From Candidatus Zixiibacteriota bacterium (lineage in GTDB: Bacteria; Zixibacteria; MSB-5A5; CAIYYT01): a stretch of DNA of 52,181 nucleotides. The position numbers and the translations under genes are program-made. Positions 1 to 52,181 of this stretch are shown piece by piece. Under the pieces are notes generated by a model, which did not search any database, was not told the origin of the DNA, and was given only the letters and a program-made list of their open reading frames with translations. The DNA is taken from positions 1-52,181 of the forward strand of contig JADYYF010000108.1 in NCBI GenBank assembly GCA_020853795.1. Reading direction: 5' to 3'. Position 1 is the first letter of the stretch, and each line of letters begins with the position of its first letter.

Positions 1-1
1 A

Positions 2-133
2 CTGACAGGAACTGACACCTTTGTTTTCCAGTGGGATGGTCGTGATGACTCCGGTCATCCGGTTGCCAGTGGAGTCTACTTCGCCCGCCAGGACGGCGCC
101 GCCGAAGTTCGGCGCATAATTCTTCTCAAGTGA
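2..133 (+). CDS. C-terminal end of a secreted protein with FlgD-like Ig domain (partial)
   Basis: The window opens inside a reading frame whose last 43 residues can be read (stop TGA at 131-133). They contain WDGRDDSGHPVASGVYFARQ followed by a basic strand ending in RRIILLK. This is the FlgD Ig-like fold found at the extreme C-terminus of large secreted proteins in FCB bacteria, where it often acts as a secretion or surface-anchoring tail (family knowledge). The rest of the protein lies outside the window, so the cargo domain is unknown. No obvious terminator follows. Confidence 0.8.
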   Translation: MTGTDTFVFQWDGRDDSGHPVASGVYFARQDGAAEVRRIILLK

Positions 134-227
134 TTGCTTATTAATAACTTACCGATTCGGATACTCGCAACGCATCATGCAGGTTAATAACCCCAATCTG
201 GGCATTTCCTGCCAGAATCGCTGAAAA

Positions 228-243
228 ACGCCTCACGAGGCGT
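228..243. other. Short perfect inverted repeat upstream of the HEAT gene
   Basis: ACGCCT and AGGCGT form a perfect 6-bp stem around the tetraloop CACG. No T tract follows, so it is not a convincing intrinsic terminator. It sits 35 bases before the ATG at 279 and could be an mRNA structure or a protein site. The 145-base gap (134-278) holds nothing else I can name. Confidence 0.35.
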
Positions 244-278
244 GAATATCTAATCAATTGTTGTCGATTAACTTACGT

Positions 279-2885
279 ATGGAGCGTACCGTCCAGTCCT
301 CGCTGACTCCGGACACTCTGGCCGCTTTTCTGCGCGAGCTGTCTGCTGCTGCTCGCAAGCTCGGAATTTATCCGCCCGGCCATCCGGTGTCTGTCAAAGC
401 AGCCGAAAGACCCTTTCAACTCCTAAAAGACCTGATGGCGACCGAGCAGATGGTTGTCTTCGCCGTCGCCGAAGGGACTCTTCTCGGATGTGGAATCCCA
501 CTCGATGCCAAGCTGCTCAACGAAGGTCTCGGTAAGGTCATCGTTGAGTCGGGGCTGCATAGCATTTCGTTCGAGGCTGGGGTCACCCCCGAAGAATTCG
601 AGTTGTTCCTCTCCCAGATCAACATCAAGAAAGAACAGCGCGATCTGCCGAAGTTCTTCGATGAGCAAAAGGTTCGTCGCATCAAGGCGGGTAGACTTCA
701 GTACCAGGTCATTCGCGACGGTGAACGCGTCATCTCAGAAGATGATCTCGTTCTGACTGGCGGAGGTAGTGGCGGCGTTGGCGGTAGCGCCGAAACCGAC
801 ACGCCTCAGCTCGTGCAACAGATTGAGCGCACTATGACGGACGTCTTGCGCAAGCATCCCGAACTCCTCCTGCAAATATTGACGCGCAAGCTGGGTGGCG
901 GCGGACGCGGTCAGGGTGGTGGAACCGGCGATGGTATCGGTAGCGGTGATGTCCACGGCAGCGGCACTGGCTTCGCAACCGGCAGTGGCTCTGGCGGCAC
1001 CGGCGGGAGTGGAACTGGGCCGAGTGCGGGCGGCAGCGGAACGGGTGGCGGTGGCATCGGCGCCGGAAGCGGGGGCACCGGTAGCGGGGGTGGCGCCGGC
1101 AGTGGTGTCGGTCCGGGCAACAGCGGCGGTGGCGGCAATCGTGAAAGCGGTTTCGTTGAGTGGCGTGGACGCATCAGCGCCGGCGTCCAGGACGGTTTGC
1201 GGGCACTCGGGATCGGCCGTGGGATGGGTTCTGGCGGTGGCGGTGGAGTCGGCTCCGGCAGCGGCGTTCGCTTTACGCCCGAAGACTACAAGCGCTTGAA
1301 AGAGACTTTCAGCGAAGTCGATAATGAAGAACTCCTGGGTCTGCTCGTTGCTGCGCTGCGGATGTCGTTTGCCGAGAACGACAAGAAGTCCAGCCGGGCC
1401 GAGATCGGCAAAGCACTGACCGGCTTTCGCGATTTGCTGGCCGAGCGCGAGTCGCTCGAATTGCTGCCGCGCCTCAAAGCCGAAATCGAACAGCTCGACC
1501 TGGTCGACAACGACTACCTGCGTGAACTGCTCTCCACCGACGCCACGCCCAAGAAGATCGCGCATATTGAGATCGAGAACTTCAAGTCGGACTTCTTCCT
1601 GGGTGCGGTCGATCCGGCCAACGTTGAGGACGTCGTTGGCTGGCTGGAGACGATCAGCGATTTGCAGTATACCGAGGATTTCGTCAAAAAATTCTATGCC
1701 GGTCTCGATCGACAGGGCTATGAGTTGACCGAGACCCAGCATGAAGCCCTCCTGCGCTTCGCTTCGATCTGCGCGGAAAACAGCAGCGCGCCGGTGGCCG
1801 GGCTGCAATTGGCGGAAATCAAGGAGCGGCTGGCAGAGCCAACAGTCACCTTGAAAGAATTCCAGCTCTTCACTGACATCATCGAGAAGTACTACCAGAA
1901 CTATATTGACATCGACCTGTACGATGAAGCTGCATCGCTGCTGGATCTGGTGGTGCAGAAACTCGACTCGGAAGTGATCTATGAGGCCGGGGTCGCCGAA
2001 CTGGCGGCCAAGGTTCATCAGCGGATGACTTCGGCACAACTGGCGGAATCATTGGTCGCGCGACTCGCCAAGCACTTCGAACTGGTCGGTAAGCCGATGA
2101 TACCGCTCTTGGAGAAGTTCAATAGCCTCGAACCGATCCTGGTCTTCGCTGGCTACCTGAATCACCGCGATCGCGGCGTACGCATCACCCTCATCCGCAT
2201 CCTTTCCAGCTTTGGCGAAAAGACGATCAATGCCTTCAAACTGGTGCTGTCCGACCGCAGCCTCACCAATCGTCCGGCCAACAACCCGGAACTGCCGACT
2301 GAGAGCTGGTACAAGTTGCGCAACATCCTATTCGTCCTCGGCAACATTCCCCACCCCGATTCGGTCGGGATTGCGGCGCGCTTCTCGCAGGATTCCGACG
2401 AACGGGTCGTTATGGAATCGCTGATTGCCCTGGAAAAATTGGGCGGCACGGAAGGCGCGCGGGCGATCTCCCGTCTGCTGCAACACCCGATCCGGGAGAT
2501 CAGCCTCAAGGCGCTGCATGCGCTGGGACAGGTCGGCTCGGCCGCGGATTACCCCTATGCCGAAGACTACTTCCTCAAAAACGTGACCGACCGCACCGCC
2601 ATCCTGCCGGTCCTGATCAAGCTCGACAAGCAGCGCAGCCTGACCTTCCTGGCCCAGATTCTGCTCGGCGAATCCCAGGCCTATCACAAATTGTTCTCCA
2701 AACCCGACGAAGATTTGAACGAGTTGATCGTCAAGACGTTTATTATGTTGAGATCGGTCATCTTTGACGACATTCTGCGCAAATACGTCAAGCAGAGCAC
2801 GCGTTCTCTCTTTGGGCAGCTCCGCAAAATGGAGTCGGTGAAGCTCGCCGAACGCTATCTGAAGACCGTCGCTACGACCGAATAA
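279..2885 (+). CDS. HEAT-repeat protein with long glycine-rich insert
   Basis: The protein has 868 residues from ATG 279; TTG codons at 258 and 261 are alternative starts, and neither has a Shine-Dalgarno. The first ~150 residues form an alpha/beta domain beginning with the YPPGHP motif, recurrent in HEAT and HD proteins of environmental bacteria (recalled, unnamed). Residues ~205-287 are almost pure Gly/Ser/Thr, with a second Gly-rich patch near residues 315-330. The C-terminal half is helical and contains HEAT-like repeats, for example around LNHRDRGVRITLIRILSSFG and the following segments. There is no signal peptide, so it is probably a cytoplasmic scaffold. The next gene starts 3 bases after its stop, so the two are probably co-transcribed. 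The function is unknown. Confidence 0.85.
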   Translation: MERTVQSSLTPDTLAAFLRELSAAARKLGIYPPGHPVSVKAAERPFQLLKDLMATEQMVVFAVAEGTLLGCGIPLDAKLLNEGLGKVIVESGLHSISFEAGVTPEEFELFLSQINIKKEQRDLPKFFDEQKVRRIKAGRLQYQVIRDGERVISEDDLVLTGGGSGGVGGSAETDTPQLVQQIERTMTDVLRKHPELLLQILTRKLGGGGRGQGGGTGDGIGSGDVHGSGTGFATGSGSGGTGGSGTGPSAGGSGTGGGGIGAGSGGTGSGGGAGSGVGPGNSGGGGNRESGFVEWRGRISAGVQDGLRALGIGRGMGSGGGGGVGSGSGVRFTPEDYKRLKETFSEVDNEELLGLLVAALRMSFAENDKKSSRAEIGKALTGFRDLLAERESLELLPRLKAEIEQLDLVDNDYLRELLSTDATPKKIAHIEIENFKSDFFLGAVDPANVEDVVGWLETISDLQYTEDFVKKFYAGLDRQGYELTETQHEALLRFASICAENSSAPVAGLQLAEIKERLAEPTVTLKEFQLFTDIIEKYYQNYIDIDLYDEAASLLDLVVQKLDSEVIYEAGVAELAAKVHQRMTSAQLAESLVARLAKHFELVGKPMIPLLEKFNSLEPILVFAGYLNHRDRGVRITLIRILSSFGEKTINAFKLVLSDRSLTNRPANNPELPTESWYKLRNILFVLGNIPHPDSVGIAARFSQDSDERVVMESLIALEKLGGTEGARAISRLLQHPIREISLKALHALGQVGSAADYPYAEDYFLKNVTDRTAILPVLIKLDKQRSLTFLAQILLGESQAYHKLFSKPDEDLNELIVKTFIMLRSVIFDDILRKYVKQSTRSLFGQLRKMESVKLAERYLKTVATTE

Positions 2886-2888
2886 CGG

Positions 2889-5645
2889 ATGCTCAAACCA
2901 CGATTCGTGCTTCTCATCGCCGCGCTGTTGGTCAGTCTCAGCGGCGCGCAGGCGCAATTCTACTTCGGGAAAAACAAGGTACAATACCAGCCGTTCGCGT
3001 GGAAGGTGCTGCAGACCGACCACTTCCGCATCTATTTCTACGACCAGGAAAGCGGTCTGGCGGAAATCGCGGCGGCCGCCGCCGAAGGCTCCTACGACCA
3101 CCTCGCCGACAAGTTCAATTTCCACATCTTTCGCAAAATCCCGTTAATCATCTATAGCGCGCCCACGTTCTTCACCCAGACCAATGTGACGCCGACCCTG
3201 CTGCCGGAAAGCGTAGCCGGCTTCACGGAATTCTTCAAGGGTCGGATGGTCGTGCCGTTCTCCGGCTCGATCGCTGACTTCCAGCGTGTGGTGCGGCACG
3301 AGCTGGTCCACGTCTTCACTTTTGACAAAATTCAGTCGGTCATGTCGCAATACCGCAAGATGAGTTACTACGGGCCGCCGCTCTGGTTCACCGAAGGCTT
3401 GGCCGAGTTTTGGTCGCGCGAGTGGGATTCGGAGGCCGACATGGTGTTGGCCGATATGGCGCTCGAGGGCACGCTCCGGCCGATTCACGAACTCGAGTAC
3501 CTCTCCGGTTCGTTCTTCATGTACAAGTACGGCGAATCGTTCTGCCACTACGTCGCCGAAACTTACGGCGAAGACAAATTGCAAATGATCTTCGAGAACT
3601 GGTGGAAGGCCGGCACCTTCCGCCAGCTCTTCAAGCTGACCGTAGGGAAGTCGCTCGAAGACGTCGGCAGCGAGTGGGTCTACCATCTCAAGAAACGTTA
3701 TTTTCCCGACCTGAAGACGGCTGACCTGCCCGCCAAGACGACTAGCTCTGTCACCGAGAAACAGTTTGCGGTCAAGCCCGTGCCGCTCAATATCGAGTAT
3801 CGCGGGGCCGACGATTGGGTCGCCTACAAAGCCAACAAGCTCGGCTATTCCGGGATTTATATGCGTTCGCCGTCGCGCGGCGAAGAAATCACGCTGGTCA
3901 AGGGTGAACGCTCACCCGGTTTCGAGTCGCTGCACTTGCTCCAGTCGCGCATCTCGGCTTCCCGCGATGGTCGCATTGCGTTCGTTTCCAAACGCTACGA
4001 GCGCGACGTGCTCTACATCTATGATGTCTTCTCGCAGGGGATCGTCCAGACCTTTGAGTTTCCGCGGCTCTACCAGTTGGTCTCGCCCTCCTGGTCCGAG
4101 GACAACCGGCGCTTGGTCTTTGCCGGCGCTACGTATGGCGGGTTTCACGATCTTTACATACTCAATCTGCAAGACTCGTCGCTGACGCGCTTGACGAACG
4201 ACATCTACTTTGACACCGAGCCGATCTTTGCCGGCAATGACGTGATTTTCGCGTCCGACCGTGGCAATTATGGCTATGAAGGCTATACCAACCTTTTCCG
4301 CTTTAGCGCCGGCGACTCGGTGATTACGCCGCTAACCTATGGCCGCTTCAACGATCGCTCCCCCAGCCTGACGGCCGACGGTGTTCTCTTTTCTTCCGAT
4401 CGCGGCGGATTCGCCAACATCTACCTGCTCGACGGCGCTGGCCAGCTCCGCCAAGTGACCTCGTTTGCGACCGGCGCCTTCGACCCGGTCCTGGCCGGTG
4501 ATCGCCTGATGTTCTCCGGCTACCAGAATTTCAGCTTCAGCATCTATGCGGCGCCATTCGACACCACCGGGCTGCCGACGATGCCGCTCCCGGAAGCACA
4601 GTATTCGGCCTGGAATCCCGACCGACTGGGGGGCGAAGAATCGACCGGTGTTCTCGACTACGCCAATGAGTTCTCGTTCGACGTCGCACAATCAGCCATC
4701 GCCTACGATGCCGTCTACGGTACCATCGGCGGCTTTCAGGCAGTCTTCTCCGACATGCTGGGCGATAAGCTATACTATATCCTGCTTTCGAACACCGCCG
4801 ACACCAAGAACGACCTGCTCAAATCGTTCAACTTCGGCGTCACCTACATCAACAAGACGCATCGCATCAACTACGGAGTCGGCGCCTACCATCTCTTCGA
4901 CGAGCACTACGACGACTACGAGGGCTACTATGACGAGCGCCAAAGCGGCGTGCAAGGGTTGGTGTCGTATCCGCTTTCCAAGTTTTCGCGCGTTGAGACC
5001 TCGGCTTTCCTGCGTCACTCTTTCAAAGAGAAGCCGCTCTTTCGTGAGTCGCGCCACGCGATCCTGATGACCAATTATGCCTCGGTGGTTCACGACAATT
5101 CTCTCTGGGATATCTCCGGACCGATCGACGGCATCCGCGCCAATGCCACCGTCGGCCTGACGACCGACTTCTATTCCGGCAAATTCTTTAATCGACTGAT
5201 GTTCGTCGACCTGCGCAATTATCTGCGGATTCGCAAATACTCGGCATTCGCCACGCGCGCCTTCGGCTTCTGGTCCGCCGGCGACGAACCGCAGCGGATC
5301 TATCTCGGCGGCAGTTGGTCGTTGCGCGGCTACGAGCGCCGGGAATTTTACGCCCGCAAAGTCCTGCTGCTGTCGAACGAGTTGCGCTTTCCGTTGATCG
5401 ACAATTTGTTCATCGGTTTTCCGTTTGGTCGCATGGGCTTTCAGGCTATTCGCGGCGCGCTTTTTGCCGACGTCGGCACCGGTTGGAACGATGAATTCGA
5501 ACGCTTCTACGGGTCCTTCGGCGCCGGCGCGCGTGTGGCGCTCGGCTATATGGCCGTCCTGCGTTTCGACCTCTCCAAGAAGACCAACTTCGACACTTTC
5601 GAGCCCGGCCTAAAATTCGATTTCTTCTTCGGATGGAACTTCTGA
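2889..5645 (+). CDS. Peptidase MA-like / TolB-like propeller / Omp85-like barrel fusion, outer membrane
   Basis: The protein has 918 residues. A signal peptide (residues 1-22, ending GAQA) is followed by a gluzincin metallopeptidase domain with zinc motif HELVH at 137-141 and the third-ligand glutamate in WFTEGLAEFW (E169). Residues ~300-560 contain repeated PD40/TolB-type blades such as FASDRGNYGYEGYTNLF and FSSDRGGFANIYLLDG. The last ~320 residues are beta-rich and carry the surface-antigen (D15/Omp85) signature GGSWSLRGYERREF near 807-820, ending in an aromatic residue (final F). No POTRA domain is seen. I infer an outer-membrane protein with a periplasmic or surface protease and propeller. 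It sits between a HEAT protein and a BamB-like lipoprotein, which suggests envelope biogenesis. The domain calls are firm; the role is not. Confidence 0.88.
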   Translation: MLKPRFVLLIAALLVSLSGAQAQFYFGKNKVQYQPFAWKVLQTDHFRIYFYDQESGLAEIAAAAAEGSYDHLADKFNFHIFRKIPLIIYSAPTFFTQTNVTPTLLPESVAGFTEFFKGRMVVPFSGSIADFQRVVRHELVHVFTFDKIQSVMSQYRKMSYYGPPLWFTEGLAEFWSREWDSEADMVLADMALEGTLRPIHELEYLSGSFFMYKYGESFCHYVAETYGEDKLQMIFENWWKAGTFRQLFKLTVGKSLEDVGSEWVYHLKKRYFPDLKTADLPAKTTSSVTEKQFAVKPVPLNIEYRGADDWVAYKANKLGYSGIYMRSPSRGEEITLVKGERSPGFESLHLLQSRISASRDGRIAFVSKRYERDVLYIYDVFSQGIVQTFEFPRLYQLVSPSWSEDNRRLVFAGATYGGFHDLYILNLQDSSLTRLTNDIYFDTEPIFAGNDVIFASDRGNYGYEGYTNLFRFSAGDSVITPLTYGRFNDRSPSLTADGVLFSSDRGGFANIYLLDGAGQLRQVTSFATGAFDPVLAGDRLMFSGYQNFSFSIYAAPFDTTGLPTMPLPEAQYSAWNPDRLGGEESTGVLDYANEFSFDVAQSAIAYDAVYGTIGGFQAVFSDMLGDKLYYILLSNTADTKNDLLKSFNFGVTYINKTHRINYGVGAYHLFDEHYDDYEGYYDERQSGVQGLVSYPLSKFSRVETSAFLRHSFKEKPLFRESRHAILMTNYASVVHDNSLWDISGPIDGIRANATVGLTTDFYSGKFFNRLMFVDLRNYLRIRKYSAFATRAFGFWSAGDEPQRIYLGGSWSLRGYERREFYARKVLLLSNELRFPLIDNLFIGFPFGRMGFQAIRGALFADVGTGWNDEFERFYGSFGAGARVALGYMAVLRFDLSKKTNFDTFEPGLKFDFFFGWNF

Positions 5646-5655
5646 TCTTGGCGGC

Positions 5656-6084
5656 ATGATCAACGGCAATTACATCGTCGTCGGATTTCTCATCCTGCTG
5701 GTCGCGATTGGCATTGCCGTCGCGATCTACAATCCGCAACCGCCGTCGCCAGTCGATGTGGCGATGGTTAAATTGACGGAATTGCATGACTCGGCCGGCT
5801 CAGTGTCGCGCGATTTTCTCCAGCAGTTGCCGCGCCCCCGCCTGGACGAATACATCGACATGCTGAATTATCAGATTCGCCTGCGCGACTCGTTGGCGGT
5901 GGCCACCGACACGGTGTCGCTCGCACGGCGCCGCTTCGCCGCCCAGGCGCGCGCGTCGCATCTCCTCGGCTACACCGACGCGCTGATGCTCGATACGCTC
6001 TATGTCGCGGCGCATGATCCGGCAACCTCCAGCGCAGAATGGAACGACCTCTGTGCGCGCTATCGTGAGCAGGTTGCGCAGTAG
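5656..6084 (+). CDS. Small single-pass membrane protein, unknown
   Basis: The 142-residue protein has an N-terminal membrane anchor (residues ~7-26, YIVVGFLILLVAIGIAVAIY) and a Pro-rich neck, then a mostly helical soluble part rich in Arg, Asp and Leu. I do not recognise the family. It starts 10 bases after the barrel-fusion gene and ends one base before the BamB-like lipoprotein gene, so it is almost certainly part of the same operon and may be an inner-membrane partner of that envelope system. The open frame, codon use like its neighbours and tight spacing support it as real. Confidence 0.75.
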   Translation: MINGNYIVVGFLILLVAIGIAVAIYNPQPPSPVDVAMVKLTELHDSAGSVSRDFLQQLPRPRLDEYIDMLNYQIRLRDSLAVATDTVSLARRRFAAQARASHLLGYTDALMLDTLYVAAHDPATSSAEWNDLCARYREQVAQ

Positions 6085-6085
6085 C

Positions 6086-7201
6086 ATGTACCGCCGGCTG
6101 CTGCTCTTCGTCTGCGCACTGGCCGTCATCGCCGGCTGTGCGCCCCGCTTCAGTACCTTCAAGAACACCGCCCCGGCCACCGGATTCGTCCAGCACCGCG
6201 TCAACGCCAGCGGCAATGCCGTCCTGGAATCTGGCGCCGTGGCCATCGACACAATTCTGTTCGAGCGCAAACTTAACGGCGGCATGGCCGCACAAGTGGT
6301 CGGCAATCAACAATTTCTCGTCGTGCCGACTTTCAATAAGCGCATCTACTTCTTGAATCCGTCCACCGGCCGCGAGATCACCTCGCTTGAAACCGAATCA
6401 GCCGTCGGCTCGGCAGCGGCCGTGCAGCATGAACTGATCTATTTTGCCGAGGAATCGGGTTCCGATCAGGTCACCTGCTTCAATCTGGTCAACGGCAAGA
6501 AAGTCTGGTCGCTCAAAGTCGTCGATCCGCCCGGACCACCGATCATCAGCGGAGACGAGTTGTTTATCACCTCCCGAATCGGCAAAGTCATCTGCGCCAA
6601 TCGCTGGACCGGGGTGGTTCAATGGGAGCAGGACTTGCACTGCCACTTCTATGCACCGGTCGCGGCCGACAGTGCGCGAGTTTACGTCGGCACCGACCGC
6701 GGCGACATTGTCGCTGTGAGCCGATCCGACGGCAATGAACTGTGGCGTTTCGCCGCCGGCAGCACCGTCTTCGCCCAGCCGCTGGCCGACCAGCTAATCT
6801 ACGTCGGCACCGGCGCGGGCACCCTGTGGGCTCTCGATCCGGCCAGCGGCAGCGAAATCTGGCGCTATGACTGCGTTTCGTCAATTCACACAACTCCCGT
6901 GCTTCGAGAGAACCGCCTGATCTTCGGCGCCGATGATCGCGTAGCTTACTGCCTCAACGCGCAGGACGGGGAGCTTCTCTGGCGCTACGAAACCACCGGC
7001 ATCATCCAGTCCTCGCCGATCATTGCCGGAGAGATGGTCATCCTGGCCAACAGCGCCGGATCGATCTATCAGTTCAATCTGGATGGTCAACTACTCTCTC
7101 AACTCTCCGTTAAGGGCACGATTCAAGCTCCAGCGGCCGTTATCGATGGCAAGGTCTACGTCGTGACCACGCAGCGACGGCTCTATTGCCTCGGCCGCTG
7201 A
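6086..7201 (+). CDS. BamB-like PQQ-propeller outer-membrane lipoprotein
   Basis: I chose ATG 6086 (371 residues), not the longer frame from 6002, because it gives a clear lipoprotein signal, MYRRLLLFVCALAVIAGC, with lipobox VIAGC and Cys18. The mature part consists of repeated PQQ-type beta-propeller blades with the recurring pattern G-x-L-W-x-L/Y, for example GTLWALDPASGSEIWRYD and AQDGELLWRYETTG. BamB of the beta-barrel assembly machine has this architecture and about this length. Its neighbour two genes upstream carries an Omp85-like barrel, so a role in outer-membrane insertion or quality control is plausible, but other PQQ-repeat lipoproteins exist. It is the last gene of the 279-7201 cluster. 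Confidence 0.85.
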   Translation: MYRRLLLFVCALAVIAGCAPRFSTFKNTAPATGFVQHRVNASGNAVLESGAVAIDTILFERKLNGGMAAQVVGNQQFLVVPTFNKRIYFLNPSTGREITSLETESAVGSAAAVQHELIYFAEESGSDQVTCFNLVNGKKVWSLKVVDPPGPPIISGDELFITSRIGKVICANRWTGVVQWEQDLHCHFYAPVAADSARVYVGTDRGDIVAVSRSDGNELWRFAAGSTVFAQPLADQLIYVGTGAGTLWALDPASGSEIWRYDCVSSIHTTPVLRENRLIFGADDRVAYCLNAQDGELLWRYETTGIIQSSPIIAGEMVILANSAGSIYQFNLDGQLLSQLSVKGTIQAPAAVIDGKVYVVTTQRRLYCLGR

Positions 7202-7359
7202 GCGCTGCTACTATTCTGCCACCTGCCAGCCAAAACTGTACAGATCCAGCCATTATGACAGCATAGCTGCCATTCTGACCACAGCCAAGCATTGAACGAA
7301 TCGCCCAGCGTCATCACAAGGCATTGTAGCACAAACACTTATGTGATTCGAGAGATTTT

Positions 7360-7375
7360 TGGCACAGCCTCTGCT
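7360..7375 (+). promoter_or_regulatory. Sigma-54 (-24/-12) promoter for hsp20
   Basis: TGGCACAGCCTCTGCT matches the sigma-54 consensus TGGCAC-N5-TTGCW with a single mismatch (C for the first T of the -12 element). The invariant GG (7361-7362) and GC (7373-7374) are exactly spaced. The start site would be near 7386, leaving a ~70-base leader that ends with the strong Shine-Dalgarno GAGGAGG before ATG 7455. No CIRCE element is visible here. Confidence 0.7.
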
Positions 7376-7454
7376 TATTAGTTGGTCGTCGAGACGATAG
7401 TCGCGACAGTGAGAACGAAAGAACAAACTTGCGAATAGCAGAGGAGGAAACACC

Positions 7455-7904
7455 ATGTATCTCACAATCACCAAGCCGCAGAATCGCTTCGGTCTCCTGA
7501 GCACTGAGATGGACCGCATGCTGGGCGAGATCTTCAACGGATTCAACGGCAACACTATGCTTGATGCCGACTCTAACTGGACTCCCCGGGCGGATGTCCA
7601 TGAAACCCCGGAAAACTTTATCGTACACCTCGATGTTCCCGGAGTCGACAAGAACGACATCAAGGTGAAGTTCGAGGACAACACGCTGACTGTGACCGGT
7701 GAGCGCAAGTACGAGTCGCGGAACGAAGAGAAGGACTTCCGCCATGTCGAGCGCACCTATGGCACCTTCACGCGCAGCCTGCGCCTGGCCAAGGACGTTG
7801 ATGCGCAGAAGATCCAGGCCGCCTACAAGAACGGTGTGCTTGAGATCACGCTGCCGAAGGCCGAGGAAGTCAAGCCGAAGGAAATCGAAGTCAAGATCGG
7901 CTAA
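7455..7904 (+). CDS. hsp20: Small heat shock protein, Hsp20/alpha-crystallin family
   Basis: The 149-residue ATP-independent holdase chaperone has a short N-terminal arm followed by the alpha-crystallin domain (about residues 42-138): WTPRADVHETPENFIVHLDVPG, then the conserved NGVLEITLPK near its end. The tail contains IEVKI, an I-x-V/I anchoring motif used for oligomer assembly in this family. The Shine-Dalgarno GAGGAGG lies 8 bases before ATG. It is preceded by a sigma-54-type promoter and followed by a hairpin terminator that separates it from dnaK, so it is probably the most strongly induced product of the heat-shock unit. Confidence 0.97.
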   Translation: MYLTITKPQNRFGLLSTEMDRMLGEIFNGFNGNTMLDADSNWTPRADVHETPENFIVHLDVPGVDKNDIKVKFEDNTLTVTGERKYESRNEEKDFRHVERTYGTFTRSLRLAKDVDAQKIQAAYKNGVLEITLPKAEEVKPKEIEVKIG

Positions 7905-7939
7905 GCGTGACGGACGCACGCACAACTTGCAGTTTGAAG

Positions 7940-7970
7940 GCCCGTTCGGAAACGTCCGAGCGGGCTTTCT
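7940..7970 (+). terminator. Hairpin terminator between hsp20 and dnaK
   Basis: The 11-bp stem GCCCGTTCGGA / TCCGAGCGGGC (one G-T wobble) with loop AACG is followed by TTTCT. It lies 36 bases after the hsp20 stop and 54 bases before the dnaK start. No convincing dnaK promoter follows, so it may act as an attenuator that sets the hsp20:dnaK ratio. Confidence 0.75.
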
Positions 7971-8024
7971 GATAGGGTCGTGGCGCAAATCGCCGCACCC
8001 CGGAATCGAAAGGAGTATCAGATT

Positions 8025-9935
8025 ATGACAGATAAAATCATTGGTATCGACCTCGGTACGACCAACTCGTGCTTGTCCGTAATGGAAGGCAACGAGCCGG
8101 TTGTCATCCCTAATGCCGAGGGCGGCCGCACCACGCCATCAGTGGTCGGTCTTAAGGCCGGCGAACGCCTGGTCGGCCAGATTGCCAAACGGCAGGCGAT
8201 CACCAACCCGCTTAACACCGTGTTCTCGGTGAAGCGGTTTATGGGACGGCAATACGACGAAGTTACCGAGGAAATCAAGAATTTCCCGTACAAAGTCAAA
8301 CGTGCCGCCAACGGCTTGGCCGCGATTGAGATCGAAGGTCGGGACTACACGCCGCAGGAAATCTCGGCGATGATCCTCGGTAAACTCAAGCAAGCCGCCG
8401 AGGACTATCTCGGCCAAAAGGTGACCAAGGCCGTCATCACGGTGCCGGCGTACTTCAACGACGCCCAACGCCAGGCCACCAAGGACGCCGGCAAGATCGC
8501 CGGGCTCGAAGTGATGCGCATCATCAACGAGCCGACCGCCGCGGCGCTGGCCTATGGTCTCGACAAGAAAAAGGCGCAGAAGATCGCCGTGTTCGACCTT
8601 GGCGGCGGCACCTTCGACATCTCGATCCTCGAACTCGGGGACGGGGTGTTTGAAGTGCTCTCCACCAACGGCGACACCCACCTCGGCGGCGATGACTTCG
8701 ACAAGCGCATCATCGACTGGATGGTCGCGGAATTCAAAAAGTCTGACGGCATTGATCTGTCGAAAGACCCGATGGCACTCCAGCGCCTGAAGGAAGCTGC
8801 CGAAAAGGCCAAGATCGAACTGTCGACGGTGAAGGAGACAACGATCAATCTACCGTTTGTCACGGCGGATGCCTCCGGCCCGCGCCATCTGAACCTGTCG
8901 CTGACGCGCGCCAAGTTCGAAGGCATGGTCGAGGACTTGGTCGCGCGCTGCATGAATCCGGTCAAGAAGGCCATGGCCGACGCCAAGGTGTCGAGTACCG
9001 AAATCGGTGAAGTCGTCCTGGTCGGCGGTATGACCCGCATGCCGAAAGTGGTGGAGGAAGTGGAACGCTTCTTCGGCCGCGAAGCACACAAGGGCGTGAA
9101 TCCGGACGAGGTTGTCGCCATCGGCGCTGCAATTCAGGGCGGCGTCCTGGCCGGCGACGTCAAGGACGTGCTGTTGCTCGATGTGACTCCGCTGTCGCTC
9201 GGACTCGAAACGCTCGGCGGCGTCTTTACCAAGTTGATCGAACGCAACACGACCATCCCAACCAAGAAGGCACAGGTCTTCTCAACCGCTGCGGACTCGC
9301 AGACGTCGGTCGAGATTCACGTGCTGCAGGGCGAACGCGAAATGGCGCTCGACAATCGCACCATCGGCCGCTTCATTCTCGACGGCATCCCGGCCGCGCC
9401 GCGCGGCGTGCCGCAGATCGATGTCACCTTCGACATCGATGCCAACGGCATTCTCAATGTCTCGGCGCGCGATCTCGGCACCGGCAAGGTGCAGAACATT
9501 CGCATCGAGTCCTCTTCCGGGCTCTCCAAACCGGAAATCGAGAAAATGGTGCGCGATGCTGAAGCGAACGTCGAGGCCGACCGCAAGCGCAAGGCCGACG
9601 TTGAGACGAAGAACAACGCCGACCAGATGGCGTTCCAGTGCGAGAAGTTCGTCAAGGAGAGCGGCGATAAAATCGACGCTTCCGCCAAAGCGGACCTCGA
9701 ACGCCAGATCGAGAAGCTGAAAGAGCTGGTCATGGGTTCTGACTTCGCCGCGATGAAGGCCGAGACCGAGCGCCTGCAAACGATCATGCAGAACGCCGCG
9801 TCACAGCTCTACCAGCAGGCGGCGCAGCAGCGCACGCAGTCAGCCCCGCCGCAGGGCGAGCCGGCTTCCGGCTCGACCCAGCAGTCGCAAGCGGGCGGGG
9901 AAGCGGTCGACGCCGACTACGAAGTCGTGAAATAA
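8025..9935 (+). CDS. dnaK: Molecular chaperone DnaK (Hsp70)
   Basis: The product has 636 residues from ATG 8025, preceded by AAAGGAG; the longer frame from 7980 would begin inside the terminator region and is rejected. The N-terminal ATPase domain shows all Hsp70 signatures: [11 protein letters not shown] at 6-16, [20 protein letters not shown], the phosphate-2 loop [13 protein letters not shown] and [12 protein letters not shown]. The substrate-binding domain begins after the linker [13 protein letters not shown], and a helical lid ends in a Gln-rich tail with C-terminal VDADYEVVK, close to the EEVD-like end of bacterial DnaK. No dnaJ or grpE lies next to it. It is probably expressed by read-through from hsp20 and ends at the hairpin at 9961. 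Confidence 0.99.
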
Positions 9936-9960
9936 CCGCGCCACGTCTGTACATCCACTG

Positions 9961-9997
9961 ACGCCGTCGGGAGACTCTCCCGGCGGCGTTCTGCTTT
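9961..9997 (+). terminator. Terminator after dnaK
   Basis: A 13-bp stem (9961-9973 with 9977-9989, one T-G wobble) around loop ACT is followed by TCTGCTTT. It is a strong intrinsic terminator 25 bases after the dnaK stop. Confidence 0.85.
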
Positions 9998-10063
9998 CCG
10001 ACCGCTGGAACTCTCGCCGCGGGATCGGTTGCATCGGGACGACCTCCACCCGCGACTTTCTCG

Positions 10064-10092
10064 TTGCGTGCAATTCCATGGCTTTGTATTAT
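10064..10092 (+). promoter_or_regulatory. Sigma-70 type promoter for the TPR gene
   Basis: TTGCGT (10064-10069), a 17-base spacer and TATTAT (10087-10092). The -10 matches 5 of 6 consensus bases and the -35 matches 3. The predicted start near 10099 leaves a ~47-base leader ending in the Shine-Dalgarno GAGGAGGAGG. Confidence 0.5.
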
Positions 10093-10145
10093 AGACCTAT
10101 ATTGGTAATATTCAATTCTGTACTATCCGCGAAGAGGAGGAGGAT

Positions 10146-11810
10146 ATGCGGACACAACCCTGGAAAATCACCGCACTCATGCTGATCAGTATCGCTCTGC
10201 TCGCAGCGTCGGCAGGCGCCTGCCCGTATTGCGGCAAGAACCGGGCGTACCTGGACTCGATGCCGACCAAACTTATGGACGGCCGCGGCAACCACCACCA
10301 CCCGGTCAGCACCAACAACACCGAGGCGCAGGCCTACTTCGATCAAGGCCTGACCATGTGCTACGCCTTCAACCACGACGAGGCAATCCGCTCGTTCCGC
10401 AAAGCGGCCGCGCTTGACTCGAATCTGGCGATGGCGTACTGGGGCATCGCCTACGCACTCGGCACCAACTACAACCGCCCGATCGATTCGCTGCAGGCGG
10501 CCGGCGCGCTGGAGGCCATCAGCAAAGCCCAGCAACTGGCTCAGTATGCCCCGCAAGCTGAGCGCGACTACATCGCGGCCATGGCCAAACGCTACACCGG
10601 CGGCGCCAAGGCAGACTACGTGAAGAACGAGGTGGCCTACCGCGACGCGATGAAAGAGCTGGCTGCCAAGTACCCCGACGATATGGACGCGCTCACCATC
10701 TACGGCGAAAGCATGATGAACCTGAAGCCATGGCAATTGTGGAAGCCGGACGGCTCGCCGGAAGAGGGGACACCGGAAATCGTCGCCGCCCTGGAGAAAG
10801 TGCTTCAGCGCAATCCCGACCATCCCGGCGCCAATCATTACTACATTCACGCTGTCGAAGCTTCGCGCTATCCTGACAAGGCCCTCGCCAGCGCTCACCG
10901 TCTGGAGAATCTGGTTCCGGTCGCTGGGCATCTGGTGCACATGCCGGCGCACACCTACATCCGCACTGGCGATTACATGGGCGCCGTCGAAGCAAATCGC
11001 CGGGCCGTCCACATGGACAGCCTTTACGTCAATGAAGGCGGTGTCGGATTCTATGGGCTGGTCTACTTCCCGCACAACCTCCATTTCCTGGCTGTCTCGT
11101 CGGCGATCGCCGGCCGTTATCAGGAAGCGATGCAGGCGGTGGATCTGCTGGAGAAGAACGTCTTTCCGTACGCCAATGTCGACCCGATGATGGGCATTCT
11201 CGTACCGACGCGCTATTTCGTGCTGCTGCTGTTCAACAAGTGGGACGAGATCCTGAAGACCAATGTGCCGGATCACGGCTATGTGCTGACGCAGGCCATT
11301 CAGCGCTTTGCTCACGGCATGGCGTATGCCGCGAAGAAGGATATCAAGAAGGCCAATGCTGAATTGGCTCAGGTTCGCACGCTCACCGCGAACTTGCCGG
11401 CTGGCTGTTACTTGAGCATGAACAATGACGCCCGCAATGCCGTGCCGATCATGGTCAACATGCTCAGCGGCGCCATTGCCGAAGCGGAGGGCAAGATCGC
11501 CGACGCCGAAAAATCTCTGCGCGACGCCGTGGCGGCACAGGATTCGTTGCGCTACGACGAACCGGAGGGATGGTACTTCAATGCTCGCGAAGCCCTCGCG
11601 GCGTTGCTCCTGCGCAATGGTCGAGCTGCGGATGCCGAGAAGTTGTTCCGCGCTGAACTCGTCGCACACCCGCGCGCCGGCCGCGCCCTCTACGGACTCT
11701 GGCAGTCGCTCGAGCAACAAGGTCGTGTTGCTGATGCGCAGCACGTTCGACTGGAGTTCGAGCGCGCTTGGCGCGACGCCGATGTCGAACTGCAATTGTC
11801 CGAGCTTTGA
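10146..11810 (+). CDS. Secreted tetratricopeptide-repeat protein
   Basis: The 554-residue protein has a strong Shine-Dalgarno (AGGAGGAGG). A signal peptide (residues 1-24) ends at GAC; the mature N-terminus carries CPYCG and a His cluster (NHHHP), which suggests metal or redox chemistry but is not diagnostic. TPR-like helical pairs follow, for example AQAYFDQGLTMCYAFNHDEA and SFRKAAALDSNLAMAYWGIA, with a second set near the C-terminus (NGRAADAEKLFRAELVAHPRA). Similar TPR proteins with the YFDQGL-x-YAFNHDEA-RSF pattern are common in environmental bacteria with no assigned function (recalled). It forms its own transcription unit, with a promoter before and a 14-bp terminator after. Confidence 0.88.
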   Translation: MRTQPWKITALMLISIALLAASAGACPYCGKNRAYLDSMPTKLMDGRGNHHHPVSTNNTEAQAYFDQGLTMCYAFNHDEAIRSFRKAAALDSNLAMAYWGIAYALGTNYNRPIDSLQAAGALEAISKAQQLAQYAPQAERDYIAAMAKRYTGGAKADYVKNEVAYRDAMKELAAKYPDDMDALTIYGESMMNLKPWQLWKPDGSPEEGTPEIVAALEKVLQRNPDHPGANHYYIHAVEASRYPDKALASAHRLENLVPVAGHLVHMPAHTYIRTGDYMGAVEANRRAVHMDSLYVNEGGVGFYGLVYFPHNLHFLAVSSAIAGRYQEAMQAVDLLEKNVFPYANVDPMMGILVPTRYFVLLLFNKWDEILKTNVPDHGYVLTQAIQRFAHGMAYAAKKDIKKANAELAQVRTLTANLPAGCYLSMNNDARNAVPIMVNMLSGAIAEAEGKIADAEKSLRDAVAAQDSLRYDEPEGWYFNAREALAALLLRNGRAADAEKLFRAELVAHPRAGRALYGLWQSLEQQGRVADAQHVRLEFERAWRDADVELQLSEL

Positions 11811-11827
11811 TTTCTACCCCAAAATCT

Positions 11828-11866
11828 ATGAAGAAGCCCTGTACTGGTCAGGGCTTCTTCATTTCA
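11828..11866 (+). terminator. Terminator after the TPR gene
   Basis: A perfect 14-bp inverted repeat, ATGAAGAAGCCCTG / CAGGGCTTCTTCAT, encloses the 7-base loop TACTGGT. The flanks are A-rich on the left and weakly T-rich on the right (ATTTC), so it may work mainly rightward. Confidence 0.8.
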
Positions 11867-11970
11867 CCGCAGACCTCGCCACAAGCCGCACAAGACCATC
11901 AAGATAGGGCTAATATCTAAAGCAAACATTTAAGCGACTGAATTAGCCGCGAATTGTGCCAGAGTTTTAG

Positions 11971-11999
11971 TTGACAACTTCGCCAGTCGCCTGTATCTA
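11971..11999 (+). promoter_or_regulatory. Sigma-70 promoter of the dtd-rlmH operon
   Basis: TTGACA (perfect, 11971-11976), a 17-base spacer and TATCTA (11994-11999). The predicted start near 12006 lies only ~15 bases before ATG 12021, just including the GAGGAG ribosome site. No other promoter is visible before 20153, so this probably drives all eight genes. Confidence 0.75.
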
Positions 12000-12020
12000 A
12001 GTCGCCTGTGAGGAGTGTCG

Positions 12021-12473
12021 ATGCGGCTTGTGATTCAGCGGGTGAAGTGGGCGCGGGTGGAAGTAGAAAGTGAAGTCGTCGGCGCTATCGATACCGGGCT
12101 CTTGGTGTTAGTCGGAGCCACTCACACGGACTCGGAGCGCGATGCCGAACTGCTGGCCGAGCGTACGGTCAATCTCCGAATCTTCCAAGACGAGCAGGAC
12201 AAGATGAATTTGTCGCTGCTTGACGTTGGGGGAAGTGTCCTTGCGGTGAGTCAGTTCACCTTATATGCCGACACGCGGCGCGGGCGCCGACCGGCGTTCA
12301 CCGACGCGATGGAGCCCCAATGCGCTCAGCAGATGTTTGAGCACTACAAGGCTGCGCTGGCCCGGCACGGCGTGCGTGTCGCCTCCGGCGTGTTTGGCGC
12401 ACGGATGGACGTATCACTCTGTAACGAGGGACCCGTGACGATCATTCTCAATTCGGAAGAGAAGCGATCATGA
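12021..12473 (+). CDS. dtd: D-aminoacyl-tRNA deacylase
   Basis: The product has 150 residues from ATG 12021, the usual DTD length (the in-frame GTG at 12015 overlaps the ribosome site). DTD hydrolyses D-aminoacyl-tRNA and glycyl-tRNA-Ala in the cytoplasm and protects translation. Both family motifs are intact: SQFTL at 77-81, with the catalytic-site Ser-Gln, and NEGPVT at 135-140, the Gly-cisPro motif that enforces chirality. The N-terminus MRLVIQRV is canonical. It is the first gene of an eight-gene operon; its TGA overlaps the ATG of maf (ATGA), implying coupled translation. Confidence 0.97.
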
Positions 12474-13108
12474 CGTGTATGACGGAATCAAAGCGGTTTG
12501 TTCTCAGTGTCGATCCGGCAATTCGCGCTGAGTTGGCGCGCTTGCTTGACGGCGAGATTGTGACGCTCGCCTCGGGTTCGCCGCGCCGGCGTGAAATTCT
12601 CAGGCTGGCAGGGCTTCGATGCCGCATTGTTGTCCCGGAAATTGACGAGACGTTTCCGGACGGCATCGAGCCGCGGCGCATTGCGCTCGATCTGGCGCGG
12701 CAAAAACTGGAGACGATTGCTCCCGACGGCACTCTGACGGTCGCGGCGGATACCATCGTCGTCCTCGATGAACATGTGCTTGGCAAACCGGAACATCGCG
12801 AGGACGCGATCCGGATGCTCAAACAGTTGTCGGGACGGCGCCACTATGTCCTGACGGCACTGGCGGTGTGCGACCGCAATGACCGGATACTGGTTGATGG
12901 CGAGAAAAGCTTTGTCACCTTTCATGCCCCGAACGATGAAGCGATCGCGCGCTACGTGGATACGGGTGAGCCGATGGACAAGGCCGGCGCCTACGGCATC
13001 CAAGGGATGGGCGAGTTGCTGGTTGAACGTCTGGAGGGAAGCCTGCTCAATGTGATCGGCTTTCCCATTGAACTCTTCTTACGAATGGTGAGGGAGCTGC
13101 GACAGTGA
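12470..13108 (+). CDS. maf: Maf-type nucleoside triphosphate pyrophosphatase
   Basis: The 212-residue product begins at ATG 12470, overlapping dtd; ATG 12479 is an alternative start. Maf enzymes hydrolyse modified or canonical (d)NTPs to monophosphates and are linked to septum control. Motifs seen: [12 protein letters not shown] (phosphate-binding loop), EIDETFPDG, the metal-site [16 protein letters not shown], and the GYGIQG-like [12 protein letters not shown]. The first ~33 residues extend beyond the usual Maf N-terminus, so a later start is possible. It overlaps the next gene by GTGA. Confidence 0.96.
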
Positions 13109-13977
13109 CATTCGAATTCGGTTCGGACGAAGATATCAAAACGATTGGCGAGTACCTTCGGCGGAAACGCGAGGCGCGGGAATTGTCGTTGGAGGACGTG
13201 GCCTCAAGCATCAAGATCCACGCACGCTATCTGGCGGCGATTGAAGAAAGCCGCGATCAGGACTTGCCGAGTCCGGTCTACAAAGAGCTGTTCCTCAAGT
13301 CCTACGCTGACTTCCTCGGTGTCTCCCTAGACGAGCTGTTGCTGCGACTGCCGGAGCTGGAGCCGCAACCGGTCGCCGAGGAAGCCGATCAGGCTGGTGA
13401 GCCGACGAAAGTGACGCCGCGAGCACAGCCAAACGTGACGCCGCGTGCCCAACCAAACGTGACACCGGTGCAGGCGCCTTTGACGGAACGCAAGCGTAAG
13501 CGCGGCCGGCCGTTCCTGATTCTCTTTTTGGGGTTGGTTGCGATCGGTGTCGGGCTATTTGGGCTCAAATACTATCGCGACAATTTCATGAAAGTCGAAG
13601 ATCGCGTCACGCCGCCGGAAACGCCGCCGGTGACCGCGACAATTCCGGCGGACACGATCGCGGTGGATTCGACCGCCAATGTCGCCGCCACGCCGGAAAT
13701 GATGAATCTCCTGATGATCGGGAAGGGCGAATGCTGGCTGGAGGTGAGCATCGACGGCGATAGCAGCTTCTCCGAATTGCTGAAAGTGCCGGACACCCTC
13801 TGGTTCGCGATGCAAGACAGCATCTACTTCAAGCTGGGACGGGCCAATACCGTCGAAGTCTGGTGCAACGCTTTGCCATTGAGATTAGTACCACCTGATG
13901 ACGGCACCGTGCGGTCATTCACGATCACGCGGCAAAATTACCTGAGCCTGGTTGATAGCGCGAGGTTGGCGCCATGA
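13105..13977 (+). CDS. RodZ-like membrane protein with XRE-type HTH
   Basis: The 290-residue product has a GTG start overlapping the maf stop. Residues ~12-75 form a RodZ-type helix-turn-helix (IGEYLRRKREARELSLEDVA...IKIHARYLAAIEE) of the HTH_25 kind, which in RodZ binds MreB rather than DNA. Next comes a Pro/Gln linker with a 24-base tandem repeat, a basic stop (RKRKRGR), one membrane helix (about residues 136-156) and a C-terminal domain resembling the periplasmic DUF4115 domain of RodZ. It probably links the cytoskeleton to the elongation machinery. I withhold the symbol because the orthology is inferred from architecture. Confidence 0.88.
   Translation: MTFEFGSDEDIKTIGEYLRRKREARELSLEDVASSIKIHARYLAAIEESRDQDLPSPVYKELFLKSYADFLGVSLDELLLRLPELEPQPVAEEADQAGEPTKVTPRAQPNVTPRAQPNVTPVQAPLTERKRKRGRPFLILFLGLVAIGVGLFGLKYYRDNFMKVEDRVTPPETPPVTATIPADTIAVDSTANVAATPEMMNLLMIGKGECWLEVSIDGDSSFSELLKVPDTLWFAMQDSIYFKLGRANTVEVWCNALPLRLVPPDDGTVRSFTITRQNYLSLVDSARLAP
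13411..13470 (+). repeat. 24-base tandem repeat inside the rodZ-like gene
   Basis: Two 24-base units (13411-13434 and 13435-13458), differing at three positions, are followed by a half unit. They encode VTPRAQPN twice and then VTPVQAP, in the flexible linker between the HTH and the membrane helix. This is probably length-variable spacer DNA. Confidence 0.85.
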
Positions 13978-14543
13978 AGTTCCGGGAAAAACTGCAACAC
14001 TATTACGTGCAACTCAAGGCCCGCCAGCTGCGGATGACCGCTTATGAGTTTCCCTCCTCGATTCGCGGCAGCAAGCGCATTGTCGTGACGCTTCCTTTCG
14101 GCATCCAGACCAACAGCATCTTGCTGCGCATGGTGAGCGAGTTGTCCGTGATTTTTCCGAGCAGCGACCTGATGGTCGCGGTGCCCAGCGGCTGCACCGA
14201 AATCGCCCGCAAAACCGGCATCCATACGATTTCGCCCGACCTCTACGCGGCCAACATGATCGGCTTGCCGAAAGGCGAATTCTTCAAGAAGATCACCGAT
14301 TTTGATGCCTCGGTCTTTATCGATTTTGAAACCAAGAAGAATGTTTTCAACGCGCTGGTGGCGATCAACTCGAATGCCGCTTTGCGCATCGGCTTGGTCG
14401 GCGTCTGGGGCCCGCCGATACACAATTTTGAAATACGCTCAAGTTTCCAGCACGACGAACTCAAGGTCTATCGCAGCATGATCGACATGCTCGGTTCGAT
14501 TCAACTGACTTCGGTTATGCCGGATATTCGCGAGACTACCTAA
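13974..14543 (+). CDS. Unknown protein, possible GT9 (heptosyltransferase)-like half
   Basis: The 189-residue product overlaps the rodZ-like stop by ATGA. I do not recognise a named family with certainty. The segment FDASVFIDFETKKNVFNALV, followed by NAALRIGLVG, resembles the N-terminal Rossmann domain of glycosyltransferase family 9 heptosyltransferases (DVVID... LLA... RIGF), but the protein is about half the length of a GT9 enzyme and has no visible donor-binding domain. It may be a stand-alone GT9-like domain related to FCB proteins of this size. Its place between a cell-shape gene and smc suggests an envelope or division role, but that is inference. No signal peptide or membrane helix is seen. 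Confidence 0.75.
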   Translation: MKFREKLQHYYVQLKARQLRMTAYEFPSSIRGSKRIVVTLPFGIQTNSILLRMVSELSVIFPSSDLMVAVPSGCTEIARKTGIHTISPDLYAANMIGLPKGEFFKKITDFDASVFIDFETKKNVFNALVAINSNAALRIGLVGVWGPPIHNFEIRSSFQHDELKVYRSMIDMLGSIQLTSVMPDIRETT

Positions 14544-14564
14544 AACGGGAAGCAGGAGTCTACT

Positions 14565-17500
14565 TTGTATCTATCGGGATTAGAGATCATTGGATTTAAG
14601 TCGTTTCCGCTGAAAACCTCGGTCGAGTTCGCGAGCGGCATCACCGGCGTCGTCGGTCCCAACGGCTGCGGCAAAACGAATGTGCTTGACGCCATCCGCT
14701 GGGTGCTCGGCGAACAGCGCATTTCGATTCTGCGCGGCGGCAAAATGGAAGATGTGATTTTCGCCGGCACGCGCGAAATGAAACCGATCGGCATGGCCGA
14801 AGTCTCGCTGCACATCGTGAACAATCGCGGCGTCCTGCCCACCGAATACAACCACCTGACGCTCACCCGCCGCCTGTATCGCTCCGGCGAATCGGAGTAC
14901 TTGCTCAACAACGTCGTCTGTCGCTTGAAGGATATCACCGAGCTCTTCGCCGACACCGGCATGGGCTCGCACGCCTACTCGGCCATCGAGTTGGATATGG
15001 TCGAGGCGATCCTCTCCGACAAGGCCGATCAGCGCCGCATGCTGTTCGAGGAAGCCGCCGGGATCACCAAATACAAGCAGCGCAAGAAAGCGGCGCTGCG
15101 CAAACTCGAGGCGACCGAACATGATCTGCTGCGCCTGTCCGATATTCTGGCGGAAGTCTCATCGCAGGTCAGCGGCCTGAGCCGGCAGATGAAGCGGGCG
15201 GAGCGCTACAAGTCGCTGGAAGAACGCATCCGTACCGCCGGTCAGGTTCTGCTTAAAGAACGATACCGCCGTCTGAATCAGCAGCTCGACCACGTGCGCG
15301 ACGAGAAACGGGTCAGTCAGATCAAGCTGGCGGAATTGTCCGGCGAAATCGATAAGTGGGACCTGGCGCGTGAAGAGTATGCCGCGCAAGCCCTCGAACT
15401 GGGCGAGCAACTGCGACAGCTGCGCGAACGCAGCGAAAGCGTCGGCGCTGACTGCCATCGTCTGGAGACGGAGATTTCGGTCAATGACGAACGCATCAAG
15501 GCTGCGGCGATTGCCGACGACAGCGATCGCCGGGAAATTGAGAACATCCGCGGTAAACTCGATCAACTGGCCTCGGAAAAATCCGGTCTGACCGACCGCC
15601 TCGCCGCGCAGCGCCAGTCACTCGCGTCGGTCAATGCCGAGTTAGCCGAGGTCGAACAGCGATTGACGGCAAAATTCGCGGAATTGGACACCGCGCGGCG
15701 CTCCTCCCAGACGCACCAGCGCGACCTCTTCGAAATCGAAGGCCAACGCTCGATCAAAGAGCAGAGTCGGCTCCAGTTGGAACAGCAAATCAGCGAGCTG
15801 GACGAAACACAGGCACGCAATCGGGAAAAAGCCGAACAACTGCATGACGAATGCAATCGTGCCGAAGCGGAATCGGCGCGGCTCACCGCAATTCAAGACC
15901 AACTGCGCGCTCAGATCGCCGCCGGCGAATTGCGACAAACAGAGGTCGAGACCCGCCGCCGCGAGCTGGAGGAGGCAATCGCCGCCCGGCAGTCAACCCT
16001 CGCCAATCTCCGGCTCGAAGCGCGATCGCAGCAAGCGCAGATCGAAATTCTGGAGCGGATGATTGCCCATTACGAAGGTTACGGCTCAGGTGTGACTTCG
16101 ATTTTTGGCGCCCGCGATCAGATCGGCGGTGTGATCGATACCGCGGCCAACCTGATCGAAGGGCAGAGCGAATATCTGCGGGCGATCGAGACGGCGCTGG
16201 GCGAGGCCGCTCAATATGTCGTCGTCGAGTCGCGTCCTTCGGCCTACACTGCCATCGAGTTCCTTAAAACCCATGCCCACGGGCGGGTGACGTTTATCGT
16301 CAAGAGCGAGCTGGATGTCTGGACCAAGGATCGCAAGCTCGCGCGGCCGGGCGGCTTCGGTGGCCAGTTGGTGCCGGCCACCGATGTGATCCGCGTCAAG
16401 CCGGGATACGAGAAACTCGCCGACCTGCTCCTCGGTGACGTCTGGATCGTCCAGGATCGCGAGGCCGCCGAAAAGTTGATCGAGCTGGCACAAGGCGATT
16501 TGCGCGTCGTCACGCTCGACGGCGAATTCTACCGCGCCCGTCCGCTCCACGAGGGCGGGGGCACCGCGCAACTTCCGCTCTTGGGCCGTGATGCCGATCT
16601 GCAGCGCTTGCGTCAAGAGGACGCGGCAGTGACGGGACGCATCCAGGAACTCGAAGCGGAGATTCAGACTTTGCTGGACGCACGCGCGGAGATCGAGCTT
16701 GCCGGCCGCGAATTGGTGCAGGAGCTCTCCGAGCTCCGCAATCAGATGGCCGAGACCCAGATCCAGTCCGCCGGTATCGGCTTGAGTCTGCGCCAAGCCG
16801 CCACAGCGCTGGCGGAACTTCAAGCCGCCACCGAGCAGGGTCGGCTGAAGCTCGAATCGCTGCGCACCTCGCTCCAGGAACTTGCCTCCAATGTCTCCCA
16901 GTTAACTGCAGACTCGGCGAACAAGGCGCAGTTCCTTAATCAGCAATCAGCCACCGTCGAGTCGCTGGAGGCCGAAGTTGGTCGTCTATCGCAACAGATT
17001 GAAGACGAACGTCTGCGCTCGATTCGGTTGGCGACGGAAGTCAATTCCCTCGAAGGTAATTTGCGCCGCATCGACGAATTGACGCTTGAATTGGAGTCGC
17101 AACGCGATCGCCGCGCCGCCGCGATCGACTTGCGCGTTGAGGAAGTCGCCGTGCTGCAGAAGCATATCGCCGACTTGCGCGCGCAATTTGCCGAGCGGAC
17201 CCGAACGCGCGAGGAACTTAAGGCCAAAGAGCTGTCGTTGACCGTCCGGCAAGGCGAGCTCACCGAGAAGCAAGCGGAGTTCGATCAACTGGTGCGCAGT
17301 AATCGCAAGGCCCGCGACGAAGTCGCCGAATTCAATCAGCGCCTTCTCGTCAACGAAACCGAATTGCACGCGCGCTGGGAAGACGTCGCCCGGCAATTGA
17401 AGGAAACTTACGACATCGATGTCGCTGTCATGGTCATGCCGGAACCGCTGGCCGATGCCACCTTTCAGGAACTTGAGGCCGAGCTCGCCGACTGCCGCAA

Positions 17501-18377
17501 CAAGCAGCAGCAGATCGGCATGGTCAACATGCTGGCGCTGGAGGAGTATGAACGCGAAGCCGAACGTGAACGCTTCCTGCGCAGCCAGATCGAGGACTTG
17601 ACGCGCGCCAAGGACGACCTCAAAACCACGATCAACCGTATCAATACGACCGCCCGGCGGATGTTCGTCGAGACCTACGATAAGGTCAAATCGAACTTCC
17701 AAAAGGTTTTTGCCGAATTGTTCCAGGGCGGCGAAGCCGACCTGCGCATGGAGAATGAAGACGATCCGCTGGAATCGCCGATCGAAATCTCGGCCCGTCC
17801 GCGCGGCAAGCGCTTCTTGAACATCACCCAGCTTTCCGGCGGCGAAAAAGCGTTGACGGCGATCTCACTGCTCTTCGCCATCTATCTGGTCAAACCCTCG
17901 CCGTTCTGCATCCTGGATGAAGTCGACGCGCCGTTGGATGACGCCAACGTCATTCGTTTTTTGCGCATGGTGCGCAGTTTTATCGGCCGCACCCAGTTCA
18001 TCATCATCACGCACAACAAGCGCACGATGGAACAGTGCGATCGCCTCTACGGCGTCACCATGCAGCAGCCCGGTGTCAGTCAGATTGTCAGCGTCGATTT
18101 CGAAGGCAAAGCGCGACGCACCGAACTCGAGGTGATGAAATTCGCTATCGACGAGGCCCCCGCCGACCTGAATGAGGAGCCCGCGACCACCGCCCGCGCC
18201 TCCGTCCCGACCAGCGATTTGGATGCGCTTGGCGCCGAATTCGACGAGGAACCAAACTCCACCGAACGCGCCCTGGTCACCGAGACTGCCGAAACCGCAA
18301 CCGCCGAGGAAGCGGAAGAAGAATACGACGATGAGTTCGACGATGACGACGACGATGATGACGAGGATGATACTTAA
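14565..18377 (+). CDS. smc: Chromosome segregation ATPase SMC
   Basis: The 1270-residue product has a TTG start after GCAGGAG. The Walker A motif GPNGCGKT is at residues 31-38, followed by NVLDAIRWVLGEQR. Long coiled coils (~165-500 and ~680-1000) flank a hinge at ~505-670 that begins GYGSGVTSIFGA. The C-terminal head has the ABC signature LSGGEKALTAISLLFA (near 1090) and Walker B FCILDEVDAPLDDANV. It compacts and resolves sister chromosomes as a dimer with ScpA/ScpB, which are not in this window. It is ~80 residues longer than typical SMCs because of an added low-complexity tail that ends in a run of Asp/Glu. The stop TAA overlaps the ftsY ATG. Confidence 0.98.
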   Translation: MYLSGLEIIGFKSFPLKTSVEFASGITGVVGPNGCGKTNVLDAIRWVLGEQRISILRGGKMEDVIFAGTREMKPIGMAEVSLHIVNNRGVLPTEYNHLTLTRRLYRSGESEYLLNNVVCRLKDITELFADTGMGSHAYSAIELDMVEAILSDKADQRRMLFEEAAGITKYKQRKKAALRKLEATEHDLLRLSDILAEVSSQVSGLSRQMKRAERYKSLEERIRTAGQVLLKERYRRLNQQLDHVRDEKRVSQIKLAELSGEIDKWDLAREEYAAQALELGEQLRQLRERSESVGADCHRLETEISVNDERIKAAAIADDSDRREIENIRGKLDQLASEKSGLTDRLAAQRQSLASVNAELAEVEQRLTAKFAELDTARRSSQTHQRDLFEIEGQRSIKEQSRLQLEQQISELDETQARNREKAEQLHDECNRAEAESARLTAIQDQLRAQIAAGELRQTEVETRRRELEEAIAARQSTLANLRLEARSQQAQIEILERMIAHYEGYGSGVTSIFGARDQIGGVIDTAANLIEGQSEYLRAIETALGEAAQYVVVESRPSAYTAIEFLKTHAHGRVTFIVKSELDVWTKDRKLARPGGFGGQLVPATDVIRVKPGYEKLADLLLGDVWIVQDREAAEKLIELAQGDLRVVTLDGEFYRARPLHEGGGTAQLPLLGRDADLQRLRQEDAAVTGRIQELEAEIQTLLDARAEIELAGRELVQELSELRNQMAETQIQSAGIGLSLRQAATALAELQAATEQGRLKLESLRTSLQELASNVSQLTADSANKAQFLNQQSATVESLEAEVGRLSQQIEDERLRSIRLATEVNSLEGNLRRIDELTLELESQRDRRAAAIDLRVEEVAVLQKHIADLRAQFAERTRTREELKAKELSLTVRQGELTEKQAEFDQLVRSNRKARDEVAEFNQRLLVNETELHARWEDVARQLKETYDIDVAVMVMPEPLADATFQELEAELADCRNKQQQIGMVNMLALEEYEREAERERFLRSQIEDLTRAKDDLKTTINRINTTARRMFVETYDKVKSNFQKVFAELFQGGEADLRMENEDDPLESPIEISARPRGKRFLNITQLSGGEKALTAISLLFAIYLVKPSPFCILDEVDAPLDDANVIRFLRMVRSFIGRTQFIIITHNKRTMEQCDRLYGVTMQQPGVSQIVSVDFEGKARRTELEVMKFAIDEAPADLNEEPATTARASVPTSDLDALGAEFDEEPNSTERALVTETAETATAEEAEEEYDDEFDDDDDDDDEDDT

Positions 18378-19291
18378 TGGGCTTCTCGTTCAAGAAGCTG
18401 GCGCAGGGACTCCTCAAAACCAAAGAGAATCTCGTCACCAAACTCAAAACCGCCGTCGGCTTGCACAAAAAGGTCGATGCCGAACTGCTCGCCGAGATCG
18501 AAGAAATCTTGATCTCCTCTGATATCAGCGTCGAAACGGCGGAGAAACTCATTGAAGGACTGAAAGAGAAAGTCGCGAAAGAGGGAATTGATTCTTCCGA
18601 CGACGTTTACCGACTGCTCAAGGATTGCCTGGTTGACCTTTTCGAGGATAACGCACACCCGTTCTTCGAAGTCACCGACAAACCACATGTCATCATGATC
18701 GTCGGTGTGAATGGTACCGGCAAGACCACCTCGATCGCCAAAATCGCCCGGCGTTTCAAGAACGATGGCAAGCGCGTGACGATGGTCGCTGCCGACACGT
18801 TTCGCGCCGCCGCCATCGACCAATTGGCGATCTGGGCTGAACGGGTCGGCTGTAATCTCGTCAAGGGGCAGGAGGGCGGTGACAGCGCCTCGGTCGCTTT
18901 CGATTCGATCAATGCCGCCCGGGCGCGCGGCGACGACCTGGTGATCATCGATACTGCCGGACGGTTGCATACCAAGGCAAACTTGATGGAAGAGCTGAGC
19001 AAAGTTAAGCGCGTCATCAAGAAGGCCTTGCCGGAAGCGCCGCACCGCACGCTGCTGGTGGTCGACGGCACCACCGGGCAAAATGCGCTGCAGCAGGTGG
19101 AAACCTTTAACCGCATGGTGCAGATCGACGGTATTATCGTGACCAAGCTCGATGGCACCGCCAAAGGTGGCGCGGTCTTCTCCATCGTCGACAAATTCCA
19201 GCTGCCGGTCGTCCTGATCGGCATTGGCGAAAAAATGGACGATCTCGACGAGTTCAAACCGCGCGATTTCGTCGAAGCGCTATTTACATGA
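18377..19291 (+). CDS. ftsY: Signal recognition particle receptor FtsY
   Basis: The 304-residue GTPase docks SRP-ribosome complexes to the membrane. A short N-terminal helical domain (MGFSFKKLAQGLLKTKENL...) includes a basic amphipathic start that may bind lipid; the long acidic A domain of E. coli FtsY is absent. The NG domain has G1 GVNGTGKTTSIAKIA (near 115), DTFRAAAIDQL, G3 DTAGRLHTK, and G4 TKLDGTAKGGAVFS. The order smc-ftsY is common in bacteria. Its ATG shares one base with the smc stop, and its own stop overlaps the next ATG (ATGA). Confidence 0.98.
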   Translation: MGFSFKKLAQGLLKTKENLVTKLKTAVGLHKKVDAELLAEIEEILISSDISVETAEKLIEGLKEKVAKEGIDSSDDVYRLLKDCLVDLFEDNAHPFFEVTDKPHVIMIVGVNGTGKTTSIAKIARRFKNDGKRVTMVAADTFRAAAIDQLAIWAERVGCNLVKGQEGGDSASVAFDSINAARARGDDLVIIDTAGRLHTKANLMEELSKVKRVIKKALPEAPHRTLLVVDGTTGQNALQQVETFNRMVQIDGIIVTKLDGTAKGGAVFSIVDKFQLPVVLIGIGEKMDDLDEFKPRDFVEALFT

Positions 19292-19686
19292 TCGAACGGA
19301 TCACCATCCGCACTACTGCCCGCCAACAATTACGGAACATCACGTCTCAGATTAGCGGAGTCCTCGCCAAATCCGGCATTACAGACGGTCTCTGCGTCGT
19401 CTTTACTCCCCACACCACGGCAGCAATCACGATCAATGAGAATGCCGATCCCGAGGTTCAGTCCGACATCTTGCGCAAGCTGGCGGCGGTGTTTCCGCAG
19501 CATGAAAATGACCGCCATGCCGAGGGCAATTCCGATGCGCATATCAAGTCGTCGTTGATCGGCTGCTCCGAAACGATCATCGTTTCCGGCGGGAAGCTCT
19601 TGCTCGGCACCTGGCAGGGAATATACTTCTGCGAATTCGACGGCCCGCGACAGCGCGAGTGCCTGGTCAAGCTGCTGGCCGACTGA
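19288..19686 (+). CDS. YjbQ/UPF0047 family protein (secondary thiamine-phosphate synthase-like)
   Basis: The 132-residue product is full length for the family. The diagnostic motifs are present: FTPHTTAAITINENADP, the His-rich HENDRHAEGNSDAHIKSSLIG and the C-terminal LLLGTWQGIYFCEFDGPR. The conserved histidines and acidic residues form the active site that gives weak thiamine-phosphate synthase activity in E. coli YjbQ; the physiological role is unclear. It starts within the ftsY stop and ends sharing one base with the rlmH start, so it is translationally coupled. Confidence 0.95.
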   Translation: MIERITIRTTARQQLRNITSQISGVLAKSGITDGLCVVFTPHTTAAITINENADPEVQSDILRKLAAVFPQHENDRHAEGNSDAHIKSSLIGCSETIIVSGGKLLLGTWQGIYFCEFDGPRQRECLVKLLAD

Positions 19687-20153
19687 TGTTGCTCCTTGAG
19701 ATCATCGCGGTCGGAAAAGTCCGCCCGGCCTGGCTCAAAGAGGGAATCGACTACTATCGGAAGTTAACATCGAAGTATGCCCGGGTCGAAGTCACGGCGA
19801 TTCGGGACTCCGGAACGGCTCATCTGGATCGGGAGCGCGCACTGTCGCAGGAATCAGACAATATCGTCGCGCGGCTCGACGACCGCGCGTTCGTGATTGC
19901 GCTGGATGAGCGGGGCAAGGTCTACACGTCCATCGAGATGGCAGCTTTGTTGTGCGATCGACAGCAGAAATATTCGCGCTTTCAGTTCATCATTGGCGGC
20001 GCGCATGGCCTCGCAGCATCGATTCTCCATCGCGCAGATCTGCGCTTGTCCCTGTCGGCGATGACGCTGCCGCACGAAATGTGCCAGATGATCTTGCTCG
20101 AGCAGCTTTATCGCGCGCTGGCCATCAACGCGGGCGCATCCTACCACAAATAG
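19686..20153 (+). CDS. rlmH: 23S rRNA pseudouridine-1915 N3-methyltransferase RlmH
   Basis: The product has 155 residues from ATG 19686 (TGATG overlap with the upstream stop); the in-frame start at 19659 would add nine residues unlike the family. It is a SPOUT methyltransferase that modifies helix 69 of 23S rRNA using SAM. Motifs: FIIGGAHGL (SAM-binding glycine-rich loop) and the C-terminal knot LSAMTLPHEMCQMILLEQLYRA ... SYHK. It is the last gene of the dtd operon, followed by a shared terminator. Confidence 0.98.
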   Translation: MLLLEIIAVGKVRPAWLKEGIDYYRKLTSKYARVEVTAIRDSGTAHLDRERALSQESDNIVARLDDRAFVIALDERGKVYTSIEMAALLCDRQQKYSRFQFIIGGAHGLAASILHRADLRLSLSAMTLPHEMCQMILLEQLYRALAINAGASYHK

Positions 20154-20169
20154 CTTGAACCCAAGAAAG

Positions 20170-20215
20170 CAGGGGTAGCCGATTGCGCAGCTACCCCTGT
20201 CGGGCCCCGTTTTTG
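20170..20215. terminator. Bidirectional terminator between rlmH and the minus-strand PEGA gene
   Basis: The 10-bp stem CAGGGGTAGC / GCTACCCCTG has a 10-base loop. To the right lies CGGGCCCCGTTTTT; in the reverse direction the stem is followed by TTTCTT. It lies between converging genes that stop at 20153 and 20226, so it can serve both. Confidence 0.8.
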
Positions 20216-20225
20216 CCCTTTCGTC

Positions 20226-22412
20226 TTAGTTGCCGGCGAGCGCGGTCAAGCGTTGCCAGCCCGATTCTGTCGACATCCGCGCGACCACGCTCGAGCTTGC
20301 CGCCTTTCGGAACTGCTCGTAGGTCTTGCGTGCCTCGCCTTCGTTGCCCATCGCCAGATGGCTGAGTGCAAGGTAGCCGTAGATCTCCGGACTCTCGTCG
20401 CCGAACTTCTTGAGCTTTTTCAGTACTTTTTCTGCGTCTTTGTAGCGGCCCACCATATAGTAGGCTTTGCCGACATCGATCTGCGCCTGCTTGTCTTCGG
20501 GACTGAACGAGAGCGACTTCTCGAGATCGGCCGCGCCGCCATCGTAATTGCCCGAAGCAATCCGTGCCCAGCCGCGCAGTGTGTAAGCATCGGCGGCATC
20601 GGGCTGGAAGGCGATGATCTTGTCATAACAACCGATCGCCTGCGCATATTGGCCGGCATTCAGATACAGATCGGCGGCCGACCGGTAATCGGCACGCGCA
20701 TTGAGCTTCTTGCCTGCGGCCAGGTGCGCTTCCGCGCGACGCAGATACGCCTTGACCATCGTGTTGTCTTTCGCCAGCGCTAACGTGTAGTAACCCACGG
20801 CTTCAACGTATTGCTGTTCGCCGAAGAGGGTTTCCGCCTGGGTAAAGAAATCCTGAGCGGTGTATTCCGCCGGCGCGGTCGGGCGGGCGTCTTCCAACGT
20901 CACCACCAGCTCTTGCGTCTCGCCTTCAGCAATCACGATTGGCTGCACGTAAGATACGTAGCCCTCAGCGCGGACTTCTAACGCCCGATTGCCGGGACGG
21001 ATCCGCTTGAGCGACTGCCCGGCCTTACCGGCCAGTTTGCCGTCCAGGTAGATCCCGGCATCCGCCACGTTGCAGTTGATTTTCAGGCCGCCATATTCCG
21101 GCTGGTCGTCCGGTTGAATCGGCGTCGTCGCAACCGGCTGTGCCGTTGTCTGGCTGCGCCGCGTCTGCGGCAGGATCGGCGTGACGCTGCCGTACATGAT
21201 GTCCGACTGGTTGTTCTGCACGACCAGCGGGAAGTAGCGCTCCTCAAAGAGTTCTCCGTCCATCTTGACGTCATAGCGGCCATTTGCCAAACCGGTGAAC
21301 TTGAACACGCCATGTTCGTCCGTCACCGTCATGAGGTTTAGCTGCGGTATGCTGACACTAATGCCCGCCAGCACCTCATCGCTTTCGGAATTGGTCACCA
21401 CGCCGAAGACCGTGGCCTTGGGCACCGCCGGCGTGCTGAACAATTTCATCGCGACCAGGGCGATCACCAGCAACGCGGCCGCGCCACCAATGATCCACTT
21501 GCGGCGGTCGATGCTGCCCGCCTTAACGACAAACTCCTGACCGGCGATCGTCACCTGATCACCGGGACGCAAGAGCGTCGGCTTGGGCACGGTGAGGCTC
21601 TGACCGCGCAGAAACACGGCCGGTTGCCGGTGATTCGGCAGGGCCGGTTCGGGGACGGCAATCGCAATCGCCTGCGAGTCTGCCACGACGTTGTCGTCAG
21701 TCTCGGCGGCGGCTTCCGCATCGGCCACCGCGTCATCGCGAGTTGCTCTCACGGGGGCTGTCGCAGCAGCTTCAGGAACACTTGCAGCGGAGGATTCGGA
21801 TTCCGGCGCGGCATCGCTGCGCAATGTCTTGGAAAGGCTATCGAGCAAACGCCCCTTATCGATTTCCGAGACTCCTTCCGCCGGCGGCGGCGTTGGAAGT
21901 TCGTCATCATCCTTCAGCGGTTTCAGCCGGCTCATAATCTCTCCCGGCGTTTTGGTGACGGCGCTGGGCTGACGCTTGGGCTCTTGCGCCTCCGGCTCTT
22001 GCGGCTCCGGAGCCGAGTCGGTTTGCGTCCGCATGAGAAAGTCGGACGCCGACTCGATGCCCAGGGAAGTGCGCTCACCACTCTCTGGATCATCCAGCGA
22101 CTTGGCGGCTTCGACTTTGGATTCGTTACCGTAGAGGCTTAGCAGCTTGTCGATTCCCGTCCCGTCGCCGGCGGGACGGTCGGCGGGAGGAGTTGCCGCC
22201 TCCGGATCAGCGACATCTTCGACGGTGAAGTCAGCTTCTGCTTCCGGCTGTTGCGACGGCTTCGGCTGGTCTGCCGCTTCCTGCGTCAGTGCGTCCTGCG
22301 GACGCTCTGCCACATCGACGGCCACTGCCTGCCCCAGTCGCTCGCCACAGTTCTTGCAGAAAACCGCCCCGTCAAATTGATTCGCCGAGCCGCACTTGCT
22401 GCACTCGATCAT
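20226..22412 (-). CDS. Zinc-ribbon, carboxypeptidase-regulatory, PEGA and TPR membrane protein
   Basis: The 728-residue product has a Shine-Dalgarno GGGAGG before its ATG. An N-terminal zinc ribbon (Cys4, Cys7, Cys19, Cys22) is followed by a ~250-residue acidic, Pro/Glu/Ala-rich disordered region, a short FHA/S4-like patch (PTLLRPGDQVTIAGQEFVVKAG) and one membrane helix (305-325). Outside come a carboxypeptidase-regulatory-like beta sandwich (~333-405), a PEGA domain (~440-510, with GLKINCNVADAGIYLDGKLAG and VVTLEDARP) and four or more TPR units (~520-700). The zinc ribbon should be cytoplasmic and the beta/TPR part periplasmic. Function is unknown; the architecture suggests an envelope scaffold that senses or recruits something inside. 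Confidence 0.88.
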   Translation of the reverse strand: MIECSKCGSANQFDGAVFCKNCGERLGQAVAVDVAERPQDALTQEAADQPKPSQQPEAEADFTVEDVADPEAATPPADRPAGDGTGIDKLLSLYGNESKVEAAKSLDDPESGERTSLGIESASDFLMRTQTDSAPEPQEPEAQEPKRQPSAVTKTPGEIMSRLKPLKDDDELPTPPPAEGVSEIDKGRLLDSLSKTLRSDAAPESESSAASVPEAAATAPVRATRDDAVADAEAAAETDDNVVADSQAIAIAVPEPALPNHRQPAVFLRGQSLTVPKPTLLRPGDQVTIAGQEFVVKAGSIDRRKWIIGGAAALLVIALVAMKLFSTPAVPKATVFGVVTNSESDEVLAGISVSIPQLNLMTVTDEHGVFKFTGLANGRYDVKMDGELFEERYFPLVVQNNQSDIMYGSVTPILPQTRRSQTTAQPVATTPIQPDDQPEYGGLKINCNVADAGIYLDGKLAGKAGQSLKRIRPGNRALEVRAEGYVSYVQPIVIAEGETQELVVTLEDARPTAPAEYTAQDFFTQAETLFGEQQYVEAVGYYTLALAKDNTMVKAYLRRAEAHLAAGKKLNARADYRSAADLYLNAGQYAQAIGCYDKIIAFQPDAADAYTLRGWARIASGNYDGGAADLEKSLSFSPEDKQAQIDVGKAYYMVGRYKDAEKVLKKLKKFGDESPEIYGYLALSHLAMGNEGEARKTYEQFRKAASSSVVARMSTESGWQRLTALAGN

Positions 22413-22520
22413 AAGCCTCCCGCTGTTATGCGTTTAGATCACCTTAAGTATCGACATTTTCGGCGCTTTCATTTAGCATCTGCCCGCCCTGTTCGTCTTA
22501 ACTCCAGGGAAATTATTCGC

Positions 22521-22549
22521 TTGACACTGCCAAGCCGGGCGAATATTCT
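22521..22549 (+). promoter_or_regulatory. Sigma-70 promoter for the YEGW lipoprotein gene
   Basis: TTGACA (perfect, 22521-22526), a 17-base spacer and TATTCT (22544-22549). The predicted start near 22556 gives a ~53-base leader ending in GGGAGGA. It lies in the 196-base divergent intergenic region, which also holds the unplaced promoter of the minus-strand gene. Confidence 0.7.
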
Positions 22550-22608
22550 TTAGGTTCGATTAGGATGGAAGTTGTTGTTTTGTATACAGTTTGGGAGGAA
22601 TGCCGGAA

Positions 22609-23640
22609 ATGCTTAGAAAACTGACGGTGTGGGGATTGTGCTTGTTCGCCCTCGTAGCGATCATCGGCTGCGACGGCGACGATAACGGCAATGGCGGACT
22701 GAACTCATTCAATGCGGTTCTTCTACGACCCGACCGCCTTCCGTCGCTTTCCGGAGGGCTGGTTTATGAGGGCTGGTTGGCGCGGGTCGACGATCACGGC
22801 AACTGGATCGAAAAGAAGTCGTTCGGCAAGTTCTTCTGGGACGAGTTCAATTACAAATTCCTCGCCAGCAATGGCAGCGGTACCCAAATCGACTCCGTCT
22901 TCGAGGCCAAAGCGAATATCTACGACTACGACTTGGTGGCAATCACCCTCGAGCAGTATCCCAACGATCCCAGCGGCGATCCCTCGCCGACCATCGTCGC
23001 CCAGAGCACGATTGTCCCGGATCGCGTCACCATGATGCGCTTCCCGGTCAATTTCGACGGTGTTCCCCCCGGATCGTTCTGCATCGGCACCTTCTCCAAC
23101 GGCAATTGGAAGGAGATGGGCGAGGTTGACAAGGCGCTCGAACGCTATGGCGTCTGGTTCCTGAGTCTGACGGTCGGCCCGACGGGCAACGAAGGCGCCG
23201 AGCAATTCGCCACGGCTCTGACCCTGCCGGTTCTGCCCGACACCGGCTATCTCTACGAAGGTTGGGTGACAACCGCCATCGGGGACACCATCTCTACCGG
23301 CAAGTTCTTCTTCCCGGATTATCAAGACTACAGCAATCGTCACTGCGACCTTCGCGCGATCCCGAACTATCCCGGCGAGGACTTCCTGGTCGATCGCCCG
23401 AGTTGGATTCCCGAAGCGCGCTGGCCTTTGGATTGCATGACGGGCGGCCAGGCGTTGGTCACGGTCGAGCCGAATCCGGACAACGACCTGCAGCGACCTT
23501 CAAACCTCGTTGTCCTGCGTGGAAATATGCCGGCCCGGGCCGCTGATCAAAATGGTGACGCCCGCCGCATCAATTTCCCGATGGGCTCCGTCGCCGGTGT
23601 GACCTTCCCGGTGATCGAAGCCGTGTTCGTCAAGCGCTAG
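22609..23640 (+). CDS. Lipoprotein with duplicated YEGW-type domain
   Basis: The product has 343 residues from ATG 22609, which is correctly spaced from GGGAGGA; ATG 22600 is too close to it. The signal MLRKLTVWGLCLFALVAIIGC gives lipobox AIIGC and Cys21. The mature protein has two copies of a beta-rich domain: SGGLVYEGWLARVDDHGNW..SFGKF in the first half and DTGYLYEGWVTTAIGDTISTGKF in the second. This VYEGW..G..STGKF pattern recurs in uncharacterised lipoproteins of environmental bacteria and recalls the C-terminal fold of anti-sigma-K factors (recalled resemblance only). It is a monocistronic unit with its own promoter and terminator. Confidence 0.85.
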   Translation: MLRKLTVWGLCLFALVAIIGCDGDDNGNGGLNSFNAVLLRPDRLPSLSGGLVYEGWLARVDDHGNWIEKKSFGKFFWDEFNYKFLASNGSGTQIDSVFEAKANIYDYDLVAITLEQYPNDPSGDPSPTIVAQSTIVPDRVTMMRFPVNFDGVPPGSFCIGTFSNGNWKEMGEVDKALERYGVWFLSLTVGPTGNEGAEQFATALTLPVLPDTGYLYEGWVTTAIGDTISTGKFFFPDYQDYSNRHCDLRAIPNYPGEDFLVDRPSWIPEARWPLDCMTGGQALVTVEPNPDNDLQRPSNLVVLRGNMPARAADQNGDARRINFPMGSVAGVTFPVIEAVFVKR

Positions 23641-23664
23641 ACCGCGGCAACGCAAGTAAGTTGG

Positions 23665-23700
23665 TCGAAGGCCGATGTCGTTGCATCGGCCTTCGATTTT
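23665..23700 (+). terminator. Terminator after the YEGW lipoprotein gene
   Basis: A perfect 13-bp stem, TCGAAGGCCGATG / CATCGGCCTTCGA, with loop TCGTTG is followed by TTTTGA, 24 bases after the stop codon. Confidence 0.9.
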
Positions 23701-23858
23701 GACGGGCGCAAGTCAATCCACTCCGGAAGGGGTCTAATTCATATGGAATTTCCTGCGATCCGCACGCGCCATCATCTTGTTCAGCAAACCCTTAGACGTT
23801 GTTTTTTGAAACTTTTGCCCCTAACTTGCGTTCGTCACAACTGGTCGAGGGAGGTTAC

Positions 23859-24593
23859 ATGACCGACGCAGTCAACGAATATCCAGCCACTGAAACAAAA
23901 TTGATGTCACCTTGGTCTATGTTGGTGAATGTTCTGTTTTCACCAACGCGGGTCTTTCAAGCTGCCAAGGAGAAGCCGAAGTGGGCCGTGCCGGCGATTG
24001 TCATTATCGTCCTGCTCGCCCTCAACGCCATCTTGATCGCACCGATGACAAACCAAATCGGAATCGATATGATCCAAAAATCGGATCGGCTGACCGACGC
24101 CCAGAAGGCAGAAATCATTCAGGGCATGAAAGAGCAGGGGCCGATTGCAATGGCGAAGTCGGCTGTCGGTACGGCTGTCTTCCTGTTCATCGTATGGTTG
24201 ATCGGAGCCGGCCTGAGCACGCTCTTCGGCAATGTCATGTTCAGCGCCGGCCTGCGCTTTGTCCACTATTTCGTCATTATGGTGCTGTCTTTCTCCCCCT
24301 GGGTCATCGGGGCTATCGTCAAGACTCCGCTCATGATGGCGAAGAATGATGTCGATATCCGCACGTCACTGGCCGTCCTCAGTAGCTCACCGATCGTGGG
24401 CAACATCGGTCTCACGCTACTGAACACGTTCACTGATGTCTTCATTCTCTGGACGATCTGCCTGATTGTCCTCGGGATCAAGACCATGAGCGGCCTGAGC
24501 CTGTTCAAGTCCGTCACGGTGGTAGCACCCACCGTCATCCTGTTTATTCTCGTCGTGTTTGGCTCGACCGCGCTCATGAAGATGGTTATGTAA
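23859..24593 (+). CDS. Yip1-family polytopic membrane protein
   Basis: The product has 244 residues from ATG 23859, behind the Shine-Dalgarno GAGGGAGG (the TTG at 23799 gives an implausible N-terminus). A short cytoplasmic head (SPWSMLVNVLFSPTRVFQAAKEKPKWAVP) is typical of bacterial Yip1/DUF1282-type proteins, followed by about five membrane helices (~residues 33-53, 95-120, 128-150, 170-195, 215-240). The role in bacteria is unknown. It lies 31 bases upstream of the TolC-like gene without an intervening terminator, so it probably belongs to the export operon. No clear promoter is seen in 23701-23858. Confidence 0.87.
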   Translation: MTDAVNEYPATETKLMSPWSMLVNVLFSPTRVFQAAKEKPKWAVPAIVIIVLLALNAILIAPMTNQIGIDMIQKSDRLTDAQKAEIIQGMKEQGPIAMAKSAVGTAVFLFIVWLIGAGLSTLFGNVMFSAGLRFVHYFVIMVLSFSPWVIGAIVKTPLMMAKNDVDIRTSLAVLSSSPIVGNIGLTLLNTFTDVFILWTICLIVLGIKTMSGLSLFKSVTVVAPTVILFILVVFGSTALMKMVM

Positions 24594-24624
24594 GTATCTG
24601 AGCTTTGTTTATAAGGAGAAGTTG

Positions 24625-25947
24625 ATGCATCGCTTTTCACCAGCATTTACGTTTATTGGATTACTCCTGATAATTCTGTCATTGCCGTCCGGGACGAGCC
24701 TCGCCCAAACCCAGGGCCTCACCGTGCAGCAATGCATCGATATCGCGCTCGAACGCAACATTGGTGTGATCACGGCCAAGAATAATCTCGGCCGCGCCAA
24801 ATGGGATCTCTGGGATGCCTGGGGCGACGCGCTGCCGAATATCTCGGCATCGGCGCGCTATGGCTACAACAAGTCCTTTGGCAAGCAGTATCAGCCTGAA
24901 CTCGGTATCGAGGTCGAGGTCCCGGGTACGAAGTCTTATTCCACCGGACTGTCGATCTCGATGACGTTGTTCGATGGCGGCGCCACCTGGTTCAACATCA
25001 AGCGGAGCTCGTTGCTCAAGACTGCGTCACGTAACGACCTGCGGCAGCAAATCCTCAGCACGATCTACAGCGTGCGTCAGGCCTACTATTCTCTTGTGAG
25101 CGCGTATATGTTGCGCCGCGTTCAAGAGGATGCGCTGGCGCGTTCCAAGAAACAGCTGGAAGTGACAACCAGCCGGTACGAATTGGGATCGGCGTCGTTG
25201 TCCGAGAAACTTAAAGCCCAGGTTAACGTCGCCAATGACTCCCTGACGCTGCTCCAGCGCGTAAACGACATCCAGACTGCGGAGTTTAATCTCAACGTTT
25301 TGATGAATCGCGATGTCAGTCTGCCGGTCAATCCGGTCGACACGCTGGCGCGCGTCGATATCTCCCGTTCCTTGGACGAGTGCATCGAGACAGCGCTCAA
25401 CGATAACCCGTCGCTCAAATCAACCAAAGCAAGCTACGATGCAGCTCGCGCCAGTACCAAGATCTCGCGCCAGTCGTGGGTGCCGCGGGCCAATATGTCG
25501 CTCAACTGGGGTTGGAGCACGCGCGAGTCCGGCGAATGGTTCAGCTACAAGTACGACAACGGCGCGTACAGTTTCGGAATCAACTTCTCTTACGGTCTTT
25601 TCGATGGTTTCACCAAGAAGACTGCCTATTCCAAGGCCCGGTTGTCGGAGCAGACTGCGCGCGAAAACTACGAGTCGGAGCGCAACGTGCTGATCTACAA
25701 CGTGCGCCAGGCCTACCTGGACATCCAGAAGGCACGCCTGCAGCATGAAACGGCCTTGCTGGCCGAAATGTCGGCGGCAGAAGACATGAAATTGCAGCAA
25801 GAACGCTATCGCCTGGGGGCCTCGTCGATTCTGGAACTGCTCGACGCCCAGGTTTCGTTGACCAACGCCCAGTATTCGCGGATATCAGCGCTCTACCAGC
25901 TGAATTTGGCCGTGGCAGCCATGGCCAGAGCTATGGGGCAGATGTAA
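24625..25947 (+). CDS. TolC-family outer-membrane efflux protein
   Basis: The product has 440 residues from ATG 24625 (Shine-Dalgarno AAGGAGAAG). A signal peptide (1-27, ending SLAQ) is followed by the family start GLTVQQCIDIALERNIGVITAKNNLGRAKWDLWDAWGDALPNISAS. The two half repeats of the outer-membrane factor fold are visible: long helices (QQILSTIYSVRQAYYSLVSAY and YNVRQAYLDIQKARLQHETALL) and the strands that end in GGATWFN and FGINFSYGLFDGFTKK. It forms the trimeric outer channel for the adaptor and MacB-like permeases encoded just downstream. Confidence 0.95.
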   Translation: MHRFSPAFTFIGLLLIILSLPSGTSLAQTQGLTVQQCIDIALERNIGVITAKNNLGRAKWDLWDAWGDALPNISASARYGYNKSFGKQYQPELGIEVEVPGTKSYSTGLSISMTLFDGGATWFNIKRSSLLKTASRNDLRQQILSTIYSVRQAYYSLVSAYMLRRVQEDALARSKKQLEVTTSRYELGSASLSEKLKAQVNVANDSLTLLQRVNDIQTAEFNLNVLMNRDVSLPVNPVDTLARVDISRSLDECIETALNDNPSLKSTKASYDAARASTKISRQSWVPRANMSLNWGWSTRESGEWFSYKYDNGAYSFGINFSYGLFDGFTKKTAYSKARLSEQTARENYESERNVLIYNVRQAYLDIQKARLQHETALLAEMSAAEDMKLQQERYRLGASSILELLDAQVSLTNAQYSRISALYQLNLAVAAMARAMGQM

Positions 25948-25990
25948 GGAGCCGGCGCCGAGCACCCGCGCTCGACTCGGAAATAAGGTT

Positions 25991-27291
25991 ATGACCAAAA
26001 AGAAACGTAACATTCTCATCGCCGTCGCCGTTGTCGTCGTGCTCGCCATCTTCATCATCGCGAATCTCGGCCGCAGCAGCGGTAGTGTCGATTCGGTGCA
26101 GGTCGACAAAGTCAAGAAGGGCGCCATTACTTCCGAAGTGACTGCCACCGGCTCGGTCCAGGCGCGCACCACCGTCAAGATCTCCGCAGACGTCTCCGCC
26201 AAAATCGTCGACCTGCCGGTGCGCGAGGGCGATCTCGTCAAGAAAGGCGACGTGCTGGTGCGGCTCGACCCCACCCGCTACGAAGCTGCGGTCAGCCAGG
26301 CCGAAGCCGGCGTTGCCTCGGCGCGCGCTGCGGAAAAGCGCGCGGAGGCCAGTCTGATCGAAGCTCGGCAAAACTACGAGCGCGCCAAGAAACTCTATGC
26401 TGCTCAGTTGATCTCGGAAGAGCAATACATTCAGTCCGAAACCGGCCACCAGGTCGCCACCGCCAATTTCGAATCGGCGCAGTTCCTGACCAAGCAGCAG
26501 ATCGCCGTGCTTGAACAGGAAAAGGACATCCTGCGCAAGACGATTATCACCGCGCCGATTGATGGGACGGTTGTCAGTTTGAACGCCGAGGTCGGCGAGA
26601 TCGTCATGATTGGGACGATGAATAACCCGGGCACGGTGATCATGACGGTGGCCGATCTCTCGACCATCGAAGTTGAGGTCGAAGTCGACGAAACCGACGT
26701 TGCCAAACTCCAGCTCAACCAGTCGACCAAGATCTCGGTCGACGCGTTCCCGGATACCACCTTCCAGGGCAAGGTGGTCGAAATCGGCAATGCTGCCCAG
26801 CAAAGCAGCTCGTCGGCGACTGACCGCGTGATGAACTTCCTCGTGAAGATCCTCCTGACCGACACGGTACCCGGCATTAAACCGGGTATGACTGCGACCT
26901 CCGACATCGAAGTCGCGCGCCAGACCGACGTGCTCTACGTTCCGATTCAGGCGGTCGTCATGCGCCCCGAGAAAGTCGACACGCTCGAAAAGGCGCCTGC
27001 GGCGGAACCGAATTCGGGCGCGATCGCGGCCGAGGTCAAACCCGCTGCCGCGGCCAGCAGTAATGAGGCGAACAAGCCGAAGGAAATCGAAGGCGTCTTC
27101 CGCGTCGAGAACGGTGTTGCCAAGTTCGTGCCGGTAGCTACCGGGATCGCCGATCAACAGAATATCGAAATCAAAACCGGACTGAACGAGAGCGACGAGA
27201 TCGTCTCCGGTAGTTACCGCGTCCTGCGGGCGCTGGAAGACGGCCGTAAAGTCAAGATCGAAGCAGCTCCGAAAGTAATCGAGAACAAGTG

Positions 27292-27292
<1 letters not shown>
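25991..27292 (+). CDS. MacA/HlyD-type periplasmic adaptor
   Basis: The 433-residue product has a basic N-terminus and single membrane helix (residues 6-25) that anchor it in the inner membrane. Next come the barrel-sandwich (lipoyl-like) halves ([38 protein letters not shown] and [16 protein letters not shown]), a coiled-coil hairpin in between (~residues 97-190), then beta-barrel and membrane-proximal domains. A ~30-residue Ala/Glu/Pro-rich insert (near 336-358) interrupts the membrane-proximal part, which is unusual. It should bridge the TolC-like channel and the FtsX-type permeases. Its stop overlaps the ABC ATPase start (TGATG). Confidence 0.94.
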
Positions 27293-27993
<701 letters not shown>

Positions 27994-27996
27994 TCT

Positions 27997-29214
27997 ATGG
28001 TTTATGAGACGCTCAAGCTGGCCGGCGCCGCTCTCTGGGCGCACAAGCTGCGCACCTTCCTGACGCTGCTCGGCGTCATGATTGGCGTCGCTTCCGTTAT
28101 TGCCATTATCTCCGTCCTCGACGGCATGATGCGCCGCATCGCCAACGTCTTCGACGAAATGGGCGCCTCGACCGTCTACGTCACCCGCTTCGGCATCATC
28201 ACCTCCGACGACGAATGGTTCAAAGCGATCAAGCGCAAACGCATTACCGTCGATGATGTCCGCGCCATTGAGAAGGGCGTGCCGTTGGCGGAAGCGGTCG
28301 GCTATTCCTGTGATCGCAGCGCTACGCTCAAGCGCGAGAACAAGACACTCTACAACGTCCATATTCAGGGCATTTCCGCAAATGCCGCCCAGATCAACAA
28401 TATCGAAATCGATGAGGGCCGGTTCTTCTCGGCCTTTGACGACCAACACCGCCGGCAGATGGTCATCATCGGGGATGAGATCAAAACGAAGTTCTTCCCC
28501 TATGAAGACCCGCTCGGCAAGGAGATCCTGATCCGCGGGGTTTCCTTCACCATCATCGGCGTCTGCAAGAAACGCGGCTCCATCCTCGGCGAAAACCTCG
28601 ATCGCTTCTGCTACGTGCCGGTGCAAACGCTCCTGAAGTATACCGGCCGTCATCAGGACATCGACATTATGGTGAAGGTCAAATCCGAGGAACTGATTGA
28701 TCAGGCCATGGATCAAATTCGTCAGGTTATGCGCGCCCGCCGCCACGTCGGCTACCATGATCCCGACGACTTCGGGCTCCTGACGCGCGACACCATCTTG
28801 GGTTTCGTCGAGAACTTCACCGGCGTCGCCCGGCTTGTTGGCATCGCCATACCGGCCATCTCGGTCGTCGTGGCCGGAATCGTCGTCATGAACATCATGA
28901 TGGTCTCGGTCACCGAGCGCACGCGTGAAATCGGCATTCGCAAGGCCGTGGGCGCGCGCGGCCGCAACATTCTCTCGCAGTTCCTGCTCGAAGCCTTGCT
29001 GATGTCGCTGATGGGCGGCGCCGTCGGCCTCACCGGCGGACTGGTCATCTCCTATGCCTTTTCCGAGCCGCTGGGAGTGCCTTTTGTCATCTCACCCATG
29101 GCGGTTGCCGTCGGACTCTTGATTCCGATCAGCATCGGTGTCTTTTTTGGCATCTACCCGGCGTGGAAAGCGGCCAAGCTGGATCCGGTGGAAGCGATGC
29201 GGTTTGAGTCATGA
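27997..29214 (+). CDS. MacB-like FtsX-domain permease, first copy
   Basis: The 405-residue product has one N-terminal membrane helix (~22-44, KLRTFLTLLGVMIGVASVIAIISVL), then a ~220-residue periplasmic MacB core domain and three C-terminal helices with the FtsX signature MNIMMVSVTERTREIGIRKAVGARGRNILSQFLLEA. This is the mechanotransmission fold, which pushes periplasmic substrate through the TolC channel. It begins 4 bases after the ATPase stop and overlaps the second permease by ATGA. Compared with the second copy it has a distinctive periplasmic segment (KAIKRKRITVDDVRAIEKG), so the two probably form a heterodimer or serve different substrates. Confidence 0.95.
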   Translation: MVYETLKLAGAALWAHKLRTFLTLLGVMIGVASVIAIISVLDGMMRRIANVFDEMGASTVYVTRFGIITSDDEWFKAIKRKRITVDDVRAIEKGVPLAEAVGYSCDRSATLKRENKTLYNVHIQGISANAAQINNIEIDEGRFFSAFDDQHRRQMVIIGDEIKTKFFPYEDPLGKEILIRGVSFTIIGVCKKRGSILGENLDRFCYVPVQTLLKYTGRHQDIDIMVKVKSEELIDQAMDQIRQVMRARRHVGYHDPDDFGLLTRDTILGFVENFTGVARLVGIAIPAISVVVAGIVVMNIMMVSVTERTREIGIRKAVGARGRNILSQFLLEALLMSLMGGAVGLTGGLVISYAFSEPLGVPFVISPMAVAVGLLIPISIGVFFGIYPAWKAAKLDPVEAMRFES

Positions 29215-30452
29215 ACGTCTTCGAAACCAAAGAAAGCATGATCATGGCGCTTGATTCGATCCGCGCCAACAAGTTTCGCGCGATTATGACCATCATCGGC
29301 GTCATGATTGGTGTTGCCTCTGTGATCGGCATGGTCTCGTTGATTCAGGGGCTCAATACCGCCGTCTCTAACGATATTGAGGCGCTCGGCTCCAACGTCT
29401 TGTGGGTGGTCAAATACCCGCCCAACACCAACTGGAACGAGCTGACCGAGAAAGAACGCAATCGCAAGCCGATCACTCTGGACGAAGCCAACGCCATCAG
29501 CGCCAACTGCCCCAGCGTCAATGGCGTCAGCCCGCAGAACTACTATTTTCGGCCCGGCGGAAACAACGTCAAGTACAAGAGCAACAGCTCGAACCGCTCC
29601 TCGATCTTCGGCACCAGCGTCGATTACGAAGCGGTTAACAATCACTACATCGAGCAGGGGCGCTTCTTCCTGCCCTCGGAGGACTTCCATCGGGCAATGG
29701 CGTGCGTCATCGGCAAGGATCTGGCGGAAACGCTGTTTCCGGCCGAAACACCGATCGGCAAAAGCATTCTCGTCAACGACAATCGCATGCGCGTCGTGGG
29801 CGTTATGGAAAAGCGCCGCTCGTCGCTGATCAATTCCAATGACAACACGGTAATTCTCCCTTACGGTACGTTCGAGAAAATGTACCCCTGGGAAAAGGAA
29901 TTGATGCTGGCGGTGAAGGCGAGTCGGCCCGAGCTAATGCGGACTGCTGAGGATGAAATTCGCCAGGCGCTCCGGCGCCTGCGCGGCGTCAAGTACAGCG
30001 ACGACGATGACTTTGCCATTTTTACCCAGGAATCCCTTCTCGACTCGTACAGCCAACTGACCATCGGCATCTGGATTGCCATGATGGTCATTGCGTCGGT
30101 CGGCTTGCTGGTCGGCGGCATTGGCGTACTCAACATCATGCTGGTGTCTGTCACCGAACGCACCCGTGAAATCGGCGTCCGCAAGGCGATCGGCGCGAAA
30201 CGTGCCAACATCTTCTCCCAGTTCCTTGTCGAGGCGATGACGCTGTCCGGCACCGGCGGGGCCATCGGGATCGTGTTCGGCCTGCTGATTGCGTTTGTAA
30301 TATCCGCCGTCTCGCCGCTGCCGATGGTGGTACCGTTCCTCTGGATTCTCATCAGTTTTACCATCTCGGCCGGAGTCGGCCTGCTGGCGGGTATCATCCC
30401 GGCCCTGCGGGCAGCCTCTGTCGACCCCATCGTCAGCCTGCGCTACGAATAA
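29211..30452 (+). CDS. MacB-like FtsX-domain permease, second copy
   Basis: The 413-residue product has the same architecture as its upstream neighbour: helix 1 with NKFRAIMTIIGVMIGVASVIGMV, a MacB-type periplasmic core, and the FtsX helices with LNIMLVSVTERTREIGVRKAIGAKRANIFSQFLVEA. The periplasmic domain differs from copy one (for example NYYFRPGGNNVKYKSNSSN), while the helices are near-identical in pattern. The tandem pair is consistent with an obligate heterodimer of permeases sharing one ATPase. This is the last gene of the export operon; I see no hairpin terminator after it. Confidence 0.95.
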   Translation: MNVFETKESMIMALDSIRANKFRAIMTIIGVMIGVASVIGMVSLIQGLNTAVSNDIEALGSNVLWVVKYPPNTNWNELTEKERNRKPITLDEANAISANCPSVNGVSPQNYYFRPGGNNVKYKSNSSNRSSIFGTSVDYEAVNNHYIEQGRFFLPSEDFHRAMACVIGKDLAETLFPAETPIGKSILVNDNRMRVVGVMEKRRSSLINSNDNTVILPYGTFEKMYPWEKELMLAVKASRPELMRTAEDEIRQALRRLRGVKYSDDDDFAIFTQESLLDSYSQLTIGIWIAMMVIASVGLLVGGIGVLNIMLVSVTERTREIGVRKAIGAKRANIFSQFLVEAMTLSGTGGAIGIVFGLLIAFVISAVSPLPMVVPFLWILISFTISAGVGLLAGIIPALRAASVDPIVSLRYE

Positions 30453-30504
30453 TTGCTCGACTGCCCGGATTGCGGCAAATCGCGGCCAGAGGCGATGCGG
30501 CCAC

Positions 30505-30534
30505 TGAACAGTGTGACCGGGGAGCGCGTATAAA
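30505..30534 (+). promoter_or_regulatory. Possible sigma-70 promoter for the GWxTD pair
   Basis: TGAACA (30505-30510), an 18-base spacer and TATAAA (30529-30534); each hexamer matches 4-5 consensus bases. The start would be near 30541, with a ~48-base leader before ATG 30590. The spacing is acceptable, but support is weaker than for the other promoters here. Confidence 0.4.
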
Positions 30535-30589
30535 TTGTGCTTGCCGTCGTCTTTGAACGTCGTAGGTTTTGTGGAGAATCGAGCTTGTT

Positions 30590-31900
30590 ATGACCAGACT
30601 ATTGACCGCCATGCTTCTCCTCGGCGCGTTGCTCGGGACCGCCGTGACGCCGGCCCGGTGTGAGGGAATCGAGGATATCAATCTCGACCGTTCCAAGTTC
30701 TTCATGGACCACGCCGTCTTCGCCGACACCGGCGGCGCAAACCGGCTTGAAGTCTACTACAAGGTTTTCAACGACGGCCTCAATTACGTCAAGAAGGGCG
30801 ACAAGTACATCGCCAACTATGAGATCAACGTCATCGTACTCGGCGAGCACGATCTGCAGGTCACCGGTCGCTCGGTGGAACGCACCTACGTCCTCGACAG
30901 CTATGAACTGACCAAATCCGATGAGGGCTTCTTGATCAACCAACTGGTTCTGCCGATTCCGCCGGGCAATTACCAGTTGGTCTGCAAACTGATCGACCAC
31001 AACTCCAACGACGTCCAGACGATCGAGGGCAACGTTGTGAGCCATCCCTATCGGCTGGGACGCGACCTCTCGGATATTCAATTCATCCAGGAATTCAACG
31101 CGATTGATCCCAGTTCGCCCTTCAACAAGCACGGTCTGGCTGCCGTGCCGGCCGTCGAGCGCGCCATTGATGCGGAGGAACAGAAGCTGGGCTTCTATCT
31201 GGAGATTTATGCCGCTGATTTTCTCGGTCAGCAGGTCAATTTGCACTACGAAGTCAAAGCCAAACGCGCGGAATTCAATACCGAGAAGGACAATCCGATC
31301 ACGATTGATACGACCGTCATGGGGATCCAGCAATTCATCGACTTGCACGACCTCGTGCCCGGCGATTACAGCCTCAAGGTGAAGTTGGAAGCCGATGGCG
31401 AAACCGTTTCGGAACGCGAAGTGCGTTTCCACATCAAATGGTCGCTGCACTCGCTGCTGCGCAATGACTTTGGCTACGCTGTGACACAGCTCAAGTACGT
31501 CATTCAGAAGGACGAGCGCAAAAAGCTCGAGCAAACCCCCGATTCTCTGCGCGAGCAAGCCTTTGAGGAATGGTGGAAGTCCAAAGACCCGACCCCCGGC
31601 ACGCCCGAGAACGAATTTCGGGATGAGTACTACCGGCGCATTCGCTATTCCAACCAGTACTACTCGACCGTCAATCGGGAAGGCTGGCAGACCGACCGCG
31701 GCTCGATCTATATCCGATACGGCGCGCCGGATGACATCGACAACCATCCGTTCGAGCTGGGCAGTAAACCGTACCAGGTCTGGTACTACTTCACCCAGCG
31801 GCGAACTTTCGTTTTTGAAGATTCTCGCGGCGATGGCGATTACCAGTTGCAGTATCCGTATGACGGCGACTGGCGCAGTCGCGGCACACTCGGCCCGTAG
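30590..31900 (+). CDS. GWxTD-domain secreted protein, first of a tandem pair
   Basis: The product has 436 residues from ATG 30590, giving a clean signal peptide (MTRLLTAMLLLGALLGTAVTPARC). Two beta-sandwich-like stretches follow, and the C-terminal ~120 residues are the GWxTD domain: a helical YYRRIRYSNQYYST followed by REGWQTDRGSIYIRYGAPDD and PYQVWYY. The family is known mainly from FCB bacteria and Acidobacteria; no biochemical role is established to my knowledge. The signal peptide places it in the periplasm or outside. It is followed after 26 bases by a paralogue, and the pair is probably one operon. Confidence 0.9.
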   Translation: MTRLLTAMLLLGALLGTAVTPARCEGIEDINLDRSKFFMDHAVFADTGGANRLEVYYKVFNDGLNYVKKGDKYIANYEINVIVLGEHDLQVTGRSVERTYVLDSYELTKSDEGFLINQLVLPIPPGNYQLVCKLIDHNSNDVQTIEGNVVSHPYRLGRDLSDIQFIQEFNAIDPSSPFNKHGLAAVPAVERAIDAEEQKLGFYLEIYAADFLGQQVNLHYEVKAKRAEFNTEKDNPITIDTTVMGIQQFIDLHDLVPGDYSLKVKLEADGETVSEREVRFHIKWSLHSLLRNDFGYAVTQLKYVIQKDERKKLEQTPDSLREQAFEEWWKSKDPTPGTPENEFRDEYYRRIRYSNQYYSTVNREGWQTDRGSIYIRYGAPDDIDNHPFELGSKPYQVWYYFTQRRTFVFEDSRGDGDYQLQYPYDGDWRSRGTLGP

Positions 31901-31926
31901 CGGCCGGTGGAGGAGTGGGAGTTACC

Positions 31927-33333
31927 ATGAAATGTTTTCTGTGGGCATTTTGGCTACTGCTGGCGGCGGCTTCGCTCCAGGCTCAATCGCCGTCCGATCC
32001 CATCCGCGTCTGGGCCGATGGGAGTTCTTATGCTTACTTCCAGGACAGCTCGCGCAGCTACGTCGAAGTTTATTGCGCCGTGCGCCGCGCCGACTTCCAA
32101 TTTGAGGTCGACAGCGCCTATTACACCGCTCTGGCTCTGCTCTATGTCGAGGCGCGCGATCATCATGGCGTCGTGGTTGACTCCAGCTCGAAATTGATCC
32201 CGATGGGCGTCAAATTTCTGGAGGACGCCTACAAGAAGGACGTGCGCATCTTCGAGATTCTGCCGCTGCTCCTGCCGGGTGGCAACTACAACATCAAAGT
32301 GACGGCGGTCGATTACAAGACGAAGCGCAGCGGGCTGGCGACGTTCGAAATCGCGGTGCGGGATTTTTCCACCAAGAATTTCATGATGTCCGACCTCGAA
32401 TTGGCTTACGCGATCGACACCCTGCAGGTCGACTCGCCCGGCTTCGACCCGCTCTCGTCGTTGATCAAGGCCAATCGCCTGATTCTTCCCAACCCGAACC
32501 GCTACTTCTCCAACGATGATTCCTTGCTCTACTTCTATGCCGAACTTTACAACTTGGCGCCCGGGAGCGGCGAAGGCGGCGACTTTGAAGTCAAAGTCAC
32601 GCTGCGCGACAACTACGGTTATGATGTCCGCGAATATCCGGCACGCCGGCGACACAAGCCCGGCACCACCGCCGTCCTGATGGATATGATCAATATCGCC
32701 GGTATTACCGGTGGATCGTACGAGGTCAACGTCACTGTCGAAGACCTGGCGACCAGCAACAAATCCAACGCAACCAAAGAATTCCTGGTCATCTACAATT
32801 TTGACCAGCTGGCTCCGACGCAGATTATTGAAGGGCAATTTACGCAGGCCGACGCCGACCTGATGGAAAGTGTCATCAAGTATATCACCACCAAGGAAGA
32901 GAAATCACTCTATCGGGATCTCGATCTCGAAGGCAAGAAGAACTTCCTGGCGCAATTCTGGGAACGCAAGAACCCTGCACCCGGCTCCAAGGTCAACGTC
33001 TTCAAGAACGAGATCTTTCGCCGCTTCGCCTATGCCAACCAATACTACTCGACGTCGTTGGTCAATCGCACCGATGGCTGGAAAACCGACCGCGGCCGCA
33101 TCTACATCACCTACGGCCAGCCGGATAACGTCGAACGCAATCCCTCCTCGATGGGGCAAAAGCCCTTCGAGAAGTGGTACTACGACCGCCTTCCGGACCA
33201 GGCCGGCGGCGACTACTGTCTCTTCGTCGATCTCGACGGTTATGGCAACTACCGGCTCGTTCATGCGACGATCAAGGGCGAGATTCAGAATCCGGAATGG
33301 GAAGAAAATCTCGAGAAAGAGCAGATTCGTTAA
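31927..33333 (+). CDS. GWxTD-domain secreted protein, second of a tandem pair
   Basis: The product has 468 residues from ATG 31927, behind GGAGGAGTGGGAG. The signal peptide (MKCFLWAFWLLLAAASLQAQ) is followed by two beta-rich domains (about residues 25-140 and 150-290) and a C-terminal GWxTD domain with RFAYANQYYSTS, TDGWKTDRGRIYITYGQPDN and PFEKWYY, aligned motif by motif with the upstream protein. The N-terminal domains are more diverged than the GWxTD part, suggesting an old duplication and distinct binding partners. A strong terminator follows at 33357. Confidence 0.92.
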   Translation: MKCFLWAFWLLLAAASLQAQSPSDPIRVWADGSSYAYFQDSSRSYVEVYCAVRRADFQFEVDSAYYTALALLYVEARDHHGVVVDSSSKLIPMGVKFLEDAYKKDVRIFEILPLLLPGGNYNIKVTAVDYKTKRSGLATFEIAVRDFSTKNFMMSDLELAYAIDTLQVDSPGFDPLSSLIKANRLILPNPNRYFSNDDSLLYFYAELYNLAPGSGEGGDFEVKVTLRDNYGYDVREYPARRRHKPGTTAVLMDMINIAGITGGSYEVNVTVEDLATSNKSNATKEFLVIYNFDQLAPTQIIEGQFTQADADLMESVIKYITTKEEKSLYRDLDLEGKKNFLAQFWERKNPAPGSKVNVFKNEIFRRFAYANQYYSTSLVNRTDGWKTDRGRIYITYGQPDNVERNPSSMGQKPFEKWYYDRLPDQAGGDYCLFVDLDGYGNYRLVHATIKGEIQNPEWEENLEKEQIR

Positions 33334-33356
33334 TCGCCGCCTTGGCGGCCTTCATT

Positions 33357-33388
33357 GCGGCGGTCCTCGGGATCGCCGCTTTTGTTTG
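33357..33388 (+). terminator. Terminator after the GWxTD pair
   Basis: The 10-bp stem GCGGCGGTCC / GGATCGCCGC (one G-T wobble) with loop TCG is followed by TTTTGTTTG. It is an excellent intrinsic terminator 24 bases after the stop. Confidence 0.88.
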
Positions 33389-33414
33389 TGATCCGCCCCG
33401 TGGCCGGCTATCTT
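33386..33414 (+). promoter_or_regulatory. Promoter giving an apparently leaderless hydrolase mRNA
   Basis: TTGTGA (33386-33391), a 17-base spacer and TATCTT (33409-33414). Transcription would start near 33421, two bases before the GTG at 33423. No Shine-Dalgarno is present before that GTG, so the message is probably leaderless. Confidence 0.5.
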
Positions 33415-33422
33415 GACCTGAC

Positions 33423-34262
33423 GTGAACAACCCAGGAACATCCCCGCGGCGGAGACATTTCTTGCTGACTATCGCTGTCGTTCTGATCATAGCCTACGTC
33501 ATCATCGCGGCTGCAGCGTTCCTGATGCAGAAGCAGATGATCTATCACCCCAACCGCATGGTGGTGGGCGACCCTCTCGCCGCCGGCTTGAAGTGTGAAG
33601 AAATCTGGCTGACCGCCGCTGATGGCAACCGCCTGCTCCTGTGGTATCTGCCCAAGCCCGATTCCCGCAAGCTGGTCGTCTTCTTCCACGGCAACGCTGA
33701 AAACGTCTCGATGAGTATTGGGCTGTACCAGACTCTCCAGGAACTGGGAGCCTCCGTCCTCGCCGTTGAATACCGCGGCTATCTCACGGCGCCGGGTGCG
33801 ATGTCCGAGCGTGCCGTCGATCTCGACATCGCGGCCTTGGCCGACTATCTCCGGCAACGCTGGCCCGCCGATTCGACCCGGATCATCGCCATGGGTCGCT
33901 CCCTCGGCGGTGCGATGGCGGTCAAGCTTGGAGGGCAGGGGGTTACATCCGGACTGATCCTGGAGTCGACCTTCAGTTCGATGACCTGCGCCGCCCGCGC
34001 GCAATTCCCGTTTCTGCCGGTGTCGCTGCTTTTGACGGAGAAGTATGACTCGGAGCCAATCTTGCGCACGCTCGATCTTCCCGTTCTCGTCATCCACAGC
34101 CGCGCCGATGAGGTCGTATCCTTTCAGTGCGGCAAACGCCTCATCGACATTGCCCGCGGACCCAAACGCCTCGTCGAACTCCAGGGCGGCCACAACACCG
34201 GCGCCGATCTTTCCTGGAGTCAGCTCCGCGCCGCCTACGCCGAATTTCTCGATTCGATCTGA
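33423..34262 (+). CDS. Membrane-anchored alpha/beta hydrolase (BEM46/YfhR-like)
   Basis: The 279-residue product has a GTG start. A basic N-terminus and membrane helix (residues 13-35) are followed by an alpha/beta-hydrolase fold: oxyanion strand VVFFHGNAENVS, nucleophile elbow GRSLGG (Ser160), acid Asp229 in HSRADEVV and His257 in GGHN. The early motif QKQMIYHPNR and overall length match the BEM46/YfhR/ABHD13-like group of serine hydrolases, whose substrates are unknown. It is set apart by the terminator upstream and appears to have its own promoter; the histidine-kinase gene starts 70 bases downstream, so it may be co-transcribed. Confidence 0.92.
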   Translation: MNNPGTSPRRRHFLLTIAVVLIIAYVIIAAAAFLMQKQMIYHPNRMVVGDPLAAGLKCEEIWLTAADGNRLLLWYLPKPDSRKLVVFFHGNAENVSMSIGLYQTLQELGASVLAVEYRGYLTAPGAMSERAVDLDIAALADYLRQRWPADSTRIIAMGRSLGGAMAVKLGGQGVTSGLILESTFSSMTCAARAQFPFLPVSLLLTEKYDSEPILRTLDLPVLVIHSRADEVVSFQCGKRLIDIARGPKRLVELQGGHNTGADLSWSQLRAAYAEFLDSI

Positions 34263-34332
34263 AGCGGCACCGTCCCGGCGCGCCAATGTTTTTGTTGCAC
34301 GCGCCCTTGAGAATGCTTACTCATAGCCTGTT

Positions 34333-35580
34333 ATGGAGCCTCAACCGAAGCCGTCGGCGGAAATCAGCAGCGATCAACTGGCCGTCTTTAATGACACTTT
34401 TGCTAGCTTCAATCACACGATCAAGCAGCTCAACGATTCCTACAGCGCCCTGCAATTGCGTTATCAGAAGCTGTCGGATGAGCTGACGGCCGCCAATGAG
34501 AAGCTGGTCGCCGCCCTCGACCAAAACATCCGCACCCGGAATTTCCTGCAGAACGTGCTTGAGTCATTGACGGCGGGCGTCATTACGATCGATCTCGACG
34601 GCCGCATCAATGCCATCAATAAGGCCGGCTGCGATATCCTCCGCGTTAAACCGCGCGACATCATCGGCCGCGAGTATAGCAAGATTTTCGCCGGCGCCCT
34701 CAGTCGCGGCCATTCGCTGCTCGACCTTCTCGATGGCAAAGCCAGCTATCGCCTTGTCGAAAAGCGCGTGCCGGTTGCTGCCGGAGAGGAGACTCCGATC
34801 TCCGTCTCCAGCGCCTGCATCACCGATGCCAACGACCAGATCGTCGGCGCTCTCGAGGTGCTCGTCGATCTTACCGAGCTGCGCCGGATGGAGGACGAAG
34901 TTGCCCGCGTCAAGAGTCTGGCTGCACTCGGGGAAGTCGCCGCCGTCGTCGCGCATGAGGTCCGCAATCCGCTTTCCGGCATCGCCGGTTTTGCCGCGCT
35001 GCTCAAGTCCGAACTCGGCGAAATGCATCCGCAGATCAGTTACGTCAACAAGATTATTGCCGGCGTCGACCGCCTCAACCGCTCGGTCAGCTCATTGCTC
35101 GAATATGCCCGCGAACTGCGCCTCGAACCGCGTGCCGACAACCTCAATCAGCTTCTCAAGGAAACCGTCGACTTCTTCCGCGTCGATCTTTCCGCGCGCT
35201 CCTCGCAGGCGCAGCTACATCTCGAACTGCCGCCGTGCGAGATCATTTGCCACTTCGACCACGAAAGTCTCTCCGGCGCGCTGATCAATCTGCTCAAGAA
35301 TGCTGACGAGGCCATGCCGGGTGGCGGCACCATCGCCGTGCGGCTCGAGGCCGACGCGCGACGCGCTCGCATCTGCGTCTGCGATCAAGGCACCAGCGTT
35401 CCGGAAGCGATCCGCGCGAAGATTTTCACCCCGTTTTTCACCACGCGGGAAGGCGGCACCGGTCTGGGACTGGCGCTGGTCAAGAAGGTGATCGATGCGC
35501 ATCGCGGCACCGTCTCGGTCGCCAATAATACCGGCCGCGGCGCAACCTTCACGATCGAACTTCCGCTGAGGCAATCATGA
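34333..35580 (+). CDS. PAS-domain sensor histidine kinase, soluble
   Basis: The 415-residue product has a short N-terminal coiled coil (~20-70), a PAS domain (~70-180: FLQNVLESLTAGVITIDLDG, then NKAGCDIL), a dimerisation domain with H-box AAVVAHEVRNPLSGIAGF (His208) and a C-terminal ATPase domain (N-box LLKNADEAMPGG; G2 box FFTTREGGTGLGLALVKKVIDAH). The G1 box reads CDQGTSVPEA, where the usual D-x-G-x-G-I has Ser for the second Gly. No membrane helix is present, so it senses a cytoplasmic signal. It overlaps the response-regulator gene by ATGA, the usual NtrB-NtrC arrangement. There is no Shine-Dalgarno before ATG 34333. Confidence 0.95.
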   Translation: MEPQPKPSAEISSDQLAVFNDTFASFNHTIKQLNDSYSALQLRYQKLSDELTAANEKLVAALDQNIRTRNFLQNVLESLTAGVITIDLDGRINAINKAGCDILRVKPRDIIGREYSKIFAGALSRGHSLLDLLDGKASYRLVEKRVPVAAGEETPISVSSACITDANDQIVGALEVLVDLTELRRMEDEVARVKSLAALGEVAAVVAHEVRNPLSGIAGFAALLKSELGEMHPQISYVNKIIAGVDRLNRSVSSLLEYARELRLEPRADNLNQLLKETVDFFRVDLSARSSQAQLHLELPPCEIICHFDHESLSGALINLLKNADEAMPGGGTIAVRLEADARRARICVCDQGTSVPEAIRAKIFTPFFTTREGGTGLGLALVKKVIDAHRGTVSVANNTGRGATFTIELPLRQS

Positions 35581-36980
35581 GCAAACCCTCGATCCTTGTC
35601 GTTGATGACGACGCCCTCGTTAATGAGTTCTTTTCCGCCGTCCTGACCAAGCTCGGCCACGACGTGCAGACCGCTTCTTCCGGCGAGGCCGCACAGCCGC
35701 TGCTCCAGAACATCGATTTCGACGTGATCATGTCTGATGTCAAGATGCCCGGCATGAGCGGGATCGAACTGCTCGGCATGATCAAACGCGATTCACCCGA
35801 CGCGGTCGTCATGATGATTACCGCTCACGGCACAATCAAGGATGCTGTCGAGGCGATGAAACTCGGCGCCTTCGACTATATCCTCAAACCGGTGCTGCCG
35901 GATGAGCTGGAGCTGGCGCTCAACAAGGCGCTGGAACATCGCCAATTGCTGGTCGAAAACCGCATCCTCCGCAGCGAAATCCGCAGCCGCTACAACTTCG
36001 GCAATATCGTCGGCGCCGACAAACAACTGCTTTCGCTCCTCGAGGATTTGGCCTCCGCTGCCAAGTCGCGCTCGACCATCCTCATTCGCGGTGAGTCGGG
36101 CACCGGCAAGGAACTGATCGCCCGCGCAATTCATTACAATTCGCCCCGCAAGGACGGCCCATTCGTCAAACTTAATTGCGCCGCGCTGCCGGAAGGCCTG
36201 ATTGAGTCCGAATTGTTCGGCCACGAGAAAGGCGCCTTCACTTCGGCCGTCAAGCAGACCCCCGGGCGTTTCGAGCTGGCCGATGGCGGCACGCTCTTTC
36301 TCGATGAAGTCAGCGAAATCCCGATCGGCATTCAGGCCAAACTCCTTCGCGTGATCCAGGAGCGCGAATTCGAGCGCGTTGGCTCCGGGCAATCTATCAA
36401 GGTCGACGTGCGCATCGTCGCGACAACAAATCGTAATCTGGAAGAGGAGATTGTTGCCGGTCGCTTCCGGCAAGACTTGTTCTACCGCCTCAACGTCATA
36501 CCGCTCACCTTACCGCCATTGCGGAAACGGCCCAACGATATTCCGATGCTGGTTGATCACTTCATCCGCAAGTTCAATACCGAAAACCACCGAGAGGTAA
36601 AGGGCGTCACCGAGAAATCGATGAAGCTCCTGCTGGGCTATCACTGGCCGGGCAACATTCGCGAACTTGAGAATTATGTCGAGCGCGCCGTGGTTCTGTG
36701 CAAGTCTGATCGCATCATTGAAACTGATCTCCCGGGTCACTTGGCGCTGGGCGAGCTGGCACGGCACAAGACCGGCTCCGGGGAGGATATCCTGCCTCTC
36801 GCGGATATGGAAAAGGTGATGATTCTTCGGGCGCTGGAGACCTTTGACGGCAATCGCACCAAGGCCGCTGAAGCCCTGGGCATCACCACCCGCACCTTGC
36901 GCAACAAGCTTCACGAATACGGCATGATGGGCGGTGCCGAGGCCGGCGTCGGCTCCGAGTCCGATGGCGAAACCGCCTGA
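35577..36980 (+). CDS. NtrC-family sigma-54-dependent response regulator
   Basis: The 467-residue product has a receiver domain (1-~120) with acidic pocket VVDDDA, phosphoacceptor Asp54 in MSDVKMPG, Thr in ITAHG and Lys in LKPV. The AAA+ domain (~145-370) has Walker A GESGTGKE, Walker B GGTLFLDEVSEIP and the arginine-finger region FRQDLFYRLNVIP. The sigma-54-contacting loop reads GAFTSA (219-224) rather than the usual GAFTGA. A Fis-type HTH (GNRTKAAEALGITTRTLRNKL) lies near 425-450. It opens sigma-54 promoters when phosphorylated by the adjacent kinase. The hsp20 promoter at 7360 is the one clear sigma-54 site in this window, but nothing here ties the two together. Confidence 0.97.
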   Translation: MSKPSILVVDDDALVNEFFSAVLTKLGHDVQTASSGEAAQPLLQNIDFDVIMSDVKMPGMSGIELLGMIKRDSPDAVVMMITAHGTIKDAVEAMKLGAFDYILKPVLPDELELALNKALEHRQLLVENRILRSEIRSRYNFGNIVGADKQLLSLLEDLASAAKSRSTILIRGESGTGKELIARAIHYNSPRKDGPFVKLNCAALPEGLIESELFGHEKGAFTSAVKQTPGRFELADGGTLFLDEVSEIPIGIQAKLLRVIQEREFERVGSGQSIKVDVRIVATTNRNLEEEIVAGRFRQDLFYRLNVIPLTLPPLRKRPNDIPMLVDHFIRKFNTENHREVKGVTEKSMKLLLGYHWPGNIRELENYVERAVVLCKSDRIIETDLPGHLALGELARHKTGSGEDILPLADMEKVMILRALETFDGNRTKAAEALGITTRTLRNKLHEYGMMGGAEAGVGSESDGETA

Positions 36981-37078
36981 CCGGACGCTCGATTCTTTTT
37001 CGCATAAGTTCTTGCCATTAAACACGGAATGATGCAAGTTCGTCCTGGGAAGGGGAGGGTCGCGCAGCCAAAAAAGCG

Positions 37079-37107
37079 TTGACACGTCTTGGCGGTCGCT
37101 CTATATT
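37079..37107 (+). promoter_or_regulatory. Sigma-70 promoter for the FadL-like porin
   Basis: TTGACA (perfect, 37079-37084), a 17-base spacer and TATATT (37102-37107; 5 of 6). The start would be near 37114, with a ~40-base leader carrying AAGGAGTG before ATG 37154. Confidence 0.8.
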
Positions 37108-37153
37108 GGCTGCTTAAATTTGGAGAGGGAAGTACATAAGGAGTGTCTAAGGT

Positions 37154-38710
37154 ATGCGGAGATTTGCAGCGAGTGGGTTGCTAATATTCCTTTTGGCGGT
37201 GGGGTCTGCAGTTGCCCAAGATTTTCACTTATATGGATTTAGCATGTATGACTACGAGTTCCTCGGCGCCGGCGCTCGCGCCCGCGGCATGGGCGGCGCT
37301 TTCGTCGGCCTGGCCAACGACGCCTCCGCCCTCACCTGGAACCCGGCCGGTCTGATTCAAGTCACTAAAACGCAAGCTTCCGTCGCCGGCTCGGTCTACC
37401 GCTTCAAGACCGAAAACGACCGCACGTACCGAAGCTCGTCGCAACTGAACTTCCTCGGAGAGCTGACTAAGGACCGCCTGAATCTCGATTACGGCTCCTT
37501 CGTTGCTCCGATTCGGATCAAGGGCCATCTCTTCGTCACTTCGGCTGCTTACCAGCGCATTCAGGATAATAGCGATGAAAGCCTCGAAAGAGAGAATCTA
37601 AGTTACCGCTTCTCTCCAGCGGGCACGCAATATGTTGCGCAGGATGTTGCCGAAGCCGACTACACAACCGACGCGAACAGCCATGTTGACAAGTTTACGA
37701 TCGGCTTCGGTTCGGCAGTCTACGGCCGACTGTCTGGCGGCATCGCGGCGAACATCTACAGCGGTTCCGGCCGCAATGAGTATGAGAGGGCGTTCCTGGA
37801 CACGACGGAGATGTACTTCGCCGGCCAGTTTATCGATTCGATCGAGTACGCGCGTGTTACGCGAAACGAAGATCTGACCAGCATCAATGGCTTCAACTTC
37901 AGCGGCGGCCTTCTCTATCAAGCCGAGAAATTCCAAATTGGCGTCAACCTCCAAACACCCTTTGAAATGGTGACCGATCACGATGTCAAACGCTCCGACA
38001 CGGTCTACTTCAAGAACGTCTCCGCACCCGGACAGGGCACTCCGGTGGCGACCAAGCCGACGCTCTATCGGGCCAAGACCAAGATCGAGCAGCCGCTGGT
38101 GGTCGGATTCGGATTGGCGCTCAAGCCGACGCCCAAGTTGACTGTGGCCGGCGACTTCGAACTGCGCAGCACCGACGGCGCCAAGTACTTCGTCCGTTCC
38201 GAACAGCCCCCGGTCAACGTCAATGACTCGACCAATCTCTTTACGCTGCCGACGAACATCTACTATATCGATACGACCGAGACGTCTTACTACGACGCGA
38301 AGGGCGATCTGATCGAGATCTACAACGAATTCGACCTCGGCTTGAAGTCCAGTTACCAGTTCCGCCTTGGCGCCGAGTATCTGGTGACGACTTCGCTGGG
38401 CACAATTCCACTTCGCGGCGGCTTCCGCTTCACAAAGGAGCCGTACCGCGATGTCACCGCCGTCAAGCGCGATGAAACCAATCAGGTTGCCGAGAGTTTT
38501 GTCCTGGGTGATAACATCTCGCAGACTTCATTCTCTTTCGGCAGCGGCATCCACTGGACGCAGGTTCATCTCGATGTCGCCTTCGAACTCAGCAAGCAGG
38601 AGCAGTCCGAGAAGGGTTTTGACGTACGCGAGCTTACGCTTCTCGAATACGATCAAACCAAGACCAAGACCTCGCCGCGCTTCTTCCTCAACTTCACCGG
38701 CTTTTTCTAA
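37154..38710 (+). CDS. FadL/OmpP1-type outer-membrane beta-barrel protein
   Basis: The 518-residue product has a signal peptide ending AVAQ (~residue 22). The mature N-terminus contains the family signature GAGARARGMGGAFVGLANDASALTWNPAGL, then alternating strand-turn segments consistent with a 14-strand barrel, ending in the aromatic terminus LNFTGFF expected of a BAM substrate. FadL/TodX-type proteins take up hydrophobic molecules through the outer membrane; other members with this signature are PorV-like, so the substrate is uncertain. It has its own strong promoter and terminator, directly downstream of the two-component pair. Confidence 0.92.
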   Translation: MRRFAASGLLIFLLAVGSAVAQDFHLYGFSMYDYEFLGAGARARGMGGAFVGLANDASALTWNPAGLIQVTKTQASVAGSVYRFKTENDRTYRSSSQLNFLGELTKDRLNLDYGSFVAPIRIKGHLFVTSAAYQRIQDNSDESLERENLSYRFSPAGTQYVAQDVAEADYTTDANSHVDKFTIGFGSAVYGRLSGGIAANIYSGSGRNEYERAFLDTTEMYFAGQFIDSIEYARVTRNEDLTSINGFNFSGGLLYQAEKFQIGVNLQTPFEMVTDHDVKRSDTVYFKNVSAPGQGTPVATKPTLYRAKTKIEQPLVVGFGLALKPTPKLTVAGDFELRSTDGAKYFVRSEQPPVNVNDSTNLFTLPTNIYYIDTTETSYYDAKGDLIEIYNEFDLGLKSSYQFRLGAEYLVTTSLGTIPLRGGFRFTKEPYRDVTAVKRDETNQVAESFVLGDNISQTSFSFGSGIHWTQVHLDVAFELSKQEQSEKGFDVRELTLLEYDQTKTKTSPRFFLNFTGFF

Positions 38711-38738
38711 ACGCCGGTTGACGTTCGCAAATCTCCGG

Positions 38739-38773
38739 CCGGGCGGGAATTCACTCCCGCCCGGTGCCGTTTT
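38739..38773 (+). terminator. Terminator after the FadL-like gene
   Basis: A perfect 10-bp GC-rich stem, CCGGGCGGGA / TCCCGCCCGG, with loop ATTCAC is followed by TGCCGTTTT. Confidence 0.85.
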
Positions 38774-38788
38774 CCAGCGAAATTTCTG

Positions 38789-38816
38789 TTGATAAATCCC
38801 AACAATTGATTAAGTT
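38789..38816 (+). promoter_or_regulatory. Weak candidate promoter for the TPR/GH57 operon
   Basis: TTGATA (38789-38794), a 16-base spacer and TAAGTT (38811-38816). The -35 is good, the -10 poor. It lies in the only AT-rich stretch between the upstream terminator and ATG 38876. Confidence 0.3.
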
Positions 38817-38875
38817 AAGGGTCTTGTAACGACTGTCGATATGTCCGAAGTGAATTAGCAGGAGCCATTTTTTCG

Positions 38876-39574
38876 ATGACGACCAAGAAGCGAATCTCCA
38901 AGCACGAAATGAAAGAAGATCAGTTCGTCACGGGGATGTTCAAGTTAGAAGAGTGGGCGGAAGCGAACCTCAAAACGATCATCATTGCCGTCGGCGCCGT
39001 GATCATCGTCGGCGTTGCCATTTGGGTTTACATTGCTCAGTCGGGTAGTGCCGAGGACAAGGCCTTCGACATCCTTGGTCGCGCCGAAGTCGAAATGCGT
39101 ACCAACCAGACGCAGTTGGCCATCACCGATTATGAGGAAGTGCTCAATAAGTACGGCTCCACGCCGGCCGCCTCTCAGGCCGCTTTCAAGCTGGCCAACC
39201 TGCTGTTCCAGAGCAACGATTTCGTCAAAGCCGAGCAGGCCTTCCGCACCTATGCCGACAAGTACGCTACCGATGACACCTTCCGTCATTCGGCCAAGCG
39301 TGGGATCGCCGCATCGCTCGCCGGCCAGGCGCGACATCAGGAAGCCGCCGCCGCCTTTCTCGAAACTGCCAAAGCGGATACCGCGGCGGTAACCTACGAA
39401 GAAGACTTGTTTGATGCCCTCGAAAGCGCCGTCAAAGCCGGCGACCAGACACTGGCCCGGGAAGCGTTTGCGCTTCTGGAGAAACGTGGCTCCAGTTCCG
39501 AGCGTTATCGCAGTGCCAAGATTACCTTGATTGAGAAGGGTATCCTGACCTACGATCAGGGCGAGTTCAAGTAA
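38876..39574 (+). CDS. Membrane-anchored TPR protein (YfgM-like)
   Basis: The 232-residue product has a cytoplasmic N-terminal segment (MTTKKRISKHEMKEDQFVTGM..LEEWAEANLKT) followed by one membrane helix (~36-55). The external part has TPR-like helical pairs: AFDILGRAEVEMRTNQTQLAITDYEEVLNKYGSTP and AAFKLANLLFQSNDFVKAEQAFRTYADKYATD. The topology and length match YfgM/TPR_21-type proteins that work with the Sec-linked chaperone network, but the resemblance is architectural. It begins the run TPR - GH57 - small membrane protein, with 19- and 15-base gaps. Confidence 0.88.
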   Translation: MTTKKRISKHEMKEDQFVTGMFKLEEWAEANLKTIIIAVGAVIIVGVAIWVYIAQSGSAEDKAFDILGRAEVEMRTNQTQLAITDYEEVLNKYGSTPAASQAAFKLANLLFQSNDFVKAEQAFRTYADKYATDDTFRHSAKRGIAASLAGQARHQEAAAAFLETAKADTAAVTYEEDLFDALESAVKAGDQTLAREAFALLEKRGSSSERYRSAKITLIEKGILTYDQGEFK

Positions 39575-39593
39575 GAACGCGAGGTGAACGCCG

Positions 39594-41744
39594 GTGAAGC
39601 TGGTATTCATCTGGCACATGCACCAGCCTTACTACAAGGATCTGAAAACGGGGGAGATCCTGATGCCCTGGGTGCGTCTGCACGGCGTCAAAGACTACCT
39701 CGACATGCTGCTCATCCTCGATGAGTTTCCGCACCTGCGCCAGACATTCAATCTCGTCCCGTCGTTGCTCGATCAGATCGTCGATTACACCGCCAATCGC
39801 GCCGAAGACAGCCACCTCCGCCTGTCACGTAAGAATGCCGACAACCTCGACGACGACGATAAGCTTGAAATCCTTGACACATTCTTCTCGGCGCACGAGC
39901 CGACCATGATCAAACCGTATCCGCGCTATCTCGAGCTGCTGCAGCGCGCGCGCCGCTCAAGTCCGCGCCAGCGTCTCAATAGCTTCTCCGCGCAGGATTT
40001 CCGCGATCTGCAGTTCTGGTCGAATGCCGTTTGGATCGATCCCATGTTCCGTTCCGACGCGCGCGTCAAACCGCTCTACGCCAAGGGTCGCAATTTCGAC
40101 GAAGCCGCCAAGCAAACCCTGCTCGACTATCAGATCGAATTGATGACCCGCATTATTCCGGAACACCAGAAACGCGTCGCCGCCGGCAAGATCGAGGTTT
40201 CCTTCACGCCGTACTATCATCCGATTCTGCCGCTGCTCGTCGATCACGAAATCGCCCGGACCGCGCTGCCGCAAATCGAACTGCCTAAGCGCCGTTTCGC
40301 GCACCCTGAGGATGCTGACGAGCAGATCCGCCGCTCTGTCGCGCTCTACCGCAGCTACTTCGGCGACGACCGGCCCGGCATGTGGCCCTCCGAGGGCTCG
40401 GTCTCCGAATCAATCCTCCCGCTGCTCCAGCAACACGGCATTCGCTGGATCGCCACCGATGAGGAAATCTATCAGGGCTCGGTGCGCCTCGCCTCCGAAC
40501 GCGGCCTCAAGCTCGATGTCGCCGGCAACGGCTTCCATCGCGCCTTCTCCGTCGGCGACCCCGCGCAGCCGATCGGCATCTTCTTCCGCGACCACAAACT
40601 CTCCGACAAGATCGGCTTCGTCTACTCCGGCTGGGATGCCGACAAAGCCGCCGAGGACCTGGTCACCAATCTGCGCGAACTGGACAAGCTCTACGCTGCC
40701 GGCGGGGAAGAACCCGTCGTGTCGATCATCCTCGATGGCGAAAACGCCTGGGAATACTATCCCAACGACGGCCATGATTTCCTGCGCGCACTTTACAGCC
40801 GACTTGAGCAGGAGAAGACAATCACCACCGTCACGCCGCGTGACCTTCTCACCGGACAACAGCCGGTACACCACCTGCCCAGTCTCTTTCCTGGCTCGTG
40901 GATTAACCACAATTTCCGCGTCTGGATCGGCCATGCCGAAGACAATGCCGCCTGGGACCTCCTCACCCTGACCCGCGACAAATTGGCTGAGATCGAGAAT
41001 TCACCACAGTCGCCGGCGCCGGAAGTCCGCGAGTTCTGCTGGCAAGAGATCTATATTGCCGAAGGTTCCGACTGGTGCTGGTGGTATGGTGACGAGCACC
41101 ACACCGATCACTTTCGCACCTTCGACGCGCTCTTCCGCAAGCACCTGCAAAACGTCTGGGAAGCGCTCGGCCTCGAGCCGCCGCCCGGACTCTTGCGCCC
41201 GATCCGCAAACTGCCGCGTTTGCCCGGCATCTTCGAGCCGACCGATTTCCTCCATCCCTCGATCGACGGCCGCCAAACCAGCTTCTTCGAATGGTTCGGC
41301 GCCGGTCGCATCGACTGCAACAAACTCGGCGGCGCCATGCATCGCGCCGACAATCGCATCTACCAGGTCCTCTATGGCTATGACGATCGCTACGTGTACT
41401 TCCGCATCGACTTTGAGAAGGACCGGCCAGCCAACGGTGACGGGGTTGCCGTCCAAATCGAAATCGCCTGTTTATTGAAGGCTGTGATCACCATCGGCAA
41501 GACTGAAACCCGTATGCGGATGCTGGATGGTTCGGAAATGGCCGGCACCCTGCCGCAGGCACGCTGGCAGCAGATCGTTGAGGTGGCCTTGCCGCGTGAA
41601 TTGCTGAAGTTTGATGACGACAAACACCTCTATTTTGCCGTCGCCTATCTGGAGAGTGAAAAAATTGTTGAAAGATGGCCGGAGGCCAATTATATAGCGA
41701 TGGAATTGCCCGACCCCGGGCAATCGCAATTCTGGCAAGTCTAA
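39594..41744 (+). CDS. Glycoside hydrolase family 57 enzyme
   Basis: The 716-residue product has a GTG start behind GAGGTGA. Conserved GH57 regions are present: IWHMHQPYY near the N-terminus, the Tyr/His-rich VSFTPYYHPILPLL, GMWPSEGSVSESILPLL with the likely nucleophile Glu, then WIATDEEIYQ and SIILDGENAWEYYPNDGHDFL with the likely acid Asp. A helical domain and a C-terminal beta domain follow. GH57 enzymes act on alpha-glucans (amylase, amylopullulanase or 4-alpha-glucanotransferase/branching). There is no signal peptide, so it probably handles intracellular glycogen-like glucan or maltodextrins. No other glycogen gene lies beside it. Confidence 0.94.
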   Translation: MKLVFIWHMHQPYYKDLKTGEILMPWVRLHGVKDYLDMLLILDEFPHLRQTFNLVPSLLDQIVDYTANRAEDSHLRLSRKNADNLDDDDKLEILDTFFSAHEPTMIKPYPRYLELLQRARRSSPRQRLNSFSAQDFRDLQFWSNAVWIDPMFRSDARVKPLYAKGRNFDEAAKQTLLDYQIELMTRIIPEHQKRVAAGKIEVSFTPYYHPILPLLVDHEIARTALPQIELPKRRFAHPEDADEQIRRSVALYRSYFGDDRPGMWPSEGSVSESILPLLQQHGIRWIATDEEIYQGSVRLASERGLKLDVAGNGFHRAFSVGDPAQPIGIFFRDHKLSDKIGFVYSGWDADKAAEDLVTNLRELDKLYAAGGEEPVVSIILDGENAWEYYPNDGHDFLRALYSRLEQEKTITTVTPRDLLTGQQPVHHLPSLFPGSWINHNFRVWIGHAEDNAAWDLLTLTRDKLAEIENSPQSPAPEVREFCWQEIYIAEGSDWCWWYGDEHHTDHFRTFDALFRKHLQNVWEALGLEPPPGLLRPIRKLPRLPGIFEPTDFLHPSIDGRQTSFFEWFGAGRIDCNKLGGAMHRADNRIYQVLYGYDDRYVYFRIDFEKDRPANGDGVAVQIEIACLLKAVITIGKTETRMRMLDGSEMAGTLPQARWQQIVEVALPRELLKFDDDKHLYFAVAYLESEKIVERWPEANYIAMELPDPGQSQFWQV

Positions 41745-41759
41745 GCGGAAGGCGTTCGA

Positions 41760-42158
41760 ATGGATGACAAAGAATTCCAAAACTCGGGCGAGGAAGCCGC
41801 TTACTCCGGCGAGTCGGCGGCCGGCAGCGATAGCACAGCCTACGCTTCCGAGGAGGCCATGATCGAAGAAGGGAAGGCGGCAGCCATCCTCGGCTATGTT
41901 CCTTTCTTGTGCTTCGTCCCCTTGATCAAAATGCGACACAATAAGTTTGCATTTCGGCATGGCAAACAGGGATTGGTACTGCTTATGATCGAGATTCTTG
42001 CCATCTTCTTCATGTTCGATATCATTTCCAACCTGTTCTGGGGCATTATGCTGATCCTGGCAATCGGTTCAGCAATTTTTGGGATCTTGTATTCCCTTCA
42101 GGGAAAAGAGTTTACGCTACCATTTATCGGGCAGCATATCGACCGGCTCAAGATTTAG
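41760..42158 (+). CDS. Small membrane protein, DUF4870-like
   Basis: The 132-residue product has an acidic, Ser/Glu/Ala-rich N-terminus (~1-40), then AAILGYVPFLCFVPLIKMRHNKFAFRHGKQGLVLLMIEILAIFF and about three membrane helices. The FAFRHGKQGL motif between helices is characteristic of small Tic20/DUF4870-type proteins of unknown function. It starts 15 bases after the GH57 stop (Shine-Dalgarno GGAAGG) and probably shares its mRNA. The following gene has its own promoter. Confidence 0.85.
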   Translation: MDDKEFQNSGEEAAYSGESAAGSDSTAYASEEAMIEEGKAAAILGYVPFLCFVPLIKMRHNKFAFRHGKQGLVLLMIEILAIFFMFDIISNLFWGIMLILAIGSAIFGILYSLQGKEFTLPFIGQHIDRLKI

Positions 42159-42159
42159 C

Positions 42160-42187
42160 TTGAAAAGGGTCAGAAATATCGTATAAT
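42160..42187 (+). promoter_or_regulatory. Sigma-70 promoter for the GNAT gene
   Basis: TTGAAA (42160-42165), a 16-base spacer and TATAAT (perfect, 42182-42187), beginning right after the upstream stop codon. The start near 42194 gives a ~92-base leader that ends in the Shine-Dalgarno GGAGGGAAAGG. Confidence 0.75.
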
Positions 42188-42285
42188 ATGTAGCTATTAA
42201 GTCAAGGTGGGCTGATGAGCGGGATTCCCGGAAGGGTTGTTTTCGTTCGTTTCTGTGTTTTGCGAGATTTGTCCGGAGGGAAAGG

Positions 42286-42729
42286 ATGTTAATCTTCAAA
42301 AAGCCGTCGGAGATGGAATTCCGACAGGTAATGCGGATGGTGGAAAAATTTGATCTCTCACCGACCGATCTGCCACCCGATTCCTTCACCATTCTCAAAA
42401 ATGATGAACGGATTCTCGGCTTCGGCGCGATGCGGGCCAACGACGGCTATACCGAGCTTGAGTTGCTCGGAGTCGCCGAGGAATATCGCGGGCGGGGCTG
42501 GGGCAGAATGATTGTCAAGAAGCTCCTGGAGCAGGGCCCCGATACGGTCTGGTTGGCGACCGATATGCCGAAGTTCTTTGAGAAGTTTGATTTCGTGTCG
42601 TCCAAACAGGTGCCGCGTGAGCTGTCCAAGAAGATCAATCCCAACGAAGTCTTCATTCCCGGCCAGCCTAAACCGGCACCGCTACCGAAAAATCGTCTCA
42701 AAGCTATGGTCTACATGCGGAAGAAGTAG
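42286..42729 (+). CDS. GNAT-family N-acetyltransferase
   Basis: The 147-residue product has the acetyl-CoA-binding motif A, ELELLGVAEEYRGRGWGRMIVKKLLEQG (the R-G-x-G-x-G loop), preceded by the strand ERILGFGAMRANDGYTELE. The domain is at the short end of the GNAT range, with a basic tail (LKAMVYMRKK). The substrate cannot be read from sequence. It is a monocistronic unit with a promoter immediately upstream and a strong terminator after it. Confidence 0.92.
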   Translation: MLIFKKPSEMEFRQVMRMVEKFDLSPTDLPPDSFTILKNDERILGFGAMRANDGYTELELLGVAEEYRGRGWGRMIVKKLLEQGPDTVWLATDMPKFFEKFDFVSSKQVPRELSKKINPNEVFIPGQPKPAPLPKNRLKAMVYMRKK

Positions 42730-42760
42730 CATCGGTTCATTGACATCGGATGAAACAAGA

Positions 42761-42792
42761 AGCGTCCCGCCCGGCGGGACGCTTTTGTTTTT
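42761..42792. terminator. Bidirectional terminator between the GNAT and lysyl-oxidase-like genes
   Basis: A perfect 9-bp stem, AGCGTCCCG / CGGGACGCT, with loop CCCGG is followed on the right by TTTTGTTTTT. In the reverse direction it is followed by TTCTTGTTTC, so it can also stop the convergent minus-strand gene ending at 42821. Confidence 0.9.
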
Positions 42793-42820
42793 GGCATCAA
42801 CTCTTCCGGTCCAATGCTTC

Positions 42821-45685
42821 TCAGCACCCGCACGGCGGCAACCCGCCACCAAAAATATACGTGATCAAATACACCGCGTCCGAAATACTGAGCGTACCAG
42901 TGCAGTCCGCATCGCCGGATGCCTGCGGCTCGGGCGCCGGCCCGCCGCCAAAGATATAGTTGATCAACATCACCGCATCTGAGATGTTCACCGCCTTCGA
43001 ACCGTCCGCATCACCGGCGACATAACCGCATCCTTCCAGCACGATCACCTTCGACTTGATCCCCGCAACGTTGATCATCACATCCGCCAGCGTCGTGTCG
43101 GGGTAATCCGGGTGGGTAACGGTCAGCGCATAGATTCCCGGCTCGATGTCGTTGATCTGAAAATTGCCCTGAGCATCCGTCGTGTCCGTAACCGGATGCT
43201 CGCTCAAAAAGACCTCCGCGCCCTCTACGGGAAGCGAATCGGAATTCACGACCGTCCCGGCAATCATGCCGTGGCTGTGCGCTTGATCAACGAATGTCAC
43301 GGTGCCCGCCGACCAGTCCAACGAAGTCGTCCCGCCATCTGTGATAGTGCACATGACGTAGAGCGGCTGATCCTCCGGCACGTAAGCCGAGTTGATGATG
43401 TAGAATCCCTGCGCTGCCGGCGTATTCAGCGAAGTCGGCAGGAGCGCCTGCTCGCCGTTGGCCGAGGGAATCGCATTGGTGTAAACCGTCACCCAGCATT
43501 CATCGCTCTCGGGATCGGCGAGACTCCAGGTCACCGTATACGTGTCCTGACCGTGAATCAGCGTGGTATCACCTGCACCCGGCTCCGTCACCGTGAGACT
43601 CGGCGCATTATTTGCAGGGGGATTGATCGTCAGGGTGTACAATGGATTCACCGCCCCCTGGTCGCCATAGACCCGCGCATAATACCAGCCCTCGGCGCGC
43701 CCGGCCAACGACACAAATTCCGAGTCAGAATTCGAGGTTGCGGCCGCCACCAATAGGTGATTGGCGCTGTAAATGCCGAGGTCAAGATCGCCAAGAGCAT
43801 TGTCGAAAGTAATCTTCACGAAGTCACCGGAAGCGCCGCTGTGGTTCATGTAGAAGCGGAAGTAATCGTCGTTGTTGTTGTCATGGATACTCAGGCCGCT
43901 GATGACCCGCTGGGGATTGCACGGACCGAGATTGGGGCTGTTGTTCGAACCGACCGGCCTCGCATCGACGCCTTCGAACGAGTTGTTCGGCTCATAGGCA
44001 TCCGCCACGCCGGAAGAACCATCGCCGATCGTGACCAGGATCCGCGTCGCGTTGTTGTTTTCGTTCTCTTCCAGAATCGTGTTGTCCGGATCAACTACCG
44101 ACTCGAGCCAGTAGACCCCATCCGGCACATCGGTCACGTCGATGTTTTGTCCCGGCAGATCCTTGCTGTAGATATCAACCCATCCGACCGATAGCCCCTG
44201 GATCGTCGACGAGCACGAGTGAAATTGGCCATCGGGATCGAAATTCGGCAGCGTGCTGTTGTAAACCGCCAGGTCGAGAATGCAGAAGCTCGTCTTCTCG
44301 CCGGCAGCGATGATCGGCCCCACGCCTAAGTCGGGGAGAAGTTCGCGAATGCGAAACTGGCTCCAATTCTCCACGTGAATGTGGTCGTGCCCGGGATGAA
44401 AGATGAACTTGCCTGCCGTCCGGTCAAAGAAACTTCCGTCGCTGCGATACACGCGTTGCCGTACATCCTGCGTGCCGTCGCCGTTGGCCGGCAATACGCC
44501 GTACAAGTACAATTTGCCCGGTCCCAGATTCGGCGTGGCATTGGAGAGCTTCAAATGCCGCCGCCCCGGCACCACCGTCGTTGACATTTCGTTGTCATAG
44601 AGATCGTTCTCGCGAATGATGATATCGGGCAGCAGCGTATCGACAACCGACGAGTCGTAGGGAACACCCTGGACATTTATTTCATAGGCGCCCGCTTCGG
44701 CATGGTAGCCGTCGACGACGATGTAATAGCGCCCCGGCGTCACCGCCGCTTGCGAGATCAGCGACTGGCCATTCGGACACGCCGGATTGTCGTCGTTGCA
44801 ATACCTCTGATTCAGCATTGAATCCAGAATGGCGATCTTCGAGTCATGATACTGCGCGCCGCAACTCGTCCAGACCGTCAGCAGCGTTGTCGTGTCCAAT
44901 TCGACGGTATACCAGTAATCCTGCGCCGTGTCCGGACCGCTGCTCTCGCACTGTATGATCACGTCATTGCAAGCGCCGCCAGTATTGCCCTGATCGATGA
45001 ACGGCAGGGAAGTGATCACCTCGGCGTTTGTCTGATTCGAGCCGTTACTGCACGGTGGCGGCAATGGATTCCAGTGCACGTTGAGTTGGTAAGGCCCGGA
45101 GGCGCCGCTGTACCCGTCAACGACGATGTAGTACGTTCCTGCCGCGAGTGCCTGCCCGCTGATGCGCGATTGATAGTTCGGATTGCCGCAAGCTGGATCA
45201 TCATCGTTGCACGCCACCAACGCCAGCTGGGCATTGAATATCCCTAACCGGGTATCGTAACTGGGGGGGCCGCTCGACGCGCACGTCGTCCATGCTTCGA
45301 TCACGAAGCTTTCACTCACCGTCAGCACGTACCACGCATCCGGCGCCGTATCGTTGCCACCATTGCAGGAGGGAATTGAAGCGTTATTGCCCTTGCCCAC
45401 TGTCGTGCCACTGTCTTGATAATCGCTGGTGTCGATCACCGTCGCATTCGCGGCGTTACTGCCGCCATCGCGCATCGAGTTTAGACCTGTCGCCGCAGTG
45501 CTTCGACTCGTCAAGTACTCCAGCTCTGCCGCATGCCACAGCGCACCGGGAACCGGCTCGCCCTGACTCTTCAAATGGTCGATTTCGAGTTGAACGCTGG
45601 AAGTAGGGATCTTGTCCGACGCGAGGGCCATCGATGTGAAGCCACAAAGCAGAAGTATGATCCACAGGAGTGTGAAAAAGCGCAT
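42821..45685 (-). CDS. Secreted lysyl-oxidase-like protein with pre-peptidase-type repeats and dockerin-like tail
   Basis: The product has 954 residues from the ATG at 45685 (TTGGGAGA before it); the TTG four codons earlier is rejected. After the signal peptide (1-22) come two pre-peptidase C-type beta domains (~75-205 and ~212-340, each with GTYYIVVDGY or GRYYIVVDGY). Residues ~350-555 match animal and bacterial lysyl oxidases: HPGHDHIHVENW aligns with the copper-binding HSCHQHYH motif (His433, 435, 437), KTSFC gives the cofactor lysine (Lys464), and QGLSVGWVDIY gives the cofactor tyrosine (Tyr506). Then follow a third pre-peptidase-like domain, an Ig-like stretch, a carboxypeptidase-regulatory domain and a dockerin-like tail with two ISDAV repeats. 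It probably oxidises primary amines outside the cell. Monocistronic. Confidence 0.93.
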   Translation of the reverse strand: MRFFTLLWIILLLCGFTSMALASDKIPTSSVQLEIDHLKSQGEPVPGALWHAAELEYLTSRSTAATGLNSMRDGGSNAANATVIDTSDYQDSGTTVGKGNNASIPSCNGGNDTAPDAWYVLTVSESFVIEAWTTCASSGPPSYDTRLGIFNAQLALVACNDDDPACGNPNYQSRISGQALAAGTYYIVVDGYSGASGPYQLNVHWNPLPPPCSNGSNQTNAEVITSLPFIDQGNTGGACNDVIIQCESSGPDTAQDYWYTVELDTTTLLTVWTSCGAQYHDSKIAILDSMLNQRYCNDDNPACPNGQSLISQAAVTPGRYYIVVDGYHAEAGAYEINVQGVPYDSSVVDTLLPDIIIRENDLYDNEMSTTVVPGRRHLKLSNATPNLGPGKLYLYGVLPANGDGTQDVRQRVYRSDGSFFDRTAGKFIFHPGHDHIHVENWSQFRIRELLPDLGVGPIIAAGEKTSFCILDLAVYNSTLPNFDPDGQFHSCSSTIQGLSVGWVDIYSKDLPGQNIDVTDVPDGVYWLESVVDPDNTILEENENNNATRILVTIGDGSSGVADAYEPNNSFEGVDARPVGSNNSPNLGPCNPQRVISGLSIHDNNNDDYFRFYMNHSGASGDFVKITFDNALGDLDLGIYSANHLLVAAATSNSDSEFVSLAGRAEGWYYARVYGDQGAVNPLYTLTINPPANNAPSLTVTEPGAGDTTLIHGQDTYTVTWSLADPESDECWVTVYTNAIPSANGEQALLPTSLNTPAAQGFYIINSAYVPEDQPLYVMCTITDGGTTSLDWSAGTVTFVDQAHSHGMIAGTVVNSDSLPVEGAEVFLSEHPVTDTTDAQGNFQINDIEPGIYALTVTHPDYPDTTLADVMINVAGIKSKVIVLEGCGYVAGDADGSKAVNISDAVMLINYIFGGGPAPEPQASGDADCTGTLSISDAVYLITYIFGGGLPPCGC

Positions 45686-45766
45686 GGATTCTCCCAAATA
45701 CCAGGGGCCTTAAGCGGAGGCACCGAAAACGTTAAATGCAACGCAACTAATCGTGTATATGAATGT

Positions 45767-45795
45767 AAGATAAGAACTTCGACCATAGTAGTCAA
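45767..45795 (-). promoter_or_regulatory. Sigma-70 promoter for the lysyl-oxidase-like gene
   Basis: Read on the minus strand: TTGACT (45795-45790), a 17-base spacer and TATCTT (45772-45767). The predicted start near 45760 gives a ~75-base leader before the ATG at 45685. Confidence 0.7.
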
Positions 45796-45871
45796 TGATT
45801 ATTGCGCGCTGTGTGCCTGGAGGCATAAGCACGCCGCGTGCAGAAAATGTGCATAAATTCTCAAGTTTTAA

Positions 45872-45900
45872 TTGACATAATTGAACGTGATTACTATCTG
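45872..45900 (+). promoter_or_regulatory. Sigma-70 promoter reading into the long leader of the PorV-like gene
   Basis: TTGACA (perfect, 45872-45877), a 17-base spacer and TATCTG (45895-45900). It points right with a start near 45907, 424 bases upstream of the next convincing start codon (46331). It is divergent from the promoter at 45767-45795. Confidence 0.6.
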
Positions 45901-46330
45901 TTGTGGCATTGCTGGCCAAGAACAGCAATATATTGAGAAGCAGTTTTGGCGATCTTCAGGGATTGAAGTTCTCTGGAACAGTGCCGACATTAGTGACAGC
46001 AGTTCATTCTCTGAACAGATCGAATCAGGTCCGTGGCGGAGAATGAGTTTCACTCGAAAAGCACGTTTTCTCGCCCCGAGCTGTTGAGTTGATTGGCAGT
46101 TGCGGGACCATTACTTCGCCCGTAAGAGGCATTTGTCACCGGCGGCGCATGGATGAAACGTTTTTGGGCGCGCTCCGGAATACGTTGTGTGGGAAAAACT
46201 TAAGAATGGTCCGTATCGGATTCGAACCTGTAAGTGTATCTATCTTGCCGTTGCGTCGCTTCTCCGGCACATCCGTTGCCCTCTCCCGAGTGGGTTTTTG
46301 GATTAACAACGCGATGACGGGAGAAGCACG

Positions 46331-47245
46331 ATGAACTCGCGGTCTTTGCTTCAGCATCTGATAATCACCATGCTTGCCATATTCCTTGCCGGCGAAGCTG
46401 CCTGGGCCGGCTCCGGCACCCATGCTGCCGATTTCTTAAACATCCCGGCGGATTCCCGTGGCGCGGCGCTGGGGAATTCCTGCGTTTCCAGCTCCGCTGG
46501 CGCTGGAGCGCTCTTTTACAACCCGGCTGCGCTTGCCGCCGACGGCTTTGGCGAAATGTCCTTCTCCCATGCCGAGTTGATGCAGGATCTTCGTCTGGAT
46601 AACATCAGCCTGGCGCTCCCCCTCAAGAACGGCGGCCTCGGCATCGGCATAACCTATCTCGGTTACGGTGATATCCAGGGCTACGATGTCGCCGGTGTCG
46701 CCACCGGTGACTTGTCCGCGTATTCAATGCAGGTCAGCATCGGATACTCCCAGCGTCTTGGCGAAGCCTTGTCGGCGGGTATTGCCGTGAAACCAGTAAT
46801 CGAAAAGCTTGCCGACTACAACGCCAATACCGTAACGTTCGACGCCGGCTTGCTCGCGCAGTTTGGCCGCTTCTCGGTCGGCGCCCAATACGCCAACATC
46901 GGCGGATCGCTCAAGTATCTCGACGAGAGCATCAGCCTCCCGGCCACGATCCGCCTCGGCGCGTCCTTCCGCACCATTGGCTTCTCTACCTTCTCGATGG
47001 CCGCAGCCAAGACCGAAGGGGAATCAACCGTCCTCGGCGCTGGACTGGAATACCAGTACAGCCATATGCTGGCGCTCCGTGCCGGCTACAACGGCGCTCT
47101 CGAATCCAGCGACAACACTGCCGACGGCCTGTCGCTTGGCGCTGGTCTACATCTCGGTCAGATGGGCTTCGACTACTCCTATCGTCCGACCGCCTCGCAG
47201 GAAGGCGTGCATCAGATCACTGCCTCGCTTCGATTCGGCCGTTAG
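46331..47245 (+). CDS. PorV/PorQ-family outer-membrane protein
   Basis: The 304-residue product has Shine-Dalgarno GGGAG. A signal peptide (1-~26, ending AAWA) is followed by the family signature AADFLNIPADSRGAALGNSCV, then GALFYNPAALA, and short amphipathic strands through to the aromatic/basic C-terminus (ITASLRFGR). PorV-type barrels serve as shuttles in type IX secretion in Bacteroidetes; other members (UPF0164) have unknown roles. The FlgD-Ig tail at the left edge of the window is the kind of cargo domain such systems handle, but no T9SS motor gene is seen here. It may be preceded by a ~420-base leader. Confidence 0.88.
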   Translation: MNSRSLLQHLIITMLAIFLAGEAAWAGSGTHAADFLNIPADSRGAALGNSCVSSSAGAGALFYNPAALAADGFGEMSFSHAELMQDLRLDNISLALPLKNGGLGIGITYLGYGDIQGYDVAGVATGDLSAYSMQVSIGYSQRLGEALSAGIAVKPVIEKLADYNANTVTFDAGLLAQFGRFSVGAQYANIGGSLKYLDESISLPATIRLGASFRTIGFSTFSMAAAKTEGESTVLGAGLEYQYSHMLALRAGYNGALESSDNTADGLSLGAGLHLGQMGFDYSYRPTASQEGVHQITASLRFGR

Positions 47246-47482
47246 TTTCAGCCATCACATCAATTCGCACCGTTGATTTCAAAGCGGAAAAGCCCCGTGA
47301 ATCGCCCTTGAAATCCCCAAAACGTCATCTCCTGACTGTGCAACTCTCTGCAGCAAATGTGCTATCTCATAATGCCAGATCAGGTTATGTTAGTGAATGA
47401 TTAAACAGCATAACAATTGCGGATTTTATGTGATAGTTAATCAATTCCCCATAACTCCTAATTGAACAAAGAGATATAGCTA

Positions 47483-47529
47483 TTGACGATAGACCTATCG
47501 TCGATATCCTCATCCGTAAAGTTTATAAT
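47483..47529 (+). promoter_or_regulatory. Promoter region of the sugar transferase gene
   Basis: There are two alternatives: TTGACG (47483-47488) with TATCCT (47505-47510) at 16-base spacing, or TCGATA (47501-47506) with a perfect TATAAT (47524-47529) at 17-base spacing. Either gives a 75-95-base leader before ATG 47609 (Shine-Dalgarno AAGGAG). The palindrome at 47485-47502 covers the first and overlaps the -35 of the second. Confidence 0.55.
47485..47502. promoter_or_regulatory. Palindromic operator-like site
   Basis: GACGATAGACCTATCGTC is a perfect 8-bp inverted repeat with a 2-base spacer. It is symmetric in the way of a dimeric repressor site and overlaps both candidate promoters of the sugar transferase gene. 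The cognate regulator is not identifiable in this window. Confidence 0.55.
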
Positions 47530-47608
47530 CTGTTGTTGGCAAAGGAATTGCTCTAATCAGGGGGAACTCTACTGTTACTGGCCAAGAGTAACCAAGGAGA
47601 ATTGATAG

Positions 47609-48532
47609 ATGCAGTACATGAAGGACAGAAACGAGGCTGAGAAGTACTATAAAGCCACTTCGGCAGCCAGCTACCATTCGGAAGCTGTCATCGACGACCG
47701 GTTTGGCTGGTCGACGATTTCCGGCCTTCGCGAAGCGTGGAATTCTGTCGTGCGTTCGTCTCGCATCTTCATCGGGGAGCACGTCCTGTCCAACGCTTTC
47801 GTGTTGGCGTTTTTGGCCTCGGCCGGCGCCAATTCACACGCCGCAAGTTCAGGATCGTCCAGGGTTATCAATCGACTTCAGTTTGCCTTTAACTGGACGA
47901 TTGCGTTAGTCGGCCTGATGTGCCTGCTGCCGCTGTTTGCCGTCATCGCGCTGGCGATCAAGTTGGATTCGCCCGGCCCGGTGTTCTACAAGCAGGAACG
48001 CGTCGGCCTCAACCGCCGCCGCCGCGATCGTCGTCAGCGTCCCGATGAAGTTCTGCTGTGCCACCGCCGCGAAGACCGCCGCCAGAAGAATTTGTTCGGG
48101 AAGCCGTTCCGCGTTTACAAGTTTCGCTCGATGTATATCGACGCCGAGAAGCGTTGCGGTCCGATCTGGGCGACCAAGAACGACCCGCGCATCACGCGCC
48201 TCGGCCGCATCCTGCGCAAGACCCGGCTTGACGAATTCCCGCAGTTGATCAATGTCCTCCGCGGCGAGATGTCAATCGTTGGTCCACGCCCGGAACGGCC
48301 TTTCTTTATCGAGCAACTCAAGGATGAGGTCCCGAACTATACCAAGCGTCTGGCCGTGCTGCCCGGCATCACCGGCCTGGCTCAAGTGGAGGGCGGCTAC
48401 GATCAGTCGCTCGACGACGTCAAGAAGAAAGTCAATCGCGACCTCGAGTACATCCATAAGTGCAGCATTCGCCAGGACGTGCTGATCATGTTCCGCACCG
48501 TCGGCGTCATGCTCGGCATGCGCGGGATGTAA
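47609..48532 (+). CDS. Polyprenyl-phosphate sugar phosphotransferase with Arg-rich insert
   Basis: The 307-residue product has a bacterial sugar transferase (monotopic phosphoglycosyl transferase) core: membrane entry helix [40 protein letters not shown], then [40 protein letters not shown] and [20 protein letters not shown]. It transfers a sugar-1-phosphate to undecaprenyl phosphate to start a capsule, EPS or O-antigen unit. Two oddities: an ~85-residue N-terminal extension without the usual CoA-binding or four-helix domain, and a ~30-residue insert (about 134-163) containing [10 protein letters not shown] and HRREDRRQK where the family usually runs straight into GKPF. No other polysaccharide gene is adjacent. 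Confidence 0.95.
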
Positions 48533-48562
48533 TCTCTTTCCATTGCAGTCGTATTCAAAATC

Positions 48563-48603
48563 GCTCCGCAGGGTTTTTGGTCAAAAAACCTTGCGGAGCT
48601 TTT
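48563..48603 (+). terminator. Terminator after the sugar transferase gene
   Basis: A 16-bp stem (48563-48578 with 48584-48599, one G-T wobble) with loop GGTCA is followed by TTTTAAA. Its distal arm overlaps the -35 region of the next promoter. Confidence 0.9.
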
Positions 48604-48618
48604 AAAGTCTTCTATATT
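48591..48618 (+). promoter_or_regulatory. Promoter giving an apparently leaderless PEGA-gene mRNA
   Basis: TATATT (48613-48618) lies 8 bases before ATG 48627; a weak -35 TTGCGG (48591-48596) lies 16 bases upstream, inside the terminator stem. Transcription would begin about two bases before the start codon, and no Shine-Dalgarno is present. Confidence 0.45.
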
Positions 48619-48626
48619 CTGCCGAT

Positions 48627-49370
48627 ATGAAAACAGTGAAACTAATTATCGGAAAATGGGTTGCGATCTCCTTCGGCGTTTGGCTCGGATGCTGTGCGCC
48701 GCTGTTGGCGCAATCCGCAGGACCCACGATCAATGTGACTTCCGAGCCCTCCGGCGTCACCGTGATTCTCACCGGCGACCTCACCGTGGCCGGCGTCACG
48801 CCGACTTCGTTCTCGCAGCGCCTCGCCGGCCTCTACAAGATCACCGCCTTTCGCGACGGCTACGAGACGCATAATTCCAGTATCGTGTTCTCGGGCCGTG
48901 ATGCCACTTCGATCAATATTCAGTTGCGCCCGAAGACGCGCGTGCGCGCCGGCGTGCGCTCACTGATCATCCCAGGCTGGGGCCAGCGCTATTACGGCGC
49001 CAAGACCAAGGGCGCGCTGATGACGGCCGGAGCCCTCGTCGGCGGCCTGACCGTCGGCATCCTGCATCTGAAATTCGACAGCGAACGCGACGAGTACTTC
49101 GACTTTCTCAACCAGTTTAACTCCAAACGCACGGTGGCCGAACGCGAGGCCATGCTGCCCCAGTTATATCAAGAGCAGAAAGAAGCTTACGACGCCGAAC
49201 AAGCGCGCAATCTCGGCGGCGCCATCCTGGCCGGATTCTGGATCTACAATTTCCTCGACGCCGTGCTGTTCTTCCCCGACTATGGAATCCAGGTGTCCGG
49301 CGCTAATCTCAGCCTGGCGCCGAAGTACGACGGCGAAATGGTGCTGCTAACAGGGAAGGTCACATTCTGA
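48627..49370 (+). CDS. PEGA-domain envelope protein with DUF5683-like membrane segment
   Basis: The 247-residue product has a signal peptide (1-~29, ending LLAQ). A PEGA domain (~33-107) reads INVTSEPSGVTVILTGDLTVAGVTP ... ITAFRDGYETH ... INIQLRPKT. Then comes SLIIPGWGQRYYGAKTKG followed by hydrophobic segments (~128-146 and ~203-220), the pattern of DUF5683-type proteins of FCB bacteria. It probably sits in the envelope, binding peptidoglycan or glycan through PEGA. The TGA overlaps the next ATG (TGATG). No ribosome site is seen; it may be leaderless. Confidence 0.85.
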   Translation: MKTVKLIIGKWVAISFGVWLGCCAPLLAQSAGPTINVTSEPSGVTVILTGDLTVAGVTPTSFSQRLAGLYKITAFRDGYETHNSSIVFSGRDATSINIQLRPKTRVRAGVRSLIIPGWGQRYYGAKTKGALMTAGALVGGLTVGILHLKFDSERDEYFDFLNQFNSKRTVAEREAMLPQLYQEQKEAYDAEQARNLGGAILAGFWIYNFLDAVLFFPDYGIQVSGANLSLAPKYDGEMVLLTGKVTF

Positions 49371-50932
49371 TGAATCGGATTTCATTGCCTACTATCGGCG
49401 GGGCGCTGGTGCTGCTGGTCGGACTGCTCCTGCTCACCGGCTGCTCCGAAGAAATCGCCAAACCGGTACAGACCGATACGATTGCCGGCGCGCCGGAAAT
49501 TCCACGCAACCTGCAAACCGCCGTCGGCGACGCCCAGGTGATTCTCACCTGGACCGTCAATGATCCGGCTAAAATCGCCCGTTATCTGATCTATCGCGGC
49601 GACACGGCAAGCCTGACACCGCAGATCATCGATTCAACAACGCAGCGCACATACACCGACAACGGCCTCCGCAATGGCGCGCGCTACATCTACGTGATAT
49701 CCGCCGTCAATTCCAGCGGCTTGGAAAGCCGGCCCTCCGCGCCGGTGACGGCAACACCCAACCTCTTTGGCGTCACCGTCAATAACGGCGATCGGTTCAC
49801 TAATAACGCAACCGTCGTCGTCTCGTTCGCCGCACCGATCTCGACCAAACTGGTGATGATCGGCAACGACCAGCAGTTTACCGGCTCCCAATGGACGAAT
49901 TTCACCGCGACCCGGCAATGGCAACTCCCCAGCGGCGACGGGCTCAAAACCGTCTACGCGCGTTTCCTGGACGCGGAAAATAACGAAGTCCTCGGTGTTG
50001 TCAGCGATGACATCACCCTCGACACCCGCGCCTTCATCTCGGCCGTGACGGAAAATTCCGGCGGGGCAGTGCTGACCTCCGGCGACGAGGTCGTTCTCAC
50101 CCTCGATGCCGGCGAAACCGATGGAACCGCAACCGTAGCCATCCAGAACGTCGCGACGGTCGAGCTGTTCGACCTCAATCCGGAATCCGGCGATGCCGCA
50201 GCCGACGGCGTCTACCACGCCGTGTTCGTCGTGCCGGCCGGGGTCGATGTCATCGACGCCACCGTCACCGGCGAGTTTACCGATGCGGCCGGCAATGCCG
50301 CGGCTGCGCGAGGGGCGACCACCCTGATCACGATCGCCAACCCGCCGGCGGCCGCCATCCTGAGCGCCGCCGCCGCTTCGGAAGAAGAAATCGAATTGAC
50401 CTGGACCCGCTCTAGCGCGAGCGATTTTCAGAATTATCAACTCTACCGCTCGGAAACCAGCACGGTTGACCGCAACTCAAAACTGATCCGCACCGAGACC
50501 AACGTTGCGACAACCAGCTTCCGCGACAGTAACCTGGAACCGGGCAAAGCGTATCACTATACGATCTACACGTCAGACCGCTCCGGGCTGAGCACAAAGG
50601 GAAACAATGTCACCGCGACCACCGTCGCCAACGAGAATCCCGACGGCGTTACGCTGTTCAAGTCTGACGAGGATACCACCAGCATCGCGCTCGGCTGGAC
50701 GCCGAACGTCGATGAGGACTTCGCCTCGTACCGGATATACCGCTCGGTGAATTCGCCGGTCTCGACGACCAGCGCCGCCAATCTCGTCGGGGTTGTGACC
50801 AATGCCGCCGTCCTGGCCTTTACCGACACGAACATCAGCGCCGGCGAGCAATTCTATTATGCCGTGGTGGTCTATGACAAGTACGGAGCGCGTTCAGTAA
50901 CATCTAATGAGGTGCGGGGTCCGAATCCGTAG
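49370..50932 (+). CDS. Fibronectin type III repeat lipoprotein
   Basis: The 520-residue product has lipoprotein signal MNRISLPTIGGALVLLVGLLLLTGC, giving Cys25. At least three FN3 domains: ~42-125 (PRNLQTAVGDAQVILTWTVND, IARYLIYRGD), ~330-415 (EEEIELTWTRS, FQNYQLYRSE) and ~425-518 (SIALGWTPNVDEDFASYRIYRS). Between the first and second lies a ~190-residue Ig-like region (VTVNNGDRFTNNATVVVSF ... VTGEFTDAAGNAAA). It is a surface or periplasmic binding/scaffold lipoprotein of unknown ligand. It is translationally coupled to the upstream PEGA gene, and the downstream membrane-protein gene starts 6 bases later. Confidence 0.9.
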   Translation: MNRISLPTIGGALVLLVGLLLLTGCSEEIAKPVQTDTIAGAPEIPRNLQTAVGDAQVILTWTVNDPAKIARYLIYRGDTASLTPQIIDSTTQRTYTDNGLRNGARYIYVISAVNSSGLESRPSAPVTATPNLFGVTVNNGDRFTNNATVVVSFAAPISTKLVMIGNDQQFTGSQWTNFTATRQWQLPSGDGLKTVYARFLDAENNEVLGVVSDDITLDTRAFISAVTENSGGAVLTSGDEVVLTLDAGETDGTATVAIQNVATVELFDLNPESGDAAADGVYHAVFVVPAGVDVIDATVTGEFTDAAGNAAAARGATTLITIANPPAAAILSAAAASEEEIELTWTRSSASDFQNYQLYRSETSTVDRNSKLIRTETNVATTSFRDSNLEPGKAYHYTIYTSDRSGLSTKGNNVTATTVANENPDGVTLFKSDEDTTSIALGWTPNVDEDFASYRIYRSVNSPVSTTSAANLVGVVTNAAVLAFTDTNISAGEQFYYAVVVYDKYGARSVTSNEVRGPNP

Positions 50933-50938
50933 GCTGTT

Positions 50939-51772
50939 GTGACTGCTCTCGATCGGCTCAATTTTATCATCGCCACCTATGGCCGTCTGATCGCCGGACT
51001 ATTCAACTTTCGGCTCTGGCCGCCCTTTCTGGTTTATTTCATCCTGCTCGCCGCCATCATCCTGATGATCGCCGGTCAATTTGCGCCCGGGATGTCGTGG
51101 ATGATCGCCCTCAACACCTGGGTTGCCGGCAGTGGTGTCTTGCACTATCCCCAGCACTATTCCTACCTGCCGTATTCCTTCGAGCGAATGAGCATCCTGC
51201 CGTCGCTGCTCCTCGAATCACTCCTGACGGCAGCCGCGATCGTCATGTTCGCCGCCTATTTCCGGCGCGAACGAGTGAAGTTCTTTGGCGCGCTGCGGGA
51301 AGTGATGCCGTCTTACCTCAAGATTCTCGTCATCTGGGTCGTCAACTTTCTCTTGGTCTATTTGCTCTTCAAGGCGCTGCCCGGCTTGTTCTCAGACTTC
51401 ATCCAGGGCGCGCCGCGCCGGCAGCTGGCGCTGTACGTCGGTCTGCGCGGCTTGGCGGTCCTGCTGACTTCACTCTTCATCTATGCTTTGCCCTTGCTGT
51501 TGATCAAACGGCGCAGCTTGTCGCAGTCGTTTACCGGCAGCTTTGCGCTCTTCTTTCGCAGCTTCTTTACGACCGTCATCTTTGTCGGCCTCCCGCAGCT
51601 TCTCGTCCTGCCGCTGGTCTACACGCTGCAAAATACCGGCAGCATCGTCGACAAGTTCAATCCGGACGTAATCGTCTGGCTCACCGGTGCGCTGGCTCTC
51701 GCGATGAATCTCGCCAATTTCTTCACCACCGGCGCCATCGTTCGCTTCTTCCTCGAAATCGCTGACGACTAA
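50939..51772 (+). CDS. Polytopic membrane protein, unknown
   Basis: The 277-residue product has a GTG start 6 bases after the FN3 lipoprotein stop. About six membrane helices (~30-50, 90-110, 128-148, 165-190, 205-230, 245-270) separated by short basic loops (YFRRERVKFF, IKRRSLSQSF). I do not recognise a family; helix arrangement and composition resemble DUF975/Yip1-like integral proteins, but no motif is decisive. It shares its last base with the next start codon (TAATG), so both genes are co-transcribed with the PEGA and FN3 genes. Confidence 0.82.
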   Translation: MTALDRLNFIIATYGRLIAGLFNFRLWPPFLVYFILLAAIILMIAGQFAPGMSWMIALNTWVAGSGVLHYPQHYSYLPYSFERMSILPSLLLESLLTAAAIVMFAAYFRRERVKFFGALREVMPSYLKILVIWVVNFLLVYLLFKALPGLFSDFIQGAPRRQLALYVGLRGLAVLLTSLFIYALPLLLIKRRSLSQSFTGSFALFFRSFFTTVIFVGLPQLLVLPLVYTLQNTGSIVDKFNPDVIVWLTGALALAMNLANFFTTGAIVRFFLEIADD

Positions 51773-52181
51773 TGTTCACCCTCTACGACCTGGCGGAAGT
51801 TGGGGCCTGTTTCGCTGCCTTCTTCACCATGTTGTTTGTGTTGGTGCGGCGACCGGGGAATCTCTCGGCGCGCGTGTACGCCGCGACGGCGCTGGTCACG
51901 ACCGCGATGTGGGTCGCGTACATCCTCTTCGTGCCGCGAGTGGGCGAATTGCGATTGTGGCAGCATGGCGTCCTGGCGGGACTGCTGTCGCTGGCCACTG
52001 CGCTCTGGCTGCTGTTCCTGCTGCTGTATGCCCGCGAACCGGCCGCCAGTCTCTTTCGGATCCGCTCCTTGACCATGTCCGCGGTGGCGACCCTGCTCGT
52101 TGCCGCTACCGGCTTCGGTTTCTTCACTTACTTTTTTAATTTCGCGGTCGATGAGTTGGGCACGCGCCACATCGCCATCAC
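51772..52181 (+). CDS. Polytopic membrane protein, N-terminal part (cut by window end)
   Basis: The frame is open from ATG 51772 to the window end (136 residues visible). At least four hydrophobic helices (~5-25, 37-55, 68-88, 103-125) with short loops. The layout could be the N-terminal membrane part of a 7TM-type sensor kinase or of the exosortase-associated PrsK type, but no signalling domain is inside the window, so this is only a suggestion. It overlaps the upstream stop (TAATG). Confidence 0.7.
   Translation, partial: MFTLYDLAEVGACFAAFFTMLFVLVRRPGNLSARVYAATALVTTAMWVAYILFVPRVGELRLWQHGVLAGLLSLATALWLLFLLLYAREPAASLFRIRSLTMSAVATLLVAATGFGFFTYFFNFAVDELGTRHIAI

Follow-up and report, generated by a model that had tools for sequence, protein, structure and literature searches.

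One protein encoded by a Candidatus Zixiibacteriota genome joins, as judged from profile searches and structure prediction, a gluzincin-type peptidase, a propeller like that of TolB and an outer-membrane barrel of the BamA type (Table 1), and it belongs to an old family that is nearly universal in Zixibacteria and is not a peculiar local fusion. The window, that is, the whole stretch of DNA analysed (52,181 nucleotides), is an entire contig (G000:C108) of a draft genome that is 99.9% complete. The gene is one frame without interruption, and the same interval read as its reverse complement contains stops; residues 1–22 of the product are read as a Sec signal peptide. Most Zixibacteria genomes have two paralogues, A (about 920–980 amino acids, represented by the gene in the window) and B (about 1,020–1,140 amino acids). 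An earlier note on this DNA had claimed that the three parts lie in a single chain without POTRA domains, with the zinc site at HELVH and E169, PD40 blades and the D15-type signature GGSWSLRGY, and the analysis upholds each of these points. The predicted structure contains the C-terminal barrel and a putative zinc site, either of whose absence the note had named as grounds for abandoning the idea. A Pfam search gave no POTRA match, and the peptidase and propeller stand at that place. The gene has no match in PHROGs, which does not support a phage origin; no solved structure of a whole A-type protein was found, and only the TolB and BamA pieces were matched.

Table 1 Features of the A-type gene and its surroundings in the window
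Feature	Position (nt)	Strand	Length or residues	Basis and remarks
HEAT-repeat protein	258..2885	+	875 aa	Pfam HEAT_2, E = 9e-11; no signal peptide seen
A-type peptidase-propeller-Omp85 protein	2889..5645	+	918 aa	ORF, profile searches, AlphaFold2, Foldseek
Predicted Sec signal peptide	2889..2954	+	1–22	MLKPRFVLLIAALLVSLSGAQA; from sequence, position kept in relatives
Gluzincin-type peptidase domain	2955..3743	+	23–285	Peptidase_MA_2, AlphaFold2, Foldseek to collagenase and M1
HELVH zinc/catalytic motif	3297..3311	+	137–141	H137, E138 and H141 invariant (31/31)
Third zinc ligand E169 (PPLWFTEGLAE)	3393..3395	+	169	Invariant (31/31)
TolB-like six-blade-type beta-propeller	3756..4568	+	~290–560	PD40, TolB profile, Foldseek TolB, profile match to solved TolB
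Omp85-type beta-barrel	4674..5642	+	~596–918	C-terminal ...FFFGWNF; model strands, BamA/TamA Foldseek, PF01103
GGSWSLRGY loop-6-like motif	5307..5333	+	807–815	
142-aa protein, N-terminal membrane segment	5656..6084	+	142 aa	Only in close relatives
BamB-like PQQ-type propeller lipoprotein	6086..7201	+		Lipobox AVIAGC, MYRRLLLFVCALAVIAGC; PQQ_2/BamB, E = 2e-43 (Pfam)
Hsp20 small heat-shock protein	7455..7904	+		
DnaK	8025..9935	+		

Conservation among 31 full-length Zixibacteria A-type proteins is highest around the peptidase site and in the barrel at the C terminus, with H137, E138, H141, W166 and E169 at 100%. The four zinc and catalytic residues are thus identical in all of them, and the zinc residues are also invariant in the 27 Bacteroidota A proteins, which rules out a chance HExxH. 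Peptidase_MA_2 (PF13485) matches the main protein at E = 2e-5 and 25.0 bits, under the Pfam gathering cut-off of 32.4, whereas paralogue B of the same genome exceeds that cut-off (37.3 bits); the best value among relatives is E = 2.8e-14. AlphaFold2 predicts an alpha/beta peptidase domain at about residues 38–285, with HELVH in one helix (128–154) and E169 in the next (165–176), the arrangement of HExxH and downstream glutamate that characterizes gluzincins (clan MA(E)). Modelled alone (pLDDT 75, pTM 0.75), the domain matches, in Foldseek, the peptidase domains of clostridial collagenases (M9) and the M1 aminopeptidases (E = 1e-4 to 1e-3, TM about 0.5) and is thus assigned to the gluzincin fold. 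The assignment rests on this fold comparison, the sequence-level link to collagenases being weak (E = 0.07), as is the score with which the E169 region aligns with the WWSEGIAEY motif of Vibrio collagenase. The spacing from H141 to E169, 28 residues, is the same as in collagenases. The conserved zinc site suggests peptidase activity in A.

The propeller is recognized by PD40 (E = 5e-8, Pfam), by profile comparison with solved TolB (E = 1.5e-26) and by the NCBIfam TolB profile (E = 1e-18), whose 67.6 bits compare with an equivalog cut-off of 343 and which aligns only at propeller positions. The A-type propeller therefore resembles that of TolB of the Tol-Pal system; the N-terminal domain of TolB is not matched. 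AlphaFold2 predicts about 23 propeller strands (residues 293–556), followed by a barrel of 15–16 strands that runs to residue 916 and whose first strands are of low confidence. The model was made from an alignment of 10 sequences (mean pLDDT 70.4, pTM 0.54), and confidence is low at residues 581–640 and over the last 100 residues (pLDDT about 34–58). Searched against the PDB with Foldseek, the whole model finds tricorn protease and TolB for the propeller and many BamA and TamA structures for the barrel. PF01103 (Omp85) scores 28.5 bits against a cut-off of 24 in the genome search, assigning the barrel to the Omp85 superfamily, and is absent from the plain hmmscan output for the main protein; 5 of the 10 alignment members match it (best E = 7e-8). 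The NCBIfam Omp85 family matches at 9e-10, under its subfamily cut-off. The LRGY of loop 6 is present, and GGSW..RG is kept at 95% or more in A-type proteins.

We surveyed two phyla, Zixibacteria (FCB group) and Bacteroidota, using MAG-based data. The family occurs in 118 of 119 sampled Zixibacteria genomes and in all 79 of the good ones, with A typically in one copy per genome. Paralogue B of the present genome (G000:C187:2701-5757; P0003; L002, L065) has 1,038 amino acids, the motifs HELTH and GEGYAEY and the same architecture. The Bacteroidota sample was defined through locus L015, which is titled Draconibacterium: of 118 genomes from its phylum, 87 match at E = 1e-15 or better, although the weakest matches may be to the propeller only. 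The search in related genomes proposed by the earlier note thus recovered the architecture, with a conserved BamB-like neighbour, in both phyla, and the identical architecture in many assemblies rules out a local or misassembled fusion. A search of a plasmid collection gave one match, a 633-amino-acid relative on Salinibacter ruber plasmid pSR116 (L196:4917-6818), which has the peptidase (HELVH) and propeller, lacks the barrel and is named 'basic secretory protein-like protein' by NCBI.

In a quick, midpoint-rooted tree built from propeller and barrel columns with the peptidase columns excluded, and with some rows of unusual composition, Zixibacteria A (support 99) is placed next to short Bacteroidota copies, the two together having support 100; Zixibacteria B forms another group (99), besides which there are the long Bacteroidota copies and a third, small group. 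Every Zixibacteria A (31/31), Bacteroidota A (27/27) and Zixibacteria B (20/20) sequence carries the zinc motif, as do 10 long Bacteroidota copies and 4 members of the third group. That group, found in Bacteroidota (L146, L150, L151 and L155), carries HE[LM]VH and differs in its barrel end. Eight Bacteroidota B-side sequences (L015, L144, L145, L147, L148, L149, L153 and L154) lack the motif; they form one clade (support 100), equivalent to one change on the tree, and are likely pseudoproteases. As the zinc site is gone from this clade while its propeller and barrel remain, proteolysis is not needed in every member of the family.

The gene neighbourhood is conserved in part. The earlier note had placed the gene between a HEAT protein and a BamB-like lipoprotein; both neighbours are there, but the second is not directly adjacent, as the 142-amino-acid frame, which starts 10 nt after the main gene and ends 1 nt before the BamB-like gene, intervenes. 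A relative of this small protein (39% match) occurs in L007 only. Between the HEAT gene and the main gene lie 3 nt, and a related gene lies beside or near A in about half of the Zixibacteria loci; about 150 residues of the HEAT protein of the window form a Gly/Ser-rich linker, and at two loci (L046 and L062) HEAT genes flank the barrel/BamB-like pair on both sides. The start of the BamB-like gene is probably at 6086 rather than at 6002. Its product matches the BamB profile TIGR03300 at E = 1.5e-45 with 155.5 bits, under the equivalog cut-off of 285.2, and is best described as BamB-like, not as a proven BamB orthologue.

A BamB-like gene lies downstream of A on the same strand at 39 of 41 loci (21 Zixibacteria and 20 Bacteroidota), counts that are not independent events since the sampling is partly nested, with several loci per family. 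Its reading frame overlaps the A stop codon in many of the 39, and 28 of the 39 pass a crude lipobox test; at two Zixibacteria loci, about 2.2 kb containing another conserved gene separates the two. B loci served as the control for chance propeller matches, and none of 40 has such a gene. Downstream of A, most Zixibacteria loci have Hsp20 and many have DnaK and ClpB; five have RelA/SpoT upstream. The chaperones are cytoplasmic and their genes lie about 250 nt from the BamB-like gene, so co-regulation with A is unproven. Zixibacteria B genes adjoin murA in 20 of 20 cases, a linkage shared neither by A nor by those Bacteroidota B loci that were examined.

We read the A-type protein as a periplasmic, gluzincin-type metallopeptidase that is anchored in the outer membrane and works with the BamB-like protein in quality control or maturation of outer-membrane proteins, and put the probability of this tentative reading at roughly 45%. 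The signal peptide speaks for an outer-membrane location, as do the Omp85 barrel and the aromatic residue at the C terminus; the barrel, with this aromatic beta-signal, would lie in that membrane. By analogy with BamA, for which this is established, an even-stranded Omp85 barrel would put the N-terminal domains in the periplasm, and the peptidase and propeller would then reach to where BamA has POTRA. That the partner is BamB-like speaks for a function close to the assembly of outer-membrane proteins. Both propellers could bind substrate or partner, and the peptidase may cut misassembled outer-membrane or exported proteins, or mature a specific one, at the membrane. Such a protein would act as a BamA-type barrel and a BepA-type protease joined together, beside the ordinary BAM complex and not in its place: the same genome encodes a canonical five-POTRA BamA, which rules out a replacement for BamA, and a second Omp85 protein with three POTRA. 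Given this BamA, and given that in both phyla the A gene goes together with that of a BamB-like lipoprotein, the 'autonomous' module that the earlier note had suggested is not supported, while its quality-control or maturation role at the outer membrane survives as our best guess. Weighing against that guess, the B-side clade that retains propeller and barrel without a zinc site indicates that the ancestral role may not have been proteolytic.

The same clade is what favours a non-proteolytic insertase or scaffold, in which propeller and Omp85 barrel would aid assembly and the peptidase domain would only bind unfolded chains: eight sequences in a well-supported group have lost HExxH and kept the remaining architecture. 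We regard this as rather unlikely, because binding alone would not require the zinc site that is invariant in all examined A-type and Zixibacteria B-type proteins. A dedicated maturation protease, whose cleavage would be confined to a single, defined exported client (such as a lipoprotein or surface protein that crosses the outer membrane) and which would take no part in general quality control, would suit the typically single A copy per genome and its pairing with one propeller lipoprotein. It is nevertheless unlikely, as no conserved client gene is adjacent, besides the BamB-like and sometimes the HEAT gene, and the chaperone neighbours suggest general proteostasis.

The barrel might instead move the peptidase and propeller to the surface or the medium, in the manner of the self-secreting enzyme PlpD (type Vd). 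PlpD-type Omp85 proteins do have their enzyme N-terminal to the barrel (PMC4104836), and the present genome encodes a patatin-POTRA-Omp85 protein of this kind (G000:C71:62669-63517; L095). That protein has POTRA, however, whereas the A-type protein has none; a BamB-like lipoprotein gene accompanies the A gene, and a large folded propeller beside the barrel would be an implausible passenger, all of which makes self-secretion quite improbable. Least probable by far is a Tol-Pal-like or cell-wall role, with the propeller tying the outer membrane to peptidoglycan. The match to TolB and the murA-linked B paralogue of Zixibacteria point that way, but the match is limited to the propeller, A is not near murA and the examined Bacteroidota B loci lack the linkage.

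Extending the preferred reading of an anchored metallopeptidase, we suggest, with less confidence, a second, protease-equipped machine for outer-membrane assembly or quality control, in which an Omp85 barrel carries its own collagenase-like metallopeptidase and has a BamB-like lipoprotein dedicated to it. It would be ancestral to Zixibacteria and some Bacteroidota and would recognize clients at its own barrel and there degrade or trim them, with a related paralogue turned pseudoprotease in one Bacteroidota clade. If so, no function has yet been described for an envelope machine that belongs to the core of an entire phylum and occurs in many Bacteroidota. It would be a case, amenable to testing, in which protein quality control is joined to an outer-membrane insertion fold, with a natural contrast between A, which keeps the zinc site, and the one B clade that lacks it.

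Compared with known systems, the A-type protein combines familiar parts. BamA and TamA have N-terminal POTRA domains, in place of which it carries the peptidase and propeller. The closest solved folds of its peptidase domain, those of clostridial and Vibrio collagenases (M9) and M1 aminopeptidases, share about 15% identity with it and belong to proteins without a barrel. PlpD, a patatin-Omp85 protein that carries POTRA, likewise unites an enzyme and an Omp85 barrel in one chain, but its enzyme is a secreted lipase and not a peptidase. Another enzyme domain found ahead of an Omp85 barrel is PF00149, the calcineurin-type phosphoesterase family. It is the basis of the 'Metallo' Omp85 subfamily, for which periplasmic quality control has been proposed (PMC4104836); both proteins place a metal-dependent enzyme domain before the barrel, but the text of that article mentions no propeller in 'Metallo' members, whereas the A-type protein has an HExxH peptidase and a propeller.

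The same article defines a WD40-Omp85 subfamily, whose members lack POTRA and have a TolB-like propeller ahead of the Omp85 barrel, and which Heinz and Lithgow (2014) likened to a BamA-BamB fusion (PMC4104836). The A-type protein shares this architecture, and the two groups are likely, although unproven, to be the same; the text of the article describes no gluzincin or HExxH peptidase with the propeller. A term search of two 2025 Bacteroidota BAM papers returned no WD40-Omp85 subunit. In the open-licence literature, where only PMC4104836 comes close, propeller-Omp85 fusions have thus been known since 2014, and we found no description of the gluzincin domain and hence of the three-domain combination, of the BamB coupling or of the A/B paralogue split. 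The Escherichia coli metalloproteases BepA, YcaL and LoiP are separate proteins linked to outer-membrane protein biogenesis that act on stalled barrel proteins at BAM (PMC13067283). As zinc metalloproteases near BAM they would resemble the A-type protein in its proposed role; unlike it, they are M48-family enzymes in chains of their own, without barrel or propeller. The A-type protein and its partner also parallel BamA and BamB of the BAM complex, an Omp85 barrel with a propeller lipoprotein at its side, except that BamA binds BamB through POTRA domains and the A-type protein, which has none, carries a peptidase domain.
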